Shown: positions 1 through 33,157 of the stretch, piece after piece
Layout of the letters: the number at the start of each line of letters is the position of its first letter
How positions within the stretch are numbered: the stretch's first letter is position 1
Virus record (IMG/VR): IMGVR_UViG_3300017744_000069
Coordinates: 1-33,157 of that record
Strand: one strand, 5' to 3'
Source of the DNA: a virus
Length of the DNA: 33,157 nucleotides
The notes under the pieces: model-generated
What the model saw: the letters and a program-made list of their open reading frames with translations, nothing else
Database searches by the model: none
What the model was told of the DNA's origin: nothing
Made by a program: the position numbers and the translations under genes

Positions 1-195
1 AACTGCTTGCCAATCGTCTTGACTAGTTTTTTTAATCCATGTGCTAAAAGTATAAGTTCTGCGATTTCCTGCTGAAGAAACAACGCGACTTAGTTGACTA
101 TTTGATGCTTGCTCAAATATTAAAGACTGATCTATCTCGTAGGGTTCAGCAACAGCACCACTGCCCATAATTACTTTCTTAGCAACTGTACTCAT
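1..195 (-). CDS. LamG-like tail fibre/adhesin, C-terminus beyond window
   Basis: Only the first 65 residues are inside the window; the reading frame stays open to base 1. The ATG overlaps the stop of the upstream fibre gene in a TAATG junction. After about 30 residues comes LSRVVSSAGNRRTYTFSTW, which is the usual opening of concanavalin/LamG-like jelly-roll domains in marine phage fibres (hydrophobic edge, SAGNRRT, then a T-W core strand). I infer a tail fibre or adhesin that contacts the host surface, because it closes a run of fibre genes downstream of the J-like protein. The family assignment rests on this short motif; size, oligomerisation and receptor cannot be judged. Confidence 0.75.
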   Translation of the reverse strand, partial: MSTVAKKVIMGSGAVAEPYEIDQSLIFEQASNSQLSRVVSSAGNRRTYTFSTWIKKTSQDDWQAV

Positions 196-1586
196 TAGCT
201 CATTACCTGCCCTGCTGTAAACCCATAATACGTTGTACCCCCGTCCACGGTGTAGAACACAAAGATGTCTACAGCATCATTAGTAGTCGTAAGTGTAGGA
301 GCCGTGTCTGAAGCCCACTTGATGCTTGAGTTCCATGTTATTGTTCTAGCAGTTGAGCCTTGTATGATCCTAAGTGTAGCTGCGGATACTTTTCCAGACG
401 CTGCTGGGTTAGTAAAAGATATAGTAGTGTTTTCAGTCAAGTCATGGCTGAAGTTGCTGGCTGTTCTTAGGTCTAACGAAACTGTGGCAGAACTAGAAGT
501 AACTGCTGCGTACTCTTCGCTAAAGCCGTTGTCAAGCGTTATGACTCCGTTAGCATCTGCGGTAACTGCTTTACTTGCTGCGGTCAGGCCAAGAGTAGCT
601 ATATCTAAGTAGTTAAGCTCTGCGGTAGTCGCGGTAACTCCATCGAGAAGATTAATTTCGGTAGCTGTTGAAGTAACTGCTACATCTTCATTAATCTTAG
701 GTGAAGTAAGAGTCTTGTTGGTCAGGGTGTCTGTAGATACAAGAGAAACTAAAGTTGAATTAGCTCCGGCAGGAAGCATTAATGTATTAGTAACTGCTGC
801 GGAATGTGGTTGTGCGTAAATCTTTTGACCATGACTATTACTCTCACAGTTTAAAACTATAGCACCTGAGTTTGTATTACCTCTAACTACTACCGTACCT
901 GTTCCGTTAGGGGCAAGGTCTAAAGTGGCATTAGAAGCTGTAACAATATCATTACCGTTAAGGTCTAAGTTAGCACCCAGCTGCGGGCTGGAATCCTCCG
1001 AAACATTAGACAAGGCAGATGAAGTTGCGAGTCCAGCTACTACCACGCTTCTTGCTACTTTTTTAAGGCCTCCCCCTGAAGTATCTATCGCTAAAAACAC
1101 ATCATCACTAGCAATAGTACTAATTTCAGATAGGGACGAGACAGCCGTAGGATTAAAATTTGTACCATCAGCAATGAGCAACATTCCAGCTGTATTAGTC
1201 CCCATCACAAGATCATCCCCACCAATAGTAAGGTCGCCTGTCAATGTAAGATTTCTTACTCCAGTATAGTCTTTATTTGCATCAAGAATTACTGCTTTAG
1301 AAGCTACGGCAGTTCCTATAGCGGTACTGCCTATATCTAACGCGTTTAACTCTCCTACAACGGCTGTAATGCCATCTAGCGCATTTAGTTCTGCGGCGGT
1401 AGAAGTTACACCATCAAGTATATTCAGTTCAGCAGCAGTGCTTGTAACCCCATCTAAGATGTTAAGTTCAGCAGCAGTGCTTGTAACCCCGTCTAAGATA
1501 TTTACTTCTGCTGCTGTTGCGGTAATGGTGGATCCGCCAATTGAAACAATACTAGTAGAGGGCTGTACCCCAATAAATGATGCCAT
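195..1586 (-). CDS. Tail fibre protein with TAAELN tandem repeats (463 aa)
   Basis: Likely a distal tail-fibre or adhesin subunit. Residues 22-86 are five tandem 13-residue repeats of the type TSTAAELNILDGV, and two more degenerate copies lie near residues 304-329. The motif TLTNKTLTSPKIN (about 288-299) is a frequent connector in marine phage fibres. The rest is rich in Thr, Ser, Ala, Gly and Asn with short beta-strand patterns, as expected of a trimeric fibre; the C-terminal 90 residues look like a small globular beta domain. GGAG lies 8 nt upstream of the ATG, which overlaps the previous stop (TAATG). No enzymatic motif is visible. The repeat family is known from cyanophage and other marine phage fibres; host receptor binding is inference. 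Confidence 0.8.
   Translation of the reverse strand: MASFIGVQPSTSIVSIGGSTITATAAEVNILDGVTSTAAELNILDGVTSTAAELNILDGVTSTAAELNALDGITAVVGELNALDIGSTAIGTAVASKAVILDANKDYTGVRNLTLTGDLTIGGDDLVMGTNTAGMLLIADGTNFNPTAVSSLSEISTIASDDVFLAIDTSGGGLKKVARSVVVAGLATSSALSNVSEDSSPQLGANLDLNGNDIVTASNATLDLAPNGTGTVVVRGNTNSGAIVLNCESNSHGQKIYAQPHSAAVTNTLMLPAGANSTLVSLVSTDTLTNKTLTSPKINEDVAVTSTATEINLLDGVTATTAELNYLDIATLGLTAASKAVTADANGVITLDNGFSEEYAAVTSSSATVSLDLRTASNFSHDLTENTTISFTNPAASGKVSAATLRIIQGSTARTITWNSSIKWASDTAPTLTTTNDAVDIFVFYTVDGGTTYYGFTAGQVMS
1329..1523 (-). repeat. Five tandem 39-bp repeats coding for TAAELN units
   Basis: Five in-frame 39-bp units encode 13-residue repeats. The second and third are nearly identical at DNA level, while the outer copies have diverged (AEVNILDG, AELNALDG, GELNALDI). 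This pattern suggests recent unit duplication or recombination that could change fibre length. Confidence 0.85.
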
Positions 1587-1921
1587 TACGTTATCTCCAT
1601 AATTCCTAGCGTTACGTCTATAGCGTTCGCAGTACCTGATTTAACACGAAGCACATCGGTAGTTTCCAGAATATATTTCTGTCCCGCTAGTATTTCTAAT
1701 GTAGTACGTGCAGGAATGCTTACTGTATCTAATACTTGAAAGTCTGCATTTGATGCCGAAGTATCTTGAATTTGAACCGTAATATCTACAGCACTAGCAG
1801 TCTTATTACAGATTGCCATACCAAGAATTACAGTAGTTGTACTAGAGCCAACAGTATATAAATCAACATAGGCTGAGTGATTTACATTTGCTGCGAAAGC
1901 ATTTTTAAATGTATTTGCCAT
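1586..1921 (-). CDS. Small virion-associated beta protein (111 aa)
   Basis: A 111-residue protein beginning MANTFKNAFAANVNHSAYVD. It is nearly all predicted beta strand, with no Cys-rich, membrane or catalytic motif. The pattern of a short N-terminal TFKNA motif, a central NKTASAVDITVQI stretch and a C-terminal LGIMEIT resembles small structural proteins common beside fibre genes in marine phages (established family resemblance, recalled rather than searched). AGGA lies upstream of the ATG. It is encoded inside the fibre cassette, so a role as a fibre-attachment or decoration subunit is inferred. It ends in a TAATG overlap with the next gene, implying coupled translation. Confidence 0.7.
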   Translation of the reverse strand: MANTFKNAFAANVNHSAYVDLYTVGSSTTTVILGMAICNKTASAVDITVQIQDTSASNADFQVLDTVSIPARTTLEILAGQKYILETTDVLRVKSGTANAIDVTLGIMEIT

Positions 1922-1925
1922 AGTT

Positions 1926-2132
1926 TTATCCTAATGCGATTGCTAATGCTGTGGCATCGTCAACTGATGCTCCTGCTGCGGATACATTTGCAACTTCTAC
2001 AATGTTATTCGAGCCGTCCCTCATGTAAACTTTTTGGTCGGCAGTATTAATAGCAATCTCGCCCTCTACCAAATCATCAGTATCCGGAGCTCCGCTTGTA
2101 AATTTACGTTTTGGTTTAATTGTTTGAGCCAT
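1926..2132 (-). CDS. Short fibre-base protein (68 aa), paralogue of the neighbouring N-terminus
   Basis: This 68-residue protein begins MAQTIKPKRKFTSG and continues with GEIAINTADQKVYMRDGSN, the standard N-terminal module of many marine phage fibres (K-x-K-R, then GE[IL]AINTxDxK[VL]Y). The gene upstream starts with the related MAQTMKIKRSTGTG, so the two share an N-terminal module. Here only the module remains, followed by a short Ala-rich tail ending ATALAIALG. It may be a fibre adaptor or the remnant of a longer fibre gene cut back by recombination. It starts in a TAATG overlap with the previous gene; the nearest Shine-Dalgarno-like GGAGG is about 12 nt away, so coupling is likely. Confidence 0.7.
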   Translation of the reverse strand: MAQTIKPKRKFTSGAPDTDDLVEGEIAINTADQKVYMRDGSNNIVEVANVSAAGASVDDATALAIALG

Positions 2133-3244
2133 TAGGAGTAAGTACCTCCGTCTATAGTGTTAGTCCATGAAATTGTGTCAGAAGAAGCCGTATAAAATAA
2201 GAATTTATCCGTAGATCCTCCTCCATCAACCGCAGTAAGCGTATTTGCTGAGTTTGCTACAAGCACAGAACCTTTGTTTATAGTTGAAATACCTGTTCCA
2301 CCATCTGCAACAGCTAAATCTGTAATTCCTGTTATAGATCCACCAGTAATTGCTACACTTGAGTCCTCTAAATGAGCTACTAAGGTCGCTACTGCGTATC
2401 CAGTGCCAGAAGGGTCAACAGTATTGCCAGGAGCTGATTGATTATCCTTAAATAGCTTCCATTTTCCCGAATCAGAGGCATCTCTGAAGAAACCTGAGTA
2501 CTTATCAGTGCCAGAAGTGTCGTATACACCATAAATACCAATATCTAAACTATCTGACCCAGTATTTGCCTTGGCTAACTTAATAAGAGAGTCTTCTACA
2601 TCTAAAGTAGCGGTATTAATAGTAGTTGTTGTACCGTTTACTGTTAAATTACCTGCGATTACAACATCATCAGGTAATCCTATTGTTATTTCGTTATTTG
2701 ATACAGCCGTAGTAATCTCATTACTTGTTCCAGTGAAGTTTATTGTCTCACCTAGTGTAACGGTATCATTTGATCCAGTATCTGCACCTATTATAACTGT
2801 AGTTGCTACTTCTCCCCAACTTAATACTCCATTTGAGTCTGTTTTAAGAAAATAATTGTTAGTTATAGTACCAGGAAGAGTATACTCTATATTTGCACTT
2901 ACACTTGCAGGAGCTTTTAATGAAACATAGTTGCTTCCGTTAGCCGATGCCTCTGCTAACTCAAGAGCACCCTGCGCTTTTATCTTTAAAGTATCAATTT
3001 GTGAGTTAGCATCAACAAGTAAAGCACTGCTAGCTGTTAAAGTACCCGCTGTATGGTCGAGCATATCAGTAAAGAAAGCTCCCCCTATAATTTCAGGAGT
3101 ATCTCCTCCTCCATTTACATTTCCTATAGCGAGTCTTTTTCCATAAGTACCCCCACTACCATACGCATAAAATAGCTCACCCTGTGCAACAGCAGACGGC
3201 TTACCCGTGCCTGTGCTTCTTTTAATCTTCATTGTTTGAGCCAT
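2132..3244 (-). CDS. Tail fibre protein (370 aa)
   Basis: A 370-residue fibre protein. The N-terminal module (MAQTMKIKRSTGTG, then QGELFYAYGSGG and KRLAIGNV) is the attachment-type start seen in marine phage fibres. A central region of repeated beta patterns follows (for example TVNGTTTTINTATLDVEDS near residue 205, a motif common in such fibres), and the C-terminus ends TIDGGTYS. The same C-terminal signature, in the form TIDAGSY, closes the preceding gene. No transmembrane segment or enzyme motif is seen. GGAG lies 10 nt before the ATG. I infer a structural fibre segment joined to its neighbours through these shared terminal modules. Confidence 0.75.
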   Translation of the reverse strand: MAQTMKIKRSTGTGKPSAVAQGELFYAYGSGGTYGKRLAIGNVNGGGDTPEIIGGAFFTDMLDHTAGTLTASSALLVDANSQIDTLKIKAQGALELAEASANGSNYVSLKAPASVSANIEYTLPGTITNNYFLKTDSNGVLSWGEVATTVIIGADTGSNDTVTLGETINFTGTSNEITTAVSNNEITIGLPDDVVIAGNLTVNGTTTTINTATLDVEDSLIKLAKANTGSDSLDIGIYGVYDTSGTDKYSGFFRDASDSGKWKLFKDNQSAPGNTVDPSGTGYAVATLVAHLEDSSVAITGGSITGITDLAVADGGTGISTINKGSVLVANSANTLTAVDGGGSTDKFLFYTASSDTISWTNTIDGGTYS

Positions 3245-3264
3245 TTATAAAACTCCGATGTATC

Positions 3265-3678
3265 CTAGTAGGATCCTGCGTCTATTGTGTCTGAGTCCGG
3301 TGATATGTTTCCAACCATTATTGGAACCCATGCAAAATTCCCAGAACTTGTTTCTCTATAGACTTTTAGTTGATCGTCATCTGTATCGTACCATGTATCG
3401 CCTTCAGATACTGTAGATCCTGAAGGCGCGGAAGCACTTCTAAAGTTTTGGTCTGCTAACTCTTTTAGTGCATCCTCTAAATTATCCGCCGTAATTGTAT
3501 TGTAGGGAGTTACCGTAACATTTGCTGCGTCAAGCTGACCAGGAGAATTTATAGGTATTGCTAACGTATACGCTTGAACTTCCGTAACATCATCAGTTAT
3601 ACTGATACTAATAGTATCTCCTGTTACGGCAACATCTGTAACTTCTTCGGTTAGTTGTAAAGTAGTCTGAGTACTCAT
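3265..3678 (-). CDS. Small fibre-associated structural protein (137 aa)
   Basis: The N-terminal half (LQLTEEVTDVAVTGDTISIS) is beta-rich and acidic. The middle (ITADNLEDALKELADQNF) is the helix-forming EDAL module frequent in phage fibres. The C-terminal half (GDTWYDTDDDQLKVYRE, then WVPIMVGN) is a recurrent marine phage fibre motif. The last residues, TIDAGSY, match the end of the next fibre gene (TIDGGTYS). The start ATG overlaps the stop of the previous gene by four bases (ATGA). Probably a connector or spacer in the fibre complex; this is inferred from motif and position. No catalytic residues are recognisable. Confidence 0.7.
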   Translation of the reverse strand: MSTQTTLQLTEEVTDVAVTGDTISISITDDVTEVQAYTLAIPINSPGQLDAANVTVTPYNTITADNLEDALKELADQNFRSASAPSGSTVSEGDTWYDTDDDQLKVYRETSSGNFAWVPIMVGNISPDSDTIDAGSY

Positions 3679-4013
3679 CGCGTCACTTCTGGAGTGATAG
3701 TCACATCTCCTTGCAATAACCGTTTAACAATAGCGTCACTAGCAGTGAAAATTTCTAGGTCATATACATATTGTCCTGCTGCTAGGTTCGCACTGGCGGT
3801 AGGTGACAGTTCCATTTTTAATGTGCCATTGGAAGCACTTGTTTTAGTCACAGTAAAAGTAGCGGCAACAGAACTAGCAGTATGAGATGTACGCAGCTGC
3901 GCTCGACCCGTATAATTGGTCAAGTTTAAAGCAGATCCTGACTGCTTAATTGCTAAGTCAAGAGCAAAGCTGGATCCTTGGTCGATTACTAAGTTATATG
4001 TACCTGCGCTCAT
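3675..4013 (-). CDS. Baseplate/tail-tip Ig-like structural protein (112 aa), first gene of the fibre operon
   Basis: A 112-residue beta protein with the pattern YNLVIDQGSSFALDLAI, then LTNYTGRAQLRTS, LAAGQYVYDLEIF and VTITPEVTR. This matches a family widespread in marine phages that resembles the N-terminal domain of BppU-type baseplate proteins (resemblance recalled, not searched). It is the first gene behind its own strong promoter. The 5' leader is only about 14 nt and carries GGAG near its 5' end, so the ribosome site sits almost at the transcript start. Its position immediately after the J-like tip protein suggests that it joins fibres to the tail tip, which is inference. Confidence 0.75.
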   Translation of the reverse strand: MSAGTYNLVIDQGSSFALDLAIKQSGSALNLTNYTGRAQLRTSHTASSVAATFTVTKTSASNGTLKMELSPTASANLAAGQYVYDLEIFTASDAIVKRLLQGDVTITPEVTR

Positions 4014-4033
4014 GTCTTTTTCTCCATTTTGAA

Positions 4034-4074
4034 ATTATATCCCAAAGGACATACTTAGTCAAGTTTTATTTTTG
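4034..4074 (-). promoter_or_regulatory. Late promoter P4.0 (TTGACT-17-TATAAT)
   Basis: Read on the minus strand, the -35 box TTGACT (4062-4057) and -10 box TATAAT (4039-4034) are separated by exactly 17 bp. CAAAAATA lies four bases upstream of the -35 box (4074-4067) and acts as a likely UP element. A GAC-N7-GTC dyad overlaps the -35 box (4048-4060). The predicted start is near 4027, about 14 nt before the ATG at 4013. It drives the fibre/adhesin cassette separately from the tail genes. Confidence 0.85.
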
Positions 4075-4085
4075 TGATGGTGTTA

Positions 4086-7000
4086 CTATGATAACTTACC
4101 TATTTTAACCCTGACATTTGTACCGTCTGAGATTTCAATTTTCTCATTGCCTCCATCAATAGTAACTTTACTACCTACAGTTATGGTTCCCCCTAAGGAG
4201 TTTGTTCCTCCCATTGCCCCATCTTGAAACCCGAGACCGCTTCCATCTATGTAAAACTTAGGCGAACGGAGCCTTCCATTATCTAAGTCCAAGTGTGTTC
4301 CACTAGTTGCAAAGTTACCAACGGCATCAGTTCCATAGTTACTACTAGCACTTTGTATAATTCCTGTCGTGATATTATTTCCATGAATTACTGTACTTGT
4401 ATTCGCACTTAAATCAGTAAAAGCAACTACTCCAGAAAAGCTATGTATAACATGTAAGTTACTAAATACAAGATTGCTTCCGGAAGATATTCCCTGCGGT
4501 ACATCATCGCCATTTACATCTTCTAGTGCAGTAACAGAGCATGCATAGTAAAATAGTTTTTGGTTGCTTCCATTTCTCGCAGTGAAAGTAGGACTTGTAA
4601 AAGACCATTTATTTGCTATGGCCTCTCCAAGATCCGCTATATCAGTTGTAGTAAAGGTTTTATTTGAAAAGGTAAAAGCTCCTCCAGACGGCAAAGTTGG
4701 CGGATTGTTTGCTTCACCATTTTCAGGACTAGAAGTATCTGGTGCTCCTGTTCCAAAAAACAGTGTACCTACAAAGTTTTGTCTTCCTTTCTCTCCTGCA
4801 TCTCCTTCAGCCCCAAATTGAGCCGCTAAAATAGCATCTGCCCAGTCTCCCGTTTCAATAGTATCCGTGCTACCGGTAGATATAGCAGGAGCAGTTATCT
4901 TCCATAAGTATTTTGAATCTGCAACAGGACTTGTGGCATCTTTTACCCAACTATTAAATCCTGTTCCTGAAGTAGCCCCTCCACTATTTTTTAAATTTCC
5001 ATCTGCAAAAGTATAAGTAAGAGTTTGAGAAGGGTCTGCAGGAGCACTAGCACTGTTTGTTCTTTGATACAATTCTGCTACTGCACTACTAACTCCAGGG
5101 TCACCATCGTTCCCTTTAGAGCCACTAAACTGAATAGGATCTGTCCACTCCGAACGAGCAATAGTATCTGTAGTACCAGTGCTACTCGCACTAGCTGCAG
5201 CTATCCATTGTACTCCATCTGTTACACTAGTATCCGTTACTTTAGTATACCAGCCTGTTCCTGCTCCGCTTCCGTTTATAATTTGATTACTGGTAATACT
5301 ATACCCTGAAGCCGCAACAATTTGTCCCGAGGCCATAGATACTGTGAGTTCAGGAAAAGTACTAGTATCATCTATACTTGTAGGAGCATTTGCTGACATT
5401 TTATATAAATATACTAATGCTGCTGAATTCCCTTGAGAACCTTCTTTTAATTTACCAATAGAAACTACAGCTGCTTTGGTAGTAGCAGCATTATCAGGAT
5501 CTAAAGCCTCCCTAACAGTTACTGTAAAGTCGAGAGGGGTTGCACTATATGATATTGCACTGTTATTATGTACGGTAATTTCTCTCACTCCATTAGTTCC
5601 TGCAACAAAATCGCCGTCTGCAGATCCAGTAACTATACTGAACGCACTTGTTCCCGTAACCTTAAACTCTGGATTAGTAAATCCAAGACCTGTAGCCGTT
5701 ATTACAATACCACTAGAAGGAAGAGTTGTTAACTGAGTTCCTGCCGCATTATACGATATAGCATTTATAGAAGAAGTAGCTAATACATTTTTACCTGTTC
5801 CTGCAAGTTCGGGGGTAATTTGAAGGAAAGACATAGTATTATTCTCTCCCCCTAGAGCGTACTTACCACTTTGTCCGGCAGAGTCAGTTCCTGAAGCATT
5901 ATAACTAACTGGAGTAATTAAGAAATCGTTTTCAAAATCAATAATTAATTCTTGTCGTTTAATTGCTTGGCTACTTGCAGTTGCATTAGGCCACGGAAAA
6001 TCTACATACATTACAGTATTGCTTTCTACTAATGCAATTTTTGCTGCGTAACTACTTCCAACAGTTATTACTGTGCCTACTTGTAAGTTAGAGAATCCCG
6101 AGCCTGTAATCTTTCTAGAATCGTTAGTCATTGTACAAGTTCCTAGGCTCGTCCAAATACTATCTACATCCGCTACATATTTAATACCATCATACCAGTA
6201 GGATAAAGTTCTACCATACGTAGTAGTATCTGTCTTTCGTGCTATAAGTTTTAAAGCATTAGCAGACCCATTACTTGCATCAACAGCACTATAGTCTAGC
6301 ATTAAATACCCGAGATCAACTCCTCCTTCCTGATATGCCCAACTACTATCAGCCAAGGCTGCGCAGGATAAACCATAGCTGTTTGCATCTGCACTAGTAT
6401 TTCTTTTTGCTATATTTATATCCGTGAAGGGAGCTATCGCATAGGAAGTAGTACCAAACTTAACAGAGCCTTTTTGAGACCCCGAATCGATTACCGCTAC
6501 ATCACTTGTAGAGAAACCTCCTTTTGTTACCCCGCCAAGTCGAGGGAAGTCCCCTTCAAATACATCATCTATATCTATAGTCGCAGATACTTTTCTTGAA
6601 GTTCTTCCTTTTCCGCTAACAGTTTGTATGGCAACCGTATGTCTGCCATTTGTAACATTATCAAATCTTAAATGGCTTCTCCAACTTGGAACAGTACCCC
6701 CACTTACAAGGTCACTACCATTTATTTGTTCTCCAAAAGTGTGAAAGATTTTAAATTCAGCTAAGTGTTCGTATGTTGTAGATACTCCAGAAGAGCCCAC
6801 TGCAGCAGGTGCGTCCCATTCAACTATTACTTCTTCTCCTTTTTGATCTGGGTTAGGCTCTTTTAATATTCTTATTCCTTTTGGAGGAGGTACTTCCACT
6901 GTATTCTCAGGAGGAAATAAAGGGTCTACCGCAGCTAAACTAAATTCTTGATCTACAGAATCAAACTTGGCAGTAGAATACTCAGCAGCTACTAAATCAA

Positions 7001-9893
7001 ACTTGCCTCCTTCTTGTTCTGCTATAGAAAGTATTTTATATTGTTTATAAGAAGCGGCAGTTGTCAACCCTGCAGTACTAATTTGTTTTATTGCCCAGAT
7101 ATCTCCGTTAGTAGGAAGCACAGAAAAAGCAGAAGATATAGGAATAGTATCTCTTCCTTCTGAAGTAGTTGTACTTCCTGTAGTTAAAGTTCTTTCCTCT
7201 ACAATAGTTTCATTTATATACTGTAAATTTAATAGGTTTCCTGAACTATCTGTAGCACTTTCAATCTGTCTACGAGTAAGATCCTCATTAGTAGCATGAA
7301 GTAACTGAGTAGTAGATCCCCCTACTTTAGCATGAGTTACTTCATCTCCTCTATTATAAGTTGCGGTGCCTCCTCCGTTTTCATCAATAACTGCACTATT
7401 TTGGTTTAAAAGTACCGTTCTCTTAGGAAGTACCACAGCTATAGTATAAGTAAAACCGCTTGCAAAATCTGAAGAGATAGCACGGTCAATTGTAATTGCA
7501 GAGCTAGTACAAGAATTAACTCTCCCACTAAAAGCTAAATCAAAGTCTGCTTCATCTTGTATATTAATAACATCACCGGGGGAAAGAAAAGAAGCATTAA
7601 CAGCACTAGAAAAATTAATTATTTCTGTCTGATTTAGTGCAGTCCAAAGTTTCCATCTACCATATCTTATGGCTTGCCCTTCCGAAGTGCATCCGTAAGC
7701 AATAGCTCTTTCACTTTTTATTGTGCCTGTTCTAATTTGGTCTTCTCGATCTTCTACAATGATCGGCTCGAGTTTATACTCCGCTTCTGGGTTAGACCAC
7801 TCTATTACCATTTGATTTATTCGAGTTCTAGCTCCAGTAGTCTCATAGTTGAAAGATCCATCTATTACATTACTTCTACTAAAATTATACACTGGCTCTG
7901 TTTTTTCGTCTATTACAGGTCTAAAAGTTGAATCTGTCCAATATAATATTCCTCTAAATATTGTTGCTAAATCTTTTAATACTTTATAAGAATCTGTTGC
8001 TTTTGTAAGATATATGTTCGCGCGAAAACGAGGTTCTGTACCTCCTTTTCCGTCAGGAACTAATTCATCACAGTATTTTGAAATTTTAAATAAAGAATAC
8101 TTATCAATATCAGTCGATTCTAGAAAGTCTCCAAGTCCGTATCTATTATTTATTAGTACATCATAAAAAATCCAAGCAGGGTTATCTGTATATACTAATA
8201 TCTCATTTCCTTCGCTGTCTTGTAGAAAATTACCGTCCCATAGTTGAACAGCTCCCGTAAGGTTAGGAGTGGATGCATTGGTACGAGTATACTTAGCATT
8301 TAGCCCATCATTTTGTTCTCTTGTTACATAATTACTAGGAACTCTAACTTTTAGTCCTTGAGCTAAATAAGTCCTAGTAGGAACATTATCAAAAGATTTA
8401 GAGCTAAAACTAACATTTGCCATAGCTGTATGAGGATAAGAAAGTTTTTCTTTTATTATACCTATTACACTAGAAATGGCGCTTTGGTAGACGCTCTTAT
8501 ATCGAGTTTTTTGCGTTACTAAAGCAGGAGAGACTGCACCTCCATCATTTGGATCGTGTTGAGTCATTCGTGTTATTCTTATCTTAAACCCATTAAAAGG
8601 TTGATATTGTTCGAGATTTATTCTCATTTCAAAAGTAACACCACTCTTATATTTACCACTATGAACCCACACCGGCGACCCATTAAACATTGTGCCCGCA
8701 GGACTTTCTAGTATATTAAAGTTATCTCCTGATCCACTATCAATACTTAATTCTAGTTTATATCCCACTCCTCCTGGGTACTCTCTACCACTAGTCTCAC
8801 TCACATAGTATAGACCAGAGGGATAGTTGATTAAAAACTTTACTTCATCAATTTCTGACGCTTGAGCTCCTGAAGAAGTAATTGTTCTAGCAGCATTTTT
8901 ATCTAGTGCTGAATCAGAGATAGAAAGAGCAACAGAAGTAGTGCCTACACCCTCTATTGTAGGCAAGGGGTCTTGGTCTATTGTACCAGTATTAAAACTC
9001 CATCCTGAGTTTTTGTATTTTTCTTCAATTTTTGCTTTTTCTGATCCTGTGGCATCTGATTCTAAAACTGCTTTAGTTATTCCGAACCTAAATGTTCCTG
9101 CAAATCCAGGAGCCTGAGCTAGAGTAATAGTATTATTACTAATAGAAGCTATTTCTAAAAATACTCCTGCCTCTAAAGTATGTACTACTCCGTTTGCCTT
9201 ATCCGCATCAGTCATTACTAGTTTCCACCCTAACTGACCTCCCCAAGTAAAAGTTGCGGTATTATTAGTAGTATTGACATTAGAAAGGCCTCCTCTAATA
9301 TCTTTACCACTTTTACTTAGTTTAAGATTTGCAAAGATAGTATCAGTAAGAGGACGACTAACTATTGCAGCCCCCGGGTTCCTAGTAGGGTGTGCCCAGC
9401 TTGAAAGCATATTAGAACCGGCTGTTCTAGTAAGAACAACATTACCTCCTATTGGTATTCTTTTATGTTGTCCACTCGTGTTATCAAAAGGATTACCATT
9501 ATAAACATAAGTACTAGTAGGTAATGAAATATCTGACATAGTAACAGATGTGCTGTATACTCCATACACCATAAGGTATTTTTTACCCTCACTTCCTAAA
9601 GTAGAATTAAAAGTACCTGCTCCAGTATTAACTGTTACAGAGGTATTATCTGCAATAAATGTTGCAGTAATCCCACTTTGTGGCATATAAGAAGTTTGTT
9701 CAGAAGACTGTAGAGCATCATTATTTAAAAATATACCCTGGCCTCCTCCGACAAGACCTTGAATAGGTCCTTCAGATATTATGTCAGAAACTAAAATAGT
9801 TTGCTCAGTACTCGAAAGTATAGCATCCGCTAAAGAATCATTTTCCGATACATAACGTCTTCTATCTAGCGAATTTATCGATTGTTGTGGCAT
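4086..9893 (-). CDS. J: J-like tail tip / host specificity protein (1935 aa)
   Basis: The central tip protein that initiates tail assembly and contacts the host. The N-terminus (LSSTEQTILVSDIISEGPI followed by GLVGGGQGIFLNN) is the standard gpJ opening. A hub-like part includes PAWIFYDVLINNRYGLGDFL and ATIFRGILYWTDSTFRPV, then GDVINIQDEA. A fibronectin III-like segment follows near the middle (LKEPNPDQKGEEVIVEWDAP). The last 800 residues are an extension of beta modules, with two short collagen-like stretches (GSKGNDGDPG and GAEGDAGEKG) and a C-terminal domain ending VRVKIGKLS. At 1935 residues it is about 800 longer than lambda gpJ (1132). AAGGA precedes the ATG. It follows K- and I-like genes as in lambda. 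Confidence 0.93.
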   Translation of the reverse strand: MPQQSINSLDRRRYVSENDSLADAILSSTEQTILVSDIISEGPIQGLVGGGQGIFLNNDALQSSEQTSYMPQSGITATFIADNTSVTVNTGAGTFNSTLGSEGKKYLMVYGVYSTSVTMSDISLPTSTYVYNGNPFDNTSGQHKRIPIGGNVVLTRTAGSNMLSSWAHPTRNPGAAIVSRPLTDTIFANLKLSKSGKDIRGGLSNVNTTNNTATFTWGGQLGWKLVMTDADKANGVVHTLEAGVFLEIASISNNTITLAQAPGFAGTFRFGITKAVLESDATGSEKAKIEEKYKNSGWSFNTGTIDQDPLPTIEGVGTTSVALSISDSALDKNAARTITSSGAQASEIDEVKFLINYPSGLYYVSETSGREYPGGVGYKLELSIDSGSGDNFNILESPAGTMFNGSPVWVHSGKYKSGVTFEMRINLEQYQPFNGFKIRITRMTQHDPNDGGAVSPALVTQKTRYKSVYQSAISSVIGIIKEKLSYPHTAMANVSFSSKSFDNVPTRTYLAQGLKVRVPSNYVTREQNDGLNAKYTRTNASTPNLTGAVQLWDGNFLQDSEGNEILVYTDNPAWIFYDVLINNRYGLGDFLESTDIDKYSLFKISKYCDELVPDGKGGTEPRFRANIYLTKATDSYKVLKDLATIFRGILYWTDSTFRPVIDEKTEPVYNFSRSNVIDGSFNYETTGARTRINQMVIEWSNPEAEYKLEPIIVEDREDQIRTGTIKSERAIAYGCTSEGQAIRYGRWKLWTALNQTEIINFSSAVNASFLSPGDVINIQDEADFDLAFSGRVNSCTSSAITIDRAISSDFASGFTYTIAVVLPKRTVLLNQNSAVIDENGGGTATYNRGDEVTHAKVGGSTTQLLHATNEDLTRRQIESATDSSGNLLNLQYINETIVEERTLTTGSTTTSEGRDTIPISSAFSVLPTNGDIWAIKQISTAGLTTAASYKQYKILSIAEQEGGKFDLVAAEYSTAKFDSVDQEFSLAAVDPLFPPENTVEVPPPKGIRILKEPNPDQKGEEVIVEWDAPAAVGSSGVSTTYEHLAEFKIFHTFGEQINGSDLVSGGTVPSWRSHLRFDNVTNGRHTVAIQTVSGKGRTSRKVSATIDIDDVFEGDFPRLGGVTKGGFSTSDVAVIDSGSQKGSVKFGTTSYAIAPFTDINIAKRNTSADANSYGLSCAALADSSWAYQEGGVDLGYLMLDYSAVDASNGSANALKLIARKTDTTTYGRTLSYWYDGIKYVADVDSIWTSLGTCTMTNDSRKITGSGFSNLQVGTVITVGSSYAAKIALVESNTVMYVDFPWPNATASSQAIKRQELIIDFENDFLITPVSYNASGTDSAGQSGKYALGGENNTMSFLQITPELAGTGKNVLATSSINAISYNAAGTQLTTLPSSGIVITATGLGFTNPEFKVTGTSAFSIVTGSADGDFVAGTNGVREITVHNNSAISYSATPLDFTVTVREALDPDNAATTKAAVVSIGKLKEGSQGNSAALVYLYKMSANAPTSIDDTSTFPELTVSMASGQIVAASGYSITSNQIINGSGAGTGWYTKVTDTSVTDGVQWIAAASASSTGTTDTIARSEWTDPIQFSGSKGNDGDPGVSSAVAELYQRTNSASAPADPSQTLTYTFADGNLKNSGGATSGTGFNSWVKDATSPVADSKYLWKITAPAISTGSTDTIETGDWADAILAAQFGAEGDAGEKGRQNFVGTLFFGTGAPDTSSPENGEANNPPTLPSGGAFTFSNKTFTTTDIADLGEAIANKWSFTSPTFTARNGSNQKLFYYACSVTALEDVNGDDVPQGISSGSNLVFSNLHVIHSFSGVVAFTDLSANTSTVIHGNNITTGIIQSASSNYGTDAVGNFATSGTHLDLDNGRLRSPKFYIDGSGLGFQDGAMGGTNSLGGTITVGSKVTIDGGNEKIEISDGTNVRVKIGKLS

Positions 9894-9915
9894 TTTATTT
9901 TTCCTTGATAGGGCT

Positions 9916-10620
9916 TTAGCCCGCTACTACAGTTGATCCAAAACTATTTCCATTTGCCCCAAATCCTAGAGTACTAATACTAGAATTTATTCCTGCGATC
10001 TCAAAACTTATTGGCTGTCCAGGAACTCTCAATAAGCCGTATAATATAGGCATAGGGTCTCCCTGTACTGTGTTAGATTCTGCTCCATTAAACAAGTAAG
10101 ATTGTTCTTGGTCTTGGTCACTTCCAGGGTCTGGAGCCATCATCTGATTAATTCCGGTCATAGCTAAATTTACTGCCATTGAATATAATCCTGTCTGTAT
10201 TGCAGTAGTACTCACTCCAAATACACTACCGCCAGTACCTAAAAGCCCCTGAGTGGCGGGACCCATACCTCCCGGACCTACAGCTCCAAATAACTGAGGA
10301 GCATAAATAGCTACTACTACTATGGCGATAGCAGCAAGTATTTTTCCTACTCCTGATTTTGAGCCTGCAGGAACTGGAGTAATTGTAATATCTCCTTCTT
10401 TTAAAGTCATTATACACTCTTCTATATACTCAATTGTATTATCTGCTACATCTATTATAAAGCCTACAGACTCTTGGTGACAATCTATAAGATATTTTTT
10501 AAACCCAGGAAAGTTTGCTTCTAAGCACTTTAGCGCATCTTGAACTGTAGGAGCATTAAAATAAAAATGCGTTCCAAACTTTTCTCCCATTTCTCCTTCT
10601 AAATAAATATTACGCATCAT
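9916..10620 (-). CDS. I: I-like tail assembly protein (234 aa)
   Basis: Resembles lambda tail assembly protein I. The N-terminal 90 residues form a ubiquitin-like region (MMRNIYLEGEMGEKFGTHF, then VQDALKCLEANFPGF). A hydrophobic helix follows at about residues 90-110 (GVGKILAAIAIVVVAIYAP), then a Gly-rich linker and a C-terminal motif SYLFNGAESNTVQGDPMPIL with YGLLRVPGQPIS, also seen in gpI proteins. It probably acts during assembly of the tip initiator and need not remain in the virion; this comes from the lambda system. The start ATGATG overlaps the stop of the K-like gene by 11 bases, consistent with coupled translation. The sequence around the stop (GGGCTAAAGCCC) can form a small 4-bp hairpin. 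Confidence 0.88.
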   Translation of the reverse strand: MMRNIYLEGEMGEKFGTHFYFNAPTVQDALKCLEANFPGFKKYLIDCHQESVGFIIDVADNTIEYIEECIMTLKEGDITITPVPAGSKSGVGKILAAIAIVVVAIYAPQLFGAVGPGGMGPATQGLLGTGGSVFGVSTTAIQTGLYSMAVNLAMTGINQMMAPDPGSDQDQEQSYLFNGAESNTVQGDPMPILYGLLRVPGQPISFEIAGINSSISTLGFGANGNSFGSTVVAG

Positions 10621-11308
10621 AACGGTAAGCTCCTACTAAGTATTTATGCCACAAAGGGTATAGACTCTCTCTACAAGACAGTCTTTCATTCGCGTGATGG
10701 TAAAAGTGGTCATTTCCTATGTACACACCACAGTGATTATTTCTTTCTGCTAAAACTCTAAAAATTAAAATATCATTTGCCTGTATTTCTGGTATAGGTA
10801 TGGGAAAATGGTTCCACTCTGAGATAAGTTCGTCATTAAAGTAGTCAAGCCCTTTTTCCCACCAATCATCCTCAAAAGGCATCCTTAAGGGAATATTTAT
10901 ACCTTTAGTCTTAAGATAGTCTCTACTGGCCTCAAAACAGTCTCGTACTCCGAACTCGTACTCTCTTCCATATAGTTCTGTAGTATTAACTTTAGGCTCT
11001 AGTACGTGTAAGTCCATTTCTGGATAACTAAAAATATAATAAGGAATTCCTAAAGTATTACAATATTTTATATCCCCTTCGCTAGGTTCTGGGCTAGCAT
11101 CAGGGTGACTATGTACTATTGCTATTATATCTGAGGTTCTTTTAACCCTCAAAAACTCTGTTGAGTCAATTACGAAATCTTCCTCATCTTCAGCTAAATT
11201 TTTACAGGGAGTCCAAACTTTTTTACCTTTTTTAACAGATAGTATACCACAGCCTTCTCGAGGATATTCTTCTTCAAAATGTTTTTTAATATCGTCAATA
11301 TAATCCAT
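10610..11308 (-). CDS. K: K-like tail protein: JAMM metalloprotease plus NlpC/P60 hydrolase (232 aa)
   Basis: A two-domain tail-tip hydrolase. The N-terminal JAMM/Mov34 domain has the full zinc-binding set: E18 in PREGCG, then H66-S-H68-P with S76 and D79 in HSHPDASPEPSEGD. The C-terminal NlpC/P60-like domain has the candidate nucleophile C124 (GVRDCFEA) and H192 (NNHCGVYIGND), with His residues at 201-205. Lambda gpK has the same order; the NlpC/P60 part is thought to cut peptidoglycan cross-links and the JAMM part to process a partner, but the substrates are not established. No separate endolysin is visible in this window. Start and stop sit in tight overlaps with the L- and I-like genes (TAATG and ATGATGCGTAA). 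Confidence 0.9.
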   Translation of the reverse strand: MDYIDDIKKHFEEEYPREGCGILSVKKGKKVWTPCKNLAEDEEDFVIDSTEFLRVKRTSDIIAIVHSHPDASPEPSEGDIKYCNTLGIPYYIFSYPEMDLHVLEPKVNTTELYGREYEFGVRDCFEASRDYLKTKGINIPLRMPFEDDWWEKGLDYFNDELISEWNHFPIPIPEIQANDILIFRVLAERNNHCGVYIGNDHFYHHANERLSCRESLYPLWHKYLVGAYRYDA

Positions 11309-12579
11309 TATCTAAACTTCCTTGTGCCAGGGAACGCTCCAAAAGGCAAAGGAATATTAGTGTCTACTACAGATGAAGGTATTGCATCTGTACTATAAGA
11401 ACCACTTGACTCATTTATAATGGGCATCCCTTGGTATCTAATCTTACAAGATTTAAGTAACTTACCACAAGTATCTCCTCTTGTCCATACAGTTTCATCG
11501 GTTCCTGGAGTTATTCCAGAGTTTGCTCTTACTGCTCTCCAAACTGTAACTGTGCCCGCACTATCGTCATACTTAACATATGAGTTTTTTCTTGTATCTG
11601 TTGCATTAACCGTGTAATTAGTACTGTTAGACCAAACGGTATACGTTCTCACTAGCTGCCACTGTACTGCGGTTTCTGTCGGTACTACACCATTGTCTCC
11701 ACTAACAAGAGGGAGGGCTTTTTCACATCTCCAGTACTCTCCTCCATGTAGAACAAAATTACCTAAAGCATATGCGGTTCCAGAACTATATGTACCTTTC
11801 CAAAAAGTAGTACTGCTACCGGTTAAATAACTAGCAAGTACTAGGGGTTCGTCGTTTCCTGTAAAATAAAAACTAAAAATATCCCCATTAGAATCTTCAA
11901 ATTGCTGCTGTGTTTTCCATATACAAGCACTTTTAGAGGGATCTGTTGCCCCTCCTTGATATATCCAAGAGCAATATTTTCCGACAACCTGACGTCTGGG
12001 TAGCCTAACTCCTCCTAAGTCAACAGGAGAGGCCAGTTCTACTTCTATAAAAAGATTGTTTTTGTTAGATATTCTATCAATGAGGAACAACTCTTTTTGA
12101 AACTCGTAACCAGTAACCCCATCCCCCGTGTATTTTTCTAGTGTTTTTCTTCGGGTTACTCTTGCTCCTATTAAGTTATCCATATTGAAGGTAGAAGAGG
12201 GTACAGGTATTCCATCAATTTTAGCGTCCCAAGTAAGATTATTACTTCCATCCACTTCATCCATTTTAGTTTTAAATACTGAACTGTTTTTAATAATTGA
12301 TTCTACATTTGCAAAAGTTAATGTAGGGCGATTCTGTGCGCCTTCCGCTGATTTTTCTAAACCTTCTAAAAATATAGGCATTGCTATATAAGTCTGTTGT
12401 CCTCCTTCTGTTCCTGTACCAAAGAGTAAGTCGTTGCCCGCAGTACCATTATCAAGGTCTTTGCCTGCATGAAAGTACAAAGTATTGTTGCTTCCTGTAC
12501 CTATTTTAATTTCATACAGCTCTACTATACCGCTTGCTATCTCTAGGTCTTGGGCATCTGTTACAATTAAATTACTCAC
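11308..12579 (-). CDS. L: L-like minor tail protein with inserted carbohydrate-binding-like modules (423 aa)
   Basis: Matches lambda minor tail protein L, which binds an iron-sulfur cluster through four cysteines. The candidate ligands here are C203 (GKYCSW), C219 (SACIW), C371 (DTCGK) and C378 (KSCKI); the last two are seven apart, as in lambda. Between C219 and C371 lies an insertion of about 110 residues (255-368) made of two tandem W...Y..G..V-type modules (WKGTYSSGTAYALGNFV with YWRC, then VWSNSTNY with VWRAV) that look like CBM5/12 chitin-binding folds. Lambda gpL is 232 aa, so the insertion accounts for much of the extra size. It starts with GTG in a GTGA overlap with the stop of the M-like gene. 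Confidence 0.88.
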   Translation of the reverse strand: MSNLIVTDAQDLEIASGIVELYEIKIGTGSNNTLYFHAGKDLDNGTAGNDLLFGTGTEGGQQTYIAMPIFLEGLEKSAEGAQNRPTLTFANVESIIKNSSVFKTKMDEVDGSNNLTWDAKIDGIPVPSSTFNMDNLIGARVTRRKTLEKYTGDGVTGYEFQKELFLIDRISNKNNLFIEVELASPVDLGGVRLPRRQVVGKYCSWIYQGGATDPSKSACIWKTQQQFEDSNGDIFSFYFTGNDEPLVLASYLTGSSTTFWKGTYSSGTAYALGNFVLHGGEYWRCEKALPLVSGDNGVVPTETAVQWQLVRTYTVWSNSTNYTVNATDTRKNSYVKYDDSAGTVTVWRAVRANSGITPGTDETVWTRGDTCGKLLKSCKIRYQGMPIINESSGSYSTDAIPSSVVDTNIPLPFGAFPGTRKFR

Positions 12580-13166
12580 GGCTCGTATACTCTCTCAAAT
12601 TTTGCATTTATATCATAATGATTAGAGTTAGAGTAGCTTATATTCCAGTCTCCACATATAACTTTTACTTCTCGTTCGTTTGGATTAGTAAAAGTTAACG
12701 TAACACCATCATTTATACTTTGTGCACTACTTAATACCACCGCTGTACCAGAGCTACTTGAGACAGTGACAGTACCACTTATTCCTGTACCAGTCACTGT
12801 AGCGTTAGGAGAGATATTAACATTAGTTGCGGAAGCATCTATAGTAACAGAAGTTGAACTACTTACAGCTCCATTTACTGTTGCTGTAGCAGTAGTAGTA
12901 GAGTTAGTATCTGGGTATGTAAAAGCAAAAGATGTTACACCTTTCTTATCGGTAAAAAAAGCTTCAATATCATCAGCCTCTATCTTCGGGCGATTTTTAA
13001 ATGATACAGTAAAATTTTCATCTATAGAGTTTAAGCCATCTGCTATTCTTTGTTGATACCCGTCTCCAAACTTTGCTACCCGAACTTTAGGTTTAGAAGA
13101 GAGGCTTAAAGTTTTATCCGGCAAAACTTTAGCATCAATATTTGTTACTATAAATCCTATCGCCAT
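12576..13166 (-). CDS. M: M-like minor tail protein with internal beta insertion (196 aa)
   Basis: Resembles the phage minor tail protein family containing lambda gpM. The core is RVAKFGDGYQQRIADGLNS (about 29-47), with NFTVSFKNRP and the aromatic VTSFAFTYPD, then the C-terminal VKVICGDWNISYSNSNHYD and FERVYEP. Residues 88-161 are an insertion rich in Thr, Ser and Val (including ATVTGTGISGTVTVSSSSG) that breaks the domain and looks like a small beta sandwich. Lambda gpM is 109 aa. In lambda the protein joins the tape measure to the tip complex; the same position here supports that role. The start lies in a TAATG overlap with the tape-measure stop. Confidence 0.85.
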   Translation of the reverse strand: MAIGFIVTNIDAKVLPDKTLSLSSKPKVRVAKFGDGYQQRIADGLNSIDENFTVSFKNRPKIEADDIEAFFTDKKGVTSFAFTYPDTNSTTTATATVNGAVSSSTSVTIDASATNVNISPNATVTGTGISGTVTVSSSSGTAVVLSSAQSINDGVTLTFTNPNEREVKVICGDWNISYSNSNHYDINAKFERVYEP

Positions 13167-16100
13167 TACGCTACTCCATACGGATTTAGTATTCCGCCCG
13201 ATCTTTTTTGATACTGTAACTCTTCTTGCACTGCTTGAGATATTGCTAGTCCCAAGTTTTCCCCTACTTTACTGTCTGAGGAAGATTGTGAGCTATTACC
13301 ACTATTATCCATAGTTACACTAATAGAAACATTATTTGTGTTTGTGCCTCCTCCTGGCATACTTACAGGTATAGCTTTTCCATCAGGTAAAGGTACTACA
13401 GCTTCATTCTGCCTTCCTTCTCCAACAAGACCAAGCGTAGGTCTTTTTACAACTCCTCCACTAGCATAACCTGTTATTCCTTTCTGAAGTATACCACCTT
13501 TTGCGAATCCAAATATACTTGAAAAGGCAGAAAAAATGGGATTCCCCCCTGCAGTGTTATCGAACAAACCTCCTAAGGTCTTTCCAAGTTTGCCAACGAA
13601 ACCCCCATCAGTATTCTTCTTTAAAACTTCGTCAACACCTTCTGCAAGTTTATCTCCAGCCCCCTCGAAGTCTGGTACAAAGCTCGTATCGGTTCTCATG
13701 CTTTTTCCTCCGTGCGCATTAGTTATGACTCCGTTAGCATCTGGCATTAGTACATTGCGACTAGCCTGATTAAGATCTATTCCCATACCTGGTAATCTGT
13801 GAGATGTAGGTCCTGTAACACCGCCCCCAATAGGTATTGGAGGTAGGTTTTCTATCATCGCTTTAAAAACTTTTGCATGATAATCAGCACCTTCCTTTAA
13901 AGCATTTCTCATTTGTGTTGCTTCTTTAGTCTCTTCTGGGCCTCCCAAAAGTTTACCAAATAGCATATCTGAAAGTTTTTCAGACATATTTTTTGCTAAT
14001 GTACCCGCTACATTATCTAGGGTTGCCATAGCTATTCCCGCTACTGCCTCTTTGAAACTACTATTATTGCCAGTTATAAGGTCTTTCAAACCGGTAGTGA
14101 CAGCTCCTTCAAATGCACCTTTTGCTCCTTGTTTTATTTCATGCATTAAAGTACTTTGTTCAATTAACAAATCTCTCTGTATAATTAGAGCACCGATTTT
14201 TGCCTCTTCAAGGTCATTAGCTTTCACTTGCTCTGCAGTTCTTAGGGGGTCTTTCTCATCCATACTTGCTTTAATACCCGCTAAGGCTTCACTTTTTGCA
14301 AGAATCTCAGCAGTTATTGTATTAATAGCTTTTTGTTGTGCTAAACTTTCTTTTTGTAGTGGGGTAGCGTTTTGTATTCGTTGTAAGTAGTCACTTTCTA
14401 GTTGGACTTTTGCCATGGCTGCCTTGGTTTCATTATCCCTTAAAATTTGCATGATTTTTCTAATTCTAAGCTGTTCAACTAGTAGTATGTTTTCCTTTGT
14501 AGTAAGAGTATTTCGTTTTTCGTATTCTTTTGAAGACTTTACAAGGCTGTCTATATTATTAATTATGGCACTAAACTTAGATGTCTTCTTTAGAGAATTC
14601 ATAAGACCTAGCTGAGACGCTTGTAAGTCTTTCATAGCTTTTCCAAAGTCTTTACCCGCCATTCCTCCTTCTTGTATTGAGTCTTTCAAGCCCATAAAAG
14701 CTGCTAAATCCGTCTCCGTAGGAGTACCGCTAGCTATAGCTTCTCCAAGTCTTATAAACTCCTCTCTACCTTCTATAGTAGATCCCTTGACTTCTTTCAT
14801 TCTAGCAACAAAGTTAGATACAGTTCTTTGAGCTTCTCCTATTAGGTCTTTATTACCAGATTTAAAAGCCCTTGTAAGCGCATCAGATCCTATATTAGAA
14901 ACTACATTTCCCATATAAGCTGCAGCTGCTGCGCCAGCTTTGTTGGAAACTCCATCTTCCATCTTAGAAAGCTCGTCATTTATTCCTTCTAGTTTGCCCT
15001 TCAGCTCTTCTAATTTTTTTTGTTCTGCTTCCTCAGCTAAGCGTAATTTTGTCTCTTCTGCACTCTCCGTTAATTTTTTTATTTTATCAAAAGCCATTGT
15101 TGCTACTTCAGCAAGCAGTAAAATTACACCAACAGCACCTGCTTTGCCCATAACTTTATCGGTAAATTTAGCAAAACTTGCAGTAGCCGCTTTCATTTTA
15201 GCCATAGTAGTTTTATAGGCTAGTTCCATCTTTTTAAAAGCAATCTTTGCTTTTGTTGTAGCTACACTAACTGTTCCTGTGATACTTTTCCAAGTTATTT
15301 TATTCTTGGCTTGCATCATCTCTAAGTTACGAATAAATTGCGCTCTAGTCTGGTTTGACATTTTTGCGTATTCACCCTGACTTTTCTTTGCGGCACGTAA
15401 CATTCCACGAGTCTGGGCAGGAGTAGGAGTACCTCCTCCTTGTAAAACAGCTAAACCAGATCCTTCCTTTGACTTTAGCCCTTTAACCTGGTCTTTGGCA
15501 TCTTTTCTTGCTTGGTTTGCACTTTTTACTCTCTCTTTTTCCATCTTTTTTAAAGCGCGGCTTTTACCTGCTAGGCTTTTCATTTCATCATTTACAGCGC
15601 TCTTAGCAGCATCTGCTGCATCTTGTGCAGCTTTTCCCATGTTACCAAAAGAAGGAATAATTTGTTTAATTATAGGAACTGCAAGTAACCCCATTGAAAG
15701 AGCAAGAGCTGTGGTATTTTCAGTTAAAAAATCAAATACAGGAGTAATAACCTTTGCCAAGCCTTCTTGAAACGGCTTTAAAAGATTATTTTGAAATGCT
15801 ATACCAAGCTTTGCTACTGAGTTACCTAACTTATCAGTAGCACTTAAATTTTTGGAGTATTTTTCTTCAGTTTGTTCAAGAACATCATTAGCTACTGCTT
15901 GACTTCTCTGAAAGGCAGTAAGCTCTTTAACATCTGCACCTATAGCATCAGCATATTTTTGTGAGGCTGTTTCTAATCTTAAAATAATACCTAATTCATC
16001 GAGTAATTCTGGTTCTGCTTTTGTAACACCTCTTATTAAACGATTAAAAGAGTCTGTTACATCTCTCCCGAGTACAGCAGATACATCTCTGGCGGCTGTT

Positions 16101-16570
16101 CCTAAGTCTTTTAATTGGTCGGGACTAAGACCCGATGCCATACCAATAGCTGCCGCTTGGCTTGCATCTTTAAAGTTAATTTGAGCATTTGTATTAGCTA
16201 CAATATCATTAGTTAATGACTTCATAGCTACACCAGTAGCTTTAGAATAAGCTACTTGACCTGCTGCGAGTACTTCAAAGTCTGCCGCAGATTTTAGAAA
16301 ATTGTAAGCAGCCGTTATAGCAAATACTTGAGCGGCTAAAGTAGCATATGCAGGAACTAAACCTCCTGATATGCCTTGCATCATTTTTGCATTATTCTTA
16401 GTAGCATTTGAAGAAGTTTGAGCAAGACCTTTTATTCTACGGTCTGCTGTCTGTGCCGACTCGCTTTGGCCTTTTAATTGAGCATTTAACTTCGCAGAAT
16501 CAACAGCAACTCTTTTTGTTGTGCCTTTATCATCTACTACTACATCAATAAATATCGTATTCTTAGCCAT
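13166..16570 (-). CDS. H: Tail tape measure protein (1134 aa)
   Basis: The largest helical protein of the tail; it sets tail length and is ejected with the DNA. Features in order: an N-terminal region with TADRRIKGLAQTSSNATKNN; a conserved tape-measure region (FEVLAAGQVAYSKATG through ILRLETASQKYADA, about 115-220); hydrophobic segments near 290-310 and 475-490; long coiled-coil stretches rich in Lys, Glu and Ala; and a Gly-rich C-terminus with GYASGGVVKRPTLGLVGEG and NEAVVPLPDGKAIPV, a motif typical of lambda H-type tape measures. It starts in TAATG right after the frameshifted chaperone gene, with GAGG just upstream. At roughly 1.5 angstrom per residue it predicts a tail near 170 nm (general rule, inference). 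Confidence 0.95.
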   Translation of the reverse strand: MAKNTIFIDVVVDDKGTTKRVAVDSAKLNAQLKGQSESAQTADRRIKGLAQTSSNATKNNAKMMQGISGGLVPAYATLAAQVFAITAAYNFLKSAADFEVLAAGQVAYSKATGVAMKSLTNDIVANTNAQINFKDASQAAAIGMASGLSPDQLKDLGTAARDVSAVLGRDVTDSFNRLIRGVTKAEPELLDELGIILRLETASQKYADAIGADVKELTAFQRSQAVANDVLEQTEEKYSKNLSATDKLGNSVAKLGIAFQNNLLKPFQEGLAKVITPVFDFLTENTTALALSMGLLAVPIIKQIIPSFGNMGKAAQDAADAAKSAVNDEMKSLAGKSRALKKMEKERVKSANQARKDAKDQVKGLKSKEGSGLAVLQGGGTPTPAQTRGMLRAAKKSQGEYAKMSNQTRAQFIRNLEMMQAKNKITWKSITGTVSVATTKAKIAFKKMELAYKTTMAKMKAATASFAKFTDKVMGKAGAVGVILLLAEVATMAFDKIKKLTESAEETKLRLAEEAEQKKLEELKGKLEGINDELSKMEDGVSNKAGAAAAAYMGNVVSNIGSDALTRAFKSGNKDLIGEAQRTVSNFVARMKEVKGSTIEGREEFIRLGEAIASGTPTETDLAAFMGLKDSIQEGGMAGKDFGKAMKDLQASQLGLMNSLKKTSKFSAIINNIDSLVKSSKEYEKRNTLTTKENILLVEQLRIRKIMQILRDNETKAAMAKVQLESDYLQRIQNATPLQKESLAQQKAINTITAEILAKSEALAGIKASMDEKDPLRTAEQVKANDLEEAKIGALIIQRDLLIEQSTLMHEIKQGAKGAFEGAVTTGLKDLITGNNSSFKEAVAGIAMATLDNVAGTLAKNMSEKLSDMLFGKLLGGPEETKEATQMRNALKEGADYHAKVFKAMIENLPPIPIGGGVTGPTSHRLPGMGIDLNQASRNVLMPDANGVITNAHGGKSMRTDTSFVPDFEGAGDKLAEGVDEVLKKNTDGGFVGKLGKTLGGLFDNTAGGNPIFSAFSSIFGFAKGGILQKGITGYASGGVVKRPTLGLVGEGRQNEAVVPLPDGKAIPVSMPGGGTNTNNVSISVTMDNSGNSSQSSSDSKVGENLGLAISQAVQEELQYQKRSGGILNPYGVA

Positions 16571-16998
16571 TATCCTCGCACATTATGGGTATAGGTTTTA
16601 CCGCTATTACCCGCTTTTTGTTCTTCTCTTTTTTGTCTCCGCTTTTGATCCTCTGCGGCCGCTTTTACAACGTAACTTTCGTATGATCTTGCAAAAAAAT
16701 ACACTTCTCTTTCGTCTTCTATTTCGTACAGTTCAAATAAATACTTTATATCGCTCCAGTCTTTTCCAAAATATGTACCAGTATTAGTATCCCATCTATC
16801 TGTTAGCCTTTGGAATACAAAAAATGCCAGTTGAACTTCCTCAGGAAATACAGAGGCTTCAAGTGGCATTCTTTTAGGGTCGGGCTCTTCGCCTAATTGT
16901 TCACAGATAAGTAAATACTTCTCTAAATCAAAGCTAGAGTTTCTCTCATTTACATATCTTTCAAGTAGCTTAAGTATTTCTACTACTTGTTCTTGGTA
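16570..16998 (-). CDS. T: Tail assembly chaperone T part, read by -1 frameshift from G
   Basis: This frame has no credible start of its own: the first ATG, at 16869, lacks a Shine-Dalgarno site. The frame is open back to the slippery heptamer, where it lies in -1 relative to the G gene. From the slip it encodes 142 residues (beginning YQEQVVEILKLLERYVNERN), giving a predicted G-T fusion of 285 aa. In lambda the T domain binds the major tail protein while the G domain coats the tape measure. The C-terminal part is Lys/Arg/Glu-rich (ending KTYTHNVRG). The stop overlaps the tape-measure start. If an independent start were used instead, a 99-aa protein from 16869 would result. Confidence 0.85.
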   Translation of the reverse strand, partial: YQEQVVEILKLLERYVNERNSSFDLEKYLLICEQLGEEPDPKRMPLEASVFPEEVQLAFFVFQRLTDRWDTNTGTYFGKDWSDIKYLFELYEIEDEREVYFFARSYESYVVKAAAEDQKRRQKREEQKAGNSGKTYTHNVRG

Positions 16999-17426
16999 AA
17001 ATTTTCCAAGTCACCTACTGTTTCGGTTATCCATGTATCGAAATCGGTTGCATTTCTCATTAATAACTCTGCGTTTTCCGCAGTGTAGGGCAAACAATCC
17101 TCAGGATCAAAGTCTCTTATATCCACCAAAAGAAGCTCTTCTAGGTAAGAGTATTTAAAGCCTTCCCATCCCTTTATTATTGCTTTTGTATATTCTACTA
17201 AGAACTTATCATCGTCAAGTTCTTCTTCTGGTTGATGAGTTTTCTTGTTCCACTTATTTGTAATACATTTTTTGCGTATTTTTATAAGCTCTTCTCTAGC
17301 TAAGTAACATATATCTATATTAAATCCTTCGTATCCTGGGAAGGGTATTTTTACAGTCTTGCTAGAAGTCATAAGACTTTTTAGTGAAACAGGTTCTTTC
17401 TTTGTTGTTGTAGCAGCATCAGCCAT
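16983..17426 (-). CDS. G: Tail assembly chaperone G (147 aa)
   Basis: First gene of the tail-assembly operon, behind its own promoter and after the terminator of the major tail protein. It is a 147-residue, mostly helical acidic protein, with the conserved pattern VSLKSLMTSSKTVKIPFPG, then NIDICYLAREELIKIRKKC, and a C-terminal DTWITETVGDLENF. Its position between major tail protein and tape measure, its size and the frameshift at its 3' end identify it as a lambda gpG equivalent. AAGGA lies 11 nt before the ATG. It is expected to act as a cytoplasmic chaperone for the tape measure and to be absent from the virion. Confidence 0.88.
   Translation of the reverse strand: MADAATTTKKEPVSLKSLMTSSKTVKIPFPGYEGFNIDICYLAREELIKIRKKCITNKWNKKTHQPEEELDDDKFLVEYTKAIIKGWEGFKYSYLEELLLVDIRDFDPEDCLPYTAENAELLMRNATDFDTWITETVGDLENFTKNK
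16998..17004 (-). promoter_or_regulatory. -1 programmed frameshift site A AAT TTT
   Basis: On the minus strand the last codons of G read GAA AAT TTT ACC. This contains the heptamer A-AAT-TTT (X XXY YYZ form), five codons before the G stop. After a -1 slip both tRNAs can re-pair and the frame continues for 142 codons to 16570. Position, direction and product match the conserved G/GT frameshift of long-tailed phages. Confidence 0.88.
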
Positions 17427-17455
17427 TGTTATTAAATCCTTATTTTTGAAACTAA

Positions 17456-17496
17456 ATTATACGATATAAGACAATAAATGTCAAGAAGTATTTTTG
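17456..17496 (-). promoter_or_regulatory. Late promoter P17.4 (TTGACA-17-TATAAT)
   Basis: On the minus strand both boxes are perfect consensus: TTGACA (17484-17479) and TATAAT (17461-17456) with a 17-bp spacer. CAAAAATA lies four bases upstream of -35 (17496-17489). A GACATTTATTGTC dyad (17470-17482) covers the -35 box. The predicted start is near 17449, about 23 nt before the G gene. It re-initiates transcription just after the upstream terminator. Confidence 0.9.
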
Positions 17497-17507
17497 TGTG
17501 GTGAGTG

Positions 17508-17531
17508 AAAAAAGGGGCCGAAGCCCCTTTT
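17508..17531 (-). terminator. Rho-independent terminator after major tail protein
   Basis: On the minus strand AAAAGGGGC, loop TTCG, then GCCCCTTTT form a perfect 9-bp stem with the stable UUCG tetraloop, followed by a run of T. It begins five bases after the stop of the major tail protein gene and lies directly upstream of promoter P17.4, so it separates the abundant tail-tube transcript from the tail-assembly genes. Confidence 0.95.
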
Positions 17532-17536
17532 AGGTA

Positions 17537-19192
17537 TTAAGCGTAATCGTCTACTGGGAAGTAGGTGATTGAGCTAACTTCGTCTGCTGTTCCAAAGTCT
17601 GTTGGAAGTGCGGTAAAGTTTGTTTCCATTGATATAACATCCTCAATTGAGTGAGTAGGAACCTCAATGTGAGCAGTAGGAAAAACAATCTTTAATGCAG
17701 GGTCAGTAGTGTTACCTGTTGCTGTAGCACCACCAATATGCATTGTTACCTCAAACTTGTTTACAACTTTAGACATTGCGCCTGTACTAACAAGATCATT
17801 AAAGAACTGTCTTGATGTACCTGACGTAATATCTGCGTCATCCAATGTAAGATAACAGGTTGCATTACCTGTAGCAGCTCGGTTGCCTGTTACGTGCTCA
17901 AGCGGCTGGTTAATTGCACCTAATTCTTCTGGTACAAGGTACGTAATATTATTACCTAAAGTAAAGTTTCCACCTGTTAGTACTAGACTATACTTTCCGT
18001 TTGCAGCTACCAAACTGGAGGCACTAAAAGTACCAGAAGAACTGGAGGTATCCAGAGCTCCTATAGTAAAGGTATTTGTGGTAACGGCTGTAATTGTATG
18101 CTCAATATTCTGAAGAACATCAACACTGGAAGTTGTTATTGCACAGGTTCCTGAAACAAAAACTTTATCCCCCACGGCAAAGCCGTGTGCTGCAGCTGTT
18201 GCAACAGCAGGGTCAGCTTTAGTAAGTCCTGTAATAGGAACATTAGAACCAGGGAAAATAGTAGGAATCTTATCCGTAGCATCTGCAGCTTCAATACTTA
18301 CAGAAGTCAATCGATTTCGAATAAAGTTCTTAGTACTAGTTGTACCTTCATCAATTGCTGCGGTTAAAGATACATTTCCACTTCCAGGAACAGTCTTAAC
18401 AATGTTAAACTGTCGGCCTAGTGCATTGTCGGTATCGATAAAAATATCACCAAGTACAACAGTAGAACCGTCTTTACTCGTAGCATTATACGCAGGAGCC
18501 GAAGTTCCTGTAAGTACTCCACCAGATACGTCTTGAATTTCTTTTGCCATTCCAGACCAATTTAACGTAGCAATACCATCGACATCAAAGTCTACACTTA
18601 CTTCATTAACAACTGCTTCTGGTAGTCTGTATACAAGAGGATTTGAGGTTGCAGTATCAATCATAAAGAATATAACAAAACCAGTCATTGCTGATCTGTT
18701 AGATTCTGCTATACTAATAACTGAACTAGTGCTTGCGGGAGTAATAACAGGTCCTCCACTTACTGCAGGATTGGTAGCTCGTGTAAAACCACTTCCTGTA
18801 GTGTAGGTATCTGCACCAAACATGCCTGCCCATAAGGCTTCCTCTACCGCGTGTACTTCTGTTGCATCAGAAGCCGCAACAGACCCTGCAGGAGTAACAC
18901 TCCCTGCTTTAGATACGAAAGGACGAATATATGTAGAGAAAGACCACTCAGCAGGTGCTAAGGAGTCTGTAAACATACGACGACCACGTCTACTTATACC
19001 TACGGTACTTTCCATTTCCGCAAGTGTTATTTCGGAGGTATTGGTGGTTTGAGAGAAGCTATATCCGTCTAATACAGGAACCTCCCAGAGAGCACCCGCT
19101 CCCAGCTTTGCAGCTGCTTCAGTATTATCAGCAGGGTTACGAAACTGAATAAACATTCTCGTATCACGACTGAAATATAGTTGTTGTGCCAT
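17537..19192 (-). CDS. Major tail (tube) protein with inserted FCCH-like module (551 aa)
   Basis: The tube-forming subunit, recognised from position (after tail terminator, before chaperone G and tape measure), a strong terminator directly behind it, and its N-terminal pattern (MAQQLYFSRDTRMFIQF, then SEITLAEMES and WSFSTYIRPF). At 551 aa it is about twice the usual size. Residues about 316-395 hold ITGLTKADPAVATAAAHGF followed by VGDKVFVSG and NTFTIGALD, which looks like the small beta-barrel often annotated in phage proteins as E1-FCCH-like. The C-terminal part (KVVNKFEVTMHIGGATATG) continues the tube-like fold. I infer extra surface domains on the tail. AGGAGAT lies 5 nt before the ATG. 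Confidence 0.87.
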   Translation of the reverse strand: MAQQLYFSRDTRMFIQFRNPADNTEAAAKLGAGALWEVPVLDGYSFSQTTNTSEITLAEMESTVGISRRGRRMFTDSLAPAEWSFSTYIRPFVSKAGSVTPAGSVAASDATEVHAVEEALWAGMFGADTYTTGSGFTRATNPAVSGGPVITPASTSSVISIAESNRSAMTGFVIFFMIDTATSNPLVYRLPEAVVNEVSVDFDVDGIATLNWSGMAKEIQDVSGGVLTGTSAPAYNATSKDGSTVVLGDIFIDTDNALGRQFNIVKTVPGSGNVSLTAAIDEGTTSTKNFIRNRLTSVSIEAADATDKIPTIFPGSNVPITGLTKADPAVATAAAHGFAVGDKVFVSGTCAITTSSVDVLQNIEHTITAVTTNTFTIGALDTSSSSGTFSASSLVAANGKYSLVLTGGNFTLGNNITYLVPEELGAINQPLEHVTGNRAATGNATCYLTLDDADITSGTSRQFFNDLVSTGAMSKVVNKFEVTMHIGGATATGNTTDPALKIVFPTAHIEVPTHSIEDVISMETNFTALPTDFGTADEVSSITYFPVDDYA

Positions 19193-19253
19193 AGATTATC
19201 TCCTATGAACTTGAAAAGGCATGGTCGTGAACGTTTGTTCTTGCCCGCATTTT

Positions 19254-19706
19254 CTAATAACGAACCTCTATAAGAATCTCTCCGACTCCTAAAGGATCTA
19301 ATACACCTTCATCAGTATCTATACTAATAATTGTGATTTGTTGAGTAAACTGCTCTAAACCATTTCTATCATGGTATTTTAACTTACTATTTTCCTCTAA
19401 AAGAGTTTCTACATCTTCTAGTAGCTCGTCTAAAGCTTTTACTGAATCTTCTTGGTTTACGTAACATCTTACTGTTATATTTAGGAATCTGTCTTTATAG
19501 CCCCCTGCCTGATACTGTCTGCTTTCACTTCCTGCATTTAAGTGCACAGCGGGAAACTGTTCTATCTCATCCCAAAATTTTAGTCTTGGACTGGTTTCTG
19601 CTACGGACTGATGATAGAGGCCTCGACCATCTATCTTGCTTATAGCATCTGCTAGTCCTGCTGTTATTCCGCCTCTTCTGGACGTATATAATCTTTCATT
19701 AGCCAC
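19254..19706 (-). CDS. Tail terminator protein (150 aa)
   Basis: A gpU/tail-completion type protein that caps the tail tube at its head-proximal end and stops polymerisation. Evidence is size (150 aa), position just before the major tail protein, and the mixed alpha/beta pattern: an N-terminal helix (GITAGLADAISKI), central WDEIEQFPAVHLNAG, strand RFLNITVRCYVNQED, helix ALDELLEDVETLLEEN, and C-terminal strand GEILIEVRY. The gene begins with GTG in a TAGTG overlap with the upstream stop; AGGAG lies 6 nt before the GTG, so this start is well supported. Confidence 0.85.
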   Translation of the reverse strand: MANERLYTSRRGGITAGLADAISKIDGRGLYHQSVAETSPRLKFWDEIEQFPAVHLNAGSESRQYQAGGYKDRFLNITVRCYVNQEDSVKALDELLEDVETLLEENSKLKYHDRNGLEQFTQQITIISIDTDEGVLDPLGVGEILIEVRY

Positions 19707-21115
19707 TACATTCTCCTAGTATAAAATCTTCCTAGTGCTAAGTTAGCGGCTATCTCTCTTATAGAAGCATCAATTAACGTTCTAGGGTCTCTCTGAGGAG
19801 TTGCCCAGGGCGGAGCTCCTGTACCCACTTCATACACCTGGTAAGGATTTTTGTCGTATGTATAACCAAAACTAGGGTAGCCTTTTTTAGTTGTCATAAC
19901 ATCTGTAATTTTTACACTACTAGCAAAAGCACCGGATTGGTTTACTAAACGAGGAGCTCTCATATTTTTTCTTACTGTGTCTGGTAATTTCTGGTTAATC
20001 ATTGCCATAGTATTGAATAAAGATCTATTAGCTTTAGGTTTTTTTACTTGTGGAGAACTTGCTGCTTTCGCTAATACCCCTCCTCTGCTTATCTTATTGG
20101 GAGTTACTCCTTTTCCGCCTTTTGTTTTTCCTTTTCCCTTACTCCTTGTTTTGGTTTCAACTTTTTTAGCCCCTAATTTTACTTTAAGGTTTTTCTTGCT
20201 TTTTAAATTACCTACAATCTTGTCTATAACTATAACTTTTTCTACTTTCTCAAGAAGGGTGCTGGAGCCTTCCATCTTCTCATACTCTACTTTCTTCATA
20301 GTAGCACGGTATGCATCAACTAAAGCGTCCATTGTTTGTTTTTCTTCGCTAGATTGTAAAGAATTCTGTTTTTGAAGCACTGGAGAAAGTAACATACTAA
20401 ATCCTGCTCTCAACTCTCCATTTCTATCTACAAATTGATGGGCATTTGCTACCATCTCCATAATTAATGCTTTTGTCTTGCCCTTTTGCCCGACAGTTAG
20501 CTTATTTAACCCAGCATCTAAAGCTGCTGTTAAATTTTGATCAAAAAGTCCGCCTTTTTTAGTAAGCTCTTCCGGAGCTCTTCTACCTCTCATTGTCTCT
20601 AAGCCTAGTACAGCTCCCATCAAGCCAGAAGGTACACCCTCTCCCCCGTGATCTATATGTACAGTTTGTCCATAAGCTGTATGATCATAAGTATGTCCTT
20701 TTGATGCTGCAAAAGTTTCATTATACGTTCTAAAGTACTTTATAATAGTATCAAAAGACTTAGGCACATAAAAAATATTAAGACCAAAAGTAAGCCCATT
20801 TTGCTTAACCAATTTTTGAAATTGTTCTCCTCCAGTTGTGTTACCGGGAAACTTAGAAGCCTTAGACGATATAAAAGCTATTAAACCGTTTTTATACTGC
20901 GCTACTTGTCCGCCTTTTAAAGTATTATTAGCTGCAGCATTATATCCTACTTTTATTTGTTCTAGAACCGAAGGAGTTAGTACTACACATTGCTGTACTT
21001 TAGCTGATTGTAATATGCTACGGGCTGCCTCTCCGAGCTTCTTTCCCTGTGTACTACCATTGTAGGTTTTTAATATCGCATCTACGATTTTTTGCCTGAA
21101 AGCTGAAGAACTCAT
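19706..21115 (-). CDS. Putative neck / head-tail joining protein, unusually long (469 aa)
   Basis: Not recognised with confidence as a named family. It occupies the place of HK97 gp10-like neck proteins, between connector and tail terminator, but those usually have 110-150 residues. Only the last 100 residues (LPDTVRKNMRAPRL, then SSVKITDV, YQVYEVGTGAPPWATP, IDASIREIAANL) look like that family. Residues 140-156 are His-rich (GHTYDHTAYGQTVHIDHGG), and residues about 303-360 are a Lys/Gly-rich flexible linker. The N-terminal 300 residues are mixed alpha/beta with no motif I can name. Its ATG directly follows the connector stop, with no Shine-Dalgarno site, suggesting coupled translation. Confidence 0.6.
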   Translation of the reverse strand: MSSSAFRQKIVDAILKTYNGSTQGKKLGEAARSILQSAKVQQCVVLTPSVLEQIKVGYNAAANNTLKGGQVAQYKNGLIAFISSKASKFPGNTTGGEQFQKLVKQNGLTFGLNIFYVPKSFDTIIKYFRTYNETFAASKGHTYDHTAYGQTVHIDHGGEGVPSGLMGAVLGLETMRGRRAPEELTKKGGLFDQNLTAALDAGLNKLTVGQKGKTKALIMEMVANAHQFVDRNGELRAGFSMLLSPVLQKQNSLQSSEEKQTMDALVDAYRATMKKVEYEKMEGSSTLLEKVEKVIVIDKIVGNLKSKKNLKVKLGAKKVETKTRSKGKGKTKGGKGVTPNKISRGGVLAKAASSPQVKKPKANRSLFNTMAMINQKLPDTVRKNMRAPRLVNQSGAFASSVKITDVMTTKKGYPSFGYTYDKNPYQVYEVGTGAPPWATPQRDPRTLIDASIREIAANLALGRFYTRRM

Positions 21116-21703
21116 TTAAAAGTTTTTATACAAGTCTAAGACTCTCTTAATGTGATCTGGAAAAGAAACATTATCTCTTTGTGTGGAGCTGCTCTGATTC
21201 TGTATGCTAGCTCCTGCTATACTCTGTCGAGCTTTATGCTCATCTTTTAAGTAGTATGTAACAAGATCGAGTACCGCAAGTTTTAAGTCTCCTGGTATTA
21301 CATCATATCCTGCTGTGTATACTATTTTTACTGTCTCCACGCCTACAGGCCAGTTTTTATAGCCTGCATTAGTTGTTCTGTAAATACAATCTGTTGAAGC
21401 ATTTAAAGCGTATTCTTGAGCTGTAGTAGTAAGAGTTTTTAAAACGCCTCCATAGTTTTCAGTCTCTTGAACGCTTACTATACTATTGACAGGGCCTTCT
21501 GTTAGTTGAACTATGTAGGTTCCCCAATCAATTGTGAAAAGTTCGGTTTTGTTGCTAGAGTAATAGTCTACAAAACTATTTCCGCAATAAGATTTTACTA
21601 ATTGACTTACTGAAGGTATTAAAACGTTCAGGCGAGCGTCATCTTTAGGCTGAGTTATACCCTCTGCCGTTTTATACTGCTGTAATGTTATTAAATCTGC
21701 CAT
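21116..21703 (-). CDS. Head-tail connector protein, gp6-like (195 aa)
   Basis: Fits the phage head-tail connector (gp6/gp15-like) family: an N-terminal helix pair (LITLQQYKTAEGITQPKDDA, then LNVLIPSVSQLVKSYCGN), a beta insertion with LTEGPVNSIVSVQE and VETVKIVYTAGYDVIPGDL, and a C-terminal helix (LAVLDLVTYYLKDEHKAR). It forms a ring below the portal. The gene follows the capsid gene after a terminator-like hairpin and has no clear Shine-Dalgarno site, so its expression should be low and dependent on read-through. It sits immediately before the neck-protein gene (TAA then ATG). Confidence 0.85.
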   Translation of the reverse strand: MADLITLQQYKTAEGITQPKDDARLNVLIPSVSQLVKSYCGNSFVDYYSSNKTELFTIDWGTYIVQLTEGPVNSIVSVQETENYGGVLKTLTTTAQEYALNASTDCIYRTTNAGYKNWPVGVETVKIVYTAGYDVIPGDLKLAVLDLVTYYLKDEHKARQSIAGASIQNQSSSTQRDNVSFPDHIKRVLDLYKNF

Positions 21704-21715
21704 AAGTTAATTAGT

Positions 21716-21743
21716 AAAAACTTAGGGGAGGATAACCTCCCCC
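21716..21743 (-). terminator. Terminator-like hairpin between capsid and connector genes
   Basis: On the minus strand GGGGAGG, loop TTAT, CCTCCCC form a 7-bp GC-rich stem followed after four bases by TTTTT. No promoter lies between it and the connector gene, so it must be leaky or subject to antitermination. A likely role is to keep capsid mRNA high relative to the neck genes, or to protect its 3' end. Confidence 0.8.
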
Positions 21744-21751
21744 AGTTCCCA

Positions 21752-21769
21752 TGATTACCGAGGTAATCA
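21752..21769 (-). repeat. Second hairpin (8-bp inverted repeat) after the capsid stop
   Basis: TGATTACC-GA-GGTAATCA is an inverted repeat with 8-bp arms, located 11 bases after the capsid stop codon and just upstream of the terminator hairpin. It has no T-run. It may stabilise the capsid mRNA 3' end or aid processing. Confidence 0.6.
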
Positions 21770-21779
21770 GAAGTATCGA

Positions 21780-23213
21780 TTACTGATACTCGATTCGTAC
21801 AGCAGGCTCGTTGTTTGTTACGCCAGCAACCAACTCGTTAAATCCGAGTGATTGAGCGGCAACGATAGCCGTGCGCTGACCAGCTACTTCGTAGTCAGTC
21901 TCGATGCTAACACCCTTCAATCGGGGCATAACATAGTTGCGCATATTAACTGCAACAGCGGCTGTACCAGTAAAGGCACCAGTTTCTTTAGTACCTTGAG
22001 CCAGTACGTCAGTAGCAATTACAGGTGAACCGTATATGCTTCCAACTTGACCAACAAGTTTCATTGCTGTATCGGAGCCAACTTCTGATACATCAGAGAA
22101 AGCTGCATCAGCGATGAGGTTGTAGTACTGGTCAATACCAACGATGTATGCAACATCAGTAGGATTAATACCGTACTTGCCCATTTCAGAGCGGATTGAC
22201 AACAGGTTAGCACCTGTGATCGCATCAGAAGTACCAGATGCATCAGGGTCAGTTACAAGAGCTGTATCAGCAGCAAGGAATGAACCTGCGCCGTCAGTGC
22301 CAGCTCCACCTACAAGACCTACAAAAGAAGCGTTTCCGATCATAATAGCAGAATCAATTGCTTTTGCGTGTGCTCGTGCGATTGCTGAAGTGATGATAGG
22401 AAGCACACTAATTACTACCTGCTCATCTGTGTCATTCGCAATGAATGTACCAGAAACGAGTCTGTAAGCCTGGAGCAATACTCGGTTAACATTATAGTTG
22501 TTATCCGAAGCACCTGACTCTTCCAAAAGGTTAGCAGTGGTCTCAAGACCAGTACCATTCCAGTTTGCATTTTCGGTATCAGGAGCTACTGGTAATACAG
22601 TTGCGCCTGAGGCTACAGCGATTTCTCGGAAGAGAGGAGCAATTTTCTGCTCAAGTCGTACTTCTTCTTCGAAAGCACCTGAAACACTTACGTCGATACC
22701 AGCTGCGCTAGTAGCATCATAAGTTACGCCAGCTTTTTGCAAAAGATCTTGCGCATAGTCTGTGTTCCAGCCTTTCTTGGTAACTTTACCAAGGATGTGT
22801 GCACCAAGGAAGTCTTTGCCCCACTTAGTTATGTCGCTTCCGCCACGATTTTCAAAAACTCGCTTGGAATCACGCATCTTAGAGATTTCGTCAGACTTCT
22901 CTTTGAGGTCAGACTCGTGTTGCTTCATGATTTCGGCGATCTGCGCGTCCTTTTCGGACATTTTAGATTCGACGTCAGCCATGAGACGTTCTGCACCTGA
23001 CTCAATGCCAGTTACGATTGCTGATTGAACTTGCTTATCCTGCTCTGCTTTAGCTTCTGCTTCTACAGCGGCTTTCTCAGCAACTTCTTTTTGTACAGCC
23101 TCTTCGGCTGCTTTTTGCTCGGCTTGCTTCATTGCAATTTTAGCAGCAGTTTCCTCAGCTACTTTTTTAGCAAAAGCTTCCAAGTCAACGGGTTGATTTG
23201 TCTCTTCAGACAT
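21780..23213 (-). CDS. Internal in-frame product: scaffold + major capsid (477 aa)
   Basis: Within the protease-capsid gene, AAGGAG (23225-23220) lies six bases before the ATG of Met180 (MSEETNQPVDLEAFAKK). This is one of the best ribosome sites in the window, while the protease start has a weaker GAGG. Separate translation would give abundant capsid precursor with its N-terminal scaffold and few copies of the protease fusion. The mature capsid probably starts near residue 300 of the full protein, after removal of the coiled coil by the protease. The dual-start model is an inference from sequence. Confidence 0.75.
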   Translation of the reverse strand: MSEETNQPVDLEAFAKKVAEETAAKIAMKQAEQKAAEEAVQKEVAEKAAVEAEAKAEQDKQVQSAIVTGIESGAERLMADVESKMSEKDAQIAEIMKQHESDLKEKSDEISKMRDSKRVFENRGGSDITKWGKDFLGAHILGKVTKKGWNTDYAQDLLQKAGVTYDATSAAGIDVSVSGAFEEEVRLEQKIAPLFREIAVASGATVLPVAPDTENANWNGTGLETTANLLEESGASDNNYNVNRVLLQAYRLVSGTFIANDTDEQVVISVLPIITSAIARAHAKAIDSAIMIGNASFVGLVGGAGTDGAGSFLAADTALVTDPDASGTSDAITGANLLSIRSEMGKYGINPTDVAYIVGIDQYYNLIADAAFSDVSEVGSDTAMKLVGQVGSIYGSPVIATDVLAQGTKETGAFTGTAAVAVNMRNYVMPRLKGVSIETDYEVAGQRTAIVAAQSLGFNELVAGVTNNEPAVRIEYQ

Positions 23214-23750
23214 TTGTATCTCCTTTTGGACTTGCGTCCCGTCACTAATAGTGAAAGTTTTTTTGAAATCCTCGTACTCAGCCATCGAGTCAAAAGATTT
23301 CGCTAGTGAAAAAGTAGCTGATTGATTACATGGTACTGATACTACCGATACCTCAAACAACTCAGCGTCCTTTATTCTTAATCCGTCGGTTTCCTCTAAA
23401 TAATCAGCGTCCTTGACTCGAAAACCAACAGAAAAGGCCCCAAGAACACCGTCTTTAACTAACTCTGCTACATCTTTAGCAGCTTTACTGATTTTCGCAG
23501 TAAGTTCCAACCCGTCACCAGAAGCCTTTAAACCTGTGGCTCTGCCTATTGGTCGGTTGTAATCGTGATTGAAAAGAATAATTGGATTCTTCTCAAAATT
23601 ATTCAATCCACCTTTAGTCCATGCGTCCGCTGAAATAGAATCGCCCGCGCGATCAAAATCAGCAGTACTTGCCATACCTCGAATCATGATGCTGCCTTCA
23701 TCATCAGTATGAGACTTAAAAGTAGAGGTGAGATTAAATATCTTTTCCAT
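21780..23750 (-). CDS. Fused prohead protease-scaffold-major capsid protein (656 aa)
   Basis: Three functions lie in one frame. Residues 1-150 are an HK97-type (U35) prohead protease, with candidate catalytic H62 in ILFNHDYNRPIG and S107 in GAFSVGF, and the conserved ELFEVSVVSVPCNQSA. Residues 180-300 are a Glu/Ala/Lys-rich coiled-coil scaffold. Residues from about 300 are an HK97-fold capsid: KDFLGAHIL, then FREIAVASGATVLPVAP, AYRLVSGTFIANDT, and a C-terminal RTAIVAAQSLGFNELVAG. Met180 has its own strong Shine-Dalgarno site, so a 477-aa scaffold-capsid product is probably made separately and in excess. The start overlaps the upstream gene by 17 bases. Fusions of this kind are known in other phages. 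Confidence 0.93.
   Translation of the reverse strand: MEKIFNLTSTFKSHTDDEGSIMIRGMASTADFDRAGDSISADAWTKGGLNNFEKNPIILFNHDYNRPIGRATGLKASGDGLELTAKISKAAKDVAELVKDGVLGAFSVGFRVKDADYLEETDGLRIKDAELFEVSVVSVPCNQSATFSLAKSFDSMAEYEDFKKTFTISDGTQVQKEIQMSEETNQPVDLEAFAKKVAEETAAKIAMKQAEQKAAEEAVQKEVAEKAAVEAEAKAEQDKQVQSAIVTGIESGAERLMADVESKMSEKDAQIAEIMKQHESDLKEKSDEISKMRDSKRVFENRGGSDITKWGKDFLGAHILGKVTKKGWNTDYAQDLLQKAGVTYDATSAAGIDVSVSGAFEEEVRLEQKIAPLFREIAVASGATVLPVAPDTENANWNGTGLETTANLLEESGASDNNYNVNRVLLQAYRLVSGTFIANDTDEQVVISVLPIITSAIARAHAKAIDSAIMIGNASFVGLVGGAGTDGAGSFLAADTALVTDPDASGTSDAITGANLLSIRSEMGKYGINPTDVAYIVGIDQYYNLIADAAFSDVSEVGSDTAMKLVGQVGSIYGSPVIATDVLAQGTKETGAFTGTAAVAVNMRNYVMPRLKGVSIETDYEVAGQRTAIVAAQSLGFNELVAGVTNNEPAVRIEYQ
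23220..23225 (-). promoter_or_regulatory. Internal ribosome binding site for capsid
   Basis: AAGGAG on the minus strand, spaced six bases (ATACAA) from the in-frame ATG at 23213. The surrounding codons (QKEIQM) fall in the linker between protease and scaffold domains, exactly where an independent capsid start is needed. Confidence 0.82.
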
Positions 23751-24048
23751 CTACCACCTCGCTTTCCGCTATTTCAGCGGGCTTTGCCTTTAGAGCCTCT
23801 AATGGGTTGACCACAGGCTTAGGCTGTTCACCAGTTATCCCACGCATTACTTCGGGACAAAAAGATTTTGTGTAGGCTGCCATGATAGACCAAGAGTTAA
23901 ATACTTTTCTAATAGTAGAAAGTTTTATCATGGGAGGCCTAAGAGAGTCCGCAGAAAACGCTTGTGGACTAGGAATATATCCTCTTTCTGCAAAATACAT
24001 TGCCATCTTTACTGCCATTTCTTTCTTTTGTCTTGATGAGCCGGACAT
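23734..24048 (-). CDS. Small protein between portal and protease (104 aa), unknown
   Basis: Not recognised. A 104-residue protein with a basic helical N-terminus (SRQKKEMAVKMAMYFAERG) and a central KLSTIRKVFNSWSIMAAYTK; the C-terminal third is Pro/Ala/Glu-rich. No membrane or catalytic motif. It is translated between portal and the protease-capsid gene; the run of Glu codons at the end of the portal (GAGGAAGAA) doubles as its Shine-Dalgarno site, and its 3' end overlaps the protease gene by 17 bases. A role in prohead assembly is suggested by position only. Its real expression is supported by the coupled overlaps. Confidence 0.7.
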   Translation of the reverse strand: MSGSSRQKKEMAVKMAMYFAERGYIPSPQAFSADSLRPPMIKLSTIRKVFNSWSIMAAYTKSFCPEVMRGITGEQPKPVVNPLEALKAKPAEIAESEVVDGKDI

Positions 24049-25239
24049 TTATTCTTCCTCTTCCTCGACGGGCCTGCCGCCTTCATCTGGGTTTGATGCG
24101 CTTCCTGTTATATTTGCAGGTATTCTTACTTCATCTCCACCATCTACGGGTTCAAAGCCTAGCGCATTTCTAGCTTCGTTAGGAGATATAATTCCTCCAT
24201 TAACTAATGAAGTGTAGTACGAAGATTGGTCTCGTAGCTCTGGCTGTAAAGCAGGTATATTTGTAATATCTTCTTTTATCTCAAATCCGAAAAATCTTTC
24301 GAATCCAAAGTTAATTTTTCTAACAATAGGTAATATAGTCTCCAAATAGTAGAGTCGTAAATTCGGGCGAATATTAGCGTTGTTACCAGAGTCCAAAAGT
24401 ATTGGAGGTACTCCAAGCGCCTTCAAAATTATCTTTTCGTTTTCTGCTATAGAATTTTGAAAGTCTAAATCTTTAAAATTACTATTTGATATAGAATCTA
24501 TCTCTATTCCACCATCAAGAATTAAAGGTCTTCTTCCTCCGGCTTCTGGTCTATATCTTACGCCCCAAGATTGTATCATTCTTTCTTTGATTTTCTCGGA
24601 TAAAGTGTTAGGACTTTTAAGTACTAGACCGGGCACTGCTCCGTTCTTGAAAAAGTTATCTTGAAATTTACGCATAGAACCTATAAGTTGCATGGTTCGA
24701 AGGGCAGGACTCAAACGAGGTACTCCTCTATAAATTGAGTAGAAAGAATTTTCTTTTATATGAATAATCTCTTTAGGTGAATAGTCAACAGCCTGTGAAA
24801 AAGTAAACCGCTCTATGTAAGTATCTTTACTAGCATGTATCGCCATTTTACTGGAGGGCAGATGATAGAGATGAGCTCCATCATAGTATATAAATATGTT
24901 TCCGTCAAGTATAAAGTCTGTTATAAGGTTACGCTTAAATGTATTAATATCTTGAAATAAGTTAGGCTCTACATTAAGTAACTGATCTACTTTGGCTCTT
25001 TTTACTGCTTTAACAACTCCGGTATTTCGTCTGGAGCCGATAATAGTTGAAGGTATCTCTGCTGCGTCATCTACTATCATATTTACGCCACGGTTAACAA
25101 TTTCGAGCTCTTCGTACTGACGCTCGTAACTTATAGTCGGTTCGCGAGTAGTTTCTGAAGTTCCGCCTAAAAGTTCTTGAGCGGGATTATTTTTTTCCTC
25201 TACAGCTTTCCCGCCAAAAATATTGTTATACCATGCCAT
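24049..25239 (-). CDS. Portal protein, HK97 family (396 aa)
   Basis: Forms the dodecameric DNA gate of the head. The order of motifs is typical: MAWYNNIFGG start, YEELEIVNRGVNMIVDDAAE, LITDFILDGNIFIYYDG, PKEIIHIKENSF followed by YRGVPRLSPA, the FQDNFFKNGAVPGLVL segment, ENEKIILKALGVPPILLDSG, and the C-terminal GIISPNEARNALGFEPVDGG. The length agrees with HK97-family portals (about 380-430). The C-terminus is a run of glutamates. The gene overlaps the HNH gene by 14 bases and is the second gene behind promoter P25.6. Confidence 0.95.
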   Translation of the reverse strand: MAWYNNIFGGKAVEEKNNPAQELLGGTSETTREPTISYERQYEELEIVNRGVNMIVDDAAEIPSTIIGSRRNTGVVKAVKRAKVDQLLNVEPNLFQDINTFKRNLITDFILDGNIFIYYDGAHLYHLPSSKMAIHASKDTYIERFTFSQAVDYSPKEIIHIKENSFYSIYRGVPRLSPALRTMQLIGSMRKFQDNFFKNGAVPGLVLKSPNTLSEKIKERMIQSWGVRYRPEAGGRRPLILDGGIEIDSISNSNFKDLDFQNSIAENEKIILKALGVPPILLDSGNNANIRPNLRLYYLETILPIVRKINFGFERFFGFEIKEDITNIPALQPELRDQSSYYTSLVNGGIISPNEARNALGFEPVDGGDEVRIPANITGSASNPDEGGRPVEEEEE

Positions 25240-25594
25240 TATGTTTTTCTCTTTGAATCTCGACCCACCGCATTTGTTTATGTGCCGTTCCTAGTCCAGG
25301 GTCTCTTCCATATACTTTGTGCAACTGCATGTGATGTTTATGACACAGTGTTGCAGTATGCTCGTAAAGTTCTGCTTCATGCTGTTCTATGAAGTCTTCT
25401 CTTATTGCCAGAATGTACTCTGGGTTAAGTTTGTTTTCGCGTATCCACTTATGCACTAAAGGTGCAAGACTATAGAAATGGTGAAAATCCAATCGTTCTG
25501 TAGCGTCACAAATCTCACAAGCCGAACCCTTCTGGTATTTATTCTTTGCCTTATCTCGAATATATTTTACTATATCTCGTTTTAATTTAACCAT
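25226..25594 (-). CDS. HNH endonuclease (122 aa)
   Basis: A small HNH nuclease with a Cys-Cys/Cys-His zinc knuckle: C26-x2-C29 (ACEICD), catalytic HH at 38-39 (LDFHHFYS), then C84-x2-H87 with H92 in LCHKHHMQLHK. HNH genes beside terminase and portal genes occur in many HK97-like phages, and in HK97 gp74 the HNH activity supports terminase function during DNA packaging; I infer the same here rather than a homing nuclease, because the gene sits inside a conserved operon and is the first gene of its own promoter. The leader is about 28 nt and shows no clear Shine-Dalgarno site. Confidence 0.9.
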   Translation of the reverse strand: MVKLKRDIVKYIRDKAKNKYQKGSACEICDATERLDFHHFYSLAPLVHKWIRENKLNPEYILAIREDFIEQHEAELYEHTATLCHKHHMQLHKVYGRDPGLGTAHKQMRWVEIQREKHNGMV

Positions 25595-25629
25595 CGGGTT
25601 TTTTTGGATTTCTATTTTCGATTAGAAGA

Positions 25630-25670
25630 ATTATATCTAGTTTGAGGTACTATGTCAATAACTATTTTTG
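25630..25670 (-). promoter_or_regulatory. Late promoter P25.6 (TTGACA-17-TATAAT)
   Basis: On the minus strand TTGACA (25658-25653), 17-bp spacer, TATAAT (25635-25630), with CAAAAATA four bases upstream (25670-25663). It lies in the 86-bp gap between large terminase and HNH genes. The dyad is imperfect here (GAC-N7-CTC). The predicted start is near 25623. It drives the head operon (HNH, portal, capsid). Confidence 0.9.
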
Positions 25671-25680
25671 ACCAGGTATC

Positions 25681-26985
25681 CTAAAAACTTGTTGCCGAAG
25701 TCTCAAATGAATAGAGTCCATATCTTAACGCGTCCGCCATGTGCGATGCGTAATTGTGTTTCGGTTTCTCTCTTGCAAGGTTAGGGTTGGCATCCCACTG
25801 GTATTGATCTAACGCAGAGAGAGTTTCTTTACATGCCTGTTCTACAAACAAAGTATTATTATCTACGATTCCAGCAACCTGTGCTATACCGTCTAGTACG
25901 GACTTCTTTGCGTTAATAGTTGAGATATCGTAGTTTTGAGCAAAGTCGAATCGTGTCTGCTGTGCAGCGGAATCAATATAAATGTAGTCTATATCCCACT
26001 TTTTAATTAGAACCTGTATCTCTTGGGCGTGCTTCTCTGTTGTCTGCTCTGCGTCTAAGTACTCGTCAAGTAAGTAGTATTTCTGCTCGTCCCAGTCGTA
26101 ACCGATTACACAGAACGCAGTCGGGTCTCTGTAACCTACATCCAACCCCGCAAATACATCCATCTTTGACGTATCCAATTCACTCCCGTTGAAGATACAT
26201 TCTTCGTGGTTGAAGTTCCATATTTGACCTTCATAGGTGTTAAAGTCTGCTTCGTACTCTTGCTTAAACTCGGATTCAGACATCGATTTTCTAGCTTCCT
26301 GAATATCGTTTTCAGACATCCGAGGATTGTCCCTATAAGTCGCTCTAATCGATGCCCATTCCTGGAAGTCGTCTTGGAAGCCTCTGAAGAAGAATTCAGA
26401 GAACCAGTTGTTTTTGCCTCGTGGCGTGGATATAAATATCGCTTTGGAATTTTCTTTATCCAGTGTAGGACGTAGGGCTACGTTAAAGGCATCCTTTCCA
26501 TCCGCTAGGGCTGCTTCATCAAATATAATAAGATCGTAGGAGCGACCAACACAGGAGTCAACCTGATTAACCGAACCCATACGAATACTAGAGCCGTTGG
26601 ACATTTCAATCACTTTGTCTTTTGCGTTGTCTTTTGTAACTTCAAGATCAAAGTGCTTAATCAGTGTTCGTTGTAAATCAAAAGAAATCTGAGACAAGGC
26701 ATAGTTCGGGGACATGATCAGTATGTTCGAATTGGGAACTAGTGAGACTAGCTGCCCGATAATATTTGCAATATAGGTTTTACCCTGTCTCCTAGAGACT
26801 GCCGCACATACAAAACGGTACTTAGGATTATTTATTGCATTTATTATAGCCTTCTGTGAGGCAAGAGGTTCTACGCCGAGCATCTCCAAGTATGGATTTA
26901 CTGGTAATTTGAGAAACCTTGTCTCAGATTGTAAATCGTGTATCATATCAGATACAATATCTTTTCTGCTTATTTCAATTGCCAT
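25681..26985 (-). CDS. terL: Large terminase subunit (434 aa)
   Basis: The DNA packaging motor. The ATPase domain has a Walker A-like SRRQGKT (64-70), Walker B LIIFDE (152-157) and coupling motif FISTPRGKNN (184-193). The nuclease domain has the RNase H-type acidic residues D282 (GLDVGYRDP), D338 (YIYIDSAAQQTR) and D418 (HMADALRYGL). Length and motif spacing fit full-length terminases. It is the last gene of the transcript that begins at the small terminase, separated from that gene by about 2.2 kb of small genes. The predicted cutting mechanism (cos or headful) cannot be read from the protein by eye. Confidence 0.96.
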   Translation of the reverse strand: MAIEISRKDIVSDMIHDLQSETRFLKLPVNPYLEMLGVEPLASQKAIINAINNPKYRFVCAAVSRRQGKTYIANIIGQLVSLVPNSNILIMSPNYALSQISFDLQRTLIKHFDLEVTKDNAKDKVIEMSNGSSIRMGSVNQVDSCVGRSYDLIIFDEAALADGKDAFNVALRPTLDKENSKAIFISTPRGKNNWFSEFFFRGFQDDFQEWASIRATYRDNPRMSENDIQEARKSMSESEFKQEYEADFNTYEGQIWNFNHEECIFNGSELDTSKMDVFAGLDVGYRDPTAFCVIGYDWDEQKYYLLDEYLDAEQTTEKHAQEIQVLIKKWDIDYIYIDSAAQQTRFDFAQNYDISTINAKKSVLDGIAQVAGIVDNNTLFVEQACKETLSALDQYQWDANPNLAREKPKHNYASHMADALRYGLYSFETSATSF

Positions 26986-26996
26986 TTAGTACTCAG

Positions 26997-27320
26997 TTAT
27001 TTTTTATTTTTAGAGTATGCCTGTGTTCCAAAAAAAGCTGCTACAATACCTGCCACTGCGACAAAGTATGTAGGAGCCATAGAACCAAGCGTTTTCTGTG
27101 CTTCATCCAAACCAACTAGAGAAGCAAATACTACGGCACCTGGGTACAGCAGTAGTCCGCCTAAAGCAAACCAAGTCATCTTTCTTTGAGCGTCTCGCAT
27201 TGCATCTGCGTCTTCCAGCTCTTTTCGTTTAAATTCTAAAAACATCTGTTCTTCTGTTTCGGAAACCTTACCATCGCCATTAGTATCAGCGGGATGCGGA
27301 GAGTTATCTATTTCACTCAT
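26997..27320 (-). CDS. EF-hand protein with two membrane helices, holin candidate (107 aa)
   Basis: The N-terminus contains a complete 12-residue EF-hand calcium loop, DTNGDGKVSETE (residues 12-23: D12, N14, D16, S20 and E23 as ligands). A charged helix follows, then two hydrophobic segments, about residues 48-70 (MTWFALGGLLLYPGAVVFAS) and 80-100 (MAPTYFVAVAGIVAAFFG), and a basic C-terminus YSKNKK. Small size, two TM helices and location beside other membrane proteins make it a holin candidate, and the calcium loop would be an unusual control element; both are inference. Start: strong AGGAGG before the ATG, and an ATGA overlap with the DUF1353 gene upstream. Confidence 0.75.
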   Translation of the reverse strand: MSEIDNSPHPADTNGDGKVSETEEQMFLEFKRKELEDADAMRDAQRKMTWFALGGLLLYPGAVVFASLVGLDEAQKTLGSMAPTYFVAVAGIVAAFFGTQAYSKNKK

Positions 27321-27895
27321 GTATCCTCCTCTAAGTGTGTTCCATTTTTCTTGTGCTTATTCCAAGCTAAGAAACCTACCGCGGCTAATGCCCAGTAAGC
27401 GAGATAGTTTAAAAATTTAAAACCATTAACTTCGATACAAATGTCTCTGAAAAGTTTGTCCATATCTGCCTGACTCTTCTGACCAATATTCTTATAGTCT
27501 GGAGTCATGAGAGTAGCATACTTATACCCGTAGTCGTGAATCAACCCACCCATCAAAAGAACTCCGGTGGGAGACAACCACATTGCTAGAAACTTAGGTA
27601 CTGACGCCCCATCAAACTGAAAGCCTGCTGGTATCATGTAATCTTTGCCGTCTAGCTTATAGTGAAAGTTATCGCAGATTTCCCACCTACGAGCACTAAG
27701 TAACCACATTGCAATTCCTTTCCAGAACCCTTTATTCTTGGTCTCAATAGTAATCGGCTTCATGTGAGGCATTTCTTTAACCTCAAAACCAACCCTATAC
27801 TCTCCTTGGCCATCAAACTTACTAAAGACATACCCTACTAAAACTAGTATTGCAAAGGCAGTCCACTGCCAGAAAGTTAAGAGTATATCAACCAT
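27317..27895 (-). CDS. DUF1353 family membrane-anchored protein (192 aa)
   Basis: The DUF1353 signature is clear: YMIPAGFQFDGASVPKF (about 86-102) and GGLIHDYGYKY (116-126), a domain found in many phages and of unproven function. This copy has an additional N-terminal membrane helix (about 1-25, MVDILLTFWQWTAFAILVLV) and a C-terminal hydrophobic segment (FLNYLAYWALAAVGFLAW, about 161-178), so it should sit in the inner membrane. The conserved Asp and His residues could bind a metal, which is speculation. The ATG immediately follows the stop of the upstream gene and is preceded by AAGGA. Confidence 0.88.
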   Translation of the reverse strand: MVDILLTFWQWTAFAILVLVGYVFSKFDGQGEYRVGFEVKEMPHMKPITIETKNKGFWKGIAMWLLSARRWEICDNFHYKLDGKDYMIPAGFQFDGASVPKFLAMWLSPTGVLLMGGLIHDYGYKYATLMTPDYKNIGQKSQADMDKLFRDICIEVNGFKFLNYLAYWALAAVGFLAWNKHKKNGTHLEEDT

Positions 27896-28165
27896 TTACT
27901 TTTTCCTTCTTCTACGAGCCTTTGTCCTTACATACGTTGGTTTGCCTTTGACTCCCTGTGGCTTTGCACGCTTTCGTCTTACAGCTGAACGTATCTGACT
28001 CTTGCTCATTCTTGCAGCTTTAGCTGCTGGTACGCACTTTGGATATCCTTTTCGGCTTTTCTTTGCTTTCTTACGGCCGCAGGACTTAAACCCTCCGCCT
28101 TTCTTTGGTCTTGAGATGTCTACCCAGTTTTCTCCAAACCATCTCTTCAGTCCGGTCTTAGCCAC
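27896..28165 (-). CDS. Basic RWFGENWVD-type protein, DUF5872-like (89 aa)
   Basis: Begins VAKTGLKRWFGENWVDISR, continues CGRKKAKKSRKGYPKC and ends with a strongly basic tail (TKARRRRKK). The pattern of RWF-ENWVD, Cys-Gly-Arg, YPKCVPAAKAARM and a Lys/Arg-rich end matches a family common in marine and aquatic phages that I recall as DUF5872; function unknown. I chose the GTG at 28165 because GGGAGG lies seven bases upstream; an alternative GTG at 28180 would add five residues but has no such site. The GTG overlaps the stop of the upstream tiny gene by eight bases. Nucleic-acid binding is likely from charge. Confidence 0.8.
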   Translation of the reverse strand: MAKTGLKRWFGENWVDISRPKKGGGFKSCGRKKAKKSRKGYPKCVPAAKAARMSKSQIRSAVRRKRAKPQGVKGKPTYVRTKARRRRKK

Positions 28166-28334
28166 GTCTATACCTCCCACCCGCTTTCTTGTATTCTTTT
28201 ACTAGGTAAGCGTTCGCATAAGCGCTAGGATAAACTGCAAACTTTCTCTTTGTCTTTGCTTTTATTCTAGCATACAGCTTTTTATTTACGGGTATATTTC
28301 TTTTCTTGGCCGAAGACTTACGTCTACTTGCCAC
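28158..28334 (-). CDS. Tiny basic protein with GTG start (58 aa)
   Basis: Starts with GTG and encodes VASRRKSSAKKRNIPVNKK, then LYARIKAKTKRKFAVYPSAY, then ANAYLVKEYKKAGGRYRRG. The segment FxVYPSAYAN...LVKEYKxxGG is a recognisable signature of small proteins that travel with the RWFGENWVD protein in aquatic phages. It overlaps the preceding gene by 11 bases and the following gene by eight, so it belongs to a translationally coupled chain. About one third of residues are Lys or Arg and there is no acidic cluster, so binding to DNA or RNA is plausible. Function unknown. Confidence 0.8.
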   Translation of the reverse strand: MASRRKSSAKKRNIPVNKKLYARIKAKTKRKFAVYPSAYANAYLVKEYKKAGGRYRRG

Positions 28335-28461
28335 GCTTCTTTCTTTTCTTCTTCGGGTGAGAAGAGCCTTTCATGAGTTTACCGTTGGGCATATAGTGAT
28401 AGCCTTTCGGAGCCTTTTTCCTTTTCTTCTTTTTCTTTCTTCCGTAACCGTACGCCATCAT
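28324..28461 (-). CDS. Tiny Lys-rich protein (45 aa)
   Basis: Encodes MMAYGYGRKKKKKRKKAPKG, then YHYMPNGKLMKGSSH, then PKKKRKKRGK. The two Lys/Arg clusters flank a YHYMPNGKLMKG core that recurs in small aquatic phage proteins. The start ATGATG overlaps the TGA of the upstream 18-aa gene (ATGA), so coupling is expected. The second ATG at 28458 is an equally possible start. With almost half of its residues Lys or Arg it resembles a protamine-like or nucleic-acid-neutralising peptide, which is inference; it sits between the terminase subunit genes. Confidence 0.78.
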   Translation of the reverse strand: MMAYGYGRKKKKKRKKAPKGYHYMPNGKLMKGSSHPKKKRKKRGK

Positions 28462-28514
28462 CGTTTACTCGCACATTGGCAAGGGTCACACTTACAGATA
28501 TAACATGCTTCCAT
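28458..28514 (-). CDS. 18-residue cysteine-rich microprotein
   Basis: A very short gene: MEACYICKCDPCQCASKR. Five of 18 residues are Cys in the pattern C-x2-C-x-C-x2-C-x-C (C4, C7, C9, C12, C14), followed by a basic end. It has an excellent Shine-Dalgarno site (AAGGAG, eight bases before the ATG) and its stop overlaps the next start in ATGA, both arguing for real translation. The cysteine spacing suggests binding of a metal such as zinc or an iron-sulfur cluster, metallothionein-like. Function unknown. Confidence 0.75.
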   Translation of the reverse strand: MEACYICKCDPCQCASKR

Positions 28515-28535
28515 AACTTTCTCCTTTTGCTGAGA

Positions 28536-28964
28536 CTAAGGTTTAGTCCATACTGTAAATCCTACAAAAGCTATCGCCCAAAAACATATTACGGAAAAAG
28601 TTATTATTCCTAATGTTTTAAACATCTCATTCCGTTCTTTACGTTTCTTTCGTATTCTAGCTATATCCTTTGCATGTTGCAACTGGGCTTCTGCCATTCG
28701 TTGCTTGATTGAAGTATAAAGGTCTCCTTGACCTTGTATAAGACAGATATCCTTTAACTGCCTATCAAAATTAATAAGTTGTCGTTTGGCACTTTCCATG
28801 TCTAGTGCTTCTTTATACGACATTGCTCCTGTCTTCTTCTGTTCTACATCGCGGACTTTTTCTTCTACATCTGCCCACTTGCCCATGATAGAGGACAGGT
28901 TGCCCCCAGACTCCTTGACCGTAGCTATACCGTCATTCAAGGCCTTGAGAGCAGTCAATACCAT
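28536..28964 (-). CDS. Coiled-coil protein with C-terminal membrane anchor (142 aa)
   Basis: Starts MVLTALKALNDGIATVKESG; the middle is a long helix/coiled coil (VEEKVRDVEQKK, then MESAKRQLINFDRQL and IKQRMAEAQLQHAKDIARI), followed by a basic RKKRKERNE and one membrane helix (TLGIITFSVICFWAIAFVG) near the C-terminus. I chose the ATG at 28964 because GGAG lies eight bases upstream; a GTG at 28982 would add MIGEVA. The family is common in marine phages and has no proven role; coiled coil plus single TM suits a lysis accessory (spanin- or holin-regulator-like) or a membrane scaffold. No signal sequence or lipobox is seen. Confidence 0.7.
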   Translation of the reverse strand: MVLTALKALNDGIATVKESGGNLSSIMGKWADVEEKVRDVEQKKTGAMSYKEALDMESAKRQLINFDRQLKDICLIQGQGDLYTSIKQRMAEAQLQHAKDIARIRKKRKERNEMFKTLGIITFSVICFWAIAFVGFTVWTKP

Positions 28965-29011
28965 TGCTACTTCTCCTATCACTTCAGTTCTCTAAGGGCT
29001 TCCCCTTCTCG

Positions 29012-29215
29012 CTACCCGTTGAGTAACGTTAAAATAATTCCTCCTAAGAATATAATTACTGTCCCCGTTGCGGCTAACAGCATGGTTTGTAGAGTGTCCA
29101 TCTTTTTTTCCATAACTTCAAGTCTGGCAAAGATAGTCTTCCAGCGCTCCTCGCATTGGGCTTCGTGTTTTGCAAACCGAGTATTTAGCTCCGCTTCATT
29201 AGGTGTCAAGTCCAT
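29012..29215 (-). CDS. Small coiled-coil single-TM protein, XhlA-like (67 aa)
   Basis: A 67-residue protein with an acidic N-terminal helix (NEAELNTRFAKHEAQCEERW), a heptad-like stretch (IFARLEVMEKKMDTLQ) and one C-terminal membrane helix (TMLLAATGTVIIFLGGIILTLL). This topology is that of haemolysin XhlA-type proteins that assist holins. The gene overlaps the end of the small terminase by 17 bases and has no clear Shine-Dalgarno site, so it may be translated by coupling. A lysis role is inferred from topology and context. Confidence 0.72.
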   Translation of the reverse strand: MDLTPNEAELNTRFAKHEAQCEERWKTIFARLEVMEKKMDTLQTMLLAATGTVIIFLGGIILTLLNG

Positions 29216-29663
29216 TGAGTAGTTTATCCATTAACTTACCATAATTACCTTGACCGAAGGGTATGCCGTCATTAATCTGAACATTTGTTTGATTTTTAAC
29301 GGTAGAGCCTTCTGCTTTAGCGAGATCGGCTTGTGCCTTAATCTCGTCCATACGCATCTTGTGAGCCATTTGTAATAAGTCTGCTAAGTCCTTGCTGGAG
29401 TAGACGCCAGTCTCCTGCGCTTCCTCTAGCTTCGATTGTATCATCTCATCCAGTAAGGATGCAATGTTATTCTTATTTCTGTATCCCATATCTAGGTATA
29501 CAGTATCCACGTACTTCTTAACTTCCCGTCGATTTAAGATATCCACTACCTTGTTTTCGGCAACTTGCATATACTCACAAACACCCTTGATATTCCCGAG
29601 GGTTAGATAACAGTTTGCTACTTCAAGCCCCTCTGGGGAAATTGTTGTTACTTCTTTACTCAT
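29199..29663 (-). CDS. terS: Small terminase subunit (154 aa), leaderless
   Basis: DNA-recognition subunit of the packaging complex. The protein starts MSKEVTTISPEGLEVANCYL; residues about 18-45 (LTLGNIKGVCEYMQVAENKV) form a helix-turn-helix-like unit, followed by the oligomerisation helices SLLDEMIQSKLEEAQETG and LADLLQMAHKMRMDEIKAQ and a flexible C-terminus NDGIPFGQGNYG. This order resembles small terminases of marine phages. The frame continues upstream, but the ATG at 29663 is chosen because the promoter -10 box ends six bases before it, making the mRNA leaderless; there is no Shine-Dalgarno site. It is the first gene of the packaging block that ends with terL. Confidence 0.85.
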   Translation of the reverse strand: MSKEVTTISPEGLEVANCYLTLGNIKGVCEYMQVAENKVVDILNRREVKKYVDTVYLDMGYRNKNNIASLLDEMIQSKLEEAQETGVYSSKDLADLLQMAHKMRMDEIKAQADLAKAEGSTVKNQTNVQINDGIPFGQGNYGKLMDKLLNGLDT

Positions 29664-29669
29664 GGGAAA

Positions 29670-29709
29670 ATTATACTCAAAAAGGGTTGTAATGTCAAGG
29701 ACTTTTTTT
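29670..29709 (-). promoter_or_regulatory. Late promoter P29.7 (TTGACA-17-TATAAT), leaderless type
   Basis: On the minus strand A7, GTCC, TTGACA (29698-29693), 17 bp, TATAAT (29675-29670), then TTTCCC and the ATG of terS. Both hexamers are perfect. The start should fall on or next to the ATG. It lies right after the stop of the fibre-assembly chaperone. Confidence 0.92.
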
Positions 29710-30171
29710 CTATGGTTTGGTAGGCCATACGTAACCTTCAAGGTTATCAAAATTGTCCGGTAGTCCTGCAGGTGCATCACGGAGTTTTTGTCTATAAGTT
29801 ACCCACTCTGCTTTCTTTTCATCTGTCAAAGGAGCGTCTGAGGCTTGTGTCCAATCACACTCATAAAGCTTATTTGCTCTTGTACTTTTAAAGTCTGCTA
29901 AGAGACGTGTGCTGTCAACTGCCCATTGCTGAGCATCGTTCCATATATAATAGTCTCCTGGCCGCTTGTTTCGTGGTTTAAACATATCTGCTGTAAAGTC
30001 AAAATAAGTTTCTTCTATTGCCTTTGTATGGTTTGCGTCACTTGCAATTGGATAGGTACGAAGACCATTGTGCAACCCCGCTCTTGCGTAGTCTGAATTG
30101 TTATTCACACTCATTATATAATCGATGTTTCCGGTATTGGGGTTTACCATTGCCCAGTCATACGTTGCCAT
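29710..30171 (-). CDS. Tail fibre assembly chaperone, Phage_tail_APC-like (153 aa)
   Basis: The C-terminal 60 residues match the phage tail assembly chaperone domain: RANKLYECDWTQASDAPLTD, then AEWVTYRQKLRDAP and a terminal NLEGYVWPTKP. In that family the pattern is R..LL..TDW....D.pl....aW..YRq.LRdlP. The N-terminal part (MATYDWAMVNPNTGNIDYI) is less conserved and may bind the fibre. It lies directly after two fibre-like genes, where such chaperones usually sit, and helps folding or trimerisation of fibres in the cytoplasm. AAGGAG lies five bases before the ATG. Confidence 0.85.
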   Translation of the reverse strand: MATYDWAMVNPNTGNIDYIMSVNNNSDYARAGLHNGLRTYPIASDANHTKAIEETYFDFTADMFKPRNKRPGDYYIWNDAQQWAVDSTRLLADFKSTRANKLYECDWTQASDAPLTDEKKAEWVTYRQKLRDAPAGLPDNFDNLEGYVWPTKP

Positions 30172-30172
30172 G

Positions 30173-30868
30173 TTAACTCCTTAGTTTTACTATCATGTAG
30201 GAAGCTCCTCCATAGGATAAAGGGCTTGCTACTCCATTGAATATTTTTTTATTTAATATGTCTATACTGTTTAAAGTACCGCTTGTATAGTTAAATTTAT
30301 AAGCTCGTTGATGTTCTTCTACGTTAGCTCCGCTAAATCCTGGTGCAGTAATTGACGTAGTAAATATATATCTATAGCTACCAGGTATAAGAACATAATG
30401 TGGAGCTGTTGAGTTTATAGGTACATTAATTGAGGTAATATTACTGCTTCCTGCTCCTATACTGCTGAATTCTCCTACTGTTATTATATCGAGCGCAGTG
30501 TCCGTATTACTACTAAAAAGTAAGTCCGCTTCAGCCGTGCCCGTACCATCAAAGATATTTAAGCCATATCCAGTTGCAAAGTTAGAAACATTTGAAGTGC
30601 TTATATCAGCCTTGAGTAGTTCTACAGTAGTAGTCGCACTGGTGAAAAATTGTCTATTCGGGGTTGAGTACCCTGACTCCCCTATTACACTTGTAGTTGT
30701 TGGCCTTCCAAAAAGCAGTGTATTAAACTCAAAACCTGAAGGGTAATCAGCACCTCCAGGAGAACTTAAAGTAGTAGTCGCAACTTTTATAAAATGTGCA
30801 TGTCCTTCGTCCGAATCAAAAGTAACTTGATTATCTGCATTGAAAGATTTAAATCCATAAGTAGGCAT
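30173..30868 (-). CDS. Fibre-associated structural protein (231 aa)
   Basis: Starts MPTYGFKSFNADNQVTFDSD and continues with a beta-rich sequence, many Gly, Ser, Thr and Asn, ending SYMIVKLRS. The N-terminal pattern G-F-K-x-F-N-A-x-x-x-x-x-x-D resembles the C-terminal module of the upstream fibre protein (FGLQIFAANGSDLLYD), so both appear to carry one copy of the same phage tail module. It is translated through a TAATG overlap with that gene, with AGGAGG six bases before the ATG. Probably a fibre tip or adhesin subunit; no enzyme motif was recognised. Confidence 0.72.
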   Translation of the reverse strand: MPTYGFKSFNADNQVTFDSDEGHAHFIKVATTTLSSPGGADYPSGFEFNTLLFGRPTTTSVIGESGYSTPNRQFFTSATTTVELLKADISTSNVSNFATGYGLNIFDGTGTAEADLLFSSNTDTALDIITVGEFSSIGAGSSNITSINVPINSTAPHYVLIPGSYRYIFTTSITAPGFSGANVEEHQRAYKFNYTSGTLNSIDILNKKIFNGVASPLSYGGASYMIVKLRS

Positions 30869-32769
30869 TAACTACCTCCTGATTTTATAACAAAGTAGTT
30901 ATAAGCATTTGTACCTGATCCATCATTTTTTACATTAAATTTATTGCTAGACTTAGTAAGTGTGTACTTATGGCCTTCTGCAGCACCTACTCCCGTAGTT
31001 CCAGTTCCTTGAGTTAAAGGCACCAACACAACTTGAAAGTCTGAACTATTCGCTACTCCTGTCACAGTAACATCTTGATTCCCTCCAGAAGCTATAGTAC
31101 CACTTGTAGGGACTCTGCCGCTTGCCATTACTCTTCCTGTGCGTGAGGTTGTATCATAAAGCAAGTCACTTCCGTTAGCCGCAAATATTTGAAGCCCAAA
31201 TGCAGATGTAGTACCTGAAGGAGTTTCTGTAGATGTACCCGTTCGAGTAACTGTATAAGTAGCTCCCGTTGCATACTCTTGTGTAAAATCTGCATTAACG
31301 GGAGAAAGCGTTTTTAATGTATGAGTTGCAGTATCATTAATGTTAGGAATACCGGTTTCAGTTACAGTCAACGTCAAAGCTCCTCCATTTCCTGTTCCCT
31401 GTGCTACAATATTTGTTCCATTGTAGATATAGTAAGTGTGTCCTGATATAGTATTTGAGATACTTTGAGTAAACTCAGTATCTGTTCCTTCTAAAAACTT
31501 CGTCGAGTCAAGAAACGTAAATCTATCGTAGTTTGCGATAGTTCGAGTATATGTTACACCAGTATCTGCTTCAACGCCTGCAGAGCTTCTTCGAAATAGG
31601 CTGTACGTAGATTGTGTGGTATTTGTTCCGCTTGGTACTGACGCAGCTGTATCTGTGGGGTTACGATCAGTTGCTCCGCTAAGATAGGTTGCAATTAGAG
31701 TACCTCCTGAATTTTTGACCCCGTACAAAAAGCCAGAAGTTGTGTTGGCCAGCTTTACATAATGAATTGCTCCTGAGTCTGTGTCATTATCAAAATATAC
31801 TCCGGAAGGGTTTACTATGCTCTCATTATGTGTTGCTGCTCGAGTAACAGAAAAACTTGTGTTAGTTTGTGCAAAGACTCCACTGCCTCCATCTGCGGTA
31901 GCAAGTACTCCCCATATTTGGAAAGACTGTGTTGACCCCGCTGGGACTCGAGAAGGGTCATTACTAACGAGTTGAGTGGCTCCGCTAACTTGTACTCCAT
32001 TTAATTGATTTACAACATTTGAAGCACTGTTACGAAGTTGGTACGTAGTTGCTCCTGAGATGTTTACCATATTTACTGTAAAAGTTCCATCTGATGTATT
32101 AAATGATGTTATATTATTTGCAAGTCCTATAGTAAGGTCTGGGGCAATATAGGGTATAAATGTTGAACCTGTTTCCGGTCCTCCAGCCACATCTTGATGC
32201 TGGGCTTTGAATCGGTAAAACTGCCCTCTAAGTACATTTCCTCCATTTGTAAAATTACTGAAAGTACCTTGTTGGTATTCTGCTTCTAAAGCGAAATAAA
32301 ACTGTAAGTTACAGCCTGAAGCAGAACTAACACCTGAAAGAGTTGCAGGTAAAAACTGGTTCGAGCTTGATCCTAAAGAAACTGAAAGAGTTCCAGAAGG
32401 AATAGTACTACAAACTGCGCTTACTACATTAATTTGAAAAGCTGCTAAATGCCCTGTACTATTATTCCAGTAAGGCGACCCCGAAGCTCCGTAGAAATGA
32501 AAAGTTTTTATACCATTACTAATTCCACTAGGAACGGTATATGTGAAAGTTGCAACTGAGTTTGTTAGAGACTGAGGGTTTGTTCCTTGATCTGTTATTT
32601 GGTCGGTACTTGTGCTAAACAGTTCCACGATAGTATGATTCGAAGTTACAGTACCTGGGTGTGTAACGTTAAAAACAAGTTGATCCCCAATAACAAGATC
32701 AGGTCGATTCGATGCATTAACCACAGTATAAGTAGATTGGTTAAGTAATGTAATATTATATGTGGCCAT
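30868..32769 (-). CDS. Fibre / adhesin protein with Ig-like repeats (633 aa), leaderless
   Basis: Starts MATYNITLLNQSTYTV; it consists of several Ig- or fibronectin-like repeats (for example NRPDLVIGDQLVFNVTHPG and, later, GDTATHTLKTLSP-like and TYTRTIANYDRFTFLD segments) and ends with the module FGLQIFAANGSDLLYDTT (about 518-633) that is related to the start of the next gene. There is no signal peptide or membrane helix. The ATG at 32769 is preferred over an upstream in-frame TTG at 32805, because that TTG is the first codon of the -35 box. TATAAT ends seven bases before the ATG, so the mRNA should be leaderless. I infer a structural fibre from composition and from the chaperone two genes downstream. 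Confidence 0.75.
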   Translation of the reverse strand: MATYNITLLNQSTYTVVNASNRPDLVIGDQLVFNVTHPGTVTSNHTIVELFSTSTDQITDQGTNPQSLTNSVATFTYTVPSGISNGIKTFHFYGASGSPYWNNSTGHLAAFQINVVSAVCSTIPSGTLSVSLGSSSNQFLPATLSGVSSASGCNLQFYFALEAEYQQGTFSNFTNGGNVLRGQFYRFKAQHQDVAGGPETGSTFIPYIAPDLTIGLANNITSFNTSDGTFTVNMVNISGATTYQLRNSASNVVNQLNGVQVSGATQLVSNDPSRVPAGSTQSFQIWGVLATADGGSGVFAQTNTSFSVTRAATHNESIVNPSGVYFDNDTDSGAIHYVKLANTTSGFLYGVKNSGGTLIATYLSGATDRNPTDTAASVPSGTNTTQSTYSLFRRSSAGVEADTGVTYTRTIANYDRFTFLDSTKFLEGTDTEFTQSISNTISGHTYYIYNGTNIVAQGTGNGGALTLTVTETGIPNINDTATHTLKTLSPVNADFTQEYATGATYTVTRTGTSTETPSGTTSAFGLQIFAANGSDLLYDTTSRTGRVMASGRVPTSGTIASGGNQDVTVTGVANSSDFQVVLVPLTQGTGTTGVGAAEGHKYTLTKSSNKFNVKNDGSGTNAYNYFVIKSGGS

Positions 32770-32776
32770 GCTTGGA

Positions 32777-32814
32777 ATTATACTAAATATGACATTTAAT
32801 GTCAAGGATTTTTT
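32777..32814 (-). promoter_or_regulatory. Late promoter P32.8 (TTGACA-17-TATAAT), leaderless type
   Basis: On the minus strand A6, TCC, TTGACA (32805-32800), 17 bp, TATAAT (32782-32777), then TCCAAGC and ATG. Both hexamers are perfect. The dyad GACATTAAATGTC (32791-32803) overlaps the -35 box. It shares TCCTTGACATTA with the terS promoter. Confidence 0.92.
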
Positions 32815-33011
32815 AGACTCAGGTCTCGAAAAAACCCAAAGTCGTACGTGCGGGGGAGCCCCGCCGCATCACTGAGAATGATGTCTACTAACCGCCCCCA
32901 TTAGCCTCAGTGATGTTGGTCGAACATGGCAGGGCATCGATGTCAAGCTTTTTTTATATCATTTGGTTACTAGCAGGGCGTTCCTTATGCGAAATCGGTA
33001 TGCAATATCGC
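32815..33011. other. Structured non-coding control region between divergent promoters
   Basis: No gene fits here. It contains a GC-rich hairpin GCGGGG-GAG-CCCCGC (32850-32864), an inverted repeat with 10-bp arms CATCACTGAG/CTCAGTGATG (32867-32876 and 32906-32915) enclosing CTAA...TTAG around a GGGGGCGG-type core, and a small hairpin ATGTT/AACAT (32913-32927). On the minus strand a copy of A7-GC-TTGACAT (near 32940-32954) has no -10 box. The block could be a cos or terminase site, a regulatory RNA or an operator region; sequence alone does not decide. Confidence 0.55.
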
Positions 33012-33040
33012 TTGACTTTTTGCGCTTTTTATGGGATAAT
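33012..33040 (+). promoter_or_regulatory. Plus-strand promoter P33.0 (TTGACT-17-GATAAT)
   Basis: TTGACT (33012-33017), 17-bp spacer, GATAAT (33035-33040). No A-tract lies upstream, unlike the minus-strand promoters. An ATG follows six bases after the -10 box, again suggesting a leaderless mRNA. Confidence 0.75.
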
Positions 33041-33046
33041 GCTTGC

Positions 33047-33157
33047 ATGAAAATAAAGAAGCGCATAATAATCCAGATCATAACTTCCATTATATCTCCA
33101 CTTTTGGGGGTTGACTTTCTGGTCGATTTGTGCGATACTCTATCTCAATTATTTAAC
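33047..33157 (+). CDS. Start of plus-strand gene, cut by window end
   Basis: The frame beginning at the ATG six bases after promoter P33.0 runs open to the end of the window (37 residues, MKIKKRIIIQIITSIISPLL, then GVDFLVDLCDT). It is short, hydrophobic after a basic start, and could be a membrane segment or a leader peptide. The only support is the promoter geometry and the absence of a stop. A second promoter-like sequence lies inside it, so the true divergent gene may begin beyond the window. Not recognised. Confidence 0.4.
   Translation, partial: MKIKKRIIIQIITSIISPLLGVDFLVDLCDTLSQLFN
33111..33139 (+). promoter_or_regulatory. Second plus-strand promoter-like site (TTGACT-17-GATACT)
   Basis: TTGACT (33111-33116), 17-bp spacer, GATACT (33134-33139), 99 bases downstream of P33.0 in the same direction. 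Together they form a tandem pair pointing out of the window towards the presumed early or regulatory genes. Confidence 0.6.

Follow-up and report, generated by a model that had tools for sequence, protein, structure and literature searches.

Ultra-short cysteine-rich genes form a phage family with iron-sulfur assembly genes among its neighbours

Can a reading frame encoding only 18 residues be a real phage gene, and what might its product, a peptide with five cysteines, contribute to an infection? This question was raised by a frame at 28458..28514 on the minus strand of a marine phage record from IMG/VR, of which the whole stretch of 33,157 nt (hereafter the window) was analysed.

The microgene and its surroundings

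The minus-strand reading of positions 28514-28458 is ATGGAAGCATGTTATATCTGTAAGTGTGACCCTTGCCAATGTGCGAGTAAACGATGA, which translates into MEACYICKCDPCQCASKR, with the ATG at 28514-28512, a TGA stop at 28460-28458, and 5 out of 18 residues being Cys in CxC/CxxC spacing. Sequence, coordinates, and features had been given correctly in the first-pass annotation, the gene being located on the minus strand. An AAGGAG Shine-Dalgarno (SD) sequence (28521..28526, minus strand), detected by its match to the anti-SD, precedes the ATG with a spacing of 6. It had been called one of the best SD sites in the window, which is fair, as no more than six of the 34 remaining ORF starts were equal or better: among the 35 starts examined, the anti-SD match was longer (7 nt) at two, and four others equalled the 6 nt of the microgene. 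The overlap of its stop with the next start was also found as described, in the form of an ATGA (28458..28461, minus strand) shared with an ORF for a 45-aa Lys-rich protein (28324..28461, minus strand). Since this overlap is combined with the lack of an own SD in the downstream ORF, translational coupling of the two is likely. The pattern ATG-x2-Cys-x2-Cys-x-Cys-x2-Cys-x-Cys had a single occurrence in the window, and none of 100 dinucleotide shuffles contained it.

Predicted genes for a terminase large subunit (25681..26985, minus strand, profile match), portal, protease/major head, tape measure, and tail fibre J show that the window phage is tailed and possesses a morphogenesis module for a long tail. 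Upstream, the microgene is adjoined by a gene for a 148-aa protein with a hydrophobic C-terminus (28536..28982, minus strand), while the genes downstream of it are the Lys-rich one, DUF5872, and DUF1353. The DUF5872 region (27896-28334) is apparently split over two overlapping ORFs, both detected by profile matches, namely a 58-aa protein representing the N-terminal part (28158..28334, minus strand, profile positions 1-39) and a 94-aa RWFGENWVD protein representing a later part (27896..28180, minus strand, profile positions 53-88, below the curated cut-off). The gene may be split here or decoded by a programmed frameshift, and relatives repeatedly show a similar arrangement of two ORFs. Further along, 26997-27320 encodes a small protein that combines an EF-hand-like loop, DTNGDGKVS, with a hydrophobic C-terminus; it is conserved in contig L047, which carries its Cys peptide beside an A-type Fe-S carrier gene.

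Conservation in relatives and extent of the family

Using a degenerate reverse translation of MEACYICKCDPCQCASKR as query, we obtained two further contigs, L002 and L003, which encode the identical peptide with only synonymous codon changes. In L003, the exchanges CAA>CAG and GCG>GCA relative to the window are synonymous, and TGA>TAA alters the stop only. The AAGGAG is kept in both contigs despite an altered surrounding spacer, and in L003 the downstream gene is swapped for a different Lys-rich gene, with the peptide staying the same.

As a bait independent of Cys, the upstream 148-aa gene served as a marker for syntenic relatives, of which 37 were collected. A short SD-led Cys frame was found in 25 of them, either just after the bait gene or about 300 nt further, with detection being conditional on the core pattern and on three or more Cys, so that a Cys-less remnant of the frame would escape. 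The diverged relatives MCEVCLCVPCRCNHA, MCDVCKCDPCECQNDA, MEVCEICNCKPCRCCNA, MCIICGCSPCKCWGLRCQKV, and MEQACKCDLCNCTPCKC revealed unchanged Cys spacing. An analysis of synonymous versus nonsynonymous change, as proposed in the first-pass annotation, was run on 19 distinct core sequences from these relatives and resulted in pN 0 and pS 0.71 for the core Cys codons and a pN/pS of 0.35 for the whole 11-codon core. The relatives were likewise checked for the stops, frameshifts, or loss of Cys named there as signs against a gene, and none of them refutes it, the five Cys codons having changed only synonymously in the 19 cores. The peptide was missing from 12 of the 37 relatives and is therefore dispensable; in L274-L278 and L280-L282 it is missing altogether, and the Lys-rich gene with its own SD-like site is located directly in its place. 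The 18-residue frame is a real phage gene and, judging from its sequence, presumably translated.

Scanning IMG/VR with a pattern composed of AGGAG, ATG, and the motif revealed 46 contigs, and in 40 of these the match was a frame of only 15-19 codons, which is well beyond chance, as random stops would account for roughly a quarter to a third. An SD-independent scan with the pattern MC.C..C.C..C.C matched at least 120 contigs, with about 104 free-standing short frames among the 121 matches listed, most of them with an SD. After deduplication and removal of chance-like matches, the family comprised at least 93 distinct peptides in at least 115 distinct contexts; thus, the suspicion that a microgene family had been overlooked was borne out, and this family is far larger than one phage cluster. 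Matches lacking an SD or with a composition unlike the family (e.g., L413, L430, L465, L481, L485, L490, and L492) were left out by judgement, and the prokaryote-genome matches L260 and L262-L265 were likewise excluded from these counts. Searching 257 Gb of bacterial and archaeal genomes with the strict pattern resulted in nine matches, none of them family-like. A scan with another Cys spacing was not usable as a control, since it matched a KCxCCxCC subfamily and further family-like peptides.

Among the at least 93 peptides, lengths were mostly 14-20 aa and nearly all 14-24 aa (range 11-27), with 5-9 Cys, whose conservation among members retrieved by pattern holds by construction. The common motif is C-x2-C-x-C-x2-C-x-C, and the commonest class has six Cys and resembles MCKCKDCKCNPCKCK. 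Overall, the family architecture consists of Cys-x-Cys units in a five-residue period (C-x-C-x2-C-x-C-x2-C-x-C), and the window member displays five of the six Cys. Members were located in T7-like packaging regions (DNA_Packaging_2 and terminase), in T4-like contigs of up to 170 kb, and in long-tailed phages like that of the window. Stop/start overlaps were of the TAATG/TGATG type in 24 and of the ATGA type in 10 of the 115 contexts listed.

It had further been suggested that the peptide might mark the small-gene cluster around RWFGENWVD (DUF5872) genes. This was not supported: a related peptide was detected in only one of 87 DUF5872 neighbourhoods (L130), several of these loci being incomplete, so that this cluster is not the usual home of the family, which is spread over several phage types, many of them without DUF5872. 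The peptide was also absent from the neighbourhoods of eight HTVC019P-type or related phages and of seven DUF5872 phages, and from the part of HTVC008M searched. A tblastn search with a 27-aa member gave no match, and a non-exhaustive search found no named phage carrying the peptide. No model in Pfam, PHROGs, or NCBIfam fitted the longer members, the shorter ones being below the length limit. Absent from these libraries and from the open-access literature searched, the viral family is apparently undescribed, with the reservation that the principal small-gene catalogue for phages (Fremin 2022) lay outside this search and may already contain it as an unlabelled cluster.

In some members the frame is open for 70-82 codons upstream, and we therefore considered whether a longer protein might end in the peptide. 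The protein conserved upstream turned out to be IscU in another frame, so that the peptide is a separate gene. Within the family, contigs L402, L404, L405, L431, L459, and others harbored a 19-aa nine-Cys subfamily, MCECKQCECESCNCSCCEC, beside large secreted-protein-like genes, and these form a separate phage group. A different protein of 71 aa, starting with MCCCRCCCRCCCCCPWW and preceded by an SD, was found in two phage contigs (L257 and L258). In L486, a reverse-transcriptase-like ORF (328 aa, judged by eye) is located about 1.6-0.7 kb before the Cys peptide and near tail genes, which suggests a diversity-generating element.

Iron-sulfur assembly genes as neighbours

The strongest neighbour of the family, absent from the first-pass annotation, is iron-sulfur (Fe-S) cluster assembly. 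The search patterns contained no information on Fe-S genes. In 28 of the 115 contexts listed, the gene immediately adjoining the peptide belongs to Fe-S assembly (iscU, A-type carrier, or nfuA), and four arrangements occur. In 22 contexts, iscU precedes the peptide and overlaps its start by 8-14 nt (NifU_N, E 1.6e-50 for one member), and the order is reversed in L029, with the peptide before iscU (NifU_N, E 8.6e-54). The peptide is located directly before an A-type carrier gene in L040, L045, and L047 (Fe-S_biosyn, E about 2e-11), and an nfuA-type carrier gene directly precedes it in L030 (detected with Pfam) and L017 (profile match only). The carrier of L030 revealed the two-domain make-up of NfuA, with a NifU C-terminal domain (E 2e-18) and Fe-S_biosyn (E 3e-7). 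In the T7-like packaging regions of L385 and L447, an A-type carrier gene (iscA), iscU, and a six-Cys peptide gene form a tight or overlapping run. A full-length IscU query, a composite of two loci, was used only for finding records.

Most of the iscU-peptide pairs belong to closely related phages and thus represent few independent events, about four or five. When contigs were clustered by the neighbours they share, most of them fell into one component, and independent lineages were therefore counted by gene arrangement. At the level of whole records and outside the main iscU-peptide group, Fe-S genes were found in 8 of 40 peptide-bearing and 5 of 40 comparison records, a difference that is not significant, the comparison set including at least two peptide-bearing records. 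NifU_N and Fe-S_biosyn had no match in the 33-kb window record. In L286 and L299, which share the 148-aa gene of the window, iscU and an A-type carrier gene lie side by side, roughly 27-28 kb from the peptide. Nine DUF5872-type relatives of the window (L056, L057, L069, L074, L079, L080, L081, L123, and L127) possess their own iscU in the same gene region, with no 15-aa peptide adjoining it.

Fe-S assembly genes have been reported in only 16 of 1,352 complete marine virus genomes (PMC5332604), and the passages of that study on these genes do not mention the peptide. The auxiliary genes described there (IscU, A-type carriers) belong to the same virosphere, and to such genes the peptide is an immediate, often overlapping neighbour, as in the contexts counted above. 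It is not homologous to any Isc, Suf, or Nfu component.

A putative metal-thiolate peptide and its alternatives

Apart from Cys, the peptides consist mostly of K, N, E, D, P, and S; among the 93 listed, 80 contain no F, W, Y, or H and 13 contain any, including MEACYICKCDPCQCASKR with one Tyr. A profile built from an alignment of 23 real family members and searched against 177,635 PDB sequences (E up to 10) resulted in five matches, all of them metallothioneins (MT-1/2, MT_nc) and none significant (E 0.1-5.9), four of which align at CKCKxCKCTSCK-type stretches. Any Cys-rich profile leans to metallothioneins, and a best E of 0.1 indicates resemblance but does not prove kinship. As with the beta domain of mammalian MT-1/MT-2 and the Neurospora crassa MT, the peptides are very small, have about 25-55% Cys with CxC and CxxC, are rich in Lys, Ser, Asp, and Asn, and are almost free of aromatic residues, and their C-x-C-x-x-C-K-C-x-x-C-K aligns with CKCKxCKCTSCK. 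In contrast to metallothioneins, they are viral, comprise 14-24 instead of about 25-70 aa, match at an E of 0.1 at best, and adjoin Fe-S assembly genes in a quarter of their contexts. DUF6171 (CxxC...CxxCxC, about 48 aa) is likewise a small phage Cys protein with a CKVCKCF stretch in related gene clusters, but it is three times longer, has another Cys layout, and is a separate gene, with no evidence of descent. Composition, the metallothioneins as only resemblance in PDB, and the Fe-S neighbours favour metal binding by the family peptides, which the first-pass annotation had suggested from the Cys pattern.

We consider it probable that the family represents a minimal metallothionein-like metal-thiolate peptide, which probably serves or guards Fe-S assembly. 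It would be a flexible cytosolic peptide that needs soft metal ions (Zn2+, Cu+, or Fe2+), bound via its Cys thiolates, in order to fold, and where its translation is coupled to that of a phage IscU, A-type carrier, or NfuA, it would serve cluster assembly during infection. It may either keep Zn or Cu off the Cys sites of IscU and IscA or hand metal to these proteins; translated from one message together with IscU or an A-type carrier, it could free or supply those sites. An excess of zinc blocks Fe-S assembly in E. coli through binding to Cys of IscU, IscA, and ferredoxin (PMC6495748), which would give a metal-guarding peptide a purpose. Metal binding, the metal, and, for the window phage, the link to Fe-S assembly are inferred; with no gene for such an Fe-S protein in its 33 kb, this phage would use the peptide on the Fe-S or metal pool of the host.

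Alternatively, instead of buffering metals in general, the peptide could be a dedicated Fe-S accessory: as a partner to IscU and A-type carriers, it would itself hold a [2Fe-2S]/[4Fe-4S] cluster or iron, or pass it on. In line with this, phages of several backgrounds couple the peptide gene directly to iscU, A-type, or nfuA genes, and iscA-iscU-peptide runs occur, but three quarters of the contexts listed lack an Fe-S gene next to the peptide, Fe-S assembly genes are entirely missing from the window and from many records, and six to nine Cys within 15-19 residues exceed the need of a cluster in a peptide very compact for holding one, which makes this reading unlikely. A role in redox or disulfide chemistry, with the thiol peptide as a small reductant, lysis-timing factor, or virion component, would suit its frequent occurrence in the region of lysis and packaging, where M15-peptidase-like, small lipoprotein-like, and terminase genes are its neighbours. 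We regard it as very improbable, given that signal peptide and membrane segment are absent, neighbours differ among phage types, and CxC spacing and composition point to metal over disulfides.

Two further readings place the function in the act of translation. Polycysteine short ORFs in mycobacteria have been described as Cys-sensing leaders (Canestrari 2020, cited in PMC9094748), and here, too, a tiny Cys-rich frame with a strong SD and frequent stop/start overlaps lies ahead of another gene, which in the window has no SD, so that translating the Cys codons, rather than the peptide, might control this gene. Unlike the mycobacterial leaders, the frames are SD-led, have spaced Cys instead of long Cys runs, and precede varied genes. 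An attenuator is disfavoured, since no terminator-like site and no unusual RNA structure was found at the locus (fold z = 0.02) and the downstream genes are interchangeable and unrelated to Cys or sulfur metabolism (Lys-rich, DUF5872, and DUF1353 genes in the window; packaging, T4-like, or Fe-S genes elsewhere). The conserved Cys spacing and the choice of K/E/D/N/P would moreover be superfluous for a codon counter, and we hold a Cys-sensing leader to be quite improbable. The frame might also be only a translational starter, bringing an SD and coupling ribosomes into the next gene, with a functionless peptide, as the ATGA overlap and the SD-less downstream ORF would allow. Yet the relatives without the peptide simply possess an own SD on the downstream gene, the next gene does not overlap in many members, and the Cys pattern is kept at the protein level with synonymous-only change at Cys codons, leaving this the least credible of the readings and extremely improbable.

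We tentatively propose a further-reaching idea, which we still consider doubtful, namely that ultra-short metal-thiolate peptides are an unrecognised class and working parts of Fe-S assembly in marine phages, guarding or feeding phage IscU, A-type carriers, and NfuA. If this is true, few gene-encoded metallochaperones would be as small, and Fe-S biogenesis would have a further component. Should the peptides bind metal, hardly any metallothionein-like protein encoded by a gene would be smaller, which would suggest that phages manage the metal pool of their hosts during infection. Altogether, ocean viruses can harbor large and conserved families of genes that routine annotation misses because of their small size, and one such microgene family is tied to the assembly of iron-sulfur clusters, an auxiliary function of viruses that is known but poorly understood.
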